A stretch of DNA of 64,000 nucleotides from Geobacteraceae bacterium (GCA_013336525.1 JAAXTM010000002.1:186001-250000), one strand, 5' to 3'. Counted from the first letter of the stretch, positions 1-64,000 are shown. A program made the numbers and translations. Notes: generated by a model from the sequence alone, not told the origin.

Positions 1-1
1 C

Positions 2-1198
2 TTGAAGAACGTCGATGTGGTGGTGATATCATCCGCCGTGCATGACGACAACCCCGAAGTGGCAGAAGCCAGGAAACTGCACGTTCCGGTCATTCCCCGA
101 GCAGAAATGCTGGCTGAACTGATGCGAATGAAGTACGGCATTGCCATTGCGGGCACTCATGGAAAAACCACCACAACCTCAATGGCGGCGGCCATTCTGG
201 GACATGCCGGTATTGATCCGACCGTAGTGATCGGCGGCAAATTAAATGCCATCGGCACCAATGCACAGATCGGAGAAGGTAAATTCCTGCTTGCCGAGGC
301 GGACGAGTCAGACGGTTCCTTTCTGCTACTTTCGCCGACTATTGCCGTTGTAACCAATATCGATGCCGACCACCTCGACCATTATTCCGGTATTGAGGAG
401 ATCAAGGATACTTTTGTCGAATTTATCAACAAGGTCCCCTTTTATGGCCTGGCTGTCCTCTGCCTGGATGACAGTAATATCCGCGAGATTCTGCCACGTG
501 TAAAAAAACGGTATATGACTTACGGGCTCTCAGCCCAGGCGGATATCCGTGCCACTCATATCAGACACGATGGTTTCCAGACTTCATTTGTCGCCCATTT
601 CAAAGGTTATCGATTGGGTGAAATTTCCTTCCCGATGCCGGGCCCGCATAATGTGCTGAACGCCATGGCTTGTATCGCAGTGGCTCTTGAGCTGGATGTG
701 CCTTTTACCGCCATCCAGGAAGGTTTTGCTACATTCAGCGGCGTCGGGCGACGCTTTACCGTCAAGGGAGAACCAAAGGGTATCATGGTGGTAGACGATT
801 ATGGTCATCACCCGGCCGAAATCAAGGCGACTCTGGCAGCAGCTCGCCAGGGATGGCCGGAGCGGCGCATTGTGGCTGCATTTCAACCGCATCGATACAG
901 TCGTACCAATGAACTATTCAAAGATTTTGTGACCGCATTCTACGATGCTGATGTACTTATTCTTACTGACGTGTATGCCGCCGGAGAGCAGCCTATCGAA
1001 GGGGCTACAGCGGAACGCCTGGCTCACGAGATACGCCGCCACGGCCAGAAGGATGTGACCTGGATCGCCAATCGGGAGCTGATCCCCGAGCATCTGGCCG
1101 GAACCGTCCGCGAAGGCGACATTGTTATAACGCTCGGAGCCGGTAACATCTGGCAGCAGGGAGAAGCGCTGGTACGGCTGTTAGGGGAAGAAAGCTGA
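2..1198 (+). CDS. murC: UDP-N-acetylmuramate--L-alanine ligase, 5' partial
   Basis: Cytoplasmic Mur ligase that joins L-alanine to UDP-MurNAc using ATP, the first step of the peptidoglycan peptide stem. The ATP-binding GTHGKTTT loop is at visible residues 51-58, and the [10 protein letters not shown] segment of the C-terminal domain is near residue 265. In complete MurC proteins the P-loop lies roughly 110 residues in, so about 60 N-terminal residues lie left of the window; the apparent TTG start at base 2 is not the real start. The stop at 1196-1198 abuts or overlaps the possible start of murB, which fits a translationally coupled division and cell-wall operon read rightward. Confidence 0.95.
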
Positions 1199-1227
1199 AG
1201 CCTGAAACGCCGGAAATACGCGGGCAG

Positions 1228-2082
1228 TTGCTGCAGCACGAACCGATGAGTCTCCATACCTCTCTCAAGGTAGGCGGACCGGCTGATTTTTACGCTATTC
1301 CAGAGGATGCAGAAGATCTGCAGCGTCTACTGTCCTGGTTACGTAATCGGAATATCCAATGGATGCCTGCAGGCAGAGGGTATAACCTGCTGGTGCGGGA
1401 CAAAGGGATCCGTGGAGCGGTGATCTCGCTGGAACGCTTCGACCACATCACAGCAATCGAGGGGACGCTGATTAAGGCTGAGGCCGGCGTAGAAAACCTT
1501 GCGGTGGTCAGGTTTGCCCAGCGACTGGGATTAGGTGGCATCGGATTTATCTCGGGGATTCCGGGTACAATCGGCGGTGCGATAAAAATGAACGCCGGTG
1601 CTTATGGCATGGGGCTACTGGAGAGAACTGATCGCCTGACTCTGTTGCGGAACGGAATAGTCTCTGATTTCCGTATGGATGAGCTGGACTACGGTTACCG
1701 TCATCTAAAACTGGATGATGGCGATATCGTACTGGCCGCGACATTTAGGCTGGAAGAACGCGAATCACCATATACCGAGGATGAGATTCGCAAGGATCTG
1801 GAATTGCGGCGAACAAAGCATAACGTTGGACATCCCAGCGCTGGATCGTTCTTTAAAAACCCACAAGGACATGCTGCCTGGCGGTTGATAGATGCGGCTG
1901 GAATGCGTGGTGCAAAAGTCGGCGGCGCCGAGGTTTCTGAGGTGCACAGCAACTTCCTGGTAAACACTGGAGGCGCAACAGCAGCCGATTTTTTGTCTCT
2001 TGCGGTGATGGTAAAAAATGCTGTGTTTGAAACATCCGGCGTAACACTTGAGGAAGAGGTACGAATAGTAGGCGAAGCTTAG
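1228..2082 (+). CDS. murB: UDP-N-acetylenolpyruvoylglucosamine reductase
   Basis: FAD enzyme that reduces UDP-GlcNAc-enolpyruvate to UDP-MurNAc with NADPH. Visible signs are the N-terminal HTSLKVGGPAD FAD-domain motif, SGIPGTIGGA near residue 110, the catalytic-serine segment SAGSFFKNP near residue 205 and a terminal EVRIVGEA carrying the expected glutamate. The start is uncertain. TTG 1228 has no clear ribosome site, ATG 1246 is internal to the conserved N-terminus, and the frame stays open upstream to a CTG at 1195 that sits 4-5 bases after AGGGGAAG and overlaps the murC stop as CTGA. The CTG start would add 11 residues similar in position to the usual MurB leader. Confidence 0.93.
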   Translation: MLQHEPMSLHTSLKVGGPADFYAIPEDAEDLQRLLSWLRNRNIQWMPAGRGYNLLVRDKGIRGAVISLERFDHITAIEGTLIKAEAGVENLAVVRFAQRLGLGGIGFISGIPGTIGGAIKMNAGAYGMGLLERTDRLTLLRNGIVSDFRMDELDYGYRHLKLDDGDIVLAATFRLEERESPYTEDEIRKDLELRRTKHNVGHPSAGSFFKNPQGHAAWRLIDAAGMRGAKVGGAEVSEVHSNFLVNTGGATAADFLSLAVMVKNAVFETSGVTLEEEVRIVGEA

Positions 2083-2110
2083 TCTTGGCTTGCGATAGAA
2101 AGGTTTTCAG

Positions 2111-3037
2111 ATGATGAAATCAAAAAAAATTGGCGTACTGCTCGGCGGACTTTCAGCCGAGCGTGATGTTTCGCTGAAAAGTGGCACCGCAGTTCACCAG
2201 GCGCTCGTTGCACAGGGGTATAATGCCGTGGCTATTGATGTCGGGCGAGACCTGCCTGATGTTCTGAGGCGAGAGGGGATCGAGGTGGCCTTCATAGCCC
2301 TCCACGGCCGTTACGGAGAAGACGGCTGCGTGCAGGGATTGCTGGAACTGATGCAGATCCCGTACACCGGATCCGGCGTACTGGCGAGTGCTTTGGCCAT
2401 GCATAAGCGCTACAGCAAACAAACCTTCGCCGCCAGCGGCATCCTCACGGCACCCTTTTGCTGCTACCGTCGCTGTGAAACCGTGGCTTTGGCTGACCTG
2501 CCGTTCGCCCTGCCTCTGGTTGTCAAGCCGGTCCAGGAGGGCTCCTCGGTCGGCGTCTCAATTGTCAGGGAAGAGGCTCAGTTGGCAAAAGCGCTTGAAC
2601 TCGCTTTCCACCATGATGATGAGATACTGGTAGAGATGTATATAAAGGGTCAGGAGATACAGATAGGCATATTGGACGACCGTCCGATAGGAGCAATCGA
2701 GATTGTTCCTAAAAATGAATTCTACGACTTTGAAGCCAAATACACAGACGGCATGGCCGAACACGTATTCCCGGCACGGCTGACACAGGAATTGTATGAA
2801 AAAGCTCAGCAGATCGGCCTGGCGGCCCACCGGGCCCTGGGGTGCAAGGGTTATAGCCGCGTAGATCTTCTGGTGACAACGGCTGGCGACTGCTATGTGC
2901 TGGAAGTCAATACACTGCCCGGTATGACAGCACTTTCACTTCTCCCTGAAATTGCTGCAAAAGGAGCCGGATTGCAGTTTGAGGCACTTGTCTCGCGTAT
3001 TATTGAATCAGCAGCTCTTTCGACCAAGGTAAACTAA
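2111..3037 (+). CDS. ddl: D-alanine--D-alanine ligase
   Basis: ATP-grasp ligase making the D-Ala-D-Ala dipeptide for the muropeptide terminus. The protein begins [21 protein letters not shown], typical of Ddl. EGSSVGVS near residue 145 and the metal-binding EVNTLPGMT near residue 264 mark the ATP-grasp core. Length (about 308 residues) is normal. Two ATG codons lie in tandem at 2111 and 2114; AAAGG about 8 bases upstream serves either. The gene follows murB by 28 bases and precedes ftsQ by 4, so it is part of the same transcription unit. Confidence 0.96.
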
Positions 3038-3041
3038 CAAA

Positions 3042-3866
3042 ATGCGGGACTTCGCAAAATCTTCATACAAGCGCGGAAAGGTAGCGCCCAATAGAGTAAA
3101 GATCCAGCGCACACCACTGGACCTGAAGAAGTATCTGCGTCCGCTGAAGGGTATTGCTACAGGACTGTTTGCTATTACGCTTGTGTGTGGCGTACTGTTT
3201 GGTTGTTATCGAGCCATCACAACGATAACCATGTTCTCTCTCAAATCAATTGAAGTAACTAACACCAAACACCTGACCAGAGATGAAATACTCGGCTTGG
3301 CCGGTTTGGAGACGGGTAAAGATCTCCTCGGAATGGACCTGAAGCGCATGGGAGAGCATATTTTACAGAATCCATGGGTGGAAACTGTGCGCATTAACCG
3401 CTATTTTCCAGATACCGTTTCTATAGTTATTACCGAGCGTGAACCGATCGCAATCGTTAACATGGGGTTCATTTACTATCTTGACCATAAGGGGAACGTC
3501 TTTAAAGTTCTCAACCAGGGTGACAGACTCGACTTTCCGGTTGTCACCGGTTTAAGCGAAGAAGAACTGGAAAAAGACCCTAAGGGGACTAAGGAGGCGC
3601 TTGAAACTACCTGCGACCTCCTTAAGATATTACGTGAAAAAGGCGCATTTATCCTTGCGGATGTATCAGAGATTCATTACGATAAGGGTTATGGTTTTAC
3701 ACTGTTTACCGCTGCCGGCTCTCTTCCGATCAAGATCGGTGCGGGGGATTTCAACTCAAAGGTCGAGAGGTTCGCACGTATCTATCAGAATCTGATGGTA
3801 CAATTACCGTCAATTCATTATATTGATCTCGACTTCAACGATAAAATAATTGTTAAAAAAAGCTAG
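3042..3866 (+). CDS. ftsQ: Cell division protein FtsQ
   Basis: Bitopic inner-membrane divisome protein that links early cytoplasmic and late periplasmic division proteins. A basic cytoplasmic tail of about 40 residues precedes one membrane helix (around residues 40-62). A POTRA domain follows (FSLKSIEVTNTKHLT through the ITEREPIAIV strand, about residues 66-135), then the FtsQ beta domain to residue 274. It starts 4 bases after the ddl stop, so coupling is likely. Spacing to ftsA is 35 bases. Confidence 0.93.
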   Translation: MRDFAKSSYKRGKVAPNRVKIQRTPLDLKKYLRPLKGIATGLFAITLVCGVLFGCYRAITTITMFSLKSIEVTNTKHLTRDEILGLAGLETGKDLLGMDLKRMGEHILQNPWVETVRINRYFPDTVSIVITEREPIAIVNMGFIYYLDHKGNVFKVLNQGDRLDFPVVTGLSEEELEKDPKGTKEALETTCDLLKILREKGAFILADVSEIHYDKGYGFTLFTAAGSLPIKIGAGDFNSKVERFARIYQNLMVQLPSIHYIDLDFNDKIIVKKS

Positions 3867-3901
3867 TTCTCACATTTTGTTTTTCAGCAGGGGGGAGTGG
3901 T

Positions 3902-5140
3902 ATGTCAGCAACAAAACGGGATAATCTGATTGTCGGCCTCGACATCGGTACAACCAAGATTTGCGCCATTGTCGGCAATGTCACGGAAGAGGGTATTGAT
4001 ATCGTCGGCATAGGAACCAGCCCTTCCAGCGGACTTCGTAAGGGAGTGGTTATCAATATTGAAAGTACCGTAGGGGCAATACGCAAAGCCATCGAGGAAG
4101 CGGAATTGATGGCAGGATGTGAGATCAAGTCGGTATACGCCGGCATTGCCGGCGGTCATATCAAGGGGTTGAACTCCAATGGCGTCATCGCAATCAAGAA
4201 TCGCGAGGTTTCTCAGGAGGATGTTCGCCGGGTTATTGATGCAGCAAAAGCAATTAACATCCCGATGGATCGTGAGGTCCTCCACATTCTGCCGCAGGAA
4301 TTCATCATTGACGAACAGGACGGCATCCGCGAACCGCTTGGCATGAGCGGTGTCAGGCTTGAAGCCAAGGTGCATATCGTCACCGGAGCTGTAGCCAGCG
4401 CCCAGAACATAGTCAAATCCTGCAACCGGGCAGGACTTGATGTAGCCGACATCGTACTGGAGCAGTTGGCGTCATCACACGCTGTCCTTTCCGAAGACGA
4501 GAAAGAGCTGGGTGTCTGCATGGTAGATATCGGTGGCGGAACAACCGACATAGCCATTTTTGCCGACGGGGCGATCAAGTATACGTCTGTTATATCTCTT
4601 GGGGGCAATCAGCTTACAAACGACATTGCCGTAGGGCTGCGCACCCCGTTTGCCGAGGCTGAAAAGATCAAACAGAAATACGGATGCTGCCTGGCTTCGC
4701 TGGTTGGCAAGGAAGATAAGATTGAAGTGCCAAGCGTTGGCGGACGCAAGCCACGCGAACTTTCACGTAACGTATTATGTGAAATACTTGGGCCACGTAT
4801 GGAGGAGATTTTCTCGCTCGTCAACCGTGAGATCATCAAATCAGGGCTGGAAGATTCTATTGCATCAGGTGTTGTTATCACAGGCGGTTCAAGCATTCTG
4901 GAAGGGATACCGGAATTGGCTGAGCAGATTTTCAATCTTCCGGTACGGCGAGGACTCCCGCAAAAAATAGGGGGCTTGAATGATGTCGTAAAATCTCCGG
5001 TTTACGCCACTGGCGTCGGCCTCGTTGTTTACGGTAGCCGTAACTCCGGTTCAAGGGAGTTCCCAACCGGCAAGCCGGAAGCAAACCTGTTTGGATCTGT
5101 TTTAGGGCGGATGAAGGGCTGGTTCAGCGAATTTTTCTAG
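3902..5140 (+). CDS. ftsA: Cell division protein FtsA
   Basis: Actin-like ATPase that tethers FtsZ filaments to the membrane and recruits later divisome proteins. Phosphate-1 motif GLDIGTTKICAIVG lies at residues 12-25, the phosphate-2 motif VDIGGGTTDIAIF near 205-217, and the adenosine motif VVITGGSSILEGI near 320. The 1C-domain insert between subdomains is present. The C-terminus ends in a short amphipathic helix (GRMKGWFSEFF), the usual membrane-targeting sequence. A GGGGGAG ribosome site lies 7-13 bases before the ATG. A strong hairpin terminator follows. Confidence 0.96.
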   Translation: MSATKRDNLIVGLDIGTTKICAIVGNVTEEGIDIVGIGTSPSSGLRKGVVINIESTVGAIRKAIEEAELMAGCEIKSVYAGIAGGHIKGLNSNGVIAIKNREVSQEDVRRVIDAAKAINIPMDREVLHILPQEFIIDEQDGIREPLGMSGVRLEAKVHIVTGAVASAQNIVKSCNRAGLDVADIVLEQLASSHAVLSEDEKELGVCMVDIGGGTTDIAIFADGAIKYTSVISLGGNQLTNDIAVGLRTPFAEAEKIKQKYGCCLASLVGKEDKIEVPSVGGRKPRELSRNVLCEILGPRMEEIFSLVNREIIKSGLEDSIASGVVITGGSSILEGIPELAEQIFNLPVRRGLPQKIGGLNDVVKSPVYATGVGLVVYGSRNSGSREFPTGKPEANLFGSVLGRMKGWFSEFF

Positions 5141-5166
5141 CACCAACTAATTTTATTATGTGACTT

Positions 5167-5206
5167 CAGGCCGTTTACCATATCTTGTGTAAACGGCCTG
5201 TTCTTT
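5167..5206 (+). terminator. Rho-independent terminator after ftsA
   Basis: A perfect 12-bp stem (5167-5178 pairing with 5189-5200, CAGGCCGTTTAC and its complement) with a 10-base loop is followed by TTCTTTAATT. It lies 26 bases after the ftsA stop, so most transcription from the mur-fts operon should end before ftsZ. Confidence 0.8.
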
Positions 5207-5308
5207 AATTAGAACGACTAACTCTGACAGCCGTTTCAGTAAACAATCCTCTAACACTCTGTTTTCTAAAGACACCTTTTTACTGCAAAAAATATATTAT
5301 TTTTTCCT

Positions 5309-5337
5309 TTGATTCTTGGCTTAATTGGGGTTACATT
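5309..5337 (+). promoter_or_regulatory. Candidate sigma-70 promoter for ftsZ
   Basis: TTGATT (5309-5314), 17 bases, TACATT (5332-5337) lies in an AT-rich leader between the ftsA terminator and ftsZ. The hexamers are imperfect, but a separate ftsZ promoter is needed if the upstream hairpin works as a terminator. A GGGGGG ribosome site precedes the ftsZ ATG. Confidence 0.4.
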
Positions 5338-5386
5338 TCTAAAAATAACAATTAAATATAACCATAAATTATATAGGGGGGATTGA

Positions 5387-6556
5387 ATGTTTGAATTTGA
5401 TGAGACTATTGAGCAAAGTGCTGTAATTAAAGTGATCGGGGTCGGTGGCGGCGGCGGTAATGCCGTCAATACCATGATATCCAGCTCCATACATAAAGTG
5501 GATTTTATTGTCGCCAACACAGATGCCCAATCCCTCCGAACTTCAAAAGCACCGGTTAAGCTCCAGCTCGGCCGTGAGTTGACCAAAGGACTTGGCGCCG
5601 GCTCAAAGCCGGAAGTCGGAACGGCTGCAGCTCTTGAAAATAAAGAACAACTGGTAGAAGCTATCAAAGGGTCGGATCTGGTCTTCATCGCTGCCGGCAT
5701 GGGCGGCGGCACCGGTACCGGTGCAGCACCTGTGATTGCTGAAGCCGCACGTGAAACCGGCGTACTGACGGTCGGGGTCGTCACCAAACCATTCACATAT
5801 GAAGGCAAAGCACGTTCGGTACTTGCTGAACAAGGCATAGCTGAACTCAAAAAGCATGTCGATTCACTGATCATCATCCCCAATGATCGCCTTATAAGCC
5901 TGGCCAGCAAAAACATGTCCCTGTTTGATGCGTTCAAACCCTCTGATGACGTTCTGCGTCAGGCGGTTCAGGGAATTTCAGAGTTGATTACCTCTACCGG
6001 CTTAATGAACCTCGACTTTGCCGATGTGAAGACCGTCATGAGCGTTCGCGGCATGGCCATGATGGGCATTGGCATGGGAAGTGGCGACAATCGTGCAGCT
6101 GATGCGGTAAACAACGCCATCTCCAGCCCATTGCTGGAAGATAATGACATCTCCGGAGCCAAGGGCGTACTGGTCAACATCACCGGATCAGAAGCCATGA
6201 CCATGGACGATTACAATACTGTTAACCGTATTGTTCACGAGAAAGTCCACGAAGATGCCAACATCAAGATCGGTGTTGTTCGTGATGACGAGATGGGCGA
6301 AAACATCAAGGTGACTGTCATTGCCACAGGCTTTGGTGATCGCTTTGACGCTGAAAAAAGTCGTGACATTCGCAGAAGCAGCTTGTCGTTAGCTGAAAAG
6401 CATGTTGCCAGTCCAGCATCCCTGGATCGACCAACCTTCCAGCGTGATCGTGAAAAAAACGAGAATGTTACGCGCATTCGTCCGGCAGTATCATTTATTG
6501 AAGAGGATGAAGATCAATATGACATTCCGACTTTTTTGCGCAAATCTGTGGATTAA
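5387..6556 (+). CDS. ftsZ: Cell division protein FtsZ
   Basis: Tubulin-like GTPase that forms the cytokinetic Z-ring. The N-terminal GVGGGGGNAVN loop (residues 18-28) and the tubulin signature GGGTGTGAAPV (about 106-116) form the GTP site; the T7-loop region containing NLDFADVKT is near 206. A variable linker (about 318-375) leads to the C-terminal peptide YDIPTFLRKSVD, which binds FtsA and other partners. The length of 389 is typical. It has its own leader and is closed by a palindromic terminator. Confidence 0.97.
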   Translation: MFEFDETIEQSAVIKVIGVGGGGGNAVNTMISSSIHKVDFIVANTDAQSLRTSKAPVKLQLGRELTKGLGAGSKPEVGTAAALENKEQLVEAIKGSDLVFIAAGMGGGTGTGAAPVIAEAARETGVLTVGVVTKPFTYEGKARSVLAEQGIAELKKHVDSLIIIPNDRLISLASKNMSLFDAFKPSDDVLRQAVQGISELITSTGLMNLDFADVKTVMSVRGMAMMGIGMGSGDNRAADAVNNAISSPLLEDNDISGAKGVLVNITGSEAMTMDDYNTVNRIVHEKVHEDANIKIGVVRDDEMGENIKVTVIATGFGDRFDAEKSRDIRRSSLSLAEKHVASPASLDRPTFQRDREKNENVTRIRPAVSFIEEDEDQYDIPTFLRKSVD

Positions 6557-6577
6557 AGCCATTTACCATTGATTAAG

Positions 6578-6609
6578 AAAGGGGGCATGCCGTACGGCAT
6601 GCCCCCTTT
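6578..6609. terminator. Bidirectional palindromic terminator between ftsZ and mscL
   Basis: A perfect 32-base palindrome (AAAGGGGGCATGCCGTAC at its left half and centre) has a T-run on each strand's 3' side. It sits between the convergent genes ftsZ and mscL and can stop both. Confidence 0.85.
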
Positions 6610-6637
6610 TATATTTTTATTCCTGAAATACTCGTTA

Positions 6638-7048
6638 TTAATTAACTTTTTTATCCCTGAGCAAATCCCGGATTTCGGTGAGTAACAACTCTTGATTAGG
6701 TATCGCTGTCGGCTCAGCAGGAGCCGCTGCTTCATTTTTCTTAAGGGTATTCATGGCTTTTACCGCCATAAACATCGCAAAGGCAATAATAGTGAAATCA
6801 ATGACCGTCTGAAGGAATTTTCCATAACTGATCAGCACAGCCGGTTTATTGTCAATAGCATCTTTAACGACTATTGACAGATTCGAAAAATCAACTCCCC
6901 CCAGAACTACGCCGATAGGAGGCATAATCACGTCGGCGACAAGGGATGAAATTATTTTACCAAAAGCCGCACCGATGATGATGCCTATTGCCATGTCAAC
7001 CACATTTCCCTTAACGGCAAACTCCTTAAACTCCTTCAATACGCTCAT
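6638..7048 (-). CDS. mscL: Large-conductance mechanosensitive channel
   Basis: Inner-membrane pentameric channel that opens under membrane tension to release solutes during hypo-osmotic shock. The N-terminal amphipathic helix ([14 protein letters not shown]) is followed by the pore helix [20 protein letters not shown], a periplasmic loop, a second membrane helix (about residues 73-95) and a charged C-terminal bundle ending in [13 protein letters not shown]. The length of 136 is normal. An AGGGG ribosome site precedes the ATG. It is transcribed alone, divergent from the FKBP gene. Confidence 0.96.
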
Positions 7049-7249
7049 GACACTTACCCCTTAAAATGAATTTAAAACTGTTCAGTTCAATATTATCAGC
7101 AATTATGTATTAAACAATCTATTGTTTTTTCCAGCGAAATAAATGACGTATATTTTATCGACTGCAAATTTTTCTGGACGAACTGAAAACTATCAAGTAT
7201 ATTTAAAAGTTGCACCATATCAACCATACAAGCAATGAGAGGCAATCCA

Positions 7250-7768
7250 ATGGCACAAGCAGAAAAAGGCAATACTGTAACAATCAATTTTACCGGAACA
7301 CTCGAAGATGGAACTGTATTCGACTCGACTCTCGAAGACATGGAATGTAGCGACAACGAATGCTGTGATGACGGCTGCGACGATGGCGGTTGTGGAGATG
7401 ATGAGTGTGGATGTGGCGGCCACGAGAGCGGCCCGATGACCTTTGTTCTTGGTGAGGAGATTCTCTTCCCACAGATCGATGCAGCCATAGTCGGCATGAC
7501 AACAGGCGAGAAAAAGACCGTTAAAATTGCAGCAGCTGACGCATTTGGTGAGTACGACAAAGAAAAGATTTTCACCGTACCACGCAGTGAACTTCCGGAA
7601 GATCTTATCCCTGAAGTCGGTGACGAGCTCAGCCTGTCCAACGAAGATGACGAAGAACTTGAAGTCGTGGTGCTTGAAACAACTGAAGATCAGGTCACCT
7701 TTGACGCCAACCATCCGCTGGCCGGCGAAGACGTCACCTTTGAAATCGAACTCGTAAGCATTGCATAA
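7250..7768 (+). CDS. SlyD-like FKBP prolyl isomerase with internal Cys-rich insert
   Basis: FKBP-type peptidyl-prolyl isomerase and probable chaperone with the two-domain SlyD arrangement: FKBP halves at about residues 5-25 and 60-90, an insert-in-flap domain at about 91-145 (AFGEYDKEKIFTVPRSEL), then a final FKBP strand. ATG 7250 is preferred over the in-frame ATG 7235 because GAGAGG at 7237-7242 is correctly spaced. Between the FDST strand and PMTFVLGE is an extra segment of about 30 residues with seven cysteines, many Asp/Glu and a His, likely a metal-binding loop. SlyD proteins normally carry such residues in the C-terminal tail, which is absent here. Confidence 0.88.
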   Translation: MAQAEKGNTVTINFTGTLEDGTVFDSTLEDMECSDNECCDDGCDDGGCGDDECGCGGHESGPMTFVLGEEILFPQIDAAIVGMTTGEKKTVKIAAADAFGEYDKEKIFTVPRSELPEDLIPEVGDELSLSNEDDEELEVVVLETTEDQVTFDANHPLAGEDVTFEIELVSIA

Positions 7769-7805
7769 AAACCGGTAACAGTAATTTGTTAGCGTTAGCA
7801 ATGTA

Positions 7806-7847
7806 TTTAACAAAAAAAACGGCCAAAAGGCCGTTTTTTTTGTTAAA
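7806..7847. terminator. Bidirectional terminator between FKBP gene and folD
   Basis: A long stem (TTTAAC, eight A, CGGCC pairing with GGCCG, eight T, GTTAAA) has an AAAA loop. A-runs and T-runs on both flanks let it act on both converging genes. Confidence 0.88.
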
Positions 7848-7864
7848 ACTTTTGATGGGACAGA

Positions 7865-8737
7865 TCAGACCAGGTCGAAATTATTCTGATACGCCATAAG
7901 CGTATTAATCATCAGCGCCGCTACAGTCATCCGTCCGACACCACCAGGTACCGGTGTTATCCAGGAACACTTTTTGCTGACATTTTCAAAGTCCACGTCC
8001 CCCACTAGCTTGCCGTTTTCAAGGCGATTGATGCCGACATCTATCAACACAACACCCTCTTTGACCATATCCTCGGTAACGAACCCGGGAATACCGACCG
8101 CCACGACAATAATATCGGCACGCCTTGTTTCATCAAGCAGCAGTTCACGGGGGGTCTCGATATGTGCCAGCGTGACCGTTGCATTACCTATTTCGAAATC
8201 GTTAGAAAGCATGATTGAAATCGGTTTACCAACAATGTTAGAACGACCGATAACGACGCAATGTTTTCCTTTGACAGGTATTTCGTAGAACTGAAGCAGC
8301 TTGCAGATACCGTAAGCGGTAGCCGGCCTGAAAGCCTTCTGCCCCAACGTCATACGGCCGAAATTGGTAGGATGAAAACCGTCAATGTCCTTTGCCGGAT
8401 CAATCGCATTGATGATATTCTGTGGATTAATATGTTTCGGCACCGGCAGCTGCACGATCAGACCATCAGTGGCATGATCAGCGTTGATCTCGGCAATTTT
8501 TGCCAGAAGCTCTGATTCGGAGATGCTTTCCGGAAAACGGAGCAAGGCACTTTCAAAGCCGGCACTTTCGCATGATTTGATCTTGGATTTCACGTATGAT
8601 TCACTGGGAGCATGCTCACCGACCAGTATCACGGTCATGTGCGGTTTGCGCAAACCGGAGTCGACATACCCGACAACTCGCTTGGATATGTCAGCCACCA
8701 GACTTTCAGCACATATTTTCCCATCCAGTAACTTCAT
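7865..8737 (-). CDS. folD: Methylene-THF dehydrogenase / methenyl-THF cyclohydrolase
   Basis: Bifunctional one-carbon enzyme converting 5,10-methylene-THF to 10-formyl-THF with [18 protein letters not shown] (about residues 50-63) holds the catalytic Tyr and Lys, and [10 protein letters not shown] near 97 is the substrate loop. [13 protein letters not shown] near 161 is the nucleotide-binding turn, and [15 protein letters not shown] is near 262. In most family members the last motif reads PGGVGPMT; here the Pro is Arg. Length is normal at 290. It is downstream of ppiC by 14 bases and probably cotranscribed. Confidence 0.95.
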
Positions 8738-8751
8738 AACACGCGTTCCCT

Positions 8752-9033
8752 TTATGCAGTGCGATTCGTAACTTCAATCAAATGATAGCCAAACTGGGTC
8801 TGTACCGGTCCTAGGACTTTTCCGACTTCGCCGGAGAATACAACGGTATCAAACTCCTTTACCATCTGACCCGGGCTGAATTCACCGAGATTGCCACCAT
8901 CTTTGCCTGACGGACACTGGGAATTTTCACGGGCACACGCCGCAAAATCTTCTCCCGCTTCGATTTTTACTTTTAACGCTTCACATGCTTCTTTGGTTGA
9001 CACCAGAATGTGACGGGCAGATGCTTTGGCCAT
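8752..9033 (-). CDS. ppiC: Parvulin-type peptidyl-prolyl isomerase
   Basis: Small single-domain cytoplasmic parvulin that catalyses prolyl cis-trans isomerisation. The 93-residue protein begins [17 protein letters not shown] and contains [18 protein letters not shown] and the closing [11 protein letters not shown], as in E. coli PpiC. The open frame continues upstream, but the ATG at 9033 has AAAGGAG 7-13 bases before it and matches the family start. There is no signal peptide. Confidence 0.93.
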
Positions 9034-9103
9034 TCTAAACTCCTTTATTGTTTGGTCGGCAGGGATTTTACCTGCTGAGACAGCTTGATGTCTCTTTTTG
9101 ACA

Positions 9104-9131
9104 CTAATACTATCATTAGTCAATATGTCAA
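9104..9131 (-). promoter_or_regulatory. Candidate sigma-70 promoter for ppiC-folD
   Basis: On the - strand TTGACA (9131-9126), 16 bases, TATTAG (9109-9104). The -35 hexamer is perfect. It is about 70 bases upstream of the ppiC ATG. Confidence 0.5.
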
Positions 9132-9210
9132 AAGAAGAACAGTTCCATATTCGTAGCAGGAGTGACGGTAAAGAGTGAAGCAAGGAGCTCCGGTGAGGCT
9201 AGGACCTATG

Positions 9211-9882
9211 TCAGGCGATGGTGTGCCGGATGTCCTTTCCCTTGACCATAAATATCACCATCTCTGCAATGTTGGTAGCGTGGTCTGCAATACGTTCCAA
9301 CGATTTTGAGATATAGTTGAGCTTCATGGCACGGGAAATTGTGGTCGGGTCTTCGATCATGAAAGTCAAAAGTTCACGCTGGATCTGAATATTAAGGTCA
9401 TCCACAAAAGTGTCGTCCTTGCAGACTTTAATCGCCAGATCCGAATCACCGCGTACAAAGGCATCCAGAGCCTCCTTGACCATGATCTCCGCCCGGTTGG
9501 CCATGCGGGGAATATCGATATAAGGCTTCAGAGGAGGCTCTTCGTTCATCTCCCGAGCCCGCTTGGCGATGTTGGCACACTGGTCACCCATCCGTTCCAG
9601 GTCGGTGACGATCTTGAGCGCAATCGTTATAAAGCGCAGATCACGCGCGGCAGGCTGGCGCAGCGCCAACAATTCCAGACAGCGCTCGTCGATCGACACT
9701 TCGGCAGTATTTACTTCATGATCCAATTTAATGGTGCGTTCGGCCAATGGCGTGTCCCTGTCGACAAGCGACTTTACCGAATTTGCTATCATCAACTCAA
9801 CCTTGCCACCCATAACAAGAATGCTCTGCTTCAAATCATTCAACTCAATGTCGAATGCGGTACTGATGTGTTCGCGTTCCAT
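9211..9882 (-). CDS. phoU: Phosphate-signalling protein PhoU
   Basis: Peripheral membrane regulator that couples the PstSCAB transporter to PhoR and dampens both phosphate uptake and the Pho response. The 223-residue all-helical protein shows two three-helix repeats, each with the metal-binding ERMGDQCANIA or ERIADHATNIAE type motif (about residues 95-105 and 198-209). The last gene of the pst operon; 153 bases separate it from pstB, containing a short tandem repeat. Confidence 0.95.
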   Translation of the reverse strand: MEREHISTAFDIELNDLKQSILVMGGKVELMIANSVKSLVDRDTPLAERTIKLDHEVNTAEVSIDERCLELLALRQPAARDLRFITIALKIVTDLERMGDQCANIAKRAREMNEEPPLKPYIDIPRMANRAEIMVKEALDAFVRGDSDLAIKVCKDDTFVDDLNIQIQRELLTFMIEDPTTISRAMKLNYISKSLERIADHATNIAEMVIFMVKGKDIRHTIA

Positions 9883-9969
9883 TATTTCTCCTCATCCGGA
9901 CGAGCCGAAACCAAAATTGTATTTCACGCTACAACGCAACGTTTTAAACCATGGATTTAATATGTTTTC

Positions 9970-9993
9970 GTTGCGGCGTTGCGGCGTTGCGGC
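9970..9993 (+). repeat. Octanucleotide tandem repeat upstream of phoU
   Basis: The unit GTTGCGGC is repeated three times in a row, followed by a degenerate copy (GTCGCG). It lies in the pstB-phoU gap, about 90 bases from the phoU start. Tracts of this kind can change copy number by slippage. Confidence 0.6.
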
Positions 9994-10035
9994 GTCGCGT
10001 GAGTAACACCTTGCTTTAACCGGTTACGCACATAT

Positions 10036-10818
10036 CTAACCGAATCTTCCGGTGATGTAGTCTTCTGTCTGTTTTTTCTCCGGGTTGGTAAAAATCTTGC
10101 GAGTTCCCCCGGCTTCGATCAACTCTCCGAGATAAAAGAAGGCGGTCACATCCGACACCCTCGCAGCCTGCTGCATATTATGGGTGACGATGACGATAGT
10201 ATACTTGCTTTTAAGCTCTTCAATCAACTCTTCTATTTTGAGGGTAGAAATCGGATCAAGTGCCGAGCAGGGCTCATCCATCAGGATTATTTCAGGATTG
10301 ACCGCAATTGCGCGGGCGATACAGATGCGCTGGGCCTGGCCGCCGGAAAGCCCCAGGGCTGAATCATTAAGGCGGTCCTTGACCTCGTTCCAGATAGCGG
10401 CGCTTTTCAGGCTCCGTTCGACCGCCTCGTCGAGAGTCGCCTTGTCATCGACACCGGCGATGCGGAGGCCATAGACAATGTTCTCATAAATCGACTTGGG
10501 GAAGGGATTGGACTGTTGGAAGACCATGCCGATCCTGCGCCGCAGCGAGATAACATCGGTGGAAGAGTCGTTAACTTCAGCTCCGTTAAAGAGAATACTA
10601 CCGTCAATCCTGGCGCTCTCCACCAGGTCGTTCATGCGGTTGAAACAGCGTAACAGCGTGGACTTGCCGCAGCCGGACGGTCCGATAAAGGCGGTCACCT
10701 GATGGCGGGCCATGTCAAGGTTGACGTTCTTCAAAGCATGGGCAGTACCATAGTAAAGGTTCAGATCCGTGACTGAAAGAATTGGCGGGTTTCCGCTTTG
10801 TTCCAAGTTTTGTGACAT
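10036..10818 (-). CDS. pstB: Phosphate ABC transporter ATP-binding protein
   Basis: Cytoplasmic ATPase subunit of the high-affinity Pst phosphate importer. Walker [12 protein letters not shown] lies near residues 47-57, the ABC signature [14 protein letters not shown] near 158-171, Walker [14 protein letters not shown] near 179-191, and the switch His in [10 protein letters not shown] near 215. The 260-residue length matches the family. A long inverted-repeat element lies between it and pstA. Confidence 0.97.
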
Positions 10819-10851
10819 GTTCTTTCCTTATTTAAGTGCGCTAAACCAAAT

Positions 10852-11000
10852 AAAAGCATTTACCGCAGAGTTCGCAGAGGAACGCAAAGTTAAAACAGAA
10901 GGTTCGTAAAAACAAGATATCGCCGCTTGGGCTTTACAGATTATTAGTATAATCACTTGTCTCTTCGGTTTCCTCTGCGTTCCTCTGCGGCCTCTGCGGT
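10852..11000. repeat. Inverted-repeat element, family A, empty site
   Basis: The left arm (10862-10889, ACCGCAGAGTTCGCAGAGGA onward) pairs imperfectly with the right arm 10971-11000, enclosing about 80 bases. The lead-in AAAAGCATTTACCGCAG (10852-10868) also flanks the element at 41.83-41.99 kb on the opposite strand. That copy has 23 extra bases immediately after CGCAG; here the sequence continues directly as AGTTCGCAGAGGAACGC. The element sits between pstA and pstB without breaking either gene. Confidence 0.75.
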
Positions 11001-11018
11001 GAAAAAGCCGTTTATACG

Positions 11019-12614
11019 TTAAAACGTCGAAGTCGTATATTTGCTGCGCATCCGGTTGCGCAAGTATATTGCGCTGCTGCTTGCTACGATAACGATTGCC
11101 AGCAGCAGCATAGTTGTAACATATACCATCGGTTTGGCAGCTTCTACGTTGGGGGACTGAAAACCGACATCGTAGATATGAAAGCCAAGGTGCATGAATT
11201 TTCGATCCATATGGAAAAACGGGAAATTCATATCGAACGGGAGTGTCGGCGCAAGCTTGACCACGCCGATAATCATCAGCGGCGCCACCTCTCCGGCTGC
11301 TCGGGCCATCGAGAGGATCAATCCGGTCATGATACCGGGGGTTGCCATCGGGAGCAGATTTCTGGTCAATGTCTGGAACTTGGTGGCACCAAGAGCCAGC
11401 GAACCCTCACGAATCCCTTTTGGAATCGAGGCGAGTGACTCCTCGGTAGCGACAATTACCACCGGTACGGTCAGCAGCGCCAGAGTCAGGCTCGACCAGA
11501 GAATGCCTCCGGTACCGAAGGTGGGGGTCGGCAACCGCTCCGGGAAGAACAGGGAATCAATACTGCCGCCGATCCCATAGACGAAGAAACCGAGACCAAA
11601 GACGCCATAGACGATAGAGGGGACACCGGCCAGGTTATTGACGGCAATGCGCACCATGCGGGTCAGAAGATTGTCCCGGGCATATTCGCGCAGATAGATG
11701 GCGGCAATCACTCCAAACGGGAGCGAGAAGATGCTCATCAGCAGTACCATCATGACCGTGCCGAATATCGCCGGGAAAAGCCCCCCTTCGGTATTGGATT
11801 CACGCGGGTCGTCCAGCAGCAGTTCGCGAACACGTTCAAGATAAGCTCCGCACTTGGCAAAGAAGGACATACTGTTAGGGCGTTGCAGTGCAACAATATC
11901 CACCAGAGAAATGTCTTTTGCCCCGCCGGTGACATCGCTGAACTGGGCAGTTATCTGCCCGATTCCAGCTTGTGTTGCGGTGGCCTGCTCGTTCAAGCGG
12001 GTGAACTCGGTCAGTGTTTTTTCACGGGCGGCGGTAAGTTCACTGATTGCAGCAGAGTTCTTTTCTGCGCCACTATATTCCAGTTTCAACAGCTTCAAGC
12101 GGTAACGTTCGGCACTGTTGTTCAGCTGCGACATCTGCCCCTTGATCTTGCTGCCGTCATCGAGTTTATCCGCTACCAGCTTCAGCCCCTGCTGCAATTT
12201 CTCATACGGCGATGCAGCCGTCAGGTTCTGTCCTTCTCCGGTAACTCCGGTCAGAAACCCGAAATAATTACCATGTTCACGACGTTCGAGCAGCACTGCA
12301 TCAGCCGGCTCGCTGCTGGAAACGATGTCTTTCTCGTCAATCCAGCGGAAATCCTGACCAAGTACATCACGGTTGCCGACCTTCAGCTGGATGCGGCGAA
12401 CACCGCTGATAGGATTACTCTCATGCCCGGTGATCTGGCCGAGTGCAAACGAACCGTCTTTAAGTTCCAGCTTGACGAGTGCCCGCGGCCAAAAATAGCC
12501 GAGCCCATTGGTCATAACGGTCCCGACCAGCGTCAAGGACATGACCAGTATGATGGCCAGGGCGGCACCGGTTGCCAGCACGTATGGTTCGCCTGTGTTC
12601 CAGAATTTTTTCAT
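11019..12614 (-). CDS. pstA: Phosphate ABC transporter permease PstA, long form
   Basis: Inner-membrane permease that forms the phosphate channel with PstC. Residues about 15-35 form the first membrane helix. A periplasmic region of about 250 residues with a coiled-coil stretch follows, then the standard permease core (about 285-520) with the EAA-like loop EGSLALGATKFQTLTRNLLPMA. At 531 residues it is about 240 longer than E. coli PstA; such long PstA proteins occur in Geobacter and pseudomonads. The start is 27 bases after the pstC stop. Confidence 0.93.
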   Translation of the reverse strand: MKKFWNTGEPYVLATGAALAIILVMSLTLVGTVMTNGLGYFWPRALVKLELKDGSFALGQITGHESNPISGVRRIQLKVGNRDVLGQDFRWIDEKDIVSSSEPADAVLLERREHGNYFGFLTGVTGEGQNLTAASPYEKLQQGLKLVADKLDDGSKIKGQMSQLNNSAERYRLKLLKLEYSGAEKNSAAISELTAAREKTLTEFTRLNEQATATQAGIGQITAQFSDVTGGAKDISLVDIVALQRPNSMSFFAKCGAYLERVRELLLDDPRESNTEGGLFPAIFGTVMMVLLMSIFSLPFGVIAAIYLREYARDNLLTRMVRIAVNNLAGVPSIVYGVFGLGFFVYGIGGSIDSLFFPERLPTPTFGTGGILWSSLTLALLTVPVVIVATEESLASIPKGIREGSLALGATKFQTLTRNLLPMATPGIMTGLILSMARAAGEVAPLMIIGVVKLAPTLPFDMNFPFFHMDRKFMHLGFHIYDVGFQSPNVEAAKPMVYVTTMLLLAIVIVASSSAIYLRNRMRSKYTTSTF

Positions 12615-12641
12615 AATAATAACACCTTACAAATCAAGCTT

Positions 12642-14870
12642 TTAGTATCGCCCGTATTTTTTCCTGAACCGCTGGCGCAGCGCTTCGGCCACCGTGTTGA
12701 TAATAAAAGTGAAGATGAACAACAGTACCGCCGAAAGAAACAGCACCCGGTAGAGTGAGCTGTTGAACGGCGCTTCCGGTATCTCGACCGCGATGTTGGC
12801 CGACAGGGAACGCAGGCCGTTGAACAGGCTCCAGCTCATAATCGGCGTATTTCCGGTAGCCATCAGCACGATCATGGTTTCACCGATGGCGCGGCCGAAG
12901 CCGATCATGACCGCCGAAAACACACCCGGCAGTGCCGACGGGAGCACCACACTCCAGGCGGTCTGCCAGCGGCTGGCTCCGAGGGCCAGCGAAGCGGCGG
13001 TCAGATTGCGCGGCACGTTGGAGATAGCATCTTCGGCAATGGTAAAGATAATCGGGATTACGGCAAAGCCAAGTGCAATGGCAATGATAATGCTGTTGCG
13101 CTGGTCGTAGCGTATCCCGAGTGAACTGTAAAGCCACTGTTTGAAATCTCCTGCAAACAGATGTATCTCTGCGAGACCGCTCAGCAGATACGCACAATAG
13201 ATACCGACCAGTACGACCGGAACCATGGCAATGAATTCGTTGCCGCGAGTTACTTTCTGCATCAGGGAGGCGGTTTTGATCCGTTTCCAGAAGAATATGG
13301 TAATCAGCAGCATCAGCGGCACGATAATTATGCTCAGAAAGACCGTCAGGATACTCTTGTCGATCAGTGGCGCCAGCCAAAGTCCGGCCAGAAAACCGAT
13401 TACCACCGAGGGGATGGCGGCCATGATTTCCACGACAGGTTTGATGCGCCCTTTCAGCTTCGGCGACATGAACTGGCTGGTATAGAGCGCTGCCAGAAGT
13501 GCCAGCGGCACAGCAAACAGCATGGCAAACAATGTTGCCTTGATGGTGCCGAACACCAGCGGCACAAGGCTCATCTTGGGTTCATAGTCATCACTTGCCG
13601 ACGAGGACTGCCAGGCGTATTCCGGTTTGTCATATCCTTCGTACCAGACCTTGCCGAACAGGGTACTGAAGGAGATCTCCGGGTGGGGGATATCCATTTT
13701 CCAGACCGTTAACATACCGGTGCCGTCAAGAGCGGCCAAGCTGTTCCCCTTGGGGGAAAGGGCCGCGTGAATGATCGGGGCACTGTTCTTAATGGTCAGC
13801 AGGTTCCGCTCCGAAGTCATATGATCGGCATGAATTTCAGAGGCGGCCAGCGAAAGAATTGTTTTGTCACGCGGTGACGGGATAATCGCGGCAACCGAGC
13901 CTGTATTTGGTCTCAGGGTATGGATTCGTGTCAAACGCCGGTCTTCACCACTGCCGGATACCTTGACAGGGAACCAGGTTGTCAGAGTACCGGCGGCATC
14001 CCCGACGGCAACAGAGACGTCTCCAAGCACCAGCTCGAGAGAAGTAATTGCCTTATGGGCTTCAGAAGCAAGGACAGTGTCCAGGCTACGGATCTGTCCC
14101 GGCTCGGAAATGTCCCAGCGCAGCAGCATGCCGTTGTCGGTGCCGGCATACAGATAATGCCCTTTCGTATCGACAGCAACGGCAGACAAACGACCCGGCA
14201 GCGGTTCGCTGAGCTCGGCAGTGGCACTGCTCCGTTTTTCATTGCCGAGCAGATCCTTTTCCACCAGTTGATGCGTTACCCGTAAGTGCTCACCGGCCAG
14301 CCGATCAACCCGCATTATCCCTTTGCCTTCGATCGTACGGGCAAACGACTGCACAACCCCGCTGGAAGCGGCAAAGGTGAGGTCATCAAGAGCGGTAACA
14401 TCGTGAGAAAGGGAGGTTTTACCCTCGGCACCTTTGGCAGCAGCAAGCGCAACCGTAACCGACGTAATGGCACCGGTATCCCAGAGGAGGCTGTAGGCTG
14501 ATTTACCAAGATATTCGGCTGAGACAACGCGAGCGGCTCCGGTCGGGATAACCGGCGCCTTGATACTGGCAGAGAGGGAACCATCGGATACTTTCAGAAA
14601 ATGAAAAGTGCCGCTTTCATCAAGGATGAAAGTCCCCTCCTGCCCCTCTTCAGAGCCGACCGCCAGAACTTTGCCGGCTGCAATGGCTGCAGGCAACTTC
14701 ACGGTGGCAGCGACTTTGGCAGAAGAGGGGTAAAAGAGCGGCAGAGCCACCCGGGATATCATTACCAGAATCCAGACAACCGAAACGATGACGAGGAGAC
14801 CGCCAAAGCGGATCAGCAGTTCGGCAAGACGGTCGTTGCGACGGGATTTATCTATAAAGGTTTTCGCCAT
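12642..14870 (-). CDS. pstC: Phosphate ABC transporter permease PstC with periplasmic propeller-like domain
   Basis: Partner permease of PstA. One N-terminal membrane helix (about residues 24-44) is followed by about 380 residues that resemble WD-type beta-propeller repeats (HYLYAGTDNGMLLRWDIS, GNSLAALDGTGMLTVWKMD). The permease core (about 440-735) includes the loop LGASRWQTAWSVVLPSALPG. At 742 residues it is more than twice the size of E. coli PstC. The extra domain is predicted to be periplasmic because it lies between the first helix and the core. Read downstream of pstS after a 78-base gap that holds a hairpin. Confidence 0.92.
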   Translation of the reverse strand: MAKTFIDKSRRNDRLAELLIRFGGLLVIVSVVWILVMISRVALPLFYPSSAKVAATVKLPAAIAAGKVLAVGSEEGQEGTFILDESGTFHFLKVSDGSLSASIKAPVIPTGAARVVSAEYLGKSAYSLLWDTGAITSVTVALAAAKGAEGKTSLSHDVTALDDLTFAASSGVVQSFARTIEGKGIMRVDRLAGEHLRVTHQLVEKDLLGNEKRSSATAELSEPLPGRLSAVAVDTKGHYLYAGTDNGMLLRWDISEPGQIRSLDTVLASEAHKAITSLELVLGDVSVAVGDAAGTLTTWFPVKVSGSGEDRRLTRIHTLRPNTGSVAAIIPSPRDKTILSLAASEIHADHMTSERNLLTIKNSAPIIHAALSPKGNSLAALDGTGMLTVWKMDIPHPEISFSTLFGKVWYEGYDKPEYAWQSSSASDDYEPKMSLVPLVFGTIKATLFAMLFAVPLALLAALYTSQFMSPKLKGRIKPVVEIMAAIPSVVIGFLAGLWLAPLIDKSILTVFLSIIIVPLMLLITIFFWKRIKTASLMQKVTRGNEFIAMVPVVLVGIYCAYLLSGLAEIHLFAGDFKQWLYSSLGIRYDQRNSIIIAIALGFAVIPIIFTIAEDAISNVPRNLTAASLALGASRWQTAWSVVLPSALPGVFSAVMIGFGRAIGETMIVLMATGNTPIMSWSLFNGLRSLSANIAVEIPEAPFNSSLYRVLFLSAVLLFIFTFIINTVAEALRQRFRKKYGRY

Positions 14871-14891
14871 GGATAGTCATTCCAGCCCGTA

Positions 14892-14925
14892 CGCAACTGC
14901 CTCCCTTTATAGAGAGACAGTTGCG
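14892..14925 (-). other. Hairpin between pstS and pstC
   Basis: An 8-bp perfect stem (CGCAACTG and CAGTTGCG) encloses a partly self-complementary 18-base loop and has no following T-run. This placement, after the binding-protein gene of an ABC operon, usually serves mRNA processing or partial termination and allows more PstS than permease to be made. Confidence 0.45.
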
Positions 14926-14948
14926 AACGGTAAGGTTTACTTTAAGAA

Positions 14949-15914
14949 TTATTTCAGCGCCTTCAGCTGTTCTTCAACCAGTTTTGCCGTCAATGGATCA
15001 TAGCCATCTTTAACAACAACTTCCTGACCCTCTTTGGAGAGGGCATAGCGAAGGAACTCCTCTACAACCTTTGGCAGCGGCTGGCCCGGCTTTTTGGCAA
15101 CATAAACATAAAGCATACGAGCCAGTGGATACTTCCCGGAAAGAACATTCTGGTAGTTAGCCTCGGCAACCGGCCCACCTTTCTTATCGGAAAGCGGGAG
15201 GGCGCGAACACCAGAAGTTGAGTATCCGATACCGGAATAACCGATTGCGCCGATATCCTTGGCAACACCTTCTACCACTGAAGCGGAACCGGGCTGCTCC
15301 TTGACGCTGTTTTTGTAATCACCGTTTTTCAGGACATGATCCTTGAAATAACCGTAGGTACCGGAAGCGGAGTTACGACCATAGAGGCTGATCGGCATAG
15401 GAGCCAGTTTGCCGGTTACTCCCAACTGTCCCCAGGTTGCGACATTTGTGCCGCCGCGCTTGTTGGTCTTGGAAAAGATGGCATCCACTTCGTCAAGCGA
15501 CAGGCTTTTGATAGGGTTGTCCTTGTTGACGAATACCGCCAGAGAATCAAGCGCTACGCCAATTTTGGTCGGCTTGTAACCATACTTTTTTTCAAAGGCT
15601 TCGATCTCGGAACTCTTCATCTCGCGGGACATGGGGCCAATCTGGGCTGTGCCGGCGATCAGGGCAGGAGGGGCAGTACTTGAACCCTTACCTTCGATCT
15701 GGATGTTGACGTTAGGGTATTTCTTCTTGAAGCCCTCGGCCCAATAGGTCATCAGGTTGTTAAGGGTATCGGAACCGATACTGCCAAGGTTGCCGGCGAC
15801 ACCGGCAGCGGGGGTGTACTTCTTGATTTTAGCATCTACTGTTACTTTTTCGGCGTGAGCAGCGACGACGGTGACCATTAACAGTGCGGCGGTCAGGATT
15901 GACTTCTTGAACAT
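14949..15914 (-). CDS. pstS: Phosphate ABC transporter substrate-binding protein
   Basis: Periplasmic phosphate-binding protein of the Pst importer. The start at 15914 follows AAGGAGG by 7 bases and gives a signal peptide (FKKSILTAALLMVTVVAAHA, about residues 2-21); the longer open frame from 15944 would bury it. Ligand segments SIGSDTLNNLM (about 46), GSSTAPPALIAG and SREMKSS, and GRNSASGTYGYF near 178 match the phosphate-binding loops of PstS. The mature length of about 300 is typical. Confidence 0.95.
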   Translation of the reverse strand: MFKKSILTAALLMVTVVAAHAEKVTVDAKIKKYTPAAGVAGNLGSIGSDTLNNLMTYWAEGFKKKYPNVNIQIEGKGSSTAPPALIAGTAQIGPMSREMKSSEIEAFEKKYGYKPTKIGVALDSLAVFVNKDNPIKSLSLDEVDAIFSKTNKRGGTNVATWGQLGVTGKLAPMPISLYGRNSASGTYGYFKDHVLKNGDYKNSVKEQPGSASVVEGVAKDIGAIGYSGIGYSTSGVRALPLSDKKGGPVAEANYQNVLSGKYPLARMLYVYVAKKPGQPLPKVVEEFLRYALSKEGQEVVVKDGYDPLTAKLVEEQLKALK

Positions 15915-15936
15915 TTGTATTTCCTCCTTTGGGGTA

Positions 15937-15954
15937 TGTAACAAAGCTGTAAAT
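15937..15954. promoter_or_regulatory. Second 11-bp-periodic Pho-like repeat in the pstS leader
   Basis: TGTAACA (15937-15943) and TGTAAAT (15948-15954) are spaced by 11 bases, as in a Pho box, but in the orientation opposite to the main box and downstream of the predicted -10. Confidence 0.4.
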
Positions 15955-15987
15955 ACTATATCAGATAATTGTTACAGCGCTGTTACA
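15955..15987 (-). promoter_or_regulatory. Pho box and -10 of the pstS promoter
   Basis: Two TGTAACA half sites read on the - strand (15987-15981 and 15976-15970) are exactly 11 bases apart. Nine bases downstream is TATAGT (15960-15955). This is the layout of a PhoB-activated promoter, in which the Pho box takes the place of the -35 element. Confidence 0.8.
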
Positions 15988-16004
15988 GGGAGGAAAATAG
16001 TTGG

Positions 16005-17780
16005 TTAAATCTTTGCTGCTGATTGCGCCTTTTGAAGCGTGAACGAGAACATTGATCCCTGTCCAGGCTCACTTGTTACAGAAACATTACCGCCATGAAG
16101 CTGGACAATATGTTTCACAATGGCCAGGCCAAGGCCGGTTCCACCCTGTTCACGGGTTCTGGCTTCATCGACTCGATAAAAGCGTTCAAAGATTCGTGGC
16201 AGATCCTTGAAGGGGATGCCGATACCGGTGTCTGCTACCGATACTCTGACAAATTCACCGTCATCTTCGGTAAACAAGCGGATTGAGCCTCCATCAGGAG
16301 TGTACTTGATGGCATTTTCAAGCAGGTTGACTACAACCTGTTCAAGTCTTCCCTGATCTGCCATAACACGCGGCAAGCCACCGCCAGCAGATTCGTTTAT
16401 TATTGAAATGTTCTTCTGCACCGCACGTTCATGAAGCAGCATACACGCCTTGGTTATCGTCCCTGAGACATCAAGCGGACTTGGCTCTATCAGGGCATCT
16501 TTTGTTTCAAGGCTTGAAAGCGTGAGGATATCGTTTATCAGATTGGTTAAACGATCCGAGTGGTTGGAGATAATTTCAACAAACTTCATTGCGCGGACCG
16601 GGTCTGACTCCAGAGCACCATCCAGCAGGGTCTCGGCATATCCCTTGATAATTGTCACCGGTGTTCGCAATTCATGGGAAACATTGGCAACAAAATCCCT
16701 GCGCATATTTTCAGCCTTTTTCAGGTCGCTGATATCGTGGAAGACCGCAACAGTCCCCTGTCTGACACCATCGACTTTCAACGGCACCCAGTGCGTCAGG
16801 AGGGTGCAATCTTCCGGCTGGATTGCTATCTCCCGTATAAGTTCGCTCACATCCGGTTTGCCAAGATCGTTGAATGCCTCCAGCAAATCCGGGTGGCGCG
16901 ATATTTCCACCAGCTTTTTGCCCTCTACGGGACCGGTTATTGAAAAGAGAGTGCGAAATGCCGGGTTAACGAGGGTTATGACGCCATCCGGAGCTGTCAC
17001 CATAACCCCTTCGCCCATACTGCGCAGAATAGTGTCAAGGCGCTGTTTTTCCGCCGAAAGATGCTGCACTTGGTCTTCGATTCGTTCCGACATATCATTC
17101 AGTACACCGGCAAGCATGCCGATCTCATCGTTGGAAACAACCGGAATTTTGGCTTTGTTACCGCCATGGCCGATACGGGCGGCAGCATCGGCCATATCAC
17201 GCAACGGCTTTGACGTCAGATTGGAGAGAGCGTAGCTGAACAGGAGCGCTATCAGTATGGTGACTAGTGTTGCCCCGCCGACGACACCGTGCAGGCTGTT
17301 GCGGGCTGAGGCGAGGTATTCAAGCGGCATGGCAAGTCTTATGACACCATCTGTCGTCCCACTGCCGTACGTCAAGGCTGAGTAAAGCATCGAAGTTCGC
17401 AGGGTATCCGAATAGCGCACCGCGCTGCCGCTGCCATTTTTAAGCGCCTCCTGCACCTCGGGGCGGTGCAGATGATTCTCCAGTTGTGACAACCGAGCCG
17501 GTCCAACATCCGAATCACCAACCACCGTGCCGTCCGGTGCGATCAGTGTGACCCTGGCCTTGATAACGGCTCCAATCGACTCAGCAAGCTGCTGCCGCGA
17601 CGTAACATTTTTGTCACTGGTCACCAGCAGACGGGCCAACTGCCCTTCGTTGGCAAGGTTAATCCGACTTTCCTCAATCATCCCTTTTTGCAGGGAACGA
17701 TTGAAATACAGATAGAAACTTCCGGCCATCAACACAATCAGGAAGACATACGACAGCACCAGTTTGGTTCGGAATCCCAT
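16005..17780 (-). CDS. phoR: Phosphate regulon sensor histidine kinase
   Basis: Membrane kinase that phosphorylates PhoB when phosphate is scarce. Membrane helices lie at about residues 7-27 and 165-187 and bracket a sensor region of about 135 residues. HAMP follows (about 188-240), then PAS (about 250-350), HisKA with the phospho-acceptor in FVANVSHELRTPVTIIKGYA (near 368), and HATPase with LLENAIKYTPDGGSI, DTGIGIPFKDLPRIFERFYR and GTGLGLAIVKHI. E. coli PhoR lacks such a large periplasmic loop, but many other bacteria have it. Five bases after phoB. Confidence 0.93.
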   Translation of the reverse strand: MGFRTKLVLSYVFLIVLMAGSFYLYFNRSLQKGMIEESRINLANEGQLARLLVTSDKNVTSRQQLAESIGAVIKARVTLIAPDGTVVGDSDVGPARLSQLENHLHRPEVQEALKNGSGSAVRYSDTLRTSMLYSALTYGSGTTDGVIRLAMPLEYLASARNSLHGVVGGATLVTILIALLFSYALSNLTSKPLRDMADAAARIGHGGNKAKIPVVSNDEIGMLAGVLNDMSERIEDQVQHLSAEKQRLDTILRSMGEGVMVTAPDGVITLVNPAFRTLFSITGPVEGKKLVEISRHPDLLEAFNDLGKPDVSELIREIAIQPEDCTLLTHWVPLKVDGVRQGTVAVFHDISDLKKAENMRRDFVANVSHELRTPVTIIKGYAETLLDGALESDPVRAMKFVEIISNHSDRLTNLINDILTLSSLETKDALIEPSPLDVSGTITKACMLLHERAVQKNISIINESAGGGLPRVMADQGRLEQVVVNLLENAIKYTPDGGSIRLFTEDDGEFVRVSVADTGIGIPFKDLPRIFERFYRVDEARTREQGGTGLGLAIVKHIVQLHGGNVSVTSEPGQGSMFSFTLQKAQSAAKI

Positions 17781-17785
17781 ATAAT

Positions 17786-18469
17786 TTACTCCTCTATCTT
17801 GTAGCCAAAACCACGGACTGTCTTGATGATGTCGCTTGGTGCGCCCAGTTTTCCGCGCAGACGGGTTACATGCGTATCAACGGTTCTGGTGTCTCCGGAA
17901 TTGTTATAGCCCCAGACCCTCTGCAACAGCTGTTCACGGCTTTGTACACATTCTTTTTTTTCCGCCAGGTGAAGCAGCAGCTTGAACTCGGTACTTGTTA
18001 ATTCTACCTCAGTTCCGGCACTTATGACAGTATGGCGTTGTTTATCAATGACAATATCACCAATGGCAAGAAGCTCGGAATCCGCTATTTTAGCTTCAGG
18101 TTCGAAGCGCCTCATGACCGCCTTAACCCGCAGTGCCACTTCGCGCATGGAGAATGGCTTCACAATGTAATCATCGGCGCCAACCTCGAACCCGACGACA
18201 CGATCAATCTCATCACCTTTTGCGGTTATCATGATTATCGGTATATGCGCTGTGCGCTGATCCTTGCGAAGAAACTTGCAAACATCTGTCCCCAACATCC
18301 CCGGCAGCATCAGGTCCAGCAGGATAAGATCAGGAAGGTCCGAACCGGCCCGCTCCAACCCCAGCTTGCCGTCATGAACACAGGTAGCGGCGTAGCCCTC
18401 CTTTTCAAGGTTAAAAGCCAGCAACCCGGCCAGATCTTTTTCGTCCTCGATAATCAGCACTCTCTTCAT
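17786..18469 (-). CDS. phoB: Phosphate regulon response regulator
   Basis: OmpR-family activator of phosphate-starvation genes. The receiver domain (residues 1-115) has the acidic pair EDE near residue 8, the phospho-acceptor LILLDLMLPGM near 53 and the Lys of VKPF near 103. The winged-helix DNA-binding domain (about 130-225) includes LTSTEFKLLLHLAEK and RTVDTHVTRLRGKL. ATG 18469 follows GGAG and begins MKRVLIIEDEKD; the longer frame from 18496 is not needed. Pho boxes 62 bases upstream suggest autoregulation. Confidence 0.95.
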   Translation of the reverse strand: MKRVLIIEDEKDLAGLLAFNLEKEGYAATCVHDGKLGLERAGSDLPDLILLDLMLPGMLGTDVCKFLRKDQRTAHIPIIMITAKGDEIDRVVGFEVGADDYIVKPFSMREVALRVKAVMRRFEPEAKIADSELLAIGDIVIDKQRHTVISAGTEVELTSTEFKLLLHLAEKKECVQSREQLLQRVWGYNNSGDTRTVDTHVTRLRGKLGAPSDIIKTVRGFGYKIEE

Positions 18470-18530
18470 ATTTATTCTCCTACTCCTGACAGGCAATCAG
18501 TTCAAACAGATCCATTATTCTACATTTGGT

Positions 18531-18562
18531 TGTAACATATTATTGTTACATCAGTGTTACAG
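18531..18562. promoter_or_regulatory. Pho box array in the phoB upstream region
   Basis: TGTTACA at 18544-18550 and 18555-18561 (11-base period) and an opposed TGTAACA at 18531-18537 lie within 32 bases. They are placed to control phoB and possibly the divergent small gene at 18698. Confidence 0.75.
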
Positions 18563-18664
18563 AAGCATAAAGATTTTGTAGAATCTGCATCGATGCACGG
18601 TTCCCGTCAATAAAAATTCACAAAGATTTTATCTTATCTCAACACGGTTGTAATATTGGTCGTA

Positions 18665-18670
18665 TATACT
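18665..18670 (+). promoter_or_regulatory. -10 element of the divergent small operon
   Basis: TATACT lies 28 bases before the ATG at 18698. Instead of a -35, the upstream bases read ACACGGTTGTAATATTGG, which resembles a degenerate Pho half site. This is suggestive only. Confidence 0.3.
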
Positions 18671-18697
18671 TAGATAAAAAATGAGGAGGAGGCCGCG

Positions 18698-18883
18698 ATG
18701 AAAATCAGATTAAATGAGGACTATTATTACTGGTGCTGTGACTGGTGTGATTCGGAAAATCGGGTGCTCTGGGCAAAGCTGCAGGATGGCACCAGTTGTG
18801 GCGCATGTCACCGGGTGATGACCCTACCGGACATGAAAAGTGGCGTTATCATCGATAGCAAAATAGCAGCGGGGTTATACTAG
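18698..18883 (+). CDS. Small Cys-rich zinc-ribbon-like protein
   Basis: The 61-residue protein is not assigned to a named family. Two cysteine pairs (CDWC near residues 14-17 and CGAC near 34-37), spaced as in a zinc ribbon, suggest a structural metal site. GAGGAGGAGG lies 5-14 bases before the ATG, one of the strongest ribosome sites in the window, so the ORF is very likely translated. It is divergent from phoB and shares its Pho-box-containing intergenic region. Confidence 0.7.
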   Translation: MKIRLNEDYYYWCCDWCDSENRVLWAKLQDGTSCGACHRVMTLPDMKSGVIIDSKIAAGLY

Positions 18884-19053
18884 TGTTATCCATGGCACGA
18901 CTGCTGACATCTCTGGCAGATTGGTGGAGCTTGCCTACTAGAGACGGTTTTGCAGCACTGGATATACAGATTGACAAATTGCGAATGCTGCGCGATTCCT
19001 ATCAGATATCATCGCAAGATATGCGTAATGATATGATCGCTGATGTAAACTGA
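18883..19053 (+). CDS. Small helical protein coupled to the upstream zinc-ribbon gene
   Basis: A GTG at 18883 overlaps the TAG stop of the preceding gene by one base; an in-frame ATG at 18892 is the alternative start. The product of 53-56 residues contains ALDIQIDKLRMLRDSYQIS, a likely amphipathic helix, and has no cysteine. Function unknown. The stop-start overlap and same strand are the main support. Confidence 0.5.
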   Translation: MLSMARLLTSLADWWSLPTRDGFAALDIQIDKLRMLRDSYQISSQDMRNDMIADVN

Positions 19054-19162
19054 TGCTGCTAATCCAGCAGCAAAAATTATAAGTATGTTTCCAGATCAGG
19101 AGGCAGCATGTTCATCACATCGCCTTCCTTACCGCTGCAGCAACTCTCTTCAACTTGTTATT

Positions 19163-19264
19163 TCAGAAACAGCACAAACAAATGCAGGTTATCCAACCGA
19201 CCAGTACAATCCCGGCCGAAAACAGGGAATAAGAAAATGGCCACTGCATTCCGTGAGTCATCAT
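19163..19264 (-). CDS. Candidate 33-residue membrane microprotein
   Basis: The ATG overlaps the TGA stop of the RMD1-family gene as ATGA. The product starts MMTHGMQWPFSYSLFSAG and continues as one hydrophobic helix ending in a Cys cluster. The coupling and single-helix character suggest a real microprotein. A + strand ORF with a good ribosome site overlaps the same bases (19108-19266), so one of the two is spurious. Confidence 0.35.
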   Translation of the reverse strand: MMTHGMQWPFSYSLFSAGIVLVGWITCICLCCF

Positions 19265-20085
19265 GAATGTCCGCTATACAGCTGCATCAAATAAATCACA
19301 ATCTCGATGGCAATGAGGATGATGATAATCCATTCAAGGCGGGCGGCGCGGCGGGCATGGGAAAGACCGGTAAAAACATCGGTCATGTCCAGCAGGGTCT
19401 CGGATTTGTGCTTGATTTCAAGATAGCGTTGGCTGAGTTCAAACAAGCCGGCCATGGTGGTATAAAGGCGGTCGGCCTCGGGGTTTTCCCAGGTGATGTC
19501 CGGCTTGTCCAGCACCATGATATGGGCAATTGAGGTAAACTTGAAGCTGAGGATTGAAGAAGCCAGCCGCGCCATATCGCGGTCCGGCAGTTCCAACTTG
19601 CCCCGCCCCAGGTTGGCGATCAACACTTCGACCTCATCGAAGACCACGTCGATACGTTCCTCGATCCGCTCCAGCGCCACCGATTTGGCAATAACAAAGC
19701 AGATGATGTCCAGGAAAGCCAGGTTGTAGAAGGGCATGACAGCGCCATCGTTGGCAATGGACGGCTTGCAATCCGGATCAATCTCCAGCCGGTATTCCTC
19801 ACGATATGGTGATTGGACCTGTCCCTTCAGAGAATCGGCGTACTGGGGAATGATGTCAAGAAAACGGGTGATTAGGTCGCCCGAACAGTTAAGAAACACA
19901 ACTCCACCGAAATAATAGAGATAGACTCGCTCGTTACCATTACCGCTGGCCAATGCAAAGGTCACCGGATTCAGCTTCATCGGCTCTTCCCAGCGAAATT
20001 TACGGGTTATGCCCAGTTTTGCCGCAAGGCGGTTTAAATCAAGCTCTCCGCCAAAGGCAAATGCTTTGAAAGTAAATAATTCCAT
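19261..20085 (-). CDS. RMD1/YagE family protein (DUF155)
   Basis: The 274-residue protein resembles the RMD1/DUF155 family, whose eukaryotic members are mitochondrial inner-membrane proteins; the biochemical role in bacteria is unknown. It has a mixed N-terminal domain with YLYYFGGVVFLNC near residue 52. A helical region (about 130-240) contains LSQRYLEIKHKSETLLDMTDVF, and one C-terminal membrane helix (about 250-268, WIIIILIAIEIVIYLMQLY) follows. The tail after the helix is only a few residues, so most of the protein is cytoplasmic. It lies between small Pho-flanked genes. Confidence 0.82.
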   Translation of the reverse strand: MELFTFKAFAFGGELDLNRLAAKLGITRKFRWEEPMKLNPVTFALASGNGNERVYLYYFGGVVFLNCSGDLITRFLDIIPQYADSLKGQVQSPYREEYRLEIDPDCKPSIANDGAVMPFYNLAFLDIICFVIAKSVALERIEERIDVVFDEVEVLIANLGRGKLELPDRDMARLASSILSFKFTSIAHIMVLDKPDITWENPEADRLYTTMAGLFELSQRYLEIKHKSETLLDMTDVFTGLSHARRAARLEWIIIILIAIEIVIYLMQLYSGHS

Positions 20086-20105
20086 CAGCCCCTACATTTC
20101 TTTGA

Positions 20106-20291
20106 TTACCTTTGTTTGTGTTGCAGCTCATCAAGCTCTTTGATGCCGATATCATGCAGTGCTGTATCATCCGAAGCGCACATTTTATTCACCAGCTCTT
20201 CCCATTCATAAGTAGCACCAGGTTTTTCAGACGTAAGCGCTCTCATTTGGCGGCCGATTTCAGCATATTTTGTCTTATCTAGAGCAATCAT
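20106..20291 (-). CDS. Small hypothetical protein
   Basis: A charged, probably helical protein of about 61 residues with no recognised domain. ATG 20291 (MIALDKTKYAEIG) is preferred because AGGGGG lies 10 bases upstream; the in-frame ATG at 20300 would leave the ribosome site touching the start. It lies 20 bases upstream of the RMD1-family gene on the same strand, so the two may be cotranscribed. Confidence 0.5.
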   Translation of the reverse strand: MIALDKTKYAEIGRQMRALTSEKPGATYEWEELVNKMCASDDTALHDIGIKELDELQHKQR

Positions 20292-20335
20292 AGCTCTCAT
20301 TCCCCCTTTTGCAATCCGGCTTTAGTTATTTTTTG

Positions 20336-20503
20336 TCACATTACTGCTTCGCTTGCCCTGACTTTATCTTGCCGTTTATGAGCGGGGTATGGTTGCGACC
20401 AGTAACCGCATATTATGCACCGCGTACCCTGTACAACGGTGAAATCAAGTATGATTTCGTGATTCATGACCCCGATCTGCGCCTTACATTTTGGACAATT
20501 CAT
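20336..20503 (-). CDS. Small zinc-ribbon protein
   Basis: The 55-residue protein begins MNCPKCKAQIG and has a second pair in CIICGYW (about residues 28-34), giving CPKC and CIIC knuckles about 24 residues apart. GGGAG is 6 bases before ATG 20503, so the longer frame from 20542 is unnecessary. No enzymatic motif is visible. It is the second tiny metal-ribbon gene in this block. Confidence 0.6.
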   Translation of the reverse strand: MNCPKCKAQIGVMNHEIILDFTVVQGTRCIICGYWSQPYPAHKRQDKVRASEAVM

Positions 20504-20526
20504 ACCGACTCCCAATAAATCTTGAA

Positions 20527-20751
20527 TTACACTGCAGCACAATACTCGCTTGGATCGCAGTCGCTATCGTTTTCAGATGTGCTGCCAGGGCCGACATATT
20601 TTCCAAGATCCTGATGTAACTGAATTATCGCCTTAATTGCGGTAAAAACCGACTCCTTCGCCTTGCCGTCGCTACACTCTTCATAGGCATTCTTCAAAGC
20701 TGTTATTGCGGTCGTGGTAAGAAGGCTCAAATTGAGATGCGAAATATTCAT
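20527..20751 (-). CDS. Small hypothetical protein
   Basis: A 74-residue helical protein with TAITALKNAYEECSDGKAK and a terminal acidic, Cys-containing tail (DSDCDPSEYCAAV). GGAGG lies 8 bases before ATG 20751. Unknown function. The first of three small - strand genes that end at the RMD1-family gene. Pho-like half sites lie about 65-105 bases upstream. Confidence 0.5.
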   Translation of the reverse strand: MNISHLNLSLLTTTAITALKNAYEECSDGKAKESVFTAIKAIIQLHQDLGKYVGPGSTSENDSDCDPSEYCAAV

Positions 20752-20815
20752 GGCGATTCCCTCCGTTTTATACAGGTTCATTTCTTTGAGATAGCTGAGA
20801 TTGTATCAAAGCACC

Positions 20816-20898
20816 TGTCACAGCGGTGTGCCGTGTTGGTAAACAATGTGTAACAGATCAAGAAAGTATCACTGTTTAGTTGTCACCAAATCGTTACC
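20816..20898. promoter_or_regulatory. Pho-like half sites between divergent genes
   Basis: Three groups are visible: TGTCACA (20816-20822); GGTAAAC and TGTAACA (20838-20844, 20849-20855, 11-base period); TGTCACC and CGTTACC (20881-20887, 20892-20898, 11-base period). They lie between the - strand small gene and the + strand gene at 20964, which also has a TATAAT at 20931-20936. The last pair is 32 bases from that -10, farther than in a classical Pho promoter. Confidence 0.5.
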
Positions 20899-20963
20899 GG
20901 ATCTCTACGCAGCAGAAGGAAATGATCTGGTATAATTTCACAAATTTATAGGTGCTGACATTC

Positions 20964-23156
20964 ATGACATTAAAGGCCAAAACTATTACACGTCTCACAC
21001 GACTGTTCATCCTGACCGTCATGGCGGTCGCTTTTGCAGCGCACAACTCTGGAGCGATTCCGCTGACAATTTCCATTGATGCTTCAAAAAATTTGCACGC
21101 CAATCCTATCGTTTCCCAGGCCATTGATGATGTTGAAGGTCTACTGCGCACTTCGTTTCCGAACGCAGCGGTCACGCACGACGCACTCAGCGGCCAGGTG
21201 CGGATCGTACTGCCGGATGTCAGCGCCAACAGGGATCGCTGTATCCCGGGACCATCGGCGCGACCCTATCTCTGTACAGCCGTACCGGACGCTTCCTATC
21301 GCTGGAGTTCAAAAAAACGGGGTGGGACCATAACGCTTCGCTTGTCAGCCGTTTCTCCGGAAGGTGTCGCCGCCGGATTGTACGGCCTGTTGCAGGAAAA
21401 ACTCGGTTTCAGATTTTATCACCCCCGTGAAAGCATCCTCCCGACTCTGAAGAGCTGGCCGCTCCCGGAACGGTTCACCTTTGCCGCTTCACCACGCTTC
21501 GAAAAACGGGGCTTTCACCTCCACACACAGCACCCGATCGAACTAACGGAACAGCTTATGGATCCTTCAGTTCCGAACGCCTTTGAAGACGTGAAAGCCT
21601 ATATTGACTGGCTGGCACGCAACGGGCAGAACACCTTCCAGTTTTTCCTGCTGCGCGGTGTTGATCGTGACACGTGGCCTGCCCACGCCCGGCGCATCGT
21701 GGAATATGCTCACCGGCGAGGTATCCGCTGCGGCATCGAAATATCACTCTCCATGATCCAACAGCAGGCCTTTCAGGCAATTACCCTGTTGCATCCTTAT
21801 CCGTCATATCAACGGCAGGTTGACCATACGCTGGCCTGGCTGTTCCAGGCGCCATGGGACTATATGAGCCTCGATGTCACCCTCGGTGAACATCTGCCTT
21901 TTCTGGACAAGCTGCTCCCCGATGTACAGATGCATATAGAGCAGCAGGTGGAGAAACGTTACGGTGCGCGCTTGATGTATGCCACCCACGTCATCTGCTC
22001 AAAGGACGGCGCCAAAGTCAGACGACCAAAACTCCCCAACAGCGGCATCATGATCCATACCGTCATGTGCTATTCAGCCTCTGAAGCCAAAGCGCCGGTG
22101 TACGGCAACCAAAACCAGCGCTTCATGCTTGAGGCTGCCATTGCCGAGAGCAAACGCCGCGAAACATGGTACTGGCCCGAGTCGTCCTATTGGGTCGGCT
22201 TCGACACGTCGGTGCCGCTGCTGCTCCTGCCTTATCTGGATGCCCGTTGGAACGATATCGAGACAATGGCGGCCCTCGGCGTGAGCGGCCATCTCACCTT
22301 TTCATCCGGCTGGGAATGGGGCTATTGGCTGACCGACTGGAGCATCGCTCGTTGGTCGTGGCAACTAAAGGACAACGGCCGGGTGCGCCCGACATCCCCC
22401 TTGTCGAGGTTGGCGGAACTGAGTAAAGACCGGGAGCTGCAGCGGTTGATGGGACAGGCTTTGACGCTGCAAAACAGGTATCTGAAGGGTAAGGAGCTGC
22501 TCCGTTTCATGGCAGCTCTGACCCCTTTTTCGGAGTTGCCGTCCCCCTTCAACAAACCGTTCCAGCCGGAGCCGAAGTTTCGTTACGGGTGGTTGCTGAA
22601 TGATGCGACACCGGCAGAAGCAGGGCAGGCTCTGGCTCAACCGCTGGCCGATCTTGAAACGTATGCGGTGCGTATGGGTAAGGTTGTGGATCTGCTGGAG
22701 AGAAAGATCGGGCAGATGCGTGATGCGGGACACATCGGAGAAGCACAGCTCACGTTGCTGTCAGAGTTTGAGCGCGGCCTGCGGGTGACCGCCCTGCGGG
22801 CCAGCCACCGGGCGCTGACATTGAGGGCGCTATGGGCCAAACGCGAAGAGCATGCACATACGCGTGACCACTCCCACGGCTCATCGCCGCTTCTCGCACG
22901 GGCGCGGCTGGTGCGCCAACAAGCCCAAACCCTGGTTCAACGCCAGGAGGCTAACTACCGTTATCCGCTGGATCAGCTCGCCCGGCGGCGCGCCAGCATG
23001 ACCGCCTATCCCTTCGGTTATCTGTATCCTGCCAGCAGACTGTTTTTCTGGGAACGTGAAGAGGAACAGGTGGCGCATGAGCGTTTCGACGCGATCTTTA
23101 TGAATCTGTGGGATGCGAGGCGGACGCTGGGGCTGGGGAGTTTGTTTTTGAGGTGA
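20964..23156 (+). CDS. Secreted glycosidase-like protein, unassigned family
   Basis: A protein of about 730 residues with an N-terminal signal peptide (hydrophobic stretch LFILTVMAVAFAAHNSGA). The first 150 mature residues resemble the small alpha/beta domain that precedes the barrel in some glycoside hydrolases (GVAAGLYGLLQEKLGFRFYHP). The middle (about 170-470) has the alternating pattern of a TIM barrel, with WDYMSLDVTLGEH and ETWYWPESSYWVGF. The last 250 residues are helical. I cannot name the catalytic residues or family. ATG 20964 is preferred because AGGTG lies 10 bases upstream; GTG 20952 is possible. Confidence 0.7.
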   Translation: MTLKAKTITRLTRLFILTVMAVAFAAHNSGAIPLTISIDASKNLHANPIVSQAIDDVEGLLRTSFPNAAVTHDALSGQVRIVLPDVSANRDRCIPGPSARPYLCTAVPDASYRWSSKKRGGTITLRLSAVSPEGVAAGLYGLLQEKLGFRFYHPRESILPTLKSWPLPERFTFAASPRFEKRGFHLHTQHPIELTEQLMDPSVPNAFEDVKAYIDWLARNGQNTFQFFLLRGVDRDTWPAHARRIVEYAHRRGIRCGIEISLSMIQQQAFQAITLLHPYPSYQRQVDHTLAWLFQAPWDYMSLDVTLGEHLPFLDKLLPDVQMHIEQQVEKRYGARLMYATHVICSKDGAKVRRPKLPNSGIMIHTVMCYSASEAKAPVYGNQNQRFMLEAAIAESKRRETWYWPESSYWVGFDTSVPLLLLPYLDARWNDIETMAALGVSGHLTFSSGWEWGYWLTDWSIARWSWQLKDNGRVRPTSPLSRLAELSKDRELQRLMGQALTLQNRYLKGKELLRFMAALTPFSELPSPFNKPFQPEPKFRYGWLLNDATPAEAGQALAQPLADLETYAVRMGKVVDLLERKIGQMRDAGHIGEAQLTLLSEFERGLRVTALRASHRALTLRALWAKREEHAHTRDHSHGSSPLLARARLVRQQAQTLVQRQEANYRYPLDQLARRRASMTAYPFGYLYPASRLFFWEREEEQVAHERFDAIFMNLWDARRTLGLGSLFLR

Positions 23157-23166
23157 GCCGGAAAGT

Positions 23167-23316
23167 GGATTGGATAATGCGAAAGAGACCTTTTGTATTG
23201 GCGCAGTCGGTGGCGTATTTCTTGCCATCAGAGGCTTCAAGTTTCAGTTGCCGACAAATTGTCGATAACTCAATCCCAGCAATTTTGGCGGTTTTATCTG
23301 ATAATTTCTTTTGCAG
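23167..23316 (-). pseudogene. Remnant of a BRO-N / antirepressor-like gene
   Basis: Directly after the KilA-N gene stop, and in the same frame, about 50 codons read like the middle of BRO-N domain proteins: GIELSTICRQLKLEASDGKK, then YATDCANTKGLFRIIQS. There is no start, and the match ends abruptly where intact relatives continue with IPSPKAEPFK. The fragment stops 11 bases from the end of the convergent secreted-protein gene. It is evidence of past phage or mobile-element DNA. Confidence 0.65.
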
Positions 23317-24210
23317 TTATGGTTTCTCTCCTATAGCTCTTCCCTCCACAACAATTTTCTCACCCGTTGACAGTTTACGCTCAGCGGGCCGCAATACCTT
23401 CATTGATTTATTTAAAATAAGCACTTTCATCTGATCAATTGCAGTTTTGTTTAGCTTCTGCAATCGTTCTTCGGCAGTCATCTGAATTTTAATCAATTCG
23501 GCATTGAGACTTTCAAGATTGGAAAGGACCACTAACTGTTCCAATGTCGCATAATCACGCATATTCCCTTTCAGTTCAGGATGCTCTATTTTCCAAGCCA
23601 GAGCGGTTTGACCGAACAGAGCCAGGTTCAGCAGATCAGCTTCATCGGCATAGATAAATTTCTGTTTCGATTTTTGAAGATTTGGCGGGATCAGGTTTTC
23701 TTTTATAGCGTCGGTATGAATCAGGTAATTGACCTTGGCAATTGTGCGAGACACGCTCCATTCCAGCTTTTTCTGGTCGTATTCCTCATGTTTCAGCCGC
23801 TGAAACTCTTTCAGCAAATACAGCTTAAACTCGGCGCTCACCCAGGAGGCAAATTCAAAGGCGATATCTTGGTGAGCAAACGTGCCGCCATATCTGCCTG
23901 ATTTAGTTGTGATCCCAATTGCATTGGTTGTTACTATCCATTTCCCGGGGGAAAGCACAAAAGAGTTACTGCCTGCTTCGTACATAAAGCGGTCGAATTC
24001 GACCGCTTTAAAATCAGGGTTGTGCAGTTGTTCCCAAAGGCCAATAAATTCTATTGTCGTCCGGCTCCGTAACCAGTTTTTTATAATATCAATCGGTTCA
24101 TTCGGGTTTTTGTAACGTGCTATATCTGTCAGCGAGATGTAATCGTCCTGTTCTTTGCGAGAAACAGTAATTTCATTTCCTTTGACGCTGATGGTTCTTG
24201 TCTTTGTCAT
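23317..24210 (-). CDS. KilA-N domain protein
   Basis: A 297-residue protein with an N-terminal KilA-N DNA-binding domain (about residues 10-115: YISLTDIARYKNPNEP, WLRSRTTIEFIGLWEQL, GGTFAHQDIAFEFASWVS). Its helical C-terminal half contains ADLLNLALFGQTALAWK and a coiled coil near 225-260. Such proteins are found in phages and as stray chromosomal genes; the role here is unknown. Its AT-richer sequence and the adjacent BRO remnant point to horizontal origin. It interrupts an otherwise Pho-linked block. Confidence 0.85.
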   Translation of the reverse strand: MTKTRTISVKGNEITVSRKEQDDYISLTDIARYKNPNEPIDIIKNWLRSRTTIEFIGLWEQLHNPDFKAVEFDRFMYEAGSNSFVLSPGKWIVTTNAIGITTKSGRYGGTFAHQDIAFEFASWVSAEFKLYLLKEFQRLKHEEYDQKKLEWSVSRTIAKVNYLIHTDAIKENLIPPNLQKSKQKFIYADEADLLNLALFGQTALAWKIEHPELKGNMRDYATLEQLVVLSNLESLNAELIKIQMTAEERLQKLNKTAIDQMKVLILNKSMKVLRPAERKLSTGEKIVVEGRAIGEKP

Positions 24211-24335
24211 TTTCCCCCCTCCACCAACCCAATTTCCTCTTAGGTCAGGCTGTTAGATACAGACGTGTAATCCGCCGATTTTAACAAATCAACCGCACTT
24301 TTATAGCAAATCGCCCAATCAAACACCACACAAAC

Positions 24336-24359
24336 GAAAAGGGCGGCATCGCTGCCGCC
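24336..24359 (-). terminator. Probable terminator of the lysine-rich protein gene
   Basis: Read on the - strand: GGCGGCA, loop GCGA, TGCCGCC, then CTTTTCGTTTG. It lies about 90 bases after the stop at 24448. The rest of the 24211-24447 gap shows nothing I can identify. Confidence 0.6.
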
Positions 24360-24447
24360 ACTGCACATCCGGAGATCGCGTAACCGTCCTGAAAACGATC
24401 ACCCTGAATCCGTCGTTCTCTCGCTATACCCGCTTACACCGGCTTGT

Positions 24448-24741
24448 TCACTTTTTGGATTTCTTCTTGGTTTTCTTTGCCTCAGTACCTTTTTCAGACA
24501 CTTCGACCTTTTTTACCGGTGCTGTTTTCTTTTTCTTGGCTGGAGCCACACTCTCCTGTTCCTTTGCCCCCAAATATTTCTCGATTCCAGAAATCGCTTC
24601 ACCACCGTTTTTCCGGTACTTTTGGTACCCGGCGGTGATCTCCTTATGCACTTTAATAAAGTTGTTCAGCTTAGGAACGATAGCAATCATCGCCTGAAAA
24701 TCATCTGCCAGTGCACATACAGCCTTTTCTTTTTTGCTCAT
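24448..24741 (-). CDS. Small protein with lysine-rich histone-like tail
   Basis: A 97-residue protein with a helical N-terminal part (residues 1-60, LADDFQAMIAIVPKLNNFIK) and a C-terminal tail rich in Lys, Ala and Pro (AKKKKTAPVKKVEVSEKG, ending KKTKKKSKK). The tail resembles histone H1-like or polymer-associated proteins and could bind DNA, RNA or polyphosphate; that is inference. The ribosome site (AAGGAGGCAGCA) is strong. Its upstream region has TGTTACA-type half sites. Confidence 0.65.
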   Translation of the reverse strand: MSKKEKAVCALADDFQAMIAIVPKLNNFIKVHKEITAGYQKYRKNGGEAISGIEKYLGAKEQESVAPAKKKKTAPVKKVEVSEKGTEAKKTKKKSKK

Positions 24742-24794
24742 TGCTGCCTCCTTGTTGAGTTTAAAACGTCACTGAAGCTCATTGTGTATATCAC

Positions 24795-24829
24795 TGTTGC
24801 AAACAGTACAATGTTACAATTGTGTGAAT
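24795..24829. promoter_or_regulatory. Degenerate Pho-like half sites upstream of the lysine-rich protein gene
   Basis: TGTTGCA (24795-24801), TGTTACA (24812-24818) and TGTGAAT (24823-24829) are present; the last two have an 11-base period. Weaker than the phoB and pstS sites. Confidence 0.35.
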
Positions 24830-24910
24830 TTTCACATAATTGCGTGACGAGCCCGCGTATGCCGACAACCACAGACGCCCGTGCTCAACAGAATAGCCTT
24901 TTTCAACATC

Positions 24911-25102
24911 CTAAAGGGGTTTGGCAACCGATATTTCCACCTTCAACACCCCAGAATCCCAGGTGATTTCCGGATATAACGATTTATCAAGACGAAGATA
25001 GGTGCCGTCAACTCCCGATGGTGCCCACCAGCATTCATTCCCCCGGTTGGGGAGTTCGTTGAAGAGGTAAAGATCGTTATTATTGTCTCTGGCAATGTAC
25101 AT
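24911..25102 (-). CDS. Small conserved-looking hypothetical protein
   Basis: A 63-residue protein (MYIARDNNNDLYLFNELPNR), probably a small all-beta fold, with a Trp-rich centre (CWWAPSG). No family assigned. Its ATG lies one base after the stop of the secreted protein at 25104, with GGAGA in the end of that gene, so it is very likely translated from the same mRNA (psiE, secreted protein, this gene). Confidence 0.6.
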   Translation of the reverse strand: MYIARDNNNDLYLFNELPNRGNECWWAPSGVDGTYLRLDKSLYPEITWDSGVLKVEISVAKPL

Positions 25103-25103
25103 G

Positions 25104-25826
25104 TTATGTCTCCTTATTCACCGAGGTCACCCGAACGGAATACGAGTCCTTTTCACCCCTGCCGTCCTGGCGGTACATCATAACCGTAGAACCATCCCAG
25201 GTGATCCAGCGCCGGGCTTTTTTGTTCCGGTCCGAATAATCAACGATACGGCAGGGATATTCTTTTCCGTCAACCGTGTACTGTGCCGTGCGGACAAGGC
25301 GGTAATCCCGCTTGACCACGGCCATTTTTTCCACATCCAGCACCCTCAGTGCAACCTCTGCTTTGCCCGAAAAATCAAGTCGCGCTTCGGGGCATTCCAT
25401 GGTGGTGCAGTCATAACTGCTGCGGGGAATGATAACGGAGCGCGCCCCACCCTGTTCACGGACGTCAAAGCGGAATGAGGAGTTCTCAAGCCGCCCTTCG
25501 ATGTCGATCGTGGCCCCATTTTCGCGGCCCTTGCGGGAATAGCTGACCAGGTCTCTTTTCCTGATTGTTCCTTTCTCGACCGTGTCCTTGTGGTGTCCCA
25601 TCCATAAAAACGATGCCTTGACCGCTGCTTTGGTTTCAAAGTCAAGGCTGGGCACGCCCCCATCTTCAGCTATGCGCTGGGTGGTGGTAATTTCGCCGAT
25701 AATAAAGCCCATTGAGGAGACTTTATAGTGGGCCACCGTTTTTGTGTTGGTGCCCGCCGAATGAATACATGCCGGCACCAAGCAGAGAACCACAACGATT
25801 GTAAAACACTTGCAGCGATACAACAT
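25104..25826 (-). CDS. Secreted DUF3108/DUF6134-like protein
   Basis: A protein of about 240 residues with an N-terminal signal (FTIVVVLCLVPACIHSAG, about residues 8-25); the Cys in LVPAC could be lipidated, although Pro at that position is unusual. The rest is a string of beta strands of the kind found in periplasmic beta-barrel-like DUF3108/DUF6134 proteins (VAHYKVSSMGFIIGEITTTQ). It ends in alternating strands (YPCRIVDYSDRNKKARRWIT). Family assignment is tentative. ATG 25826 overlaps the psiE stop (TGATG) with a ribosome site inside psiE, so the two are coupled. Confidence 0.65.
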   Translation of the reverse strand: MLYRCKCFTIVVVLCLVPACIHSAGTNTKTVAHYKVSSMGFIIGEITTTQRIAEDGGVPSLDFETKAAVKASFLWMGHHKDTVEKGTIRKRDLVSYSRKGRENGATIDIEGRLENSSFRFDVREQGGARSVIIPRSSYDCTTMECPEARLDFSGKAEVALRVLDVEKMAVVKRDYRLVRTAQYTVDGKEYPCRIVDYSDRNKKARRWITWDGSTVMMYRQDGRGEKDSYSVRVTSVNKET

Positions 25827-26269
25827 CACAGCTCTTCCCTTAAGCGGCGCGGAGAAAACCTGACGGCAATGATCCTGATGCAGGCCAGGGAAAGAACCAA
25901 CAGTATAATCATGGCAACTTCCTGCCACTCCATCTCTTTGTACCAAAAAGCCATCACCTCTGTTAATACCGTTACGATAACTGTATCGATGATATACGTG
26001 ACCTTGACGCGTCCTTCCGTAAAATAGGCCAGTGCAGTACGCAGCACCTCAACGATGGCAAGTACCGTCAACATATCCACCATAATTGTTTTGAAAGCAG
26101 AGTGGAAACTTTGCTGGAATACGAGTCTTAAATCATAAAAGGTGCAGCCAATTCCTGCCAGGATTGCCATCAGGATTGCAACGATCAATAACGACAGAAC
26201 AACGCGAGCAGACATCTCGAAGAAACGGCTTGCATTCAGATCGATAACATTTTCTTTCCACATAAACAT
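25826..26269 (-). CDS. psiE: Phosphate-starvation-inducible PsiE family membrane protein
   Basis: A 147-residue inner-membrane protein of the PsiE family, induced by phosphate starvation in E. coli; molecular function unknown. Four membrane helices are visible: about residues 18-42, 58-80, 88-110 and 117-138, the last including IILLVLSLACIRIIAVRF. ATG 26269 follows GGGGA by 5 bases; the longer frame from 26329 has no such site. Its presence beside the Pho locus and Pho-like sites supports phosphate control of this block. Confidence 0.85.
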   Translation of the reverse strand: MFMWKENVIDLNASRFFEMSARVVLSLLIVAILMAILAGIGCTFYDLRLVFQQSFHSAFKTIMVDMLTVLAIVEVLRTALAYFTEGRVKVTYIIDTVIVTVLTEVMAFWYKEMEWQEVAMIILLVLSLACIRIIAVRFSPRRLREEL

Positions 26270-26310
26270 ATTTTCCCCATATTTTTCAGGACAATAATCT
26301 TTCGCTTCAC

Positions 26311-26431
26311 TGTAACAGGATAAAATCAAGATCAGGTTATGGGGTGGTTACAATTGCGTGAAATGTTACCGACTGTCTGCTCCCCGACTTTTTCTACACA
26401 ACAATTACACAACCTCAACATGCCTGTAACA
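26311..26431. promoter_or_regulatory. Pho-like half sites between psiE and the PHP-glycosyltransferase gene
   Basis: TGTAACA (26311-26317), GGTTACA (26346-26352), TGTTACC (26364-26370) and TGTAACA (26425-26431) lie in the divergent intergenic gap. The half sites are good, but the 11-base pairing is less regular than at phoB and pstS. TATGCT follows the last site. Confidence 0.45.
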
Positions 26432-26454
26432 TTGATATGCTATGAATATCAGGC

Positions 26455-28899
26455 ATGAACCCATATAAAGCAGACCTGCACGTCCACTCCAGCCATTCCA
26501 ACAAACCGACCTACTGGGCCATGCGCAAGTTCAGTGTGCCGGAGAGCTATACTTCGCCCCAGCACCTGTACAAGGTCGCTCGCGAGCGCGGCATGGATTT
26601 TGTTACCATCACCGATCACAACACCATCAACGGCGCCCTGGAGATCGCTCATCTGCCGGGCACCTTCATCAGCGCCGAGATAACAGCCCACTTTCCGGAA
26701 AACGGCTGCAAGGTGCATGTGGTGGTGCTGCATATCTCTGAAGCTCAGTTCCGGACGATTCATGAACTGCGCAAGAATGTGTACGAGATGGTGGCCTATC
26801 TCCATTCAGAAAAGATCGCCCATTTTCTCGCCCACCCGCTCTACGCACAGAATGACAAACTGAACCTGGAGATCATCGAGAAGTCGCTGCTGCTCTTCAC
26901 CACCTTCGAAATAAAGAACGGCTGCAGGGCACACCGCTTCAACGGCTTCACCAAACTCATGGTCTCGTCCTTGAGCGAAGCGGTCATCACTCGCCTTGCC
27001 GACAAGTATGACATGCAGCCGTACGGCGCCACCCCCTGGGCCAAGGGTATTGTCGGCGGTTCGGATGATCATGGTGGTCTGTTCATTGCCCGGGCATACA
27101 CAACCGCCTATGACACCCCGACGGTCGATGGCTTCATCGACGCCATCAGGTCGGGAGACAGTTGGGCCGATGGCGAGGATGGCGGGCCGCTGACCATGGC
27201 CCATAGCCTGTACGGCATTGCCCACTGTTTCTACCGGGAACGGCTGGGTGATCGCCGCCGCAGCGCGACCCCCTTTGTCAGCGCCCTGCTCGACCGGTTT
27301 TTTAACATTGGTTCAGATAATGTCTCGTTCATCTATAAGATCCGGCTGTTTGTACTCAAAAACCTGCCCGCTTCTCGCGACCATACGGGAAAAGGGTTTG
27401 AAGAGATTCTCGACTCTGAAGCACGGCTACTGCTTAATGATACCGAGTTTCTGGCAGGTATCCGTAATGGTGACAGTAACCGCAAGATTTTCGCCGTCAC
27501 CAGCCGCCTTGCAAATCGACTGATTTTCCACTACACGAACCGCCTGATGACCTTGCCACAGGCCGCCGGTTTTTTTGACTACCTCAACACCATTGGCACC
27601 ATAGGGCTCGTGCACGCCCTTATTTCCCCCTACTACCTGGCGTTTCACCACCAGCACAAAGGGAAGGAGCTGATTCGGGATCTTGCGCATGCGCTGCCGG
27701 AAATGCATCAGAAGGAAGCTCCTGAAAAAATCGCCCTGTTCACCGACACCCTGGATGAGATAAATGGTGTTGCCATCACGATCAAACGCCTGATCAGTAC
27801 AGCAAAGAGCCGTGGGGTCGAACTGACGGTAATCACAGCCGGAGATAATATTGATGATGCCGTTGAAGGGGTAAAAAAGTTTCAGTCGGTGGGTGATTTT
27901 GTACTGCCGGAATATCCGGAGTTGAAACTCAACTTCCCACCGATCCTCGATGTGATGGATTACATCGAACGTGAGGGTTTTACCCGTATCCATGTCAGTA
28001 CCCCCGGTACGGTAGGGCTTTTGGGTCTCCTGATCGCACGGCTTATGGACATACCGGTGGCCGGCACTTACCACACCGAGATCCCCCAATATGTACGCAG
28101 CCTGACCAATGACGAATTTCTGGAAAAGGCGGCCTGGAGCTACATGATCTGGTTCTACGGCCAGATGGAAGAGGTCATGGTCCCTTCGGCCGGAACACGG
28201 GAACAGCTGGTTTCCCGAGGTCTGCCGCCGGAACGGATGAAGCCGCTCCCCCGCTGGGTGGATACGGAGGTTTATTCACCGGACATGCGTAATCCCAGCT
28301 TCTGGAAAAGCCGCGGTGTGGGGATGGGCAGGATTGTGCTGCTGTATGTGGGACGCGTTTCCCGGGAAAAGGGATTGGCGATGCTGGCGGACTCCTTCAA
28401 GGAACTTGTGGACGCCGGGGCGGCGCTTGCGCTTGCCGTTATTGGCGATGGGCCATACCGGGAAGAGATGGAGGCCTCCCTTGGCGGCTATCCGACTATC
28501 TTTACCGGCTATCTGGCCGGAGAGCAACTGCAGCGTGGCTATGCATCGGCGGACCTGTTTGTCTTTCCGAGTGCCACCGACACCTTTGGCAACGTCGTGC
28601 TTGAAGCGCAGGCGTCCGGTGTGCCGGTGGTCGTGTCCGATCAGGGGGGGCCACGTGAGTTGATGATTGATGGTGAAACCGGGGCGGTGTTCCAGGCCGG
28701 CAACAAAAACAGCCTGACGTCCGCAATACGCATGCTGACCTCTGACCCGGAGCGGCTGTCGCGCATGCGGCTCAGCGCCCGGCAGTTCACCCTGAACAAT
28801 GCGCCGGACAGCAGCCAGACTTACAGCACCATACTCCACCTTGAGCCGCAGCCAATTACCCCAGAAGAAGGCTCTGCTTTTGTCTGCGCCGGAATATAA
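26455..28899 (+). CDS. PHP-domain phosphoesterase fused to GT4 glycosyltransferase
   Basis: An 814-residue two-enzyme fusion. The PHP metal-hydrolase domain (about residues 1-260) has DLHVHSSHS (7-15), ITDHNTING, SAEI, AHPLY and GGSDDHGG. A helical linker (260-420) precedes a GT-B fold glycosyltransferase (426-800), with EINGVA at its start, VGRVSREKGLAMLADSF and the sugar-nucleotide motif FPSATDTFGNVVLEA near 703. The GT half resembles SqdX/MgtA-type enzymes that glycosylate diacylglycerol. Lying divergent from psiE with Pho-like sites between, it may make a phosphate-free glycolipid during starvation; substrate and acceptor are inference. No membrane helix is seen. Confidence 0.85.
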   Translation: MNPYKADLHVHSSHSNKPTYWAMRKFSVPESYTSPQHLYKVARERGMDFVTITDHNTINGALEIAHLPGTFISAEITAHFPENGCKVHVVVLHISEAQFRTIHELRKNVYEMVAYLHSEKIAHFLAHPLYAQNDKLNLEIIEKSLLLFTTFEIKNGCRAHRFNGFTKLMVSSLSEAVITRLADKYDMQPYGATPWAKGIVGGSDDHGGLFIARAYTTAYDTPTVDGFIDAIRSGDSWADGEDGGPLTMAHSLYGIAHCFYRERLGDRRRSATPFVSALLDRFFNIGSDNVSFIYKIRLFVLKNLPASRDHTGKGFEEILDSEARLLLNDTEFLAGIRNGDSNRKIFAVTSRLANRLIFHYTNRLMTLPQAAGFFDYLNTIGTIGLVHALISPYYLAFHHQHKGKELIRDLAHALPEMHQKEAPEKIALFTDTLDEINGVAITIKRLISTAKSRGVELTVITAGDNIDDAVEGVKKFQSVGDFVLPEYPELKLNFPPILDVMDYIEREGFTRIHVSTPGTVGLLGLLIARLMDIPVAGTYHTEIPQYVRSLTNDEFLEKAAWSYMIWFYGQMEEVMVPSAGTREQLVSRGLPPERMKPLPRWVDTEVYSPDMRNPSFWKSRGVGMGRIVLLYVGRVSREKGLAMLADSFKELVDAGAALALAVIGDGPYREEMEASLGGYPTIFTGYLAGEQLQRGYASADLFVFPSATDTFGNVVLEAQASGVPVVVSDQGGPRELMIDGETGAVFQAGNKNSLTSAIRMLTSDPERLSRMRLSARQFTLNNAPDSSQTYSTILHLEPQPITPEEGSAFVCAGI

Positions 28900-28920
28900 C
28901 CCATGACCGAAAATTTCCCT

Positions 28921-31590
28921 TCAGCCCTCCTCCCCCATTCTCCGGTTGATAACAACTGATGACCCCGGCAACCTTTTAGCCGCCTTCTTGACCTCGGTGG
29001 AGATCGAAGCCAGCTCTGCGTACGAGGAAACCGGTGTCAGACGGGTATTGACGATGCCTATTGAAATAGAGAGCAGGCCGAAAATTTCCTCTTCACCCTT
29101 ACGATTTACGGCTGTATAGCAACCTGCAGAAAAATCCTTTTCACCATGGAACACCGGCAAACGCTCTTCAAGAATTTTGATGACCTGTGATGACAGGTAC
29201 TCTGAATGGTGTGCTCCCGTGATGATTATAAAGTCGTCACCTCCGATATGCCCGCAAAAGCATGAAAACCCCGCATCCGATGACAGTGTTACAGCGGAGA
29301 TAATTTCTCCGATTGTCTTGATGACCACATCCCCCCGCTGAAATCCGTAATAATCGTTGTACGGTTTGAAATTATCGATATCGACATAAGCTATGTCAAA
29401 ACCCTCACCAGCCTGGAGCCGTTCGTTTATCTCGCGCTGGATACTCTCGTTGCCAGGCAGTCCGGTCAAGGGGTTGGCACCTTTGGCCAGAGTCAGGTTG
29501 ATGTCGGTAATAGCACTGATGAAGCGGTTAACATCTACAATCCCATGATAGGCCCCACCCATGGTAACGCAGATGTTGTCCACGCGTATATCCATCTCCT
29601 GAGATTGAATGATCCTGGCAGCATCCCTTATGCTGACATTCGCTTCGAACCCCAGTTTAACCGGAGCCATCAGATCGCGCATCTTCCTGGCATGATTGAT
29701 ATGAAAGGCAAAGCCGTTCATGCCGATGACATGTTCCTCCAGAAAGGTGGCACGGTTGATAATACCGACGGTGCAACAATCATCAACCACCGGCAGCACC
29801 AACAGGGTTTGATCACTTTGAAAGCGTTTGAGAACGGCAGCAAGGTTATCGGCCGGGTGTGCAGGTATCACTGGAATGGAGATGTCACCGATATTCTCTG
29901 CGGTGGCAACGACTGCCTCATGGCTACCAGCGGATTCTCGCTGAATGGGGGAGGTCATGCAGTACACATCTATTGCTGCGGCAGGGACATCGGGTGTAGA
30001 AACCGACATATCTCCCACCAACGCACCTTGCGCGATAAAAGCTTCAAACTGCAGCGGGTCTAATGGCCTGGCAAAATAATATCCTTGCGCCTGCTGGCAT
30101 TTACGCTGCTGCAGAAACTCAAGCTGCTCGCGTGTTTCCACCCCTTCGGCAATCACGTTAAGATTAAGTGAGTGAGCCATGGCAACAATTGCATCGACTA
30201 TCGCCGCATCATCGGGGTCATCAACAATATCGCGGACGAATGACCGGTCAATCTTGATCGTATCGATCGGCAGATGCTTGAGATACGAGAGCGAAGAGTA
30301 GCCGGTGCCAAAATCATCAACCGAAATGCTGATACCCAGCTCTTTAAGTCGAAGAAGCTTGCAGACAGTATCACTGGCATCGCCCATCAAGGCACTTTCG
30401 GTAAGCTCCAATTCGAGATAGTGCGGATCCAGGCCGGTCTCAGCCAGAATTTGTACTACCTGTGGCACGAAGGCTTTGTCACGCAGCTGACGCGCTGAGA
30501 GATTTACTGAGACTCGTAGCTTCGGCAGCCCGGCATCCTGCCATGCCTTATTCTGGCGGCACGCTTCCTGTAGCACAAAAGTCCCCAATCGCACGATCAG
30601 TCCATTCTCTTCTGCAACAGGGATAAACCTGTCAGGCGGAATAATGCCATGGCCGGGGCGCTGCCAGCGCACAAGAGCCTCCATACCAACTGTGTCCTTG
30701 CCGTTGATGTCCATCTTTGGCTGATAGCAGAGGAAAAATTCGCGACCTTCAATGGCGCGCAGTAATCCTGTCTCGATGCTGAGACGCTCAACAGCTTTTT
30801 GATTGAGCGCTTCGGAATAATACTGGAACGAAGCGCCATTCTGGCGGGCTTGATTCATGGCGATATGGGCATTTTGAAGCAGCTGCTCGCTTGTCACTCC
30901 GTCTAAGGGGAAACAGGCAACGCCGAAACAGGCCGGCACTATGGTTTCATCCGACCCCAGGCGAATCGGCTCGGAGAAAACCACTTGCAGCTTGTTCAAG
31001 ATCATAGCAACATCACCTTCAAGCACGGCTCCTCCAAGCACGAGGACAAATTCATCACGATGGATGCGGGCGACCGTATCATATGGGCGCAGCATCAAAA
31101 CCAGGCGCTCGGCGATGCCGCGCACCACTTCACACCCGCCACTATGCCCACGAGCATCAACTACAGCTTTGTAGCCGGTCAGACTGATATATATTACCGC
31201 CGTATTTTTTCGTTTGCGGCTGTTGAACGCAATTACCTGATTTAAACGGTCCAGCAGCAGGTTGTGGTTGGGGAGACCGGTTTCACGGTCGTAATAGGCC
31301 AGTTTTTTAATCTCTTGCTCGGCCAGATTGAAGATTTTCTGCGATGAACAGAGCTGGTGGACATAACCGCTGATTAAAATATACAAAATAATTGCGGTTG
31401 CGATGATAAATAGAATCCCCTTAAGTCCGGAAACAAACTCAAACTGGTGGGTATCCTTTACAAGCCAGGCGACAGCTTTATCAGAAAACAATACCCATAT
31501 AATCCCGACAATCGAATACATCAGGACAATTTTGGCCGGAGATAGGTTTTTGCAAGGCGCTGAAAATTTTTTTTTGGGTGTTACAAGCAT
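28921..31590 (-). CDS. Membrane c-di-GMP protein, GGDEF-EAL-CBS-GGDEF
   Basis: An 889-residue regulator of cyclic di-GMP. Two membrane helices (about residues 20-42 and 56-78) are followed by a degenerate GGDEF domain (about 95-260) whose active-site loop reads HRDEF. Next is an EAL phosphodiesterase domain with MEALVRW near 293, DDFGTGYSSLSYLK and IAEGVET. A CBS-like pair (about 570-690) and a second GGDEF domain with loop GGDDF end the protein. The EAL motifs are intact, so hydrolysis is likely; cyclase activity of the last domain is possible. The stop is 21 bases from the convergent PHP-GT gene. Confidence 0.9.
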   Translation of the reverse strand: MLVTPKKKFSAPCKNLSPAKIVLMYSIVGIIWVLFSDKAVAWLVKDTHQFEFVSGLKGILFIIATAIILYILISGYVHQLCSSQKIFNLAEQEIKKLAYYDRETGLPNHNLLLDRLNQVIAFNSRKRKNTAVIYISLTGYKAVVDARGHSGGCEVVRGIAERLVLMLRPYDTVARIHRDEFVLVLGGAVLEGDVAMILNKLQVVFSEPIRLGSDETIVPACFGVACFPLDGVTSEQLLQNAHIAMNQARQNGASFQYYSEALNQKAVERLSIETGLLRAIEGREFFLCYQPKMDINGKDTVGMEALVRWQRPGHGIIPPDRFIPVAEENGLIVRLGTFVLQEACRQNKAWQDAGLPKLRVSVNLSARQLRDKAFVPQVVQILAETGLDPHYLELELTESALMGDASDTVCKLLRLKELGISISVDDFGTGYSSLSYLKHLPIDTIKIDRSFVRDIVDDPDDAAIVDAIVAMAHSLNLNVIAEGVETREQLEFLQQRKCQQAQGYYFARPLDPLQFEAFIAQGALVGDMSVSTPDVPAAAIDVYCMTSPIQRESAGSHEAVVATAENIGDISIPVIPAHPADNLAAVLKRFQSDQTLLVLPVVDDCCTVGIINRATFLEEHVIGMNGFAFHINHARKMRDLMAPVKLGFEANVSIRDAARIIQSQEMDIRVDNICVTMGGAYHGIVDVNRFISAITDINLTLAKGANPLTGLPGNESIQREINERLQAGEGFDIAYVDIDNFKPYNDYYGFQRGDVVIKTIGEIISAVTLSSDAGFSCFCGHIGGDDFIIITGAHHSEYLSSQVIKILEERLPVFHGEKDFSAGCYTAVNRKGEEEIFGLLSISIGIVNTRLTPVSSYAELASISTEVKKAAKRLPGSSVVINRRMGEEG

Positions 31591-31661
31591 GGGAAGGAAC
31601 CTCTTTCAGTATCGCTGCATAAAGGGACACCTTGGCGGGACAATCAGCATTGGATGCCAAG

Positions 31662-33251
31662 CTATTGATGGCCGGAGCAGAGATGATAATCTCGCAGACA
31701 GGCGATCATGGATGAATCAGGGGTAGGATCAATATGCGGTATTTTGGTTTGTCCACCCAGCTTGCCACGCTCCGCCTGCGACCATTGGTAAATACCGGTC
31801 TCCGGCACTAACAGCACATCGGGTGCGTTGATACGCCCCTGACTCCTGAATGTTGCATAGTCGGCGTTCAGGCAGCGCAGGGTTGTATCCAGAATTCTGA
31901 TTGCATCATCGCTATTCAAATCTTCATCCTGTACGGCCAGAACCCACTGGTGCCGTCGAGCCGAAACATCCGTGCCGACCATGAACTCGCGCACATTCCA
32001 ATCGCCGTTTCGGTTAACGTTGGCAACCGCCTGCTCGACCTCCCCCTGAGTAATTTTCTCCTCAAGCTTGTCCAGAAAGCGATCCCGCCCGGTGAACTCG
32101 ATGAAATGTGGATCAGTGGATGTAAAGCGGATTGTGTCGCCAAGATGATAACGCCACAGCCCCGAGCAGGTGGTGAGAATGACGGCATAGCGCTGGCCGA
32201 TTTCGACCTGTCCCAGAGGAATTGCATCGGCATAGGGTGCCGGTTTACCCTGTGCGTCCAGATCTTCAAAACGGACGAACTCGAAGAAAACCCCGTAATA
32301 AGGGGTCAAGCGCATCTGCGCGTCGCCCTGTTGCTGGAATGCCATGAAGGCTTCTGATGAGGGGAGCAGTTCCAGCATGTTTGGGACGTTACCAGCGAAC
32401 AGTTTTTCAAATTCGTTACGATAGGGAATTAGGCTGGTGCCGCCATGAATGATCAGCTCCAGATGTGGCAACAGTTCCTGAAGCGGCTTGCCGCCTATCT
32501 CAGCGCAGCGTTTCATCAGCAGTATGATCCATGGTGGCACTCCGGAAATGACCCGGATCTGGTCATCTCGCAGCAGCAGCTCTGCCATTGCCTGAAGCTT
32601 CTCTTCCCACGGCAGAACCGATATATCCGCACCAGGTTCGACGAAAGGGGTCAGATACCAGGGGCGGAAACGGAGCGTAAGGGCGCTCATATCGCCGGAC
32701 CAGACTCCTCGTTTTACCTTGGTCAACCTTGTGGAACCTGACATATAGAGGATTTTGCCGTTCAGGATCTCTGATTCGGGATTTGCGGCCAGATAGCATG
32801 ACATCATGTCGAGGGCCGCCTGACGGTTCTCTGCAAACATCCGCGGTGAGAAGGGAATAAACTTGGTCGGCGCAGTTGTTCCTGACGTCTCGCAAAACAT
32901 CTTGATGGTGCCGGGCCAGGTCGTGTTATCGAGATCCGGGGCTGAACGTCCGATTGCCGAAGCTGGTGTATTGCGATAAAAGTAATCCGTCATAAATTCC
33001 TGATAAGAACGGATCGGCACACAGCTTTTGTAATAACGATAGGCAATTTTAAACGATCTGCTTTTAAACCGGTCAAAGGTATTATCCCTGCCAAATTGAG
33101 TATCGGCTGCAGTTTCAAGCAGATCTCTGAATATCTTTTGTTGGGCGGCAACCGGGTCCAGGAGATTAAAGGACTTCGCCCGCTTTACAGCTTGCAAACG
33201 GAGCATTCTCTGAAACGGCACTACCCTCTGTAACCTTGTCAGCAGCTTCAT
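31662..33251 (-). CDS. GH3 auxin-responsive-promoter family protein
   Basis: A 529-residue member of the GH3 superfamily of adenylate-forming enzymes. In plants these couple acyl acids such as auxin or jasmonate to amino acids; bacterial substrates are mostly unknown. The nucleotide motif SGTTAPTKFIPFSPRM lies near residue 116, followed by YYGVFFEFV near 308, and a C-terminal domain with TGRDRFLDKLEEKITQGEVE near 415. ATG 33251 is immediately after the stop of the alpha/beta hydrolase gene (TAGATG), so the two proteins are made together. Confidence 0.88.
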   Translation of the reverse strand: MKLLTRLQRVVPFQRMLRLQAVKRAKSFNLLDPVAAQQKIFRDLLETAADTQFGRDNTFDRFKSRSFKIAYRYYKSCVPIRSYQEFMTDYFYRNTPASAIGRSAPDLDNTTWPGTIKMFCETSGTTAPTKFIPFSPRMFAENRQAALDMMSCYLAANPESEILNGKILYMSGSTRLTKVKRGVWSGDMSALTLRFRPWYLTPFVEPGADISVLPWEEKLQAMAELLLRDDQIRVISGVPPWIILLMKRCAEIGGKPLQELLPHLELIIHGGTSLIPYRNEFEKLFAGNVPNMLELLPSSEAFMAFQQQGDAQMRLTPYYGVFFEFVRFEDLDAQGKPAPYADAIPLGQVEIGQRYAVILTTCSGLWRYHLGDTIRFTSTDPHFIEFTGRDRFLDKLEEKITQGEVEQAVANVNRNGDWNVREFMVGTDVSARRHQWVLAVQDEDLNSDDAIRILDTTLRCLNADYATFRSQGRINAPDVLLVPETGIYQWSQAERGKLGGQTKIPHIDPTPDSSMIACLRDYHLCSGHQ

Positions 33252-34328
33252 CTACACCGCCATCTGAAGACGTGGGTAAAGGAGTTTATCATACCAATTC
33301 TCAAGCAAAGGGTTGTACGCTTCATGGTGAAAGATCAGCGAGGCGTGGGCAACGCCGTCACCTACTATATCTGATTTTACAATCTTCACTTGGCATGCAG
33401 GGAACATTCTGCTGTAAAGCGAAGGCTGGCTGAACATTTTCAAAGTCGGCGATGACGGCACCAGAATATCTGATTCGTTTTCGGCGAGAAGCACCAACAC
33501 AGGGCCGGTAAAGAGCTTACTGGAAAGAAATGGAAAACGGAAATTGCGCAGCGCCACGACTCTTTCAAAGCCACCACGCGCTGTTGTATATTCGATGACA
33601 TCGTTGATTTTCTTTTGGATGGCAAGATGGCGAACGCTAAGGGTGCGGTTCCCTGCCCCGGCGTTGAAAAGCGCTTGAAAACAGCGCCGTGAGCGCTCTA
33701 TCTGCTTTGAAATATCCGCTTCATTTGCCGGGTCAGCGGCCACAATTTTTTTGAGAGTACTCTCAAGTATTCTCACTCCGTCCCGTTTTTGATCGGTCGG
33801 CCTGATCAGATCATTAGTCGTGATGACCGGGCTTATCAGGATCAAACCACGGATATTTTCATGTGTCTTTTTTCCGGTGTGTCGCAGGTAGTTGGAAAGC
33901 AGTCCGCACCCAAAACTAATACCCATGAGCAGAGGTTTTTGACCTTTTAGTGCAAGATGCTCAATCAGATCAGTCAGCTGTGCCGCAAACATCTCCTGGC
34001 TAAAGCCGTTACGCGCATAGTTCACATAGTAAATAGAGCCATGCTGGCGCAGTAACTTGCGTTGGAACTCAATAGTTTCTGTTGCATCCGGCACGAAACC
34101 TCCCAAAACAATTGTCGGCACATTACCGACACCTTTTTCCCGAAAGATCAGGCAGCGTGTTCGATGGGAATCTTGATTCTGTTCAAGGGATGCAAACTCG
34201 CGACGGCGAATTTTAGGGACAAACCGTTTGATAGAAATGCTACGCATGAAACCGGCAGCTACGGTAAAAGCAGACATCACCGAACTATTGTTCTTCACAA
34301 CCCGAAGTTTTGCCGTCTTGTCGCTCAT
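33252..34328 (-). CDS. Alpha/beta hydrolase
   Basis: A 358-residue alpha/beta-hydrolase-fold protein. The nucleophile elbow GISFGCG near residue 165 supplies the likely Ser, preceded by an oxyanion segment VLGGFVPDATE. LVLLAENESDILVPSSP near 285 probably carries the acid, and AHASLIFHHE near 338 the His. ATG 34328 follows GGAGGACTC, so the longer frame from 34379 is rejected. Substrate unknown. Translational coupling to the GH3 gene suggests a joint acyl-amide or ester pathway. Confidence 0.8.
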   Translation of the reverse strand: MSDKTAKLRVVKNNSSVMSAFTVAAGFMRSISIKRFVPKIRRREFASLEQNQDSHRTRCLIFREKGVGNVPTIVLGGFVPDATETIEFQRKLLRQHGSIYYVNYARNGFSQEMFAAQLTDLIEHLALKGQKPLLMGISFGCGLLSNYLRHTGKKTHENIRGLILISPVITTNDLIRPTDQKRDGVRILESTLKKIVAADPANEADISKQIERSRRCFQALFNAGAGNRTLSVRHLAIQKKINDVIEYTTARGGFERVVALRNFRFPFLSSKLFTGPVLVLLAENESDILVPSSPTLKMFSQPSLYSRMFPACQVKIVKSDIVGDGVAHASLIFHHEAYNPLLENWYDKLLYPRLQMAV

Positions 34329-34522
34329 GAGTCCTCCAGTTAACGCACGTTTCCCGATTACTCGGAGTTTGGAGGACATCGTAGCATTGTCAGGTTACAT
34401 ACATATTGCAGTGAGGTGAATGTTTTGCAAATTTGAGGAGGTATAACAGGGGTAAATATGGAGTGGCAGCCCAAACGGGGTCTGGATATCAAATAACCTG
34501 ATTGGTACTGATTTCCAGCGAG

Positions 34523-34633
34523 TCCCTTCTCCCTGAGGGAGAAGGTGGCCGAAGGTCGGATGAGGGGAATTACAGTGCTGCATAATGCAACTCTACCCCC
34601 TCACCCTAGCCCTCTCCCCCAGGGAGAGGGGAT
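34523..34633. repeat. Dispersed palindromic repeat pair
   Basis: The left unit, CCCTTCTCCCTGAGGGAGAA then GGTGGCCGAAGGTCGGATGAGGGG, faces an inverted right unit, CCCCCTCACCCTAGCCCTCT then CCCCCAGGGAGAGGGGA. About 30 bases lie between them. The core is an extragenic palindrome of a type common in many genomes. It lies in the 364-base gap 34329-34692; the rest of that gap shows nothing identifiable. Confidence 0.7.
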
Positions 34634-34692
34634 CATTTCCAACCATAGCCGGAGATTGGTCAAAGAGTTACATTAACAGGCTGAAAGAGTGT

Positions 34693-37600
34693 CTATTGCA
34701 GAGATAATACGGCGCTCAGTTGTTGCCCTAACTCATTTATGTTGTACGGTTTTGCCACCGCTCCGCTAAAACCAAAGGCCCTGTAGTCAGACATAATCGG
34801 ATCATTTGAATAACCGCTCGACACAAACAGGCAAGCCTTGGGATCGCGGGCAAGAATCTGCTCTGCCGCTTCCTTTCCTCCCATGCCTCCCGGTATGGTA
34901 AGATCCATGATAACCACCGAAAATGGCGCCCCTGATTCCATTGCAGCTTCATACAACGATACCGCCTCTGCGCCATCCCCGCATGTTGTCACCTGATATC
35001 CAAGATAAGCCAGCATTTCAGACGTCATCTCCCGGATCATCGCTTCATCGTCCATGACAAGAATAGAAACACCGGCATGATCGCCGGCACTCTGAATATC
35101 TGTTCCGGTTTGATGTTCTGTGCATGCCTCACACATTGAAGGGAGGTAAATGGTGAAAGTTGTCCCTTTGCCTATAGCAGAACTTACACCGATGTGCCCG
35201 CCATGCCTTTTCACTATCGAGTACGCCGAGGCGAGCCCCAGGCCGTTTCCTCCTGACTTGGTGGTAAAGTAGGGATCGAATATTTTTCTCTGGTCCTCTT
35301 TTGAAATGCCGCAGCCTTGGTCAGAAAAAGACAGTTTTACATATTCACCCTGCGTGAGTAACGATTCTTTATGATCTTTCAAGGTAACGTTTTTACCCTT
35401 GATGGCCAGCACCCCACCACCTGGCATCGCCTGCACGGCGTTGATGATCAGATTGTTAAACACCTGGCTTAATTGCCCTTCATCCGCCTCAATAGCGTGA
35501 AGGTCATCAGGAATATCAACTTCTCCTTTCACGTTTGCCCCCCTCAGTGCCAGGAGCAGCGACTCTTCCAGAAGAGCGCCAACTGACATTTTTATCCTGA
35601 TCGGCTCGCCCCCTTTTGCAAATGTCAGGAGCCGGGCTGCAAGCATGGCGGCTCGCAGGGATGCTTTTTCGGCATTTTCCAGCAGTTTTTCTGCCTTGTC
35701 CGGTGTTGCAAGTGACATGCGGGCAAAGGAGATATTTCCCATAATACCGCTGAGGATATTGTTAAAATCGTGGGCAATGCCGCCGGCAAGGACGCCGAGA
35801 GATTCCAGCTTTTGACTCTTGAGAAGTTCGTCGTGCATTCTACGTTGTTCAGTGATGTCTTCCCCGGAAAAAAGTACGCCGCAAACACCTTCCTCATCAT
35901 GAAGAAGTGTATTGTGAAAGGCGATGAGCCGCTCTTCGCCACTGCGGCTGATGACTGTGTTTTCATAAAACTCTACCGGAGTAATATTCCCGGACAGTTG
36001 CTGTGCAAAGAAACCTTTTACTCTTTCTCGAACAGATTCAGGGAGGCAGACGTCAAACCAGTTTCTGCCTAACAGTTCATTGTCACGATAACCAAGAATC
36101 TGGGAGGCCTTCTTGTTCATCAGGATGATTTCTCCTGTTCTATTCAGTGCGCAAAGCATGACACCGACGATGTCCATATAGCGCTGGGAGATTTCCTTCT
36201 CCTGTACAATCGCCTCAAGCACCTGGTGATGCGCCGTTATGTCACGGGCAACCCCAATCACGCCGGCTACATCTCCGGAAGCATCATAAAAGGGGGTTTT
36301 AAGTACTTCGACCAGGATCTTTTGTCCGTTGGCTTGGGTAATCCAGTTCTTAAGCAGCAGGGGACTGCCCGATTCCATAACCTGATGGTCTGATTCAATG
36401 ATTTTTTTTACCAGCTCTCCATCGGCATTAAAATCAACATCGGTGTGGCCGATGATCCGCTCCTTTGGCAGGCCTATATAACGTGATGTGTAGGCCTCAT
36501 TACAACCGAGGAAGATACCGTTTTTATCTTTATAGAAAATAAAATCAGAGATGGAATCAAGTATTGTCTGTAAAAAACGCTGATCTTCTTCACGTTTAAA
36601 TCCCAATAATTGGTATGCGGTTATGTCTTCAAGAATACCCAGAATATAATCGATAGAGCCGTCGGAGCGGCGAACACAGCCAACGGAAAGATTGGTGTGG
36701 ACAATCGCACCATCTTTGCGAATGATCCGTTTTTCAATGGAATAGTTGTCAATTTCACCTGACAGGAGGAGATTGAACTTTTCAAGCTCCACGGGGAGAT
36801 CATCCGGATACGTGAGGTCCACCCAGGTTTTGCTTACCAACTCTTCACGAGGGTAGCCAAGCATCTGGCACAACTTGTCGTTTACCTGCAACCACACATT
36901 CCCGGGCGATGATAATGCCATACCCATCAGTGGGCTTTCAAAGAAGAGGCGCATCCGGGCATCGCTCTTCCGCAATTCTTCCTCTGCATGCTTACGCTCT
37001 GTTATGTCAATCACATTCCAGAGGACGCCCGACTCACCATTGGGCAGCTGCATTTTAACTCCGGCAAAGAAGCACCAGAAAATCGTACCATCCTTGCGGC
37101 GCCAGGGGTAATCAGTACTCGCAAGAGGAAGCCCGGATTTGGCCTCCTGGAAACAGGGGGCCCAGTCCTCATAATGCTGCTGATCAACATGCAGAATCCG
37201 GGCGCTCTGCCCCACCAGTTCATCACGGCTATACCCGAACAGGTTACAAAACTGATCATTTACCTGCAGGATTTCCCGGATGGAAGAGACGACCAGCATG
37301 CCGGAACCATTTACCTCAAAGAGACTCTTCAGGTGACTGCGTTCCGCAGCCAGTTCATCCTCTGTCTGCTTGCGGTCGCTGATGTCGGTCAGATTCCAAA
37401 TCACTCCGGTATCGCCATCCGGCATCACCAGCGCACCTCCGGAGATGACTGCCCAGAACGTACTGCCATCCTTGCGGCGGTACTGGTATTCAATCTGTGC
37501 CATCGGCCCATTTGCCCGGGCGCTGGCAAACCACTGCCCGAACCGCTCAAACTGCGCCCGATCAAGATGCAAAATCTCTACGCTTTGGCCTACCAACTCA

Positions 37601-37827
37601 TTCCGACTGTAGCCATACATCTCGCACAGCCGCCGGTTTACTTCGACAATCTGACGCTCTGACGACACGATCAGAATACCGGCCGTGGTACATTCCAGCA
37701 AATTATGCCAGAATTCCGTCTGCCTTTGCAGGCGGCGGTTCATCTGTCGGAATACCAGCGTCAGGACGACCAGTAAAATAATGATGATTGTAAAAGAGAG
37801 AATGATCACCGGCACCCCATTATTCAC
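34693..37827 (-). CDS. Hybrid histidine kinase with five PAS domains
   Basis: A 1044-residue sensor. One N-terminal membrane helix (about residues 7-28) is followed by five PAS domains (about 35-155, 165-285, 290-410, 420-540, 545-665). A HisKA domain has the phospho-acceptor in LESLGVLAGGIAHDFNNIL near 683, and the HATPase has DQGCGISKEDQRKIFDPYF and GLGLASAYSIVKRHGGH. A C-terminal receiver has MDDE and the acceptor Asp in VVIMDLTIPGGMGGK. No output or HPt domain is present, so phosphotransfer partners lie elsewhere. The kinase and receiver part is closely similar to that of the protein at 54715. No signal is identified. Confidence 0.9.
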   Translation of the reverse strand: MNNGVPVIILSFTIIIILLVVLTLVFRQMNRRLQRQTEFWHNLLECTTAGILIVSSERQIVEVNRRLCEMYGYSRNELVGQSVEILHLDRAQFERFGQWFASARANGPMAQIEYQYRRKDGSTFWAVISGGALVMPDGDTGVIWNLTDISDRKQTEDELAAERSHLKSLFEVNGSGMLVVSSIREILQVNDQFCNLFGYSRDELVGQSARILHVDQQHYEDWAPCFQEAKSGLPLASTDYPWRRKDGTIFWCFFAGVKMQLPNGESGVLWNVIDITERKHAEEELRKSDARMRLFFESPLMGMALSSPGNVWLQVNDKLCQMLGYPREELVSKTWVDLTYPDDLPVELEKFNLLLSGEIDNYSIEKRIIRKDGAIVHTNLSVGCVRRSDGSIDYILGILEDITAYQLLGFKREEDQRFLQTILDSISDFIFYKDKNGIFLGCNEAYTSRYIGLPKERIIGHTDVDFNADGELVKKIIESDHQVMESGSPLLLKNWITQANGQKILVEVLKTPFYDASGDVAGVIGVARDITAHHQVLEAIVQEKEISQRYMDIVGVMLCALNRTGEIILMNKKASQILGYRDNELLGRNWFDVCLPESVRERVKGFFAQQLSGNITPVEFYENTVISRSGEERLIAFHNTLLHDEEGVCGVLFSGEDITEQRRMHDELLKSQKLESLGVLAGGIAHDFNNILSGIMGNISFARMSLATPDKAEKLLENAEKASLRAAMLAARLLTFAKGGEPIRIKMSVGALLEESLLLALRGANVKGEVDIPDDLHAIEADEGQLSQVFNNLIINAVQAMPGGGVLAIKGKNVTLKDHKESLLTQGEYVKLSFSDQGCGISKEDQRKIFDPYFTTKSGGNGLGLASAYSIVKRHGGHIGVSSAIGKGTTFTIYLPSMCEACTEHQTGTDIQSAGDHAGVSILVMDDEAMIREMTSEMLAYLGYQVTTCGDGAEAVSLYEAAMESGAPFSVVIMDLTIPGGMGGKEAAEQILARDPKACLFVSSGYSNDPIMSDYRAFGFSGAVAKPYNINELGQQLSAVLSLQ

Positions 37828-37880
37828 GGTCTACGACTGTAATTCTTCGCTACTTACAGTTTACAATATAAAGAACCAGA

Positions 37881-39527
37881 TCAAACCTTAGCAAGAATTT
37901 TAAGAAGGTGCGGCACCATCTGTTTCTTGCGCGACATGACGTTTTTCAGTTCATACAGATGCGGCTCCAGTTGCGGATATTCCATGACATGGGCGATGCG
38001 GGTATGCCCCTCCACCAGAAAAAGAGTTGTCTCGGTCGTGATATCGGTCACCATCAACCCGGCGATAAAGAGATTGTCCCGCTGTTTTATCTCCGCAAGC
38101 GCGTCCAGCAACTCCTCTTTCATGCGGTAAAATTCATCAAAACCGATGACTTCGACTTGCCCGAGCCCGATGCTGTATTTTTCATGCGTAAAGAGCTTGA
38201 AGTCGGCAGAGACGACCCGGTCAGCCGAACCGTAATTTTTCAGGGAGCTGCTGGCGGCAAAAATATCACGGCCGAAATCAACGGCGACTAACCCTGATCG
38301 CTCCTCTAGCCAAACCGCCATCTGCTGGTCTGCATCGGTCGTGGTGGGTGATTTGAGGATAACGGTGTCCGAAAGGATCCCGGCCAGCAGCAGCGCGGCA
38401 ATCGGGCCGTCTGGTTCCAGGTTGCATTCACGGTAGCGCCTTGCCACCAGGGTACAGGTGCTGCCGACCGGTGACGTAACAAAGGATATCGGGGAGTTTG
38501 AGTGGCTGTTGCCGAGTTTATGGTGGTCGATAACTTCGCTAATTTCTACCAGTTCGGCCCCAGACACAGCCTGCCCCAGTTCATTGTGATCCATGAGGAT
38601 CAGGCTGTAGGGGAGTGGTGCGAGGAGCGAGGATTTGGTCGCAACACCGGCCAGGGTTCCATCCCCCTCCAGCGCGAGGACAGCCGATACATTTGCCCCG
38701 AGCAGTTTCTGGCGAAGGGCGGCAAGGGATTTGTCGACGCCGATCTCGACGTATTCCTGTTCGGCGAGACATGCAACCGGAGTTGAAAGCCGCGCCAGCC
38801 AGGCAGCGGTTGCTGTATCATGGGGTGTCAGCAACACGGTGACATCCCGCTTTTGAGCACTTTCAAGCAAACCATCATCCAATTGATGCCCACCGGTTAT
38901 CACCAGTACCCGCACACCGCGTTCGATGGCGGCCATCTGAATAGTACGGCGATTACCGGTCATGATCAGGAGTTCACGAGGATCAAACCCGTCAATCCTG
39001 CTGTTGAACGATTCCTCCAGCATCGCACCGATGAAGAGGTTCAGGGTAACTGGTGTGTCGGCAGCGGTTCCAGCTTTGAGAGGGGCCGCGAGAGTTTTGG
39101 CGAGGCTCGCCAGACTAGTCGTAACCTGGCGCAACTTATCCTGACAGGGGAGCAGATAACTTTCCGACAAATGCAGCAGTGAGAGAATGCCGCATGGCCT
39201 ATTTTCACAATCAACCACCGGCAGCACCCGAACACCGCTTTTGTTGAACAGTTCCAACGCCTCGTAGGCTGAATCCTGCCGATGGATCGTCACCGGCTCG
39301 CGCTTGATGGTGTCGCGCACTTTGGGGTGTACATCGGCAAGAAACAGCGGATCCGGAATGTTGAGGCGATCGAGGATATATCGGGTCTGAGGGTTGGGGG
39401 CACCCGCCATGGCGGCGATAACACTGCTGTCACCAAGCATTTGTTTCAGCGCGGCGTAGCCGATGGCAGAGGCGATGGAGTCGGTGTCCGGGTTGCGATG
39501 GCCGATAACATAAGTGGTTTTTATCAT
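37881..39527 (-). CDS. Manganese-dependent pyrophosphatase with CBS and DRTGG domains
   Basis: Family II inorganic pyrophosphatase hydrolysing PPi to two phosphates; the regulated CBS-PPase type of 548 residues. The DHH domain starts with GHRNPDTDSIASA (residues 9-21) and continues after the insert with MDHNE and the metal-binding IDHHKLGNSHS near 335. The insert (about 70-300) holds two CBS modules with a DRTGG domain between them. The DHHA2 domain (about 410-548) closes the site. CBS-PPases are regulated by adenine nucleotides, so activity is probably linked to energy state. Confidence 0.92.
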   Translation of the reverse strand: MIKTTYVIGHRNPDTDSIASAIGYAALKQMLGDSSVIAAMAGAPNPQTRYILDRLNIPDPLFLADVHPKVRDTIKREPVTIHRQDSAYEALELFNKSGVRVLPVVDCENRPCGILSLLHLSESYLLPCQDKLRQVTTSLASLAKTLAAPLKAGTAADTPVTLNLFIGAMLEESFNSRIDGFDPRELLIMTGNRRTIQMAAIERGVRVLVITGGHQLDDGLLESAQKRDVTVLLTPHDTATAAWLARLSTPVACLAEQEYVEIGVDKSLAALRQKLLGANVSAVLALEGDGTLAGVATKSSLLAPLPYSLILMDHNELGQAVSGAELVEISEVIDHHKLGNSHSNSPISFVTSPVGSTCTLVARRYRECNLEPDGPIAALLLAGILSDTVILKSPTTTDADQQMAVWLEERSGLVAVDFGRDIFAASSSLKNYGSADRVVSADFKLFTHEKYSIGLGQVEVIGFDEFYRMKEELLDALAEIKQRDNLFIAGLMVTDITTETTLFLVEGHTRIAHVMEYPQLEPHLYELKNVMSRKKQMVPHLLKILAKV

Positions 39528-39575
39528 GGCAGTCTCACTATTATGTGGATTAAAAAGGCTAATGTCTAAAAAACA

Positions 39576-39737
39576 GTTATCCGCAGATTAACGCAGCCAG
39601 AAGTAGGCGCTTCTAAGCGATATACGCAGACAAATCGAAGCGAGAGACATATGCTGGTTCAACCCAAAAGGTGAACTTAATTTATTGGTTTTATCTGCGT
39701 TAATCTGTGATATCTGTGGATCTACTGCCGTTTAAAG
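39576..39737. repeat. Inverted-repeat element, family B, with 23-bp module
   Basis: The left arm ATCCGCAGATTAACGCAG (39579-39596) pairs with the right arm around 39694-39721 (CTGCGTTAATCTGTGATATC onward). Immediately after the left-arm CGCAG is a 23-bp module (39597-39619, beginning CCAGAAGTAGGCGCTT and ending TAAGCG). The related copy at 43.4 kb lacks it. The module contains its own small palindrome, CGCTTCTAAGCG. The element fills the gap between the pyrophosphatase and rsgA. Confidence 0.75.
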
Positions 39738-39738
39738 G

Positions 39739-40638
39739 CTAATTTTTCCAGTCCCTGCTGCGTGCGGCGGCCTGGAGGGTTTCTACCTCTTTGAGGATTT
39801 CCATGTAGGTGGCGTATCTCTCCGCCGGGATTCTCCCCTGCTCGACAAGCTCCAGTACGGCACATCCCGGCTCTGTACGGTGCCGGCAGTTGCGGAATTT
39901 GCAGGCGACGTCCCGATGCGCTTCAAAGCCGGGAAAATACTCCGCCAACTCTTCTACCGTTATGTCAACCAAACCAAAATCGCGGAAACCGGGGGTGTCC
40001 ACAAGCTCGCCACCACCCGCAAGAGCGTGCAGCGTGGAAACCGTTGTGGTGTGTCGCCCCATACCCTTGTATTCACTCAAGCTTCCTACTTTAAGATCAA
40101 TTTCCGGACAAAGCACATTCAGCAGGGAACTCTTGCCGACTCCGGTCGTTCCGACAAAGGCGCCGCGATGACCTTCGCTCAAAAATTCCTCTAACGGGGC
40201 AAGTCCGCTCCGCTTGGCGGCACTGATCGGAAATATTCGCACGGAGCCGCCATAGATTCTTTTCAGCTCTTCCAGAAGTTCTGCTGTGCCATCAAGATCA
40301 CATTTATTGACGACTAAAAATGGCTGTAACTTTGCCGACTGGGCAGCAACAATCGCCCGGTCGATAAAACCACCAGGTGACAGCGGCGCAACAACGATCC
40401 CGAGGACATCGAGGTTTGCGCCTACCAGATGGACTCCTCCCCTGGCATCACGCCGCTGCAGCTCCGTCCGGCGCGGCAAACGTTTCAAAACCTCGCCGGT
40501 AACAACAACGTTGTCCCCGACGACATGGCCGGAGTTGCGTTTGACCCGCACCATTCTGCGCTGGCCGTTGTCAAACAAGACCTCAACCGAGATACCGTGA
40601 TGCGCAACTATCAGACCGTTAGGCGTAAAACTGCTCAT
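39739..40638 (-). CDS. rsgA: Ribosome small-subunit maturation GTPase RsgA
   Basis: Circularly permuted GTPase that acts late in 30S assembly. An N-terminal OB-fold (about residues 5-70) is followed by the permuted G domain with NKCDLDG (G4, near 110) before GTTGVGKSSLLN (G1, near 163) and DTPGFRDFG (G3, near 214). A C-terminal zinc site follows: Cys in VACKFRNCRHRTEPGCAV near 246-263. The length of 299 is normal. Divergent from srkA. Confidence 0.95.
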   Translation of the reverse strand: MSSFTPNGLIVAHHGISVEVLFDNGQRRMVRVKRNSGHVVGDNVVVTGEVLKRLPRRTELQRRDARGGVHLVGANLDVLGIVVAPLSPGGFIDRAIVAAQSAKLQPFLVVNKCDLDGTAELLEELKRIYGGSVRIFPISAAKRSGLAPLEEFLSEGHRGAFVGTTGVGKSSLLNVLCPEIDLKVGSLSEYKGMGRHTTTVSTLHALAGGGELVDTPGFRDFGLVDITVEELAEYFPGFEAHRDVACKFRNCRHRTEPGCAVLELVEQGRIPAERYATYMEILKEVETLQAAARSRDWKN

Positions 40639-40817
40639 TGGATTGTGTTCCGATTTTTCAAATGGATTATCCCGACCGGAGTTGCCGGGATTAAATGGCT
40701 ATCTTGACAGCCGTTTATAAATCTAGCATACAAACAGACAATAACCTAGCACAGCAGGGAAAATCAGGCCATAATATCTACTCTATTGATCAATGCCGCA
40801 CAAGAGGACGCATTATT

Positions 40818-41804
40818 ATGACTGAGAGCCACCATCCATTTATGCGACTTACCCCCACCTTTGTCATGGACGCCGTGGAAAGCCAGGGCTTTGTCTGTGA
40901 CAGCCGTATATTCGCACTCAACAGCTACGAAAACCGGGTCTATCAGGTCGGCATCGATGAAGCGCAACCGTTGATTGCCAAATTTTACCGGCCACATCGC
41001 TGGAGCTCAAAGCAGATTCTGGAGGAGCACAGCTTCTGCTTTGAGCTTGTCGAGCACGAACTCCCTATTGTTGCGCCTCTGAAGAATAGCGAGGGTGAGA
41101 GTTTGTTGCAGTATGATGGTTTTCACTTTGCACTTTATCCACGGCAAGGGGGGCATGCACCGGAGTTTGACAATCTCGACAACCTGAAAATACTGGGGCG
41201 ATTGCTCGGGCGGATTCACGGCACCGGTGCGGTAAAGCCGTTTGCTCATCGTCCGACACTGGATCGCCAGAGTTTCGGCACTGAGAGCGTACGCCTGATT
41301 GAAGAGCGTTTTATCCCCGAGGAATACCGGGCCAGTTATACCGCTGTGACCAGGCAGTTGTTGGAGGAAATTGATGCCATCCTGGCTGAGGTCGGCCCGG
41401 TCCGGATCATCAGGACGCACGGAGATTGCCATGCCGGGAATATTCTCTGGCGCGACAACGCCCCGCATTTTGTCGATTTTGACGACGCCCGCATGGCACC
41501 TGCTGTTCAGGATCTCTGGATGATGTTTTCCGGGGAACGCCCACGTCAGCTGGCCCAGCTGGATTCGTTACTGGAAGGGTACCGGGAATTCAATGATTTT
41601 GATCCCCGTGAACTGCGCCTGATTGAGCCGCTCCGCACGTTGCGCATGCTGCATTACAGCGCCTGGCTGGCCCGGCGCTGGCAGGACCCGCTGTTTCCGC
41701 ATACTTTTTTCTGGTTTAACACCACCCGCTACTGGGGTGAACATATTCTGGAATTGCGCGAACAGTTGGCCGCGCTCTCTGAGCCGGCTCTTGAAGTGCA
41801 GTAA
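40818..41804 (+). CDS. srkA: Stress response kinase SrkA (YihE/RdoA)
   Basis: Ser/Thr protein kinase of the aminoglycoside-phosphotransferase fold; in E. coli it protects against stress-linked cell death. ATG 40818 has AGAGGAC about 9 bases upstream and begins MTESHHPFMRLTPTFVMDAV; the longer frame from 40695 is not needed. The catalytic loop is RTHGDCHAGNILW near residue 200, and the metal-binding FVDFDDARMAP near 218. The 328-residue length matches the family. Confidence 0.92.
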   Translation: MTESHHPFMRLTPTFVMDAVESQGFVCDSRIFALNSYENRVYQVGIDEAQPLIAKFYRPHRWSSKQILEEHSFCFELVEHELPIVAPLKNSEGESLLQYDGFHFALYPRQGGHAPEFDNLDNLKILGRLLGRIHGTGAVKPFAHRPTLDRQSFGTESVRLIEERFIPEEYRASYTAVTRQLLEEIDAILAEVGPVRIIRTHGDCHAGNILWRDNAPHFVDFDDARMAPAVQDLWMMFSGERPRQLAQLDSLLEGYREFNDFDPRELRLIEPLRTLRMLHYSAWLARRWQDPLFPHTFFWFNTTRYWGEHILELREQLAALSEPALEVQ

Positions 41805-41825
41805 TCAACCTACAGACGGAGTTGC

Positions 41826-41989
41826 ACCGCAGAGGACGCTGAGTAACACTGAGAAAACAAGTAGATATTGTAATTGTGGGTGTCTCCAATAAGGTGAGTC
41901 GCTTTATGTTTTAACCTTCTGATTTTCCTCGGCGTTCCTCTGCGTACTCGCTTAAAAGCGCCTACTTCTGGCTGCGGTAAATGCTTTTT
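41826..41989. repeat. Inverted-repeat element, family A, with 23-bp module
   Basis: The left arm (ACCGCAGAGGACGCTGAGTA, 41826 onward) pairs imperfectly with the right arm ending near 41944 (TTTTCCTCGGCGTTCCTCTG). Read on the - strand, AAAAAGCATTTACCGCAG is followed by a 23-bp module (41971-41949), then AGTACGCAGAGGAACGC. The same flanks at 10.85 kb are contiguous except for one base. The module differs from that at 39597-39619 by one base. Confidence 0.75.
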
Positions 41990-41998
41990 TGGGATTAA

Positions 41999-43351
41999 TT
42001 ACGATGCAAAGATTACATCCATCGCGCCCTGAACCGTAGAAACCCCCTCCAGGCGGATGCCCCGTTTTTTAAGACGCTTCAGGCTGCCGGCCGGAATAAT
42101 GCAGCGCTTGAAACCAAGCTTTTCGGCTTCGGCAATACGTAATTCCGGCTGCGTAACCGCCCGCACCTCCCCAGCCAGGCCCACTTCACCGAATATAACC
42201 GTATCAGGCGGTATGGCCTTGTCGAGGTGACTTGAGGCAACGGCCATAATCATGGCCAGGTCGGCTGCCGGCTCGTTCAGCCTTGCCCCGCCAGCCGCAT
42301 TTAAAAAGATATCCTGTCCCGCCATGTGCAGACCAACCTTCTTTTCCAGAACAGCAACCAGCAAAGCCAGACGATTATGATCAACACCAATGGTGGTCCG
42401 GCGTGGGACACCGTAGGAAGATGGCGTTACCAGCGCCTGAAGCTCAACCAGCAGTGGCCGGCTCCCCTCCAGCGAAGTGGTGACGACGGAACCGGAGACA
42501 CCGAGGGGGCGCTCGGAAAGAAACAGCTCCGAAGGGTTTGCGACACCGCAGAGCCCCTCCTGTTTCATCTCGAAGACTCCAATTTCATTGGTCGAGCCAA
42601 AACGGTTCTTGACCGCCCGCAGGATACGGAACGGATGGCTGCCGTCCCCCTCGAAATACAGAACAGTGTCAACCATATGCTCCAGCACGCGCGGTCCGGC
42701 AATCGAGCCATCTTTGGTGACATGACCAACGATGAAGATCGGGATATTACTCCCTTTGGCAAGCAGCATAAGTTTACCGGCCGATTCCCGCACTTGGCTG
42801 ACGCTGCCGGGGGCCGACTCCAGGGTTGAGGTCCAGACCGTCTGGATCGAGTCAACCACCATCGCCGCAGGCTTGAGTGCAGCAGCCTGGTGAAGGATCG
42901 CTTCGAGCGAGTTTTCAGCCAGAATCAGCAGGTTTTTGCTTGAGGCACCGAGGCGTTCACCCCGCAAGCGGGCTTGAGAAGCGGACTCCTCGCCTGAAAC
43001 ATACAGCACCTTTCCCGCTTCCTCCGCCAGAGTGTGCATCGCCTGCAGCAGCAGCGTTGATTTTCCAATTCCGGGATCGCCGCCAATCAGCACCAACGAT
43101 CCGGGGACAATGCCTCCTCCCAGCACCCGGTCAAGCTCTCCGATGCCGGTCGGCCTGCGTGTCTCCGTCTGTGGCGGTACATCACAGATCGGTATGGGGA
43201 GCACGTTCCCGGCTGAACGGGTCGCATTTGAAACCTTGATGACCGCCTCTTCCACTAGACTATTCCAGGCCCCGCAGTCCGGACATTTTCCAAGCCACTT
43301 GGGCGATTGGCTGCCACACTCCTGGCAGGTAAAGATTGTTTTCTGCTTCAT
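41999..43351 (-). CDS. radA: DNA repair protein RadA
   Basis: RecA-like branch-migration helicase for recombinational repair. An N-terminal zinc finger (CQECGSQSPKWLGKCPDC, residues 9-26) is followed by Walker A GGDPGIGKSTLLLQ near 89, the RadA-specific KNRFG motif near 247, and a Lon-like C-terminal domain (about 275-450). The 450-residue length is typical. The end of the gene lies 9 bases beyond the family A repeat. Confidence 0.96.
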   Translation of the reverse strand: MKQKTIFTCQECGSQSPKWLGKCPDCGAWNSLVEEAVIKVSNATRSAGNVLPIPICDVPPQTETRRPTGIGELDRVLGGGIVPGSLVLIGGDPGIGKSTLLLQAMHTLAEEAGKVLYVSGEESASQARLRGERLGASSKNLLILAENSLEAILHQAAALKPAAMVVDSIQTVWTSTLESAPGSVSQVRESAGKLMLLAKGSNIPIFIVGHVTKDGSIAGPRVLEHMVDTVLYFEGDGSHPFRILRAVKNRFGSTNEIGVFEMKQEGLCGVANPSELFLSERPLGVSGSVVTTSLEGSRPLLVELQALVTPSSYGVPRRTTIGVDHNRLALLVAVLEKKVGLHMAGQDIFLNAAGGARLNEPAADLAMIMAVASSHLDKAIPPDTVIFGEVGLAGEVRAVTQPELRIAEAEKLGFKRCIIPAGSLKRLKKRGIRLEGVSTVQGAMDVIFAS

Positions 43352-43377
43352 ACACCCCTCTCGTACATATAGACCTT

Positions 43378-43535
43378 AAAAGCAGTTATCCGCAGATTAA
43401 CGCAGATATACACAGATAAATCAAAGACTTGAAACAAATACTGGTTTAACAAAAAAGGAATACTTGCTTTTTAAATAAACATTTATTTTATCTGCGTTAA
43501 TCTGTGAAATCTGCGGATCGACAGCCGTTTACAGG
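43378..43535. repeat. Inverted-repeat element, family B, empty site
   Basis: The left arm ATCCGCAGATTAACGCAG (43388-43405) continues directly as ATATACACAGATAAATC and pairs with the right arm near 43489-43519 (TATCTGCGTTAATCTGTGAA onward). It is the module-free counterpart of 39576-39737. It occupies much of the 418-base gap 43352-43769; in the remaining 43536-43769 stretch I see only AT-rich leader sequence, with TTGTATACTAGATATG at about 43648. Confidence 0.75.
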
Positions 43536-43769
43536 TTAAGCCGCTTATAAAATCGGCAAAAATTTTGTGAAAGATATTTGCACCGCAGTATGCATAATTT
43601 CCGGATCTAATACAAGGAACGGCAATGGAATATTGATTATTGCAGCTTGTATACTAGATATGAGTTCTGATATATTGTCTGACAATTCGGTAAGATATAG
43701 AAATCATTCAAAGCCTGTTGCTGCCTCAACGATGCGGATGGCTGCACGCAATAAAGGAGACCACACAAT

Positions 43770-44960
43770 ATGCTGGGACCGATAGAAATTAAACCGGGAT
43801 TACATTGGATTGGATCGGAGGATCCTGATCTGCGAGTTTTTGACGATCTTTTTCCAACAGAACATGGCACGAGTTACAACGCCTACCTGCTTAAGGGGAC
43901 GGACAAAACTGTCCTAATCGACACTGTTGAGGAAAAATTTGTTGACGAATACATGGACAAGGTCAGATCACTCGTTGATCCCAAAACCATCGACTATATC
44001 ATCGTCAATCATACCGAGCACGACCATTCCGGCTCACTGTCATATCTGCTGGAGCAGGCTCCACAGGCGGTGGTCTATTGTTCGGTGGCAGCCAAAAATT
44101 TTCTGGGGAACATCCTCCCCAAGCCTATCAACTGCCACACCGTAAAAGACGGTGAGACTCTTGATCTGGGAGGGCGGACATTACGCTTTATCAGCGCCCC
44201 TTTTCTTCACTGGCCCGACACCATGTTCACCAGGCTCGAGGAAGACAACATCCTCTTTTCCTGTGATGCATTTGCAGCCCACTACTGGCAGACCGGTAAA
44301 ATTTTCAATGACGAGGTCGATGATTTTACCTCGGCACGCCATTTTTATTTCGACTGCATCTTCCGCCCTTTCAAGGACAAGGTATTGTCAGCCGTTGAAA
44401 AGATTCGCCATGATGTGATTGACATGATCTGCCCGAGCCACGGTCCGATTATCAGACGTGATCCGTGGAAAGTTATCTGTCAGTTTGAGGAGTGGAGTAA
44501 GCCGACCTCACAGAACAAAAAAATTGTTCTTCTCTTCCTGTCCCCGCACGGCAGCACGGAAAAGATGGCTAAAGCCGTAGCCAGCGGCGCTTCGCAGGGT
44601 GGTATAGAGGTCGCCAGTTATCATATTAACAACCTGAATGCGAGCGAGCTGCGTAATCTGATGGAAGAAGCGGATGCCTTTCTTTTCGGTATCCCGACGT
44701 TTAACCGTGATATTGCAAAACCGATGTGGGATGTACTTGCATATCTCAGCACGGTGAAGTTGAAGACAAACCTTGCCGGAATATTCGGCAGTTACGGATG
44801 GAGCGGTGAAGCCTGTAAAATGGCGGAAGACCGGCTTAAAAGCCTCGGTTTCAAACTTGTGGGTGATACAGTGCGAACAACATTCTCACCAAAACCGGAA
44901 GTGCTTGAGCAGTGCGAAGCACTCGGAAGAGCAGCCGCTGAAGCTGTGGCAGCCAGATAA
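43770..44960 (+). CDS. Flavodiiron protein (A-type flavoprotein)
   Basis: Cytoplasmic O2 or NO reductase that protects anaerobes by reducing O2 to water (or NO to N2O). The N-terminal beta-lactamase-like diiron domain (about residues 1-245) has ligands in HTEHDHSGSL near 85, HWPDTMF near 147, SCDAFAAH near 165 and CPSHGPI near 225. The flavodoxin domain (about 250-396) has the FMN loop SPHGSTEKMAKAV and GSYGWSGEACK. The length of 396 matches class A. Probable electron donor rubredoxin is not encoded here. Single gene with its own terminator. Confidence 0.95.
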   Translation: MLGPIEIKPGLHWIGSEDPDLRVFDDLFPTEHGTSYNAYLLKGTDKTVLIDTVEEKFVDEYMDKVRSLVDPKTIDYIIVNHTEHDHSGSLSYLLEQAPQAVVYCSVAAKNFLGNILPKPINCHTVKDGETLDLGGRTLRFISAPFLHWPDTMFTRLEEDNILFSCDAFAAHYWQTGKIFNDEVDDFTSARHFYFDCIFRPFKDKVLSAVEKIRHDVIDMICPSHGPIIRRDPWKVICQFEEWSKPTSQNKKIVLLFLSPHGSTEKMAKAVASGASQGGIEVASYHINNLNASELRNLMEEADAFLFGIPTFNRDIAKPMWDVLAYLSTVKLKTNLAGIFGSYGWSGEACKMAEDRLKSLGFKLVGDTVRTTFSPKPEVLEQCEALGRAAAEAVAAR

Positions 44961-44990
44961 ATTTGTTCACGGTTTAAATTCATACAGAGG

Positions 44991-45021
44991 GAGGCGGGCA
45001 TAACTTAGCTCGCCTCTTTTT
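44991..45021 (+). terminator. Terminator after the flavodiiron gene
   Basis: GAGGCG (44991-44996) pairs with CGCCTC (45011-45016), followed by TTTTT. Flanking CATACA and TGTATG extend the pairing. It lies about 30 bases after the stop. Confidence 0.7.
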
Positions 45022-45083
45022 GTATGGCCCATTTTTCGAATTTGAATAGCTGCAAACAATATTGAATACCGGAGCCATCAATC

Positions 45084-45461
45084 ATGGGAATCTTTACTGG
45101 AACAGCGAAAAATACCGGCTCAACGGAAGCCAAAAAGTTCCACTCGGACTTTGGCCAGTTACTTATGGATGGTGAAATCATTGAGGTTGGTTTTGTTGTC
45201 GCCCGTGACACATTATTGTTCACCAACAAGAGATTAATTCTTGTCGATATACAGGGCATTTCCGGCAGGCAGATAGAATATCTTTCAATACCTTACGGCA
45301 ACATCACTAAGTTCAGTGTGCAGACCGGGGAAAGTTTCGATCTTAACGCCGAATTAAAGATTTGGATTGGCAGCGACACAATCCCGCTTGAGAAAAAGTT
45401 TAATAAGGACATAAATGTCTACGAAGTGCAGAAGGTTTTGGCAAGCCATGTTCTAAGGTAG
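45084..45461 (+). CDS. Bacterial PH-domain protein
   Basis: A 125-residue single-domain protein of the bacterial pleckstrin-homology type. It shows the strand pattern of that fold, with DTLLFTNKRLILVDIQGISG near residues 47-66 and YLSIPYGNITKFSVQTG near 72-88, and an amphipathic helix at the end. No signal peptide or membrane helix. The biological role of this family is poorly known. GGAG lies 9 bases before the ATG. It stands alone between the flavodiiron gene and the convergent radical SAM unit. Confidence 0.8.
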   Translation: MGIFTGTAKNTGSTEAKKFHSDFGQLLMDGEIIEVGFVVARDTLLFTNKRLILVDIQGISGRQIEYLSIPYGNITKFSVQTGESFDLNAELKIWIGSDTIPLEKKFNKDINVYEVQKVLASHVLR

Positions 45462-45546
45462 CGCGCTGTTTTGGGTGCCCTGCGTCAAGCTGACTAAAAA
45501 GACTTCTCATCAACACAGCTACTTACTGAGTAATTGCATTTACTGG

Positions 45547-45726
45547 TCAACTGTTTATCTCATGACCGTACATCATCACTAACCTTGCACGGTTTTCAAG
45601 ACAGAGCGGGCAGAGCTCTCCGGCATCCTGCCACACCTCTCCGGCAAGCCACTCACCAGCCTCTGCATACTCTGAGTGCGCCGCATTTTCGTCATATTCC
45701 TTCTGGCACATTGTACAGGTTTTCAA
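45547..45726 (-). CDS. 59-residue zinc-ribbon protein coupled to the radical SAM gene
   Basis: A TTG start at 45726 overlaps the TGA stop of the upstream radical SAM gene (TTGA), with GGGGGAG 6 bases before it inside that gene. The product begins MKTCTMCQKEYDENAAH and has a second pair, CPLC, near residue 39, giving CTMC and CPLC knuckles. Its close coupling suggests a partner or metal-site accessory of the radical SAM protein. No homologue is named here. Confidence 0.6.
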   Translation of the reverse strand: MKTCTMCQKEYDENAAHSEYAEAGEWLAGEVWQDAGELCPLCLENRARLVMMYGHEINS

Positions 45727-47402
45727 TTTTTCTCCCCCGCCAGCGCACGCTCGTATTCTTTACGCAGCTTGGCAGTCTCTGCCGTGCCGATAACGCTCCA
45801 TGGCATGGCTTCATCAGCTGAGATAGTTCGTTGCACATAAACGTCCGTATCGATATCGCAGTTTTTCGCGGCCTTTTTAAGGTTAGCTCCATCAGCCATT
45901 GCAGCCAGAAGCGGAGACAAGCGGCGATCACCTCGTGACAGGAGCGCCTGCAGATAGGATTCACGGAGACTTTCAACCTTTAGCTTGACATTGGACAGAC
46001 GCCTCAAGCGAGTCTCAAGCAATTTAACCTTACGCTCCAATGAGGGAAGCGGCTCCATGCCGCACCACTGAAAGGGAGTAAACGGCTTCGGAATAAAGGG
46101 GTTGACCGACACGTTGATTTCGCCCAAACGCTTATTGGCACGCCCTCGCTCGATGACACGCTCTCTTATTGTTTCAATCAGTCGGACCATCTCATCAAGA
46201 TCGGTATCTGTTTCACCCGGCAGGCCAATGATGAAGTAGAGCTTTAGATTGAGGATATCCCTCGATATCAACATATCACAGGCGTCCAGAATCTGAGCTT
46301 CGGTCAGATTTTTGCGTATGACATCACGCATCCGCTGCGAACCACCCTCCGGAGCCAGCGAGATCGTTTTGTGGCCGCTGGCTATCAGGGCGTCAAGCAT
46401 GTCAGCATCTATTCGATCGATTCGCAGAGAGGAGACAGAGACCTTTGCACCCTTTTCGACTATATACCGACAGAGCCGACCAATTTCGACATAGTCTGAC
46501 ACTGCCGCACCGACCAACCCTACCTTGTTGCGGTGAGCAAGTCCTTGATCTATCAGGGAAACAATATTATCGAATGGTTGCTGGCGAAAAGCTCCGTAGA
46601 TAAACCCCGAACTGCAGAAACGGCAGCCGCGCGGGCATCCACGACTGACTTCTACCAGGAACATATCGCCAAACTCGGTGTTTTCTGTAAGGATCTGTGA
46701 GGAGGAGGGATCATGTTGTTCCAGACATACTGACGCACGAACAACCGGCAGAGGAGCATCGGCTTCGGCAACGTATCCGGCCAACTGACCTGATTGATAG
46801 CGTGGCTGATAAAAAGCAGGGATATATACACCGGAAATAGCTGAGAGAGCATGCAGCAACCCGTCCCGGCCATTATCAACGGGAGAAAGCAGTGTCGCAA
46901 CCATTGCAGGGATGACATCCTCGCCTTCACCGATGCAGATGGCATCAATGAAATCAGCGACCGGTTCGGGATTTATAAAGAAGGCGGCGCCACCGGCTAT
47001 GATTAGCGGGTCAGACTGACTGCGCATGTTTGAGTAAAGCGGAATGCGTGCCAGATTGAGGATAATGGGGATATTCAGGTAATCCGGCTCAAACGAGGTG
47101 GAAAAGGCGATCACATCAAAATCAGCCAGAGGGGTTGAAGATTCCAGCGAGAGTAGCGGCGTCCCACTACGACGGTACTCTTCCATCTCCTCACGCTCAG
47201 GAAGAAAGGCCCGTTCACAGCGGATATCTGTTGCACCGGCCAAAAGTGCATATACCGTCTGGAAACCAAGGCTGCTCATCCCGGTCTGATAACGGCTTGG
47301 GGAGACAAGACAGATTGAAAGCTGTCCGACTCGTCCATGCGGGAGTATATGAGTTTCTGCCTTCAACAAGGCTCTATGCCGGTTGCGGATTGCGTTGCTC
47401 AT
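45723..47402 (-). CDS. B12-binding-like radical SAM protein
   Basis: A 559-residue radical SAM enzyme. The N-terminal third (about residues 20-200) has the flavodoxin-like pattern of a B12-binding-type domain (ICLVSPSRYQTGMSSLGFQT, then AFSTSFEPDYLNIP). The 4Fe-4S motif CPRGCRFC is at about 255-262, followed by the barrel with ISLAPEGGSQRMRD and FIIGLPGETDTD. The classical DxHxxG cobalamin motif is not obvious, so B12 binding is unsure. Substrate unknown. The next gene is coupled to its stop. Confidence 0.82.
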   Translation of the reverse strand: MSNAIRNRHRALLKAETHILPHGRVGQLSICLVSPSRYQTGMSSLGFQTVYALLAGATDIRCERAFLPEREEMEEYRRSGTPLLSLESSTPLADFDVIAFSTSFEPDYLNIPIILNLARIPLYSNMRSQSDPLIIAGGAAFFINPEPVADFIDAICIGEGEDVIPAMVATLLSPVDNGRDGLLHALSAISGVYIPAFYQPRYQSGQLAGYVAEADAPLPVVRASVCLEQHDPSSSQILTENTEFGDMFLVEVSRGCPRGCRFCSSGFIYGAFRQQPFDNIVSLIDQGLAHRNKVGLVGAAVSDYVEIGRLCRYIVEKGAKVSVSSLRIDRIDADMLDALIASGHKTISLAPEGGSQRMRDVIRKNLTEAQILDACDMLISRDILNLKLYFIIGLPGETDTDLDEMVRLIETIRERVIERGRANKRLGEINVSVNPFIPKPFTPFQWCGMEPLPSLERKVKLLETRLRRLSNVKLKVESLRESYLQALLSRGDRRLSPLLAAMADGANLKKAAKNCDIDTDVYVQRTISADEAMPWSVIGTAETAKLRKEYERALAGEKN

Positions 47403-47437
47403 GTGTGCAGAGTCAGGGTTGGCAGAGAGAGTTTAAA

Positions 47438-47467
47438 ATGCAAACGCCGCAGAAGCGGCGTTTGCAT
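47438..47467 (-). terminator. Terminator after sfrA
   Basis: A perfect 13-bp stem (ATGCAAACGCCGC and its complement) with a 4-base loop is followed on the - strand by TTTTAAAC. It separates the sfr operon from the radical SAM gene. Confidence 0.75.
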
Positions 47468-47495
47468 AAACATATTCAGGATAGTGGGAATAGTA

Positions 47496-50096
47496 TCAGC
47501 CCTTAGAAATAGAAACATATTGAGGAAACGAAGCTGAGCCGGTCAGGCTATTTACGGCAGCCTCCCTGAAATGTGCCGGTACAAACAGTGAGTTTGACTG
47601 AAGTTGTTCTGACAATCTTGCTTTCAGAGAAACCGAGCCACTGTCCGAAGTGATTTTAAGCATATCTCCCGCAGTGACACCGATTGAAGCGGCATCCTGG
47701 CAGGAAAGTTCCACATAGGCCTCTCCGGCAACCAGCAGATTATTCTCCGACCTGGTCGTTATCGAGCCGTTATGGTGCTGCACCGGACCGATCGTCAGGG
47801 CAAATGGACGGGAGGCTGCTGATGGAGCAAGTGGTGCCAGTGGTACGGCAACAAATGTGGCTGTGCGGTTTTTGATCCGCCCCATTCGGCAACCGTCATG
47901 ATCGCAGACTTGGCTATAGAGACCGGTCATTGTGGTAATCTCGTGCTGCAGAGCGTCAAGCGAATTGGGAGCGTCTGCGGCACCCGGCACGATCATGCTG
48001 TGCAGTGATGTCAGAATATCAGCATCAGTGCGGGTATCACCGGCAGGCTTAACTGCGGCAGTGAAGCATTGTACACGGTTATCGGCAGAGGTAAATGAAC
48101 CCGACTTTTCTGCTCCGGTTGCAGCCGGAAGAATAACATGCGCCAGGCGGGCGGTATCAGTCAAAAACTGATCCTGTACCACCAGCAATTCCAGCTTTTG
48201 CAGAGCAGCAAGTACTCGGCTGCGGTTCGGCAAGTAGTGCAGAGGATCACTTCCCATAACATACAGCGCCTTGATCTGCCCCGCTTCAATTGCATCGATT
48301 ATCTGAAACAGATCTTTACCGGCAACCGTAGGTATGACGGCCTTCCATGCGGAGCTGAAAGTTCCAGCGGCATGTTCATAGGTATGATAGCCGGGCAGAT
48401 ACTCGGGACAGACACCCATATCCAGCATTCCCTGGGTATTGTTTTTTTCATCCAGCGGATAAATTCCGGCACCAGTCTCGGTGACAGCACCTGTCAGAAG
48501 TGCAAGATTAACAACCCCGGCAACAGCGTTCTTGATGTCGGCTGAACGGATAATATCGGCACCGTAGATAACTGCTGTACGCTCACCTGAACAGATCAGA
48601 GCCGCTGTTTCGCGAAGTTGAGCCTCTGAGACCCCCGAAATTTCATTGATGCGCTCGAAAGATAGTGCGTCGAGCGACGACTTCAGCGTTTCAAGATTTG
48701 TTACGTTGGCCGATGACGCAACCCCTTCGGCCAGTACGGCTTTATTCAGGCCGGCAATCAACCAGGCTTCACTGCCGGGACGACACTGCAGGAAAGCGTT
48801 GGCAAATTTGTTCATGGAGCTGGCGCGGCTTCCCGCCATCACCAGTTTTGCATTATTTTTTGTTGCTGCCTGAATGGTACGATAAGCGAATCCAGCTGAT
48901 TCGGCTTTGAGATCGGCGCCGATGACAATAATAGCGGTCGCCTTTTCAATGTTCTCCATACCGAAGGTACCACCACTGTAGCCGAGCATTTCCCACTGGA
49001 TTACCTGTGCAGGGAGATACCCGAGTCGAGCCTCGGAGTCGATATTGTTGCTGCCGAGTGCACCACGCAGAAACTTCTGGAAAAGATAACTTTCTTCGTT
49101 TGTAACACGCGGCGAACCGATACCGGCAATTGCAGCGCCGCCTGAAGCAGCCGCTATATCTTTGAGACCCGCAGCAACGGTTCCCAGCGCATGATCCCAC
49201 GACGCTTTTTGCAGTTGGCCTGCGCCATCTTTCATTAATGGTGATTTGATGCGATCCGGTGCGTTGAATGCAGCATAGCCGAAACGGCCATTAATGCAGA
49301 GGTTGCCCTTGTTGTAGCTGTCATCTGAACTGGTAACCCGCTCCACCCTGCCGTTGCCGGCATGGTACTCGATCTCGCAGCCGGATGAACAAAATGAACA
49401 AACACTCTTGGTTACTTCAAAAGTCCAGGGACGGCCACGAAATTTAAAAGGCTTGCTGATCAGGGTCCCGGTCGGGCAGGCACCGATGCAGTTGCCGCAG
49501 AAATCGCAGTCCAACGGCTCGCCGCTAATAGTGTCGATTATGGTACGGTCACCGCGATCGACGATTTCAATCGCTTCACGCCCGACGACCTCACGGCAGA
49601 CTTTGACGCATTTTTCACAGAGGATACAGCGATTGGGGTCACTTTCCAGCAGCTTCCAGTCATAACGGATCGGCAGTCGCTCCAGTTCAGCGGTATATTT
49701 GGTTTTGTCCACCTGCAATCCGTAGCAGGTGTCCTGAAGGTCACATTCTCCAGCGGCATCACAGACAGGGCAATCGAGAGGATGATTGACCAGCATTAAC
49801 TCCATGGTCTTCTTGCGAATGGCTTCCAGCTCAGGAGTGCTTGTAACAACGACGATGCCGTCCTTGACCGGAGTATTGCAGGCGGTCATGGGTCGTTCAA
49901 CACCTTCAACGTTGACCACACAGACACGGCAGGCGCCGGTAGTGGAGACTTTTTTCAGCCAGCAAAGGGTCGGTATCTTGATGCCTAATTCCGCAGCCGC
50001 CTCCAGAATAGTTGTACCGACAGGCACCGTTACCTGCTTGCCGTTGATGGTTAATGTTGCCGTACTTTTCTTGTCGCTTGGCTCTGTATGTGACAT
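47496..50096 (-). CDS. sfrA: Soluble NADPH-dependent Fe(III) reductase, alpha subunit (NuoG-like)
   Basis: An 866-residue Fe-S protein closely matching the size and layout of SfrA, the large subunit of the Geobacter cytoplasmic NADPH:Fe(III) oxidoreductase. A 2Fe-2S domain (Cys in TLCWLKKVSTTGACRVCVVN, about residues 42-61) leads. A His/Cys 4Fe-4S motif (HPLDCPVCDAAGECDLQ) follows, then two ferredoxin clusters (CILCEKCVKVC, CDFCGNCIGACP), the CSFCSSGC motif near 232 and a molybdopterin oxidoreductase-like domain to the end. Published work on Geobacter ties SfrAB to NADPH oxidation and acetate growth. Reads 43 bases after sfrB. Confidence 0.85.
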   Translation of the reverse strand: MSHTEPSDKKSTATLTINGKQVTVPVGTTILEAAAELGIKIPTLCWLKKVSTTGACRVCVVNVEGVERPMTACNTPVKDGIVVVTSTPELEAIRKKTMELMLVNHPLDCPVCDAAGECDLQDTCYGLQVDKTKYTAELERLPIRYDWKLLESDPNRCILCEKCVKVCREVVGREAIEIVDRGDRTIIDTISGEPLDCDFCGNCIGACPTGTLISKPFKFRGRPWTFEVTKSVCSFCSSGCEIEYHAGNGRVERVTSSDDSYNKGNLCINGRFGYAAFNAPDRIKSPLMKDGAGQLQKASWDHALGTVAAGLKDIAAASGGAAIAGIGSPRVTNEESYLFQKFLRGALGSNNIDSEARLGYLPAQVIQWEMLGYSGGTFGMENIEKATAIIVIGADLKAESAGFAYRTIQAATKNNAKLVMAGSRASSMNKFANAFLQCRPGSEAWLIAGLNKAVLAEGVASSANVTNLETLKSSLDALSFERINEISGVSEAQLRETAALICSGERTAVIYGADIIRSADIKNAVAGVVNLALLTGAVTETGAGIYPLDEKNNTQGMLDMGVCPEYLPGYHTYEHAAGTFSSAWKAVIPTVAGKDLFQIIDAIEAGQIKALYVMGSDPLHYLPNRSRVLAALQKLELLVVQDQFLTDTARLAHVILPAATGAEKSGSFTSADNRVQCFTAAVKPAGDTRTDADILTSLHSMIVPGAADAPNSLDALQHEITTMTGLYSQVCDHDGCRMGRIKNRTATFVAVPLAPLAPSAASRPFALTIGPVQHHNGSITTRSENNLLVAGEAYVELSCQDAASIGVTAGDMLKITSDSGSVSLKARLSEQLQSNSLFVPAHFREAAVNSLTGSASFPQYVSISKG

Positions 50097-50139
50097 GCCT
50101 TATATCTCCAATAAATTACTTAGATAGTACTAATTATAT

Positions 50140-52158
50140 CTACAGGGCCACCATCGCCATACGGTAGCATCTCAAACATCTGTCCGCTTCAACTTGTGCC
50201 GTAGTGTCGCTGAAACCAAGTTCGACCTCGTTGTAATTACCCTTTGAAGCGCGTTCCTTGCCATGCACCTCTTTCTGGCCGGCACGATCACAGGAGTCAA
50301 GCCAGGCAACTTTTTCACCCTTGTCATAGACACCCAGATAAGTCAGCAGGTCATCAAAGATATCCTGTTCGGAAAGATAGGCTTTCCCCTCTTCAAGCCA
50401 GCGCTGAATAACCAGAGCGGCACGATGAGCATTGCCGATACAGGCAACAACTGTCAAAGGTCCGATTTCGGCATCACCACCGGCAAATACACCATCACAG
50501 TCGGTAATCAATGAACGGGAAAGCATGTTACCCATGCCGTCCTTCAGGTCTTTGCCGGCGGCATCTTTAAGCGGCAGATATTTGGTGACGACTGTATTCC
50601 ACTTGGTAATATCAATACCCATGTCTGGCGGGATGAAACCAAGATCCGGATCCTGACCGATAGCCGGGATAATCGTGTCGCACTCAACGATAAATTCGCT
50701 GCCTGGTACCGGCTCGGGACGACGACGACCGGAAGCGTCTGGCTCACCCATTGCCATGCGCACACATTCGACACCGGTCACCTGATCATTGGCATCCACT
50801 ACGACCCTGGTCGGGAGAACCTGAAATTCAAAACGGACCCCTTCTTCATCGGCGCCGTCAACTTCCCACACGTCAGCCGGCATCTCCTTGCGGGAACGGC
50901 GATAGAGGAGGATTGATTCTTCGGCTCCTTCACGCAGAGCAACCCGGACACAGTCGATTGCGGTGTTGCCGCCGCCTACAACGCAGACTTTCTTGCCCAT
51001 ACCTGTCGGACGCCCCAGATAGGCCTCACGCAGGAAATCGATACCGCCGGAGAGGAACCCTTTGTACCCCTTGTCTTCTCCCTCAACACCCATCGGCTTG
51101 GAGCGGTGTGCGCCAGGAGCCAGGAATACGGCATCATACTGCTGTTTCAGCTCGGGAAGGGAGATATCCTTGCCGACCCGCATATCGTATTTGATCTCAG
51201 AACCAACCGCCTCGATGATGTCAACATCGCGCTGCAAAATTGGGCGCGGCATACGATAGGCGGGAATGCCGACGGCAATCATACCGCCGCCGTACCCTTT
51301 GGGCAGAGCTTCATAAATGGTCGATTTGTACCCTTCAAGACCAAGATAGTAGGCACATGCCAGACCGGCGGGACCAGCACCGACGATGGCGACTTTCTTG
51401 TTTTTTGCCGGCTTAGGTTGCATCGGCGGCGTGATGTTATGCAGCCGCTCATAATCAGACGCGGTGCGTTTCAGCACCATGATGTTAACTGCATCATCCA
51501 CGTTTTTGCGACGGCAGGCGGTCTCGCAGGGATGCGGACAAACCCGCCCACAGACAGCAGGCATCGGCATATTCTCACGAATCGTGGCCAAAGCTTCGCC
51601 GTACTGGTAGTTTTTGATTTCCTCAATATATTTGGGGATATCGATATGGGCAGGACACTTGTCCATGCAGGGTGCGGTAATCTTGTGAATATAGTTGGCC
51701 GGGGCAGGTGAACAACCGCCATCCAGACAGGCAACAAACTTGTCCCTGAAGTGCGTAACCGCATCGAATACCGGTACAGTTGCACTTTGGCAGAGGGTAC
51801 ACTTGCAGTTTTTAAGCAGCTCGGCCAGATCACCGACTGTATCCAGATCCGCTTCTGTCGCACTGCCGTTCAGTACGTTCTGGAAAAGGTCCATCAATAC
51901 CTTGGTACCTTTTTTACCCGGGGTACAGCGGCCGCAGCAGAACAGAGTCTGGACTCGCTTCATGTATTCCGCGGTCATAGCCGGGACATCGACATCCTTG
52001 TCAAACAGGATAATACCGTCCCATCCCATAAACGCCCGCAATGGACGCTCGCCATCAAATGCAACCGGCAAACGGTAGCTGACCGCCTGCGGTTCCCCGG
52101 AAATATTCCTGTTATCGACTGTGTTTCCGCCCCACGTAGAAAAAACGACCTGTGCCAC
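50140..52158 (-). CDS. sfrB: Soluble NADPH-dependent Fe(III) reductase, beta subunit
   Basis: A 672-residue flavoprotein joining a NuoF C-terminal-like 4Fe-4S segment (FCCGRCTPGKKG, about residues 72-83) to a GltD-like NADPH module. The module has Cys motif CMDKCPAHIDIPKY near 160, the FAD fold VAIVGAGPAGLACAYYLG near 254, the NADPH fold VCVVGGGNTAIDCVRVA near 392 and FAGGDAE near the end. The start is GTG 52158 with GGAGG 6 bases upstream; the longer TTG frame from 52173 runs over that site. It transfers electrons from NADPH to SfrA. Confidence 0.85.
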   Translation of the reverse strand: MAQVVFSTWGGNTVDNRNISGEPQAVSYRLPVAFDGERPLRAFMGWDGIILFDKDVDVPAMTAEYMKRVQTLFCCGRCTPGKKGTKVLMDLFQNVLNGSATEADLDTVGDLAELLKNCKCTLCQSATVPVFDAVTHFRDKFVACLDGGCSPAPANYIHKITAPCMDKCPAHIDIPKYIEEIKNYQYGEALATIRENMPMPAVCGRVCPHPCETACRRKNVDDAVNIMVLKRTASDYERLHNITPPMQPKPAKNKKVAIVGAGPAGLACAYYLGLEGYKSTIYEALPKGYGGGMIAVGIPAYRMPRPILQRDVDIIEAVGSEIKYDMRVGKDISLPELKQQYDAVFLAPGAHRSKPMGVEGEDKGYKGFLSGGIDFLREAYLGRPTGMGKKVCVVGGGNTAIDCVRVALREGAEESILLYRRSRKEMPADVWEVDGADEEGVRFEFQVLPTRVVVDANDQVTGVECVRMAMGEPDASGRRRPEPVPGSEFIVECDTIIPAIGQDPDLGFIPPDMGIDITKWNTVVTKYLPLKDAAGKDLKDGMGNMLSRSLITDCDGVFAGGDAEIGPLTVVACIGNAHRAALVIQRWLEEGKAYLSEQDIFDDLLTYLGVYDKGEKVAWLDSCDRAGQKEVHGKERASKGNYNEVELGFSDTTAQVEADRCLRCYRMAMVAL

Positions 52159-52230
52159 AAAAACCTCCACCAACCAACCCCGAAAGCAGGGTTAAGTACT
52201 CGCAATTATTGAATAAAAAAGTTTATGAGA

Positions 52231-52277
52231 ATTGTATACAGTATGCATCATTATCATACTAACACCTTATAAATCAA
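52231..52277 (-). promoter_or_regulatory. Predicted promoter and operator of sfrBA
   Basis: On the - strand TTGATT (52277-52272), 16 bases, GATAAT (52255-52250). Just downstream, covering the expected start point, is ATTGTATACAGTATGCAT (52231-52248 on +), an imperfect palindrome typical in position for a repressor operator. The sequence is of the GntR-like TGTATACA type, but the regulator is not identified. Confidence 0.45.
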
Positions 52278-52397
52278 GGAAAAAACTGCTGAATATACAT
52301 CTGTATTCTCAAGCGGTTTTACCTTTTGACCGTGATATGATATATGCCCATGTGCATGACGCTTTTGATCCTCATTTGATTCAGGAGAAATAAATTT

Positions 52398-53537
52398 ATG
52401 CCAGACCACCGAAACCTTGATGAAGCATTTCGCTCTCTTTTTGAAATCAATATGGGGACAAAAAAAGGGGAGCGCATTTTAGTATTCAGCGACATAATTC
52501 GCCCTGACGAATCCCCTTCGCCCTCCGATTTAGACAGACGGAGGCGGCTGAACGCCACGGCGCGGTCGGCGGCCATATTCGCAGCTGGTGAATACGGCAG
52601 TGGCACTTTTGTTGAATTTCCTGCCACGGCCGCCTCTGGAACCGAACCGCCAGTTGAACTCTGGCTTTCTACCTTTGGTTCCAGCGTCCTGGCAACATTG
52701 GAGTCTGAGGGACTACTGACAAAACTGCTCGCCAAGAGCGCCTCGCCGGACGAGATCGCCAATGCCAAGGAAATAATTCTGGCACACCGCAAGGATGTTA
52801 CCGGCATTATAATCGCTCTCTCTAACAATTCCACCAGCCACACCCGCTATCGTGCGCTGGCCTGTGCTGCCGGATGCCGATTTGCCAGCTTGCCGCATTT
52901 CGATCCGGAGATGTTTCACACTTCAATGACCGTAGATTGGAGTGCACTTGTCGTACGTACTGCGAAACTTGTTGAATCAGTCAATAAAGCCGAATGGATT
53001 CATGTGACCACCCCCAACGGAACAGACATGAACATATGTAAACAGGGACGATATGCGAAAGGTGACGACGGACTGCTGACAGCACCGGGTAGTTTCGGCA
53101 ATCTGCCGGCCGGCGAGGCATACCTGGCACCGCTGGAGGGAAAGTGCCATGGAGTAATGGTGATTGAATGGGGCCCGACCCGTAAGCTGGATGAGCCGCT
53201 GCGTCTAATTATTGAGAATGGTGCAGTTGTGAAGATTGACGGCGATGACCCCCACCGTGCCAGACTGGAGGCAAGATTTGCCGAAGACGTCAACTGCCGC
53301 AATATCGCCGAACTCGGCATCGGCACCAACGACAAGGCAAGCCGCCCCGACAATGTGCTGGAAGCGGAGAAAATTCTCGGCACCATCCACATTGCCCTGG
53401 GCGACAATACCGGTTTCGGAGGCACTGTAAGCGCACCTTTCCACGAGGATTACGTATTCTACCAGCCGACCCTGACCGCAATCATGGCCGATGGGAGCAG
53501 ACAGGTTATTATCGCTAATGGTACTTTGGCATTTTAA
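52398..53537 (+). CDS. M29-like aminopeptidase
   Basis: A 379-residue metallo-aminopeptidase resembling family M29 (thermophilic AmpS type). The C-terminal half holds the likely metal and catalytic segments: PLEGKCHGVMVIE near residue 250, NIAELGIGTN near 300, IHIALGDNTGFGGT near 331 and FHEDYVF near 348. The N-terminal half is a mixed domain with FVEFPA near 75. Cytoplasmic, with no signal peptide. Catalytic assignment is by motif only. Divergent from sfrB and convergent with the next gene. Confidence 0.85.
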   Translation: MPDHRNLDEAFRSLFEINMGTKKGERILVFSDIIRPDESPSPSDLDRRRRLNATARSAAIFAAGEYGSGTFVEFPATAASGTEPPVELWLSTFGSSVLATLESEGLLTKLLAKSASPDEIANAKEIILAHRKDVTGIIIALSNNSTSHTRYRALACAAGCRFASLPHFDPEMFHTSMTVDWSALVVRTAKLVESVNKAEWIHVTTPNGTDMNICKQGRYAKGDDGLLTAPGSFGNLPAGEAYLAPLEGKCHGVMVIEWGPTRKLDEPLRLIIENGAVVKIDGDDPHRARLEARFAEDVNCRNIAELGIGTNDKASRPDNVLEAEKILGTIHIALGDNTGFGGTVSAPFHEDYVFYQPTLTAIMADGSRQVIIANGTLAF

Positions 53538-53549
53538 CTGCGATCGTAG

Positions 53550-54383
53550 TTAAGGTTTCCAACTGAAAGTATCATTCACCTGCATCCGCTTGAAAACAGT
53601 TTTGAGGTTCCGCTTCTTCAGCGCCAGTTCAAAGGCCTCGGGTGTGCCTGTCAGCGCAGCGAACGTTCCAAAATGCATCGGAATAACCATTTTTGGGTTG
53701 ACCAGTTCAACCGCTGCTGCCGCCCGTTCAGGTCCCATGGTAAACTTGTCACCAATACAGGCCATCATCACATCCACTGACGAAATGTCGCCAATAAACT
53801 TCATGTCGCCGAAAAGATCCGTGTCGCCGGTATGATAGATCGTCGGCCCATTGGTAATGGCGATGACAAAGCCGCCCGGATTTCCGGCATAGGCCAGACT
53901 CTTTGGCAGACCGCTCTTGTCATCGTACTCCAGAGCGGAGCTGTGCAGGGCATGGACAAAGGTCACCTTCACCTCACCACCCAATAATGTCACTGTACCG
54001 CCGAAGTTACCGGTCCCGGCAAAGTCCGCCTGTTTTGCCGGAAAATCGGCATATTTTACCATCGCTTTCATGAGATCATTACTGGCAACCAGCTTGGCTC
54101 CGGTCTTTTTGGCGATCTCTACTGTATTACCTATATGGTCACCATGAGCATGGGTCAAAAGTATCTGGTCGACCTTATCAAGAGCTGCCAGCAGCTCTTT
54201 ACCCTTTGGATTAGCCGGATTTGCCAGCCAGGGATCGATCAGCAGCACCTTGCCGCTGGGCGTCGTGACTTTGAACGCAGAATGCCCGTACCAGGTGATA
54301 TCGGTGGAGCCCGCTGCCGACGCGGTTAAATTTGAAAGAGCCATAACTGCCAGGACCATCAATACAATAGTCAGTCTTTTCAT
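53550..54383 (-). CDS. Secreted UPF0173-type metal-dependent hydrolase
   Basis: A 277-residue beta-lactamase-fold hydrolase. ATG 54383 follows AAGGGGA by 6 bases and begins [20 protein letters not shown], a signal peptide with a probable ASA cleavage site near residue 23. The metal motifs are [20 protein letters not shown] (about 76-84), YHTGDTD near 188 and PMHFG near 243, as in the UPF0173 family, whose members are usually cytoplasmic. Substrate unknown. The longer frame from 54494 lacks a ribosome site. Confidence 0.85.
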
Positions 54384-54592
54384 GGTTAATCCCCTTGAAA
54401 TGAATTCAACAGCTTTTGTGAATAAATGTAGCAAATATTTTACACTTTTTCCTGAATTATGTTTTATGAATTCAAACCTATCGAATGCTTCCAAGAAAAA
54501 ACATCGATTACACTAAGTCTGGCTGAATCAACCCACCATTATATTTGGGAGGAGGATGCCTTTTTAAATGGCCGTAATAAGGGCGTTTTTAT

Positions 54593-54620
54593 TTGACAGC
54601 ACCCGAAAAACCGGTATGAT
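54593..54620 (+). promoter_or_regulatory. Sigma-70 promoter of the hybrid kinase at 54715
   Basis: TTGACA (54593-54598), 16 bases, TATGAT (54615-54620): a near-consensus promoter about 95 bases before the ATG. It lies in the 331-base gap 54384-54714, in which I see no gene or repeat. Confidence 0.6.
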
Positions 54621-54714
54621 CACCCCAATTAAATTCCAGTATTATCAGTGTTTTTTACTTTATGCGTATCTAGCACACCACTAATGTATTTTGAATATTA
54701 CGAGGCACCTCTCG

Positions 54715-56796
54715 ATGAATGCACGTGACCACCAGGAAATCCGGAAACTGTTTGATGAATACCTGCGGATGTACGCATCCCGCGATGATAGCCTCACCAC
54801 GTATTTCAGTGATGATTTTTCCGGTTTTACCGGAGGCGGGGATTTTCTGGTCAAGGACAGGGAAGAATGGGTTTCGATTACCCGCCAGGACTTTGCCCAA
54901 GTTAAAGATCCGCTTCGTATCGAACTCAAAGATCTTGCAATCCAGTCCCTGTCTGATTCAATCGCTGTAACAACTGGTTTCTTCCACATTCACCTGCCAA
55001 TCGAAGACCACATCCTGTCACGAGAGACCGCCCGCCTTGTGCTGATATTCCGCAGGGAATCCACCGGCTGGAAAATTTCTCATAGCAGCATTTCCATTCC
55101 TTACTACCTTGTCCGTGAGGGTGAAGTATACCCTCTTCAGGAGTTGGTTGAACGCAACCAGCTTCTGGAAGAGCAGGTTGCTGAACGGACTTTGCAGCTT
55201 TCCGAAGCAAACCATAAACTTCAGCTGTCAAACGAAAAACTGGCGAATGAGATTGAGGAGCACAAACAGTCTGAGGAGGCGCTAAGAGTCAGCAAAGAAC
55301 AGTTGAGGGTTATTTTTGACACTTCGGAGGCTGGCATCATCCTGGTTTCCCCGGAAGGGCGTATTGAATTCGGGAACAAACGGATGGCTGAAATGTTTGG
55401 AGTATCCGTCCAGGAACTACTAGGCACATCCTACCCGGATCATCTGGCTGAGTCAGAAAAGCATATCGGTGATGATCAAATGCGCCAATTAATACAGGGA
55501 ACAATTCAATCCGTATCGCTAGAGCGACATTATAGCCGTGTTGACGGTACAAACTTCTGGGGGCATTTATCCGGACGGAGATTGGAAAATCCAGATGGCA
55601 GCTTGCGTGTCCTTGTCGGGGTCATTGCAGACATCACTGATCGCAAAGCGTTCGAAAATGAAAAGATGAAAATGCAAAAGCTGGAATCACTTGGTATTCT
55701 GGCCGGTGGCATTGCCCACGACTTCAACAACATTCTTACCGGGATCATAGGGAACGTATCTCTTGCAAAGATGTTCATTGATGACAATCACAAGTCATAC
55801 AGTGCATTGGTTGGAGCTGAAAAAGCATCCGTGCGGGCAACTGAACTTGCCCGGCAACTCCTGACTTTTGCCAAGGGGGGTGAGCCGATCAAAAAAACTG
55901 TATCACTCCTGCATCTTGTGAATGAATCTGTATCACTGACGCTTCACGGATCCAATGTCAAATGTACCATTGACATCCCCGATTCAATTTATGCCATAGA
56001 AGCGGATGAAGGGCAAATTAGCCAAGTATTCCACAACATCATCATCAATGCTACGCAAGCGATGCCTGGAGGAGGTACGCTAACAGTATCTGCACGAAAC
56101 GAGATGCTTGGAAGCGATAATATTCTGGCACTTCCTCCCGGCAAATATTCCAGTCTTACCTTTACCGATGAAGGCTGCGGGATAACGGAGGCAGATCTTA
56201 AAAAGATCTTTGATCCCTACTTTACAACCAAGTCTAACGGGAGCGGTCTCGGACTTGCTTCCGCCCACTCCATAATACACAAGCATGGAGGGCATCTCAG
56301 CGTCAGCTCTATTGTAGACAAGGGGACCACCTTCACAATCCACCTGCCTTCAACTGGCGAGTCAATTTCTGTATATCAAACCGAATCCGGCACCCAAACA
56401 TTTAAAGACCATGAGGGCGGCTCAGTTCTTGTCATGGACGATGAGGAAATGATCCGGAATCTTACTGCGGAAATGCTTGAAGAAATCGGGTACCAGCCTA
56501 CAACCTGTGATGGCGGGGCAGAAGCCATACGGCACTATAAAGCGGCCATGGAAGCAGGAAAATCATTCTCGGCGGTGATCATGGATCTGACCATTCCCGG
56601 TGGTATGGGTGGCAAGGATACGGCTGAATTAATTCTTGATCTTGATCCGGAGGCATGCCTGATTGTTTCCAGCGGCTATTCAAATGATCCGATAATGGCT
56701 GATTACAGCACCTATGGTTTTACCGGCGCAATTGCAAAACCGTACAGGATCAGTGAACTGGAGCAAGTGCTGCGTTCGTCACTACCTAATCACTAG
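54715..56796 (+). CDS. Hybrid histidine kinase with N-terminal SnoaL-like domain
   Basis: A 693-residue cytoplasmic sensor with no membrane helix. Residues 1-135 have the NTF2/SnoaL-like pattern (HQEIRKLFDEYLRMYASRDD through VLIFRRESTGWKISHSSIS), an uncommon input domain. A coiled coil (140-190), one PAS (195-310), HisKA with AGGIAHDFNNIL near 327, HATPase with FDPYFTTKS and GLGLASAHSII, and a receiver (565-690) with VIMDLTIPGGMGGK follow. The start is ATG 54715, with GAGG 9 bases upstream, rather than TTG 54691. The kinase and receiver half is a close paralogue of that at 34693. Confidence 0.87.
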   Translation: MNARDHQEIRKLFDEYLRMYASRDDSLTTYFSDDFSGFTGGGDFLVKDREEWVSITRQDFAQVKDPLRIELKDLAIQSLSDSIAVTTGFFHIHLPIEDHILSRETARLVLIFRRESTGWKISHSSISIPYYLVREGEVYPLQELVERNQLLEEQVAERTLQLSEANHKLQLSNEKLANEIEEHKQSEEALRVSKEQLRVIFDTSEAGIILVSPEGRIEFGNKRMAEMFGVSVQELLGTSYPDHLAESEKHIGDDQMRQLIQGTIQSVSLERHYSRVDGTNFWGHLSGRRLENPDGSLRVLVGVIADITDRKAFENEKMKMQKLESLGILAGGIAHDFNNILTGIIGNVSLAKMFIDDNHKSYSALVGAEKASVRATELARQLLTFAKGGEPIKKTVSLLHLVNESVSLTLHGSNVKCTIDIPDSIYAIEADEGQISQVFHNIIINATQAMPGGGTLTVSARNEMLGSDNILALPPGKYSSLTFTDEGCGITEADLKKIFDPYFTTKSNGSGLGLASAHSIIHKHGGHLSVSSIVDKGTTFTIHLPSTGESISVYQTESGTQTFKDHEGGSVLVMDDEEMIRNLTAEMLEEIGYQPTTCDGGAEAIRHYKAAMEAGKSFSAVIMDLTIPGGMGGKDTAELILDLDPEACLIVSSGYSNDPIMADYSTYGFTGAIAKPYRISELEQVLRSSLPNH

Positions 56797-56886
56797 ATAA
56801 AGAACAAAGAGAATGCTGGAATCTAAAATGACAGTGACGTTCCCGCTTATTGCCTGGTTTCCCAAACACCCCCCAGTTGACCTCCA

Positions 56887-57639
56887 CTATTCAATATTTT
56901 CCTGTACCAACAACTCCAGACTATCCAAATCCAGGGCGACAAGAGCACCATAACCAAATTCACCCTTGAGGTAACAACCGTTATCAAGTGTAATGTGCTG
57001 TGTAACCAGCGAATCCTGAATAGCAAATAGCGGTGTTACGTTGTGGCCGGTGACCAGAATTCTGCCGCCTAGTTTTGCAGATTCAGCCTGACCTTCCCGT
57101 GACCAAATCATAAACTGCGGTGATGTATCCCTCACAGGATCGTTAGTGTGAAAATCCAGCCCGGCATGGACAAAGACGTAGTCTTCAGTTGCAAGAATAT
57201 ATGATAGGTCAGTCAATAAATCCAGATAACGGTGCGGAATTGCTTCTGGTGAGTTGACTCCCAACTCCCGCATTGTTGTACATCCGCCATTAACGTACCA
57301 CATTTTTCTAGCTGCCGGATCGGCCACTGCGTGCAGCAGCATTTCCTCGTGATTTCCTTTTAGCAGTCGGATGCCAAAACCTGACTTCTGAAGTTCCAGC
57401 AGGTAATCCAGCACACCTAAACTGTCTGGCCCACGATCAATGTAGTCACCGAGAAGGTAGAGCGTATCTACCGGCCTCAGCCGTAAGACCTCTTCCAGCA
57501 TTTTCTTAAGAGTCTTGCAGCAGCCGTGAATGTCACCGATGGCAAAGCGGCGGTGAGTCAGCGGTGAACCGATGGCCAATTTTTGACGGAGGCTTATGGC
57601 ATAATGCCCTGGCATAAAGCTTGTAAAGGGTTTTCGCAA
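56887..57639 (-). CDS. PPP-family metallophosphatase (Ser/Thr phosphatase-like)
   Basis: A protein of up to 250 residues of the calcineurin-like PPP family. It has the metal motifs GDIHGC near residue 37, GDYIDRGPDS near 65, KGNHEEML near 95, VFVHAGLDF near 155 and TGHNVTP near 197. It could be a protein phosphatase or an ApaH-like dinucleotide hydrolase. The start is unsure: TTG 57639, nine bases after the wrbA stop, or ATG 57615. wrbA is directly upstream on the same strand. Confidence 0.88.
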   Translation of the reverse strand: MRKPFTSFMPGHYAISLRQKLAIGSPLTHRRFAIGDIHGCCKTLKKMLEEVLRLRPVDTLYLLGDYIDRGPDSLGVLDYLLELQKSGFGIRLLKGNHEEMLLHAVADPAARKMWYVNGGCTTMRELGVNSPEAIPHRYLDLLTDLSYILATEDYVFVHAGLDFHTNDPVRDTSPQFMIWSREGQAESAKLGGRILVTGHNVTPLFAIQDSLVTQHITLDNGCYLKGEFGYGALVALDLDSLELLVQENIE

Positions 57640-57648
57640 AACTTCAAA

Positions 57649-58257
57649 TCAGGTAAGTTTTTTTGCAATACCCGCTACATGGGCACCCTGAAAACGTGCT
57701 CCTGCCAGTTCATTGTCGCTTGGCATCCGTTCACCCTGGGCACCTGTGATGGTTGTTGCACCATAGGGTGATCCTCCGGTGATTTCCGTAACTCCCATTT
57801 GTCCGGCAAACGAATATGGCAAGCCGACGACAACCATGCCGTGGTGGAGTAGTGTGGTGTGAAAGCTGAGAATTGTTGATTCCTGGCCGCCATGCTGGGT
57901 AGCAGAGCTGGCAAATACACTGCCGACCTTGCCAACCAGTGCACCTTTCATCCAGAGCCCACCGGTTGCGTCCAGAAATTGACGCATCTGACCGCACATG
58001 TTTCCAAAACGGGTTGGCGTCCCGAAAATAATGGCATCCGCAGTCGCCAGATCATCAACAGTGACAACCGGGATGTGCTCCATACTCTTCTGGGCATCAA
58101 ATGCCCCCATCATTCCAAGAACCTCAGGTGTCAGAGTCTCAGGAACCCGCTTGATGACGGCTTCGCAGCCGGGGACCTGACTAACTCCTTCTGCAGCCGC
58201 TTCCGCCATTTTGTAAATATGGCCATACATACTGTAGTACACGATCAAAACTTTCAT
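57649..58257 (-). CDS. wrbA: NAD(P)H:quinone oxidoreductase, WrbA type
   Basis: A 202-residue flavodoxin-like FMN enzyme reducing quinones by two electrons. The phosphate loop [14 protein letters not shown] is at residues 7-20, and [20 protein letters not shown] near 75-94 and a VSSATQHGG-type segment ([14 protein letters not shown]) near 112-125 bind the flavin. The length matches E. coli WrbA. GGAGAAC lies 5-11 bases before the ATG. Probably cotranscribed with the downstream phosphatase. Confidence 0.95.
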
Positions 58258-58455
58258 GATGTTCTCCTGTTACTAATGGGTGATGTTTATACAAAACGGT
58301 ACCACACAATCTCTCTTTTTCCAGTACAGTGCCTATTATTCTGCAATATACCGGAGCAGACGTATAACCATTGATAAATATCTAAAAAAGTGGCTTATCT
58401 GATCATAAAGTGGTAATCAGCACTGAATCAAATCAGCAATATCTTCGATTGCAGG

Positions 58456-61020
58456 ATGCCAGCACTGATAGCGGGGTTTGCTTTGGAGACTTTCACAGGT
58501 TTTTTAAATAATGCGGCGTTGATGCTTATACTCTGCGTCATTTATGACACTTTCAGCATTTATTCAATTTCAAATAAAAACCTGAGGGACGGTGTGACTG
58601 GAGTCCTGGTGGGGCTCATCTGTATCGCCGTTATGTTGAATCCTTGGTCTCTTGAGCGCGGTTTGTATTTCGATACCAGGTGGGTTCTTCTTAGCCTGTG
58701 TGGGCTTTATTTCGGGTTCGTCCCGACGGCGGTTGCGGTAATTATTGCAGGAGCGTTCCGGCTTTACCAGGGCGGCCCTGGGGGAGTAGTTGGCACTGTT
58801 GTAATTGTAGTGACTGCCTGCGTAGGCCTCGCCTGGAAATATTGGCGCGACAAACATGGCAAACCTCTCAATTGGATGCAACTATACGTCTTTGGTGTTG
58901 CTGTCCAATTGGCAATGCTCTCCTGCATGTTCATTTTCCCTGCCGAGTTGCGTAATACCATCTTTAGGAAGACCGCTCTTCCGATCCTACTCATTTACCC
59001 TATCCTCACTACGATTATCGGCCTCATATTAAAGAAGCAAGAAGACCGTAGGACCACTGATAGAGAGCTTGCAGAAAACCGCAAAGCATTAAGCAGGGAG
59101 CGGGGATTACTCAAAGGGGTGATAAATTCTATACCTGACTTGATATTCTTCAAAAACAAAGAGGGTGTTTACCTAGGCTGCAACAGGTCTTTTGGGGAGT
59201 TTGTCGGGCACGAAGAACAATATGTGGCGGGCAAAACGGATTTTGACTTATTTGACAAGGACATTGCCGAATTTTTTGTGCAAAGAGACGCTTTGGTCTA
59301 CACGTCAGAAAAGCCTGGCAGTAATGAAGAGTGGGTCGATTACCCTGATGGCAAGAAAGTCCTCCTGGATACAATTAAGACACCTTTAAATGATTTAGAC
59401 GGAACCCTTTACGGATTGGTAGGCATCAGCCGTGACATTACCAACCGGAAACAGACCGAAGAAGCTTTGGCAAGCAGCGAACGGTTCTTGAAAACAATCG
59501 TCGACTCGGAGCCGGAATGTATCAAAATGATTGATATCAACGGAAACCTGTTAATGATGAATCCGGCAGGCTTGGAGATGATTGATGCCGACTCCTTTGA
59601 ACAGGTAAAGGGGCAATGTGTCTGTCCATTAATAACCGAGCCTTACAGGGAAGCCTTTATGGCTCTTACGAAACAGGTCTTTCAGGGAATCCCCGGAATA
59701 CTTGAATTTGAGGCAATCGGACTCAAAGGACGGCATATCTGGCTTGAGACCCATGCAGTCCCGTTTCGTAATGAACATGGCGAGATTGTTTCTTTGCTGG
59801 GGATAACTAGAGACATTACCGAACGCAAGCGTGCGGAAGATGAACGAATTAATCTTGAGAAACAAATTCTTCACGCCCAGAAGCTCGAAAGCCTCGGTGT
59901 GCTGGCTGGCGGCATTGCTCATGACTTTAATAATATTCTTACATCTGTTATCGGAAATGCTGATCTGGCCCTCATGCGCATCAATCCGGAATCTCCCGCC
60001 GTTGATAACCTGCGCAGTATCGAAATAGCCGCTGCACGTGCTGCTGACCTTGCCAAGCAAATGCTCGCCTATTCCGGTAAAGGTAAGTTTGTCATAAGTA
60101 ATCATGACATCAACGGCTTGCTGGAGGAGATGCTCCACATTCTACAGGTCTCCATCTCCAAAAAGGCGGTCTTGCGCCTTAACCTTACCCGTCCCCTGCC
60201 ATCTGTTGAGGCCGATGCCACCCAACTGCGTCAGATCATCATGAATCTGGTGATCAACGCTTCCGAAGCGATCGGCGACAAGAGCGGCGTCATTGCAATT
60301 ACCACCGGATGCATGGATTGTGACAGTAGCTATTTGAAAGATGTCTGGCTTGATGAGAACATTGGCGATGGTCTCTATGTTTTTATTGAAATAGCCGATA
60401 CAGGCTGCGGCATGGACAAGGAAACCCTCTCAAAGCTGTTCGACCCATTCTTTACGACGAAGTTTACCGGGAGGGGTCTCGGGATGGCCGCTGTCCTCGG
60501 AATTGTCCGCGGCCATAAGGGTGCTGTCAAGGTTTACAGTGAACCGGGCAAAGGAAGTACCTTCAAGATTCTTCTTCCCGCGAGCAGCAAACCTGCCGAG
60601 ATTTTCAATCACGATTCCCGGAATGATCATTGGAGGGGAAGCGGTACTGTGCTTCTTGTTGATGATGAAGAAACGATTCGAGGAGTCAGTGCAGAAATGC
60701 TCAAAGAGCTGGGCTTCAAGGTTGTGACTGCCAATGATGGTCGCGAGGCCATAGAAGCCTACAAAGCCAGGACAGATATCAGTTTTGTCATCCTTGACCT
60801 TACCATGCCGCATATGGATGGCGAACAGTGCTTTAGAGAACTGCGAATGCTGAACCCCGATGTAAAAGTAATTATGAGCAGCGGGTTCAGTGAACTGGAA
60901 GTGACGCAGAAGTTTGTTGGCAAAGGCTTGGCTGGATTTATTCAGAAACCATATAAATTGTCAGTGTTGCGTGAGGGCATTATGGGATTATATCCCGTAA
61001 ACAGATCACCAGACGAGTGA
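58456..61020 (+). CDS. Hybrid histidine kinase with 5TM-LYT-type sensor
   Basis: An 854-residue membrane sensor. The first 200 residues form five or six membrane helices of the 5TM-LYT type (PWSLERGLYFDTRWVLLSLC, GAFRLYQGGPGG, VFIFP-like FIFPAELRNTI). Two PAS domains (about 220-335 and 345-465), HisKA with AGGIAHDFNNIL near 487, HATPase with DTGCGMDKETLSKLFDPFF and GRGLGMAAVLGIVRGH, and a receiver with FVILDLTMPHMDG near 778 follow. There is no output domain. 5TM-LYT sensors elsewhere monitor cell-wall or murein products. The start at ATG 58456 has only a weak ribosome site. Confidence 0.87.
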   Translation: MPALIAGFALETFTGFLNNAALMLILCVIYDTFSIYSISNKNLRDGVTGVLVGLICIAVMLNPWSLERGLYFDTRWVLLSLCGLYFGFVPTAVAVIIAGAFRLYQGGPGGVVGTVVIVVTACVGLAWKYWRDKHGKPLNWMQLYVFGVAVQLAMLSCMFIFPAELRNTIFRKTALPILLIYPILTTIIGLILKKQEDRRTTDRELAENRKALSRERGLLKGVINSIPDLIFFKNKEGVYLGCNRSFGEFVGHEEQYVAGKTDFDLFDKDIAEFFVQRDALVYTSEKPGSNEEWVDYPDGKKVLLDTIKTPLNDLDGTLYGLVGISRDITNRKQTEEALASSERFLKTIVDSEPECIKMIDINGNLLMMNPAGLEMIDADSFEQVKGQCVCPLITEPYREAFMALTKQVFQGIPGILEFEAIGLKGRHIWLETHAVPFRNEHGEIVSLLGITRDITERKRAEDERINLEKQILHAQKLESLGVLAGGIAHDFNNILTSVIGNADLALMRINPESPAVDNLRSIEIAAARAADLAKQMLAYSGKGKFVISNHDINGLLEEMLHILQVSISKKAVLRLNLTRPLPSVEADATQLRQIIMNLVINASEAIGDKSGVIAITTGCMDCDSSYLKDVWLDENIGDGLYVFIEIADTGCGMDKETLSKLFDPFFTTKFTGRGLGMAAVLGIVRGHKGAVKVYSEPGKGSTFKILLPASSKPAEIFNHDSRNDHWRGSGTVLLVDDEETIRGVSAEMLKELGFKVVTANDGREAIEAYKARTDISFVILDLTMPHMDGEQCFRELRMLNPDVKVIMSSGFSELEVTQKFVGKGLAGFIQKPYKLSVLREGIMGLYPVNRSPDE

Positions 61021-61068
61021 TCGGTTAATCATTCAGGTGTCTCGGCTGGCACTATTAATCTACATTTT

Positions 61069-62091
61069 TTACTTTAAGTTTAAATTTGACTCTTGTGCCA
61101 ACGGTTTCTCACTCCGAGTACGAAAAAGATAGCGCTCAAAAGTTTGCTCTGTGCAGGTCTTCATCAGTTTGACCATGATTAGCACTATTAGTAACGAAAA
61201 GAATACCCTTCCAAAAAGAATTCCTGACAGATGCCCTCCCAGTACCAGCATAAGCAGTGTGTCCTCAACCAGGCTATGTGATAGCCCCATCAAGGCAAAT
61301 GAATAGTAGATATCTCTATTTTGCAGCAGACCGGATCGTGCTTCCTGAATGAGGATACCTCCACCGTAGCTTATGCCGAGCATCATTCCGATAATTGTAA
61401 CCGGGGCTGCTTCGCGTCCGATTCCAAGAAAGGTAAGAGCTGGCTCCAGGGTTCTCGTCAACACATTCATCACACCAATTGCTTTCAATGTTCGCATCAC
61501 TAACAGTAGCGAAAGAATGATCAGGAAAATCCAGACAATATTTCGGCACTCTCCCAAAGCCCATGCAAGCCAGGCTGTCTGCTGAGGCGGAGGGTCCCAC
61601 AATGCCTGGTTTGGCTGTTGCAGAAAGCCGCTAAGAGAATAGGCTTGGTTGAGACACCATCCAATCAGAAGTGCGCCTCCTATGCGCAACGCTGCCATTG
61701 ACCTTATTCTTGGCCCTGCTGACCGCGCGATGCTTAGCTCCACGGGAAGTGAGTGAGCAACCAGCAGCATCGTACAGAGCACCGTTACCTGGGCTACAGT
61801 CAGATGCGCCTCAGGAGCAAGCGATGCAAATACAATCATTGCAGAATAAAGATTGGTCAGCATAGCGGTTGCCCAGACTAGGCCCATGCTGCCGGGGAGT
61901 CCAAGAAGTCCCATTAGAGGTGAAAGCAGAAGGCCTAGCTGATCAGTTGCACCAAATTCTTTGAGCAGCTTAGTTATGATAATTACGGGAATTGTAATCT
62001 TGAGAAGTACTAGTGTGGTTCTGATCGCATCATGTAAAAGCTGCAAGATCCAAATCCTGAATTTTGTGAAAGTTCTATTCATTTCAATCAT
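61069..62091 (-). CDS. Nucleoside-recognition (Gate) domain membrane protein
   Basis: A 340-residue inner-membrane protein with about eight hydrophobic segments and two Gate/nucleoside-recognition repeats (about residues 20-130 and 190-310), similar to SpmA/SpmB-type proteins. Features include LVAHSLPVELSIARSAGPRI near 111 and LGISYGGGILIQEARSGLL near 238. Substrate unknown; a transporter or channel is likely. It stands alone, convergent with the hybrid kinase. Confidence 0.82.
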   Translation of the reverse strand: MIEMNRTFTKFRIWILQLLHDAIRTTLVLLKITIPVIIITKLLKEFGATDQLGLLLSPLMGLLGLPGSMGLVWATAMLTNLYSAMIVFASLAPEAHLTVAQVTVLCTMLLVAHSLPVELSIARSAGPRIRSMAALRIGGALLIGWCLNQAYSLSGFLQQPNQALWDPPPQQTAWLAWALGECRNIVWIFLIILSLLLVMRTLKAIGVMNVLTRTLEPALTFLGIGREAAPVTIIGMMLGISYGGGILIQEARSGLLQNRDIYYSFALMGLSHSLVEDTLLMLVLGGHLSGILFGRVFFSLLIVLIMVKLMKTCTEQTFERYLFRTRSEKPLAQESNLNLK

Positions 62092-62197
62092 TATTCGCGA
62101 TCTTTAGACTGCATCCACCATAGTGTAATCCTGACCTCTTTAAGAGTTGGCACGATATGCCCTCCAAAGTTTGTCCAGCTTAACGGAAAACGTCACT

Positions 62198-63253
62198 TCA
62201 ATCTACCCGTTGGCGGTATGCATTCAGGAACCTGGCATCTTCAGCATATGTAACGGGATAGATAAACGGTACCGGTTTGGGCTCTATGCCGTTTCCGACA
62301 TTGCTGAAGGTAAACAGACATGAGTTTGAAAGTGCTTTAGCTCCATCTTTACGGCTAAATCGCTCTATATCGGATTGCACGGTAATGGTTGTTCTCCCCG
62401 TGTAAACCACCCGAGCAGTGAATTTTAACTGGTCGCCCAAGAGTACCGGCTGGTTGAAGTTAATGCGATTCACCTGACATGGCACCACCCGGTCCGGGGC
62501 AACTATTTCAGCAGAGAGCGCAGCCAGTTCGTAGGCCTTTCTTATGAGGTGGCCGCCAAACACCGTCTTTGGAACATTTTCCTGCTCTGGATATGCCCTG
62601 ACAGTAGATTCCAGAACAAGTTCGCTGGCGCGTATCCCTTTAAATTCTGCCGACTCTTGTTCCTTGTGTAGTTTTTTGAGAAAGAGGTATTCATCAAGCG
62701 ACGGCATCTCCTCGGCCTTTGCCAGACTATCCCGGTATTCCTGGCGACGCTGTTCGGCCTTGCTATGTCGCTTTTCCTCCAGTTTTTGCTTATAGTGCAA
62801 TGGAGGTAATGTCAGACTTTTCCCCTCACCACTGTCTGAAGAGCGTGCCACCATAGTGAAATAACAACTGGCCACATGATGTGAACCGACTCCAAGACAC
62901 TCAATCCTGATCCCCACCTCCATCGATGACTTGCCCACATGGTTGATCTGCGCTGAAAATACCAGGTCATGATCGGTATCGGCCAGGCTTCTTACGACAA
63001 TACTGTCGATGGCAGCTGTGACCACCCTGGCGTCAGGGTAGAATCGGTTTACGTATGCCAGTGCCGTATTCTCGGCAACTTTGTCGAGGGTCTCTAGCAA
63101 CTTGCCAAATCGTATGTTGCCGACAATCTGACAGTCTCTGGCCAGAAAGCGCCTGGCAAGCGCATGATCCGTTGAAAACGGCAGGACGAACAGATACCTG
63201 GTATCATGAGGGGTTATTTGCTCAATATCCTTTTGAGGCGTAGTTTTTGTCAT
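62198..63253 (-). CDS. Double-hotdog acyl-CoA thioesterase
   Basis: A 351-residue protein with two hotdog domains, the arrangement of ACOT9/BFIT-type acyl-CoA hydrolases. The first (about residues 25-150) has NIRFGKLLETLDKVAENTAL and VVRSLADTDHDLVF; the second (about 210-345) has FGGHLIRKAYELAALSAE and INFNQPVLLGDQLKFTARVV. A charged helical linker (about 150-200) joins them. It is expected to cleave fatty acyl-CoA to free acid and CoA. No neighbours on the same strand suggest a pathway. Confidence 0.85.
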   Translation of the reverse strand: MTKTTPQKDIEQITPHDTRYLFVLPFSTDHALARRFLARDCQIVGNIRFGKLLETLDKVAENTALAYVNRFYPDARVVTAAIDSIVVRSLADTDHDLVFSAQINHVGKSSMEVGIRIECLGVGSHHVASCYFTMVARSSDSGEGKSLTLPPLHYKQKLEEKRHSKAEQRRQEYRDSLAKAEEMPSLDEYLFLKKLHKEQESAEFKGIRASELVLESTVRAYPEQENVPKTVFGGHLIRKAYELAALSAEIVAPDRVVPCQVNRINFNQPVLLGDQLKFTARVVYTGRTTITVQSDIERFSRKDGAKALSNSCLFTFSNVGNGIEPKPVPFIYPVTYAEDARFLNAYRQRVD

Positions 63254-63424
63254 AATGACTCCTCTTCTATACCTGTGTGAGTCTCAATTTTGCTCGGCAA
63301 CTATCTGGCCAGCCTCTTTTCCCGCCACTATATTTCCCAGATCCAATTTACTATTACCCGCGTTATAGTATGTCGCTATAACACCAACAATCAAGAATAA
63401 AGCTGGCAAAAAGTGTGACATTTA

Positions 63425-63452
63425 TTGCACATATATTTTTTTAGTGTATAGT
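63425..63452 (+). promoter_or_regulatory. Sigma-70 promoter of the hydrogenase-like gene
   Basis: TTGCAC (63425-63430), 16 bases, TATAGT (63447-63452), 32 bases before the ATG at 63485, in an AT-rich stretch. Confidence 0.55.
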
Positions 63453-63484
63453 TGAGTAACTAAATACTTTAAAAGCCGAGACTT

Positions 63485-64000
63485 ATGGAACCTATTGTCA
63501 CATATAAAGAACGTTGCCGACGCTGTTATTCCTGTGTCCGCAGCTGTCCAGTCAAAGCCATTAAGGTTGATGATGGCTTTGCACAGATCATGTATGACCG
63601 CTGCATCGGTTGTGGAAACTGCCTAAGTTGTCCACAAAACGCCAAGGTAGTGGTTGATCGCATGGTCAAAACTCAGGAAATGCTGGCGTCCGGCGCACCT
63701 GTTGTTGCGGTGCTAGGCTGCTCGTTTCCAGCTTTTTTTAACACCCTCCAACCAGGCCAACTGGTCGCCGCCTTAAAAAGCCTCGGTTTCTGCGAAGTCC
63801 ATGAAGGTGCTTATGGTGCCCGCATGATTGCCGACAGCTATCGCTCGGCCCTGCACTCCGCCGACCGCCCCCTGATTTCTTCACACTGCTCGGCGGTGGT
63901 GGATTTAATTGAGCGCCATTACCCGTCATTAGTCCCGAACATCATGCCTGTTGTCTCACCAATGATTGCCATGGGACGCTTCATTAAAAGCGTTCTTGGT
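63485..64000 (+). CDS. Ferredoxin / Fe-only hydrogenase C-terminal-like protein, 3' partial
   Basis: The first 172 codons of a gene that runs off the window. Two 4Fe-4S motifs are at the N-terminus: CRRCYSCVRSCP (about residues 11-22) and CIGCGNCLSCP (about 40-50). The second is one residue shorter than the usual spacing before its last Cys. What follows (VVAVLGCSFPAFF, LGFCEVHEGAYGARMIADSY, ISSHCSAVVDLIERHYP) resembles the large-subunit fold of Fe-only hydrogenases. Related Geobacter-type proteins often continue into PAS or phosphatase modules and act as sensors, so a signalling role is plausible; the rest is not visible. Confidence 0.75.
   Translation, partial: MEPIVTYKERCRRCYSCVRSCPVKAIKVDDGFAQIMYDRCIGCGNCLSCPQNAKVVVDRMVKTQEMLASGAPVVAVLGCSFPAFFNTLQPGQLVAALKSLGFCEVHEGAYGARMIADSYRSALHSADRPLISSHCSAVVDLIERHYPSLVPNIMPVVSPMIAMGRFIKSVLG

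Follow-up and report, generated by a model that had tools for sequence, protein, structure and literature searches.

A precisely bounded, apparently mobile 23-bp GTAG hairpin within inverted repeats of a Geobacter-like genome and of other bacterial phyla

Insertion sequences of the IS200/IS605 type, such as IS608 and ISDra2, insert in one orientation and without target duplication, carry a subterminal hairpin with a guide tetranucleotide and use a fixed tetra- or pentanucleotide as target. In Nostoc, small dispersed repeats of 21–27 nt, reportedly described by Elhai and colleagues in 2008, are said to be mobile and to be located inside other repeats. To our knowledge, no experiment shows single REPs moving alone. 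REPs cleaved by TnpA-REP have a GTAG tetranucleotide 0–2 nt from the stem (PMC6006769, PMC8266576), and some GTAG REP families are inserted in palindromes, as in A. variabilis and T. roseum (Di Nocera et al., 2013, PMC3733652). One of the families named in the latter source is GTAG-11, of Geobacter uraniireducens. In the Marinomonas REPtron Mb, belonging to group 3 TnpA-REP, 2 nt separate GTAG from a perfect stem of 5 bp, the loop is TTTA, and the enzyme cuts at CT and CA (PMC8266576).

The window, that is, the whole 64,000-nt stretch of DNA analysed, corresponds to C15:186001-250000 of the 3.50-Mb genome of a Geobacter-like member of the Desulfobacterota. It contains two copies of a 23-bp module with the local consensus CC(A/G)AAGTAGGCGCTT(C/T)TAAGCG, and these copies, with their strands and C/T variants, as well as the empty junctions in one family A and one family B inverted repeat, were found exactly where the original prediction had placed them (Table 1). 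The search of the whole genome, allowing up to 3 mismatches, gave 27 matches and its reversed-pattern control 0, and the number expected by chance in the 64-kb window was 0.00, which rules out chance or an artefact as the origin of the module. Its layout over 173 distinct sites was CC(A/G)(A/G)AA-GTAG-G-CGCYT-NT-ARGCG, comprising a 5' extension (CCRRAA), the GTAG tag, one spacer G, a 5-bp stem and a 2-nt loop, with a total of 23 nt; CCRRAAGTAGGCGCYTNTARGCG was the broader form used across genomes. The inner palindrome CGCTT..AAGCG, also predicted, proved to be real and covaries with CGCCT..AGGCG. At the variable stem pair (pair 4) of the 173 sites, T-A was present in 88, C-G in 69, T-G in 15 and C-A in only 1, compared with about 36 C-A expected under independence, and because of this covariation the stem must be regarded as maintained. 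The module is a real and precisely bounded 23-bp hairpin whose mobility is strongly supported; carrying no gene, it is apparently among the smallest mobile DNA units.

Table 1. Location of the module copies, their host inverted repeats and related loci (window coordinates unless a contig or locus is given)
Feature	Position	Strand	Observations
Module copy 1	39597..39619	+	C variant CCAGAAGTAGGCGCTTCTAAGCG; 3' of word 2 (CGCAG) in a family B host arm
GTAG tag, copy 1	39603..39606	+	REP-like guide position, 1 nt 5' of the stem; from the sequence and comparison with PMC8266576 and PMC6006769
Hairpin CGCTT-CT-AAGCG, copy 1	39608..39619	+	From the sequence and stem covariation
Module copy 2	41949..41971	-	T variant CCAGAAGTAGGCGCTTTTAAGCG; 3' of word 1 (CCGCAG) in a family A host arm
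Family B host, filled	39574..39731		Missing from the closest relative G009, where 39552-39739 is replaced by about 8 bp
Family A host, filled	41829..41980		Corresponding spot of G009 occupied by a module-free inverted repeat whose word differs, ACACAAAG
Family A host without module	10859..11003		Empty junction 10868/10869
Family B host without module	43379..43530		Empty junction 43405/43406; entire host missing in G009
Module in the CCCCTCCTA...TAGGAGGGG palindrome	L035, L042, L053, L055, L059, L107, L128, L153, L155, L180
GxxExxY loci	G000:C22:67475, C12:140523, C15:645539, C11:4255, L380-L405		Arm words CACAGAG, CACGGAG, CGCAACG, CACGAAT and many others

Comparison with GTAG REPs (PMC3733652) revealed as common traits the GTAG tag, a short, perfect and covarying stem, T-G pairs, a 2-nt loop and the presence of tens of mostly intergenic copies in several phyla. 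The superfamily is defined by GTAG or GTGG 0–2 nt 5' of a perfect stem-loop, here GTAG-G-CGCTT-YT-AAGCG, by dispersed and mainly intergenic copies in the tens, here 27 and up to 85 elsewhere, and by GTAG as the outer terminus, which in the module is instead CCRRAA, starting 6 nt earlier. Unlike GTAG REPs (PMC3733652), the module is a unit defined by these 6 fixed nt 5' of GTAG, occurs mostly as singletons and has exact empty sites, many host families and no linked RAYT. It would be a novel GTAG REP-like variant or, if it corresponds to the GTAG-11 family, a new member of a described kind. With respect to the Marinomonas REPtron Mb, the module is alike in that a single nt separates its GTAG from a stem of 5 bp, topped by TYTA, and differs in ending at purine^CC and GCG^A instead of the CT and CA cuts and in having no such enzyme gene linked.

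The module also resembles IS200/IS605 elements (IS608, ISDra2) in its hairpin with a guide-like tetranucleotide and in its oriented, strand-specific insertion without target duplication; unlike them, it is geneless, has a single hairpin in 23 nt and uses an R^A target, with no insertion 3' of a fixed word of 4–5 nt among 173 sites. When both host arms were filled, for example at L113, L136 and L178, the two modules were in facing orientation and had their GTAG tags on the outside, a layout also seen in REPINs (PMC3116915). In a REPIN, however, the mobile unit consists of two inverted REPs, whereas singletons are the rule for the module and its pairs, confined to hosts with both arms filled, are two insertions into the arms of a pre-existing inverted repeat. 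The terminal inverted repeats and target duplication typical of MITEs are absent from the module. Finally, the Nostoc small dispersed repeats resemble it in size and habit, the only traits on which we base this likeness, and differ from it in that the module spans several non-cyanobacterial phyla.

The ends of the module were R^CC at the 5' side and GCG^A at the 3' side. Over the 173 distinct sites, the preceding base was a purine in 169 and the following base A in 164, no target duplication of 4 nt or more was detected around the module, and only R^A was conserved as target, with no fixed word of 4–5 nt. All 27 genomic copies sit within the arms of periodic inverted repeats, preceded by CGCAG, CGCAA, CGCCG, CCGCGA or ACGG and followed by A. 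The flanking words over all sites included CGCAG, CGCCG, CCGCGA, CACGG, CACGAA, CACAG, CGCAACG and CCTCCTA. The CGCAG or A-TACGCAG context that had been proposed as the target was therefore too narrow, and CGCAG as the sole target is rejected in favour of purine^A, pre-existing inverted repeats being strongly preferred; CGCAG is simply a word of the local host repeats, other words being used elsewhere. Unrelated hairpins also host the module, e.g. CCCCTCCTA/AATAGGAGGGG. The palindromic repeat CCCCTCCTA...TAGGAGGGG, which is widespread, is one of these hosts, and in it the module follows CCTA (or CCTG) and sits at the top of the hairpin or close to it (Table 1).

Orientation was examined through the position of the opposite host arm. 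At a score of at least 11, this arm was recognised only 3' of the module in 101 of 164 sites and only 5' in 2, while 2 sites had it on both sides and 59 had it on neither; with a threshold of 10, it was downstream in 111 and upstream in 4, the shuffled control giving 4. The 5' end of the module is thus almost always directed toward the outer end of the host where the opposite arm is recognisable, and the ratio of 101 to 2 indicates that the module is oriented wherever a host repeat can be recognised. A lagging-strand bias is a further trait of IS200/IS605-type insertion. By GC skew, 17 of the 27 genomic copies are on the C-rich strand and 10 on the G-rich strand, so that a strict lagging-strand insertion is unsupported.

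In addition to the empty hosts of the window, the alignment of near-identical family B/D hosts, once the module was removed, showed that it occupies word 2 in some, word 3 in others, both words in L011 and none in further ones, the module-free hosts being those at window position 43375 and at C15:393889; a more divergent host copy (C15:148019) was likewise empty. The tandem pair of L011 is formed by two distinct module variants and is therefore hardly a product of tandem duplication. Within a sample of 450 kb, 5 modules were located in periodic inverted repeats, of which about 11 were counted by reading the list together with the module search. Moreover, in a Sulfuricellaceae MAG (L131) the module breaks an IS91-family transposase gene. 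Excising exactly 23 bp restores the transposase frame, LELIDKIAALIPPPR, the homolog being LELIDRIAALVPPPR; the frame without the 23 bp reads LTPLELIDKIAALIPPPRAHRHRYYGVLAPNSPLR and that of a plasmid homolog LTPLELIDRIAALVPPPRTHRHRYFGVLAPNSPLR. Insertion is therefore precise also outside host repeats, and the module boundaries are confirmed both by the empty sites and by this gene. Taken together, the empty hosts, the differing sets of filled words (2, 3 or both) and the interrupted IS91 gene show that the unit itself moves.

It could be argued that the module is immobile by itself, travelling merely as a passenger of the inverted repeats that host it and being transferred among these through gene conversion. 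Family B copies at position 2 are mostly of the CCAG variant and those at position 3 of the CCAA variant, the composite of ccgccgatgaacgccgatacacgccg and module recurs in several genomes, and the hosts are themselves mobile, as they are missing at orthologous sites of G009 and one has a 10-bp direct repeat. However, an exact-ended unit is found at different words of one family, next to unrelated words, in unrelated hairpins and in the IS91 coding gene, no donor flank is brought along with it, and the Sulfuricellaceae insertion already contradicts the proposal, which we consider highly improbable. Gene conversion limited to the two sites of the window, in turn, is ruled out by the 27 genomic copies and at least 118 further stretches elsewhere; neither of the two refuting outcomes named in the original prediction came about.

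The mobility of the hosts was studied by comparison with G009, the closest relative by radA (89%). The entire host repeat was missing there at 39.5 and 43.4 kb, and at further orthologous sites host and module were missing or replaced by other sequence. Among the sites compared, no G009 ortholog had the host without the module, since the host was missing or other sequence was present, twice another inverted repeat; the window host at 10.85 kb had no match in the G009 stretches compared. At one locus (L001 1391-1541 against L361 of G009), host repeat and module lie between 10-bp direct repeats, AAGAAGTAAA, which is single in G009 and corresponds to a target duplication of the host element. AAAGGCTAAT is likewise present at both sides of the filled family B host (39554-39563 and 39734-39743), possibly as a host target duplication. 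At two orthologous intergenic spots (41829-41980 against L356 of G009, and L008 against L366), the arm words of the two species differed, CGCAGAGG as against ACACAAAG or AACACGGAG, indicating either repeated insertion at one place or concerted rewriting of both arms. At 7806-7847 of the window, a perfect inverted repeat of 19 bp, its loop 4 nt long and accompanied by a run of T, is terminator-like.

The same kind of periodic inverted repeats was observed bracketing GxxExxY (PF13366, PD-(D/E)XK-like) genes, with an inverted-repeat score of at least 10 in 21 of 26 loci compared with 3 in shuffled controls (Table 1). The short host repeats look MITE-like and also look like gene-less versions of these GxxExxY-bracketed elements. 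Since the hosts are also mobile, some module copies are passengers and the number of copies overstates that of independent insertions, for which reason insertion events were counted solely as distinct combinations of family and word position. Reading of the flanks gave an estimate, rather than a computed figure, of at least 12 insertion events in this genome.

The module was present in 18 of the 39 genomes of the relatives search, this genome included, with 0 to 27 copies per genome; G009 has one imperfect copy. Its distribution within the phylum was patchy: of 118 genomes sampled, 5 had the module, and two of these, carrying 8 and 21 copies, belong to a distant family. The broader form was found in at least 118 further stretches, whose sources were Desulfobacterota, Gammaproteobacteria, Betaproteobacteria, Nitrospirota and a single Bacillales MAG. 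Module-rich genomes included a Nitrospiria (85 copies), a Nitrospirae MAG (51) and Crenothrix (45). The viral contigs searched gave 0 matches, and phage carriage was rejected on this basis; none of the papers searched by sequence contained the module or the host arms. The proposal of a small mobile unit is strongly supported, since the module occurs in many families, at many positions and in several phyla, empty sites exist, and one insertion cleanly interrupts a coding gene.

The strong conservation of the module, its T-G stem pairs, as in transcribed REPs, and its intergenic placement near gene ends could also be explained by a function under selection in transcribed hairpins, as a terminator, an RNA-processing site or a protein-binding site. 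Against such an add-on are the presence of the module in a transposase gene that it disrupts and in numerous unrelated contexts and a copy number that ranges from 0 to 27 between species of the genus, and it leaves the exact insertion unexplained. As the whole explanation it seems quite unlikely to us, and a function could exist on top of mobility.

A transposase of the RAYT type was looked for as a candidate to move the module. Among the loci scanned, which were the best-scoring Y1 (PF01797) matches of this genome, of the genus and of module-rich genomes outside it, no Y1 gene was flanked by a module pair, and single copies were about 0.7–0.9 kb from a Y1 gene at two loci (L270 and L271). On the Y1 loci scanned, the module is thus rejected as the repeat of a classical REPtron, in which the RAYT/Y1 gene is flanked by the repeat. 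A classical REPtron was observed at L190 (G003:C36), with a RAYT-sized Y1 gene (197-aa frame) and several GTAGCCGTGGGATTCATCCCACGG hairpins nearby, and it was recognised by the same flank scan. The Y1 proteins were of 280–340 aa in this genome and two Nitrospirota, one was of 223 aa in G012, and those of Crenothrix were mainly IS200 types; no single Y1 type is common to the module-rich genomes. Against the NCBIfam model of REP-associated tyrosine transposases, this genome's two long Y1 proteins gave 66.7 and 68.6 bits, below the curated 80-bit cut-off. Candidate Y1 proteins of this genome include a 332-aa and a 280-aa frame, at G000:C11:665564 and C11:5813.

These results leave room for a 23-bp unit mobilised by a non-Y1 enzyme, either from the host-repeat system, e.g. 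the GxxExxY gene, or another hairpin-acting factor. Every local copy lies within arms of the host repeats, host-type repeats bracket GxxExxY genes as described above, and no scanned Y1 gene is linked to the module. However, G009 and G018, which are nearly empty of the module, also have GxxExxY, whereas the module-bearing G039 and G046 yielded no match to it, unrelated hairpins and an IS91 gene also contain the module, and GTAG with a hairpin points toward Y1 recognition. Such an enzyme is, in our opinion, unlikely.

Our preferred reading, which we regard as reasonably probable, is that the module is a 23-nt geneless REP-like mobile hairpin served in trans by an HUH/Y1-type enzyme and also copied with its host repeats. 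Its insertion is exact, with a purine on the 5' side and A on the 3' side, restricted to one strand and free of target duplication, and takes place mainly in inverted-repeat elements able to form hairpins. It would move as folded single-stranded DNA, and a candidate HUH/Y1-type enzyme (IS200/IS605- or TnpA-REP-like) would recognise GTAG and the stem. Once inside a host repeat, it is copied along when that repeat moves. The GTAG tag beside a hairpin, the orientation on one strand and the lack of target duplication match TnpA-REP and IS200/IS605 enzymes; against a Y1 enzyme are the lack of a linked Y1 gene, the mixed Y1 types, the lack of a fixed tetranucleotide and the 6 fixed nt before GTAG. 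Single-stranded transposition is something that we infer. That the module represents a new minimal class of mobile DNA, a 23-nt hairpin with an intrinsic 6-nt leader crossing phyla by purine^A insertion with an enzyme outside the RAYT/REPtron arrangement, is a tentative possibility.

The spread of REPs and other tiny repeats is an open question, given that movement of single copies is undemonstrated and precise empty sites are rare. For the module, the 23-bp boundaries are exact, numerous filled as well as empty sites are available, one insertion is in a coding gene and there is a consensus across phyla; its substrate, cleavage points and candidate enzymes are therefore directly testable in vitro.
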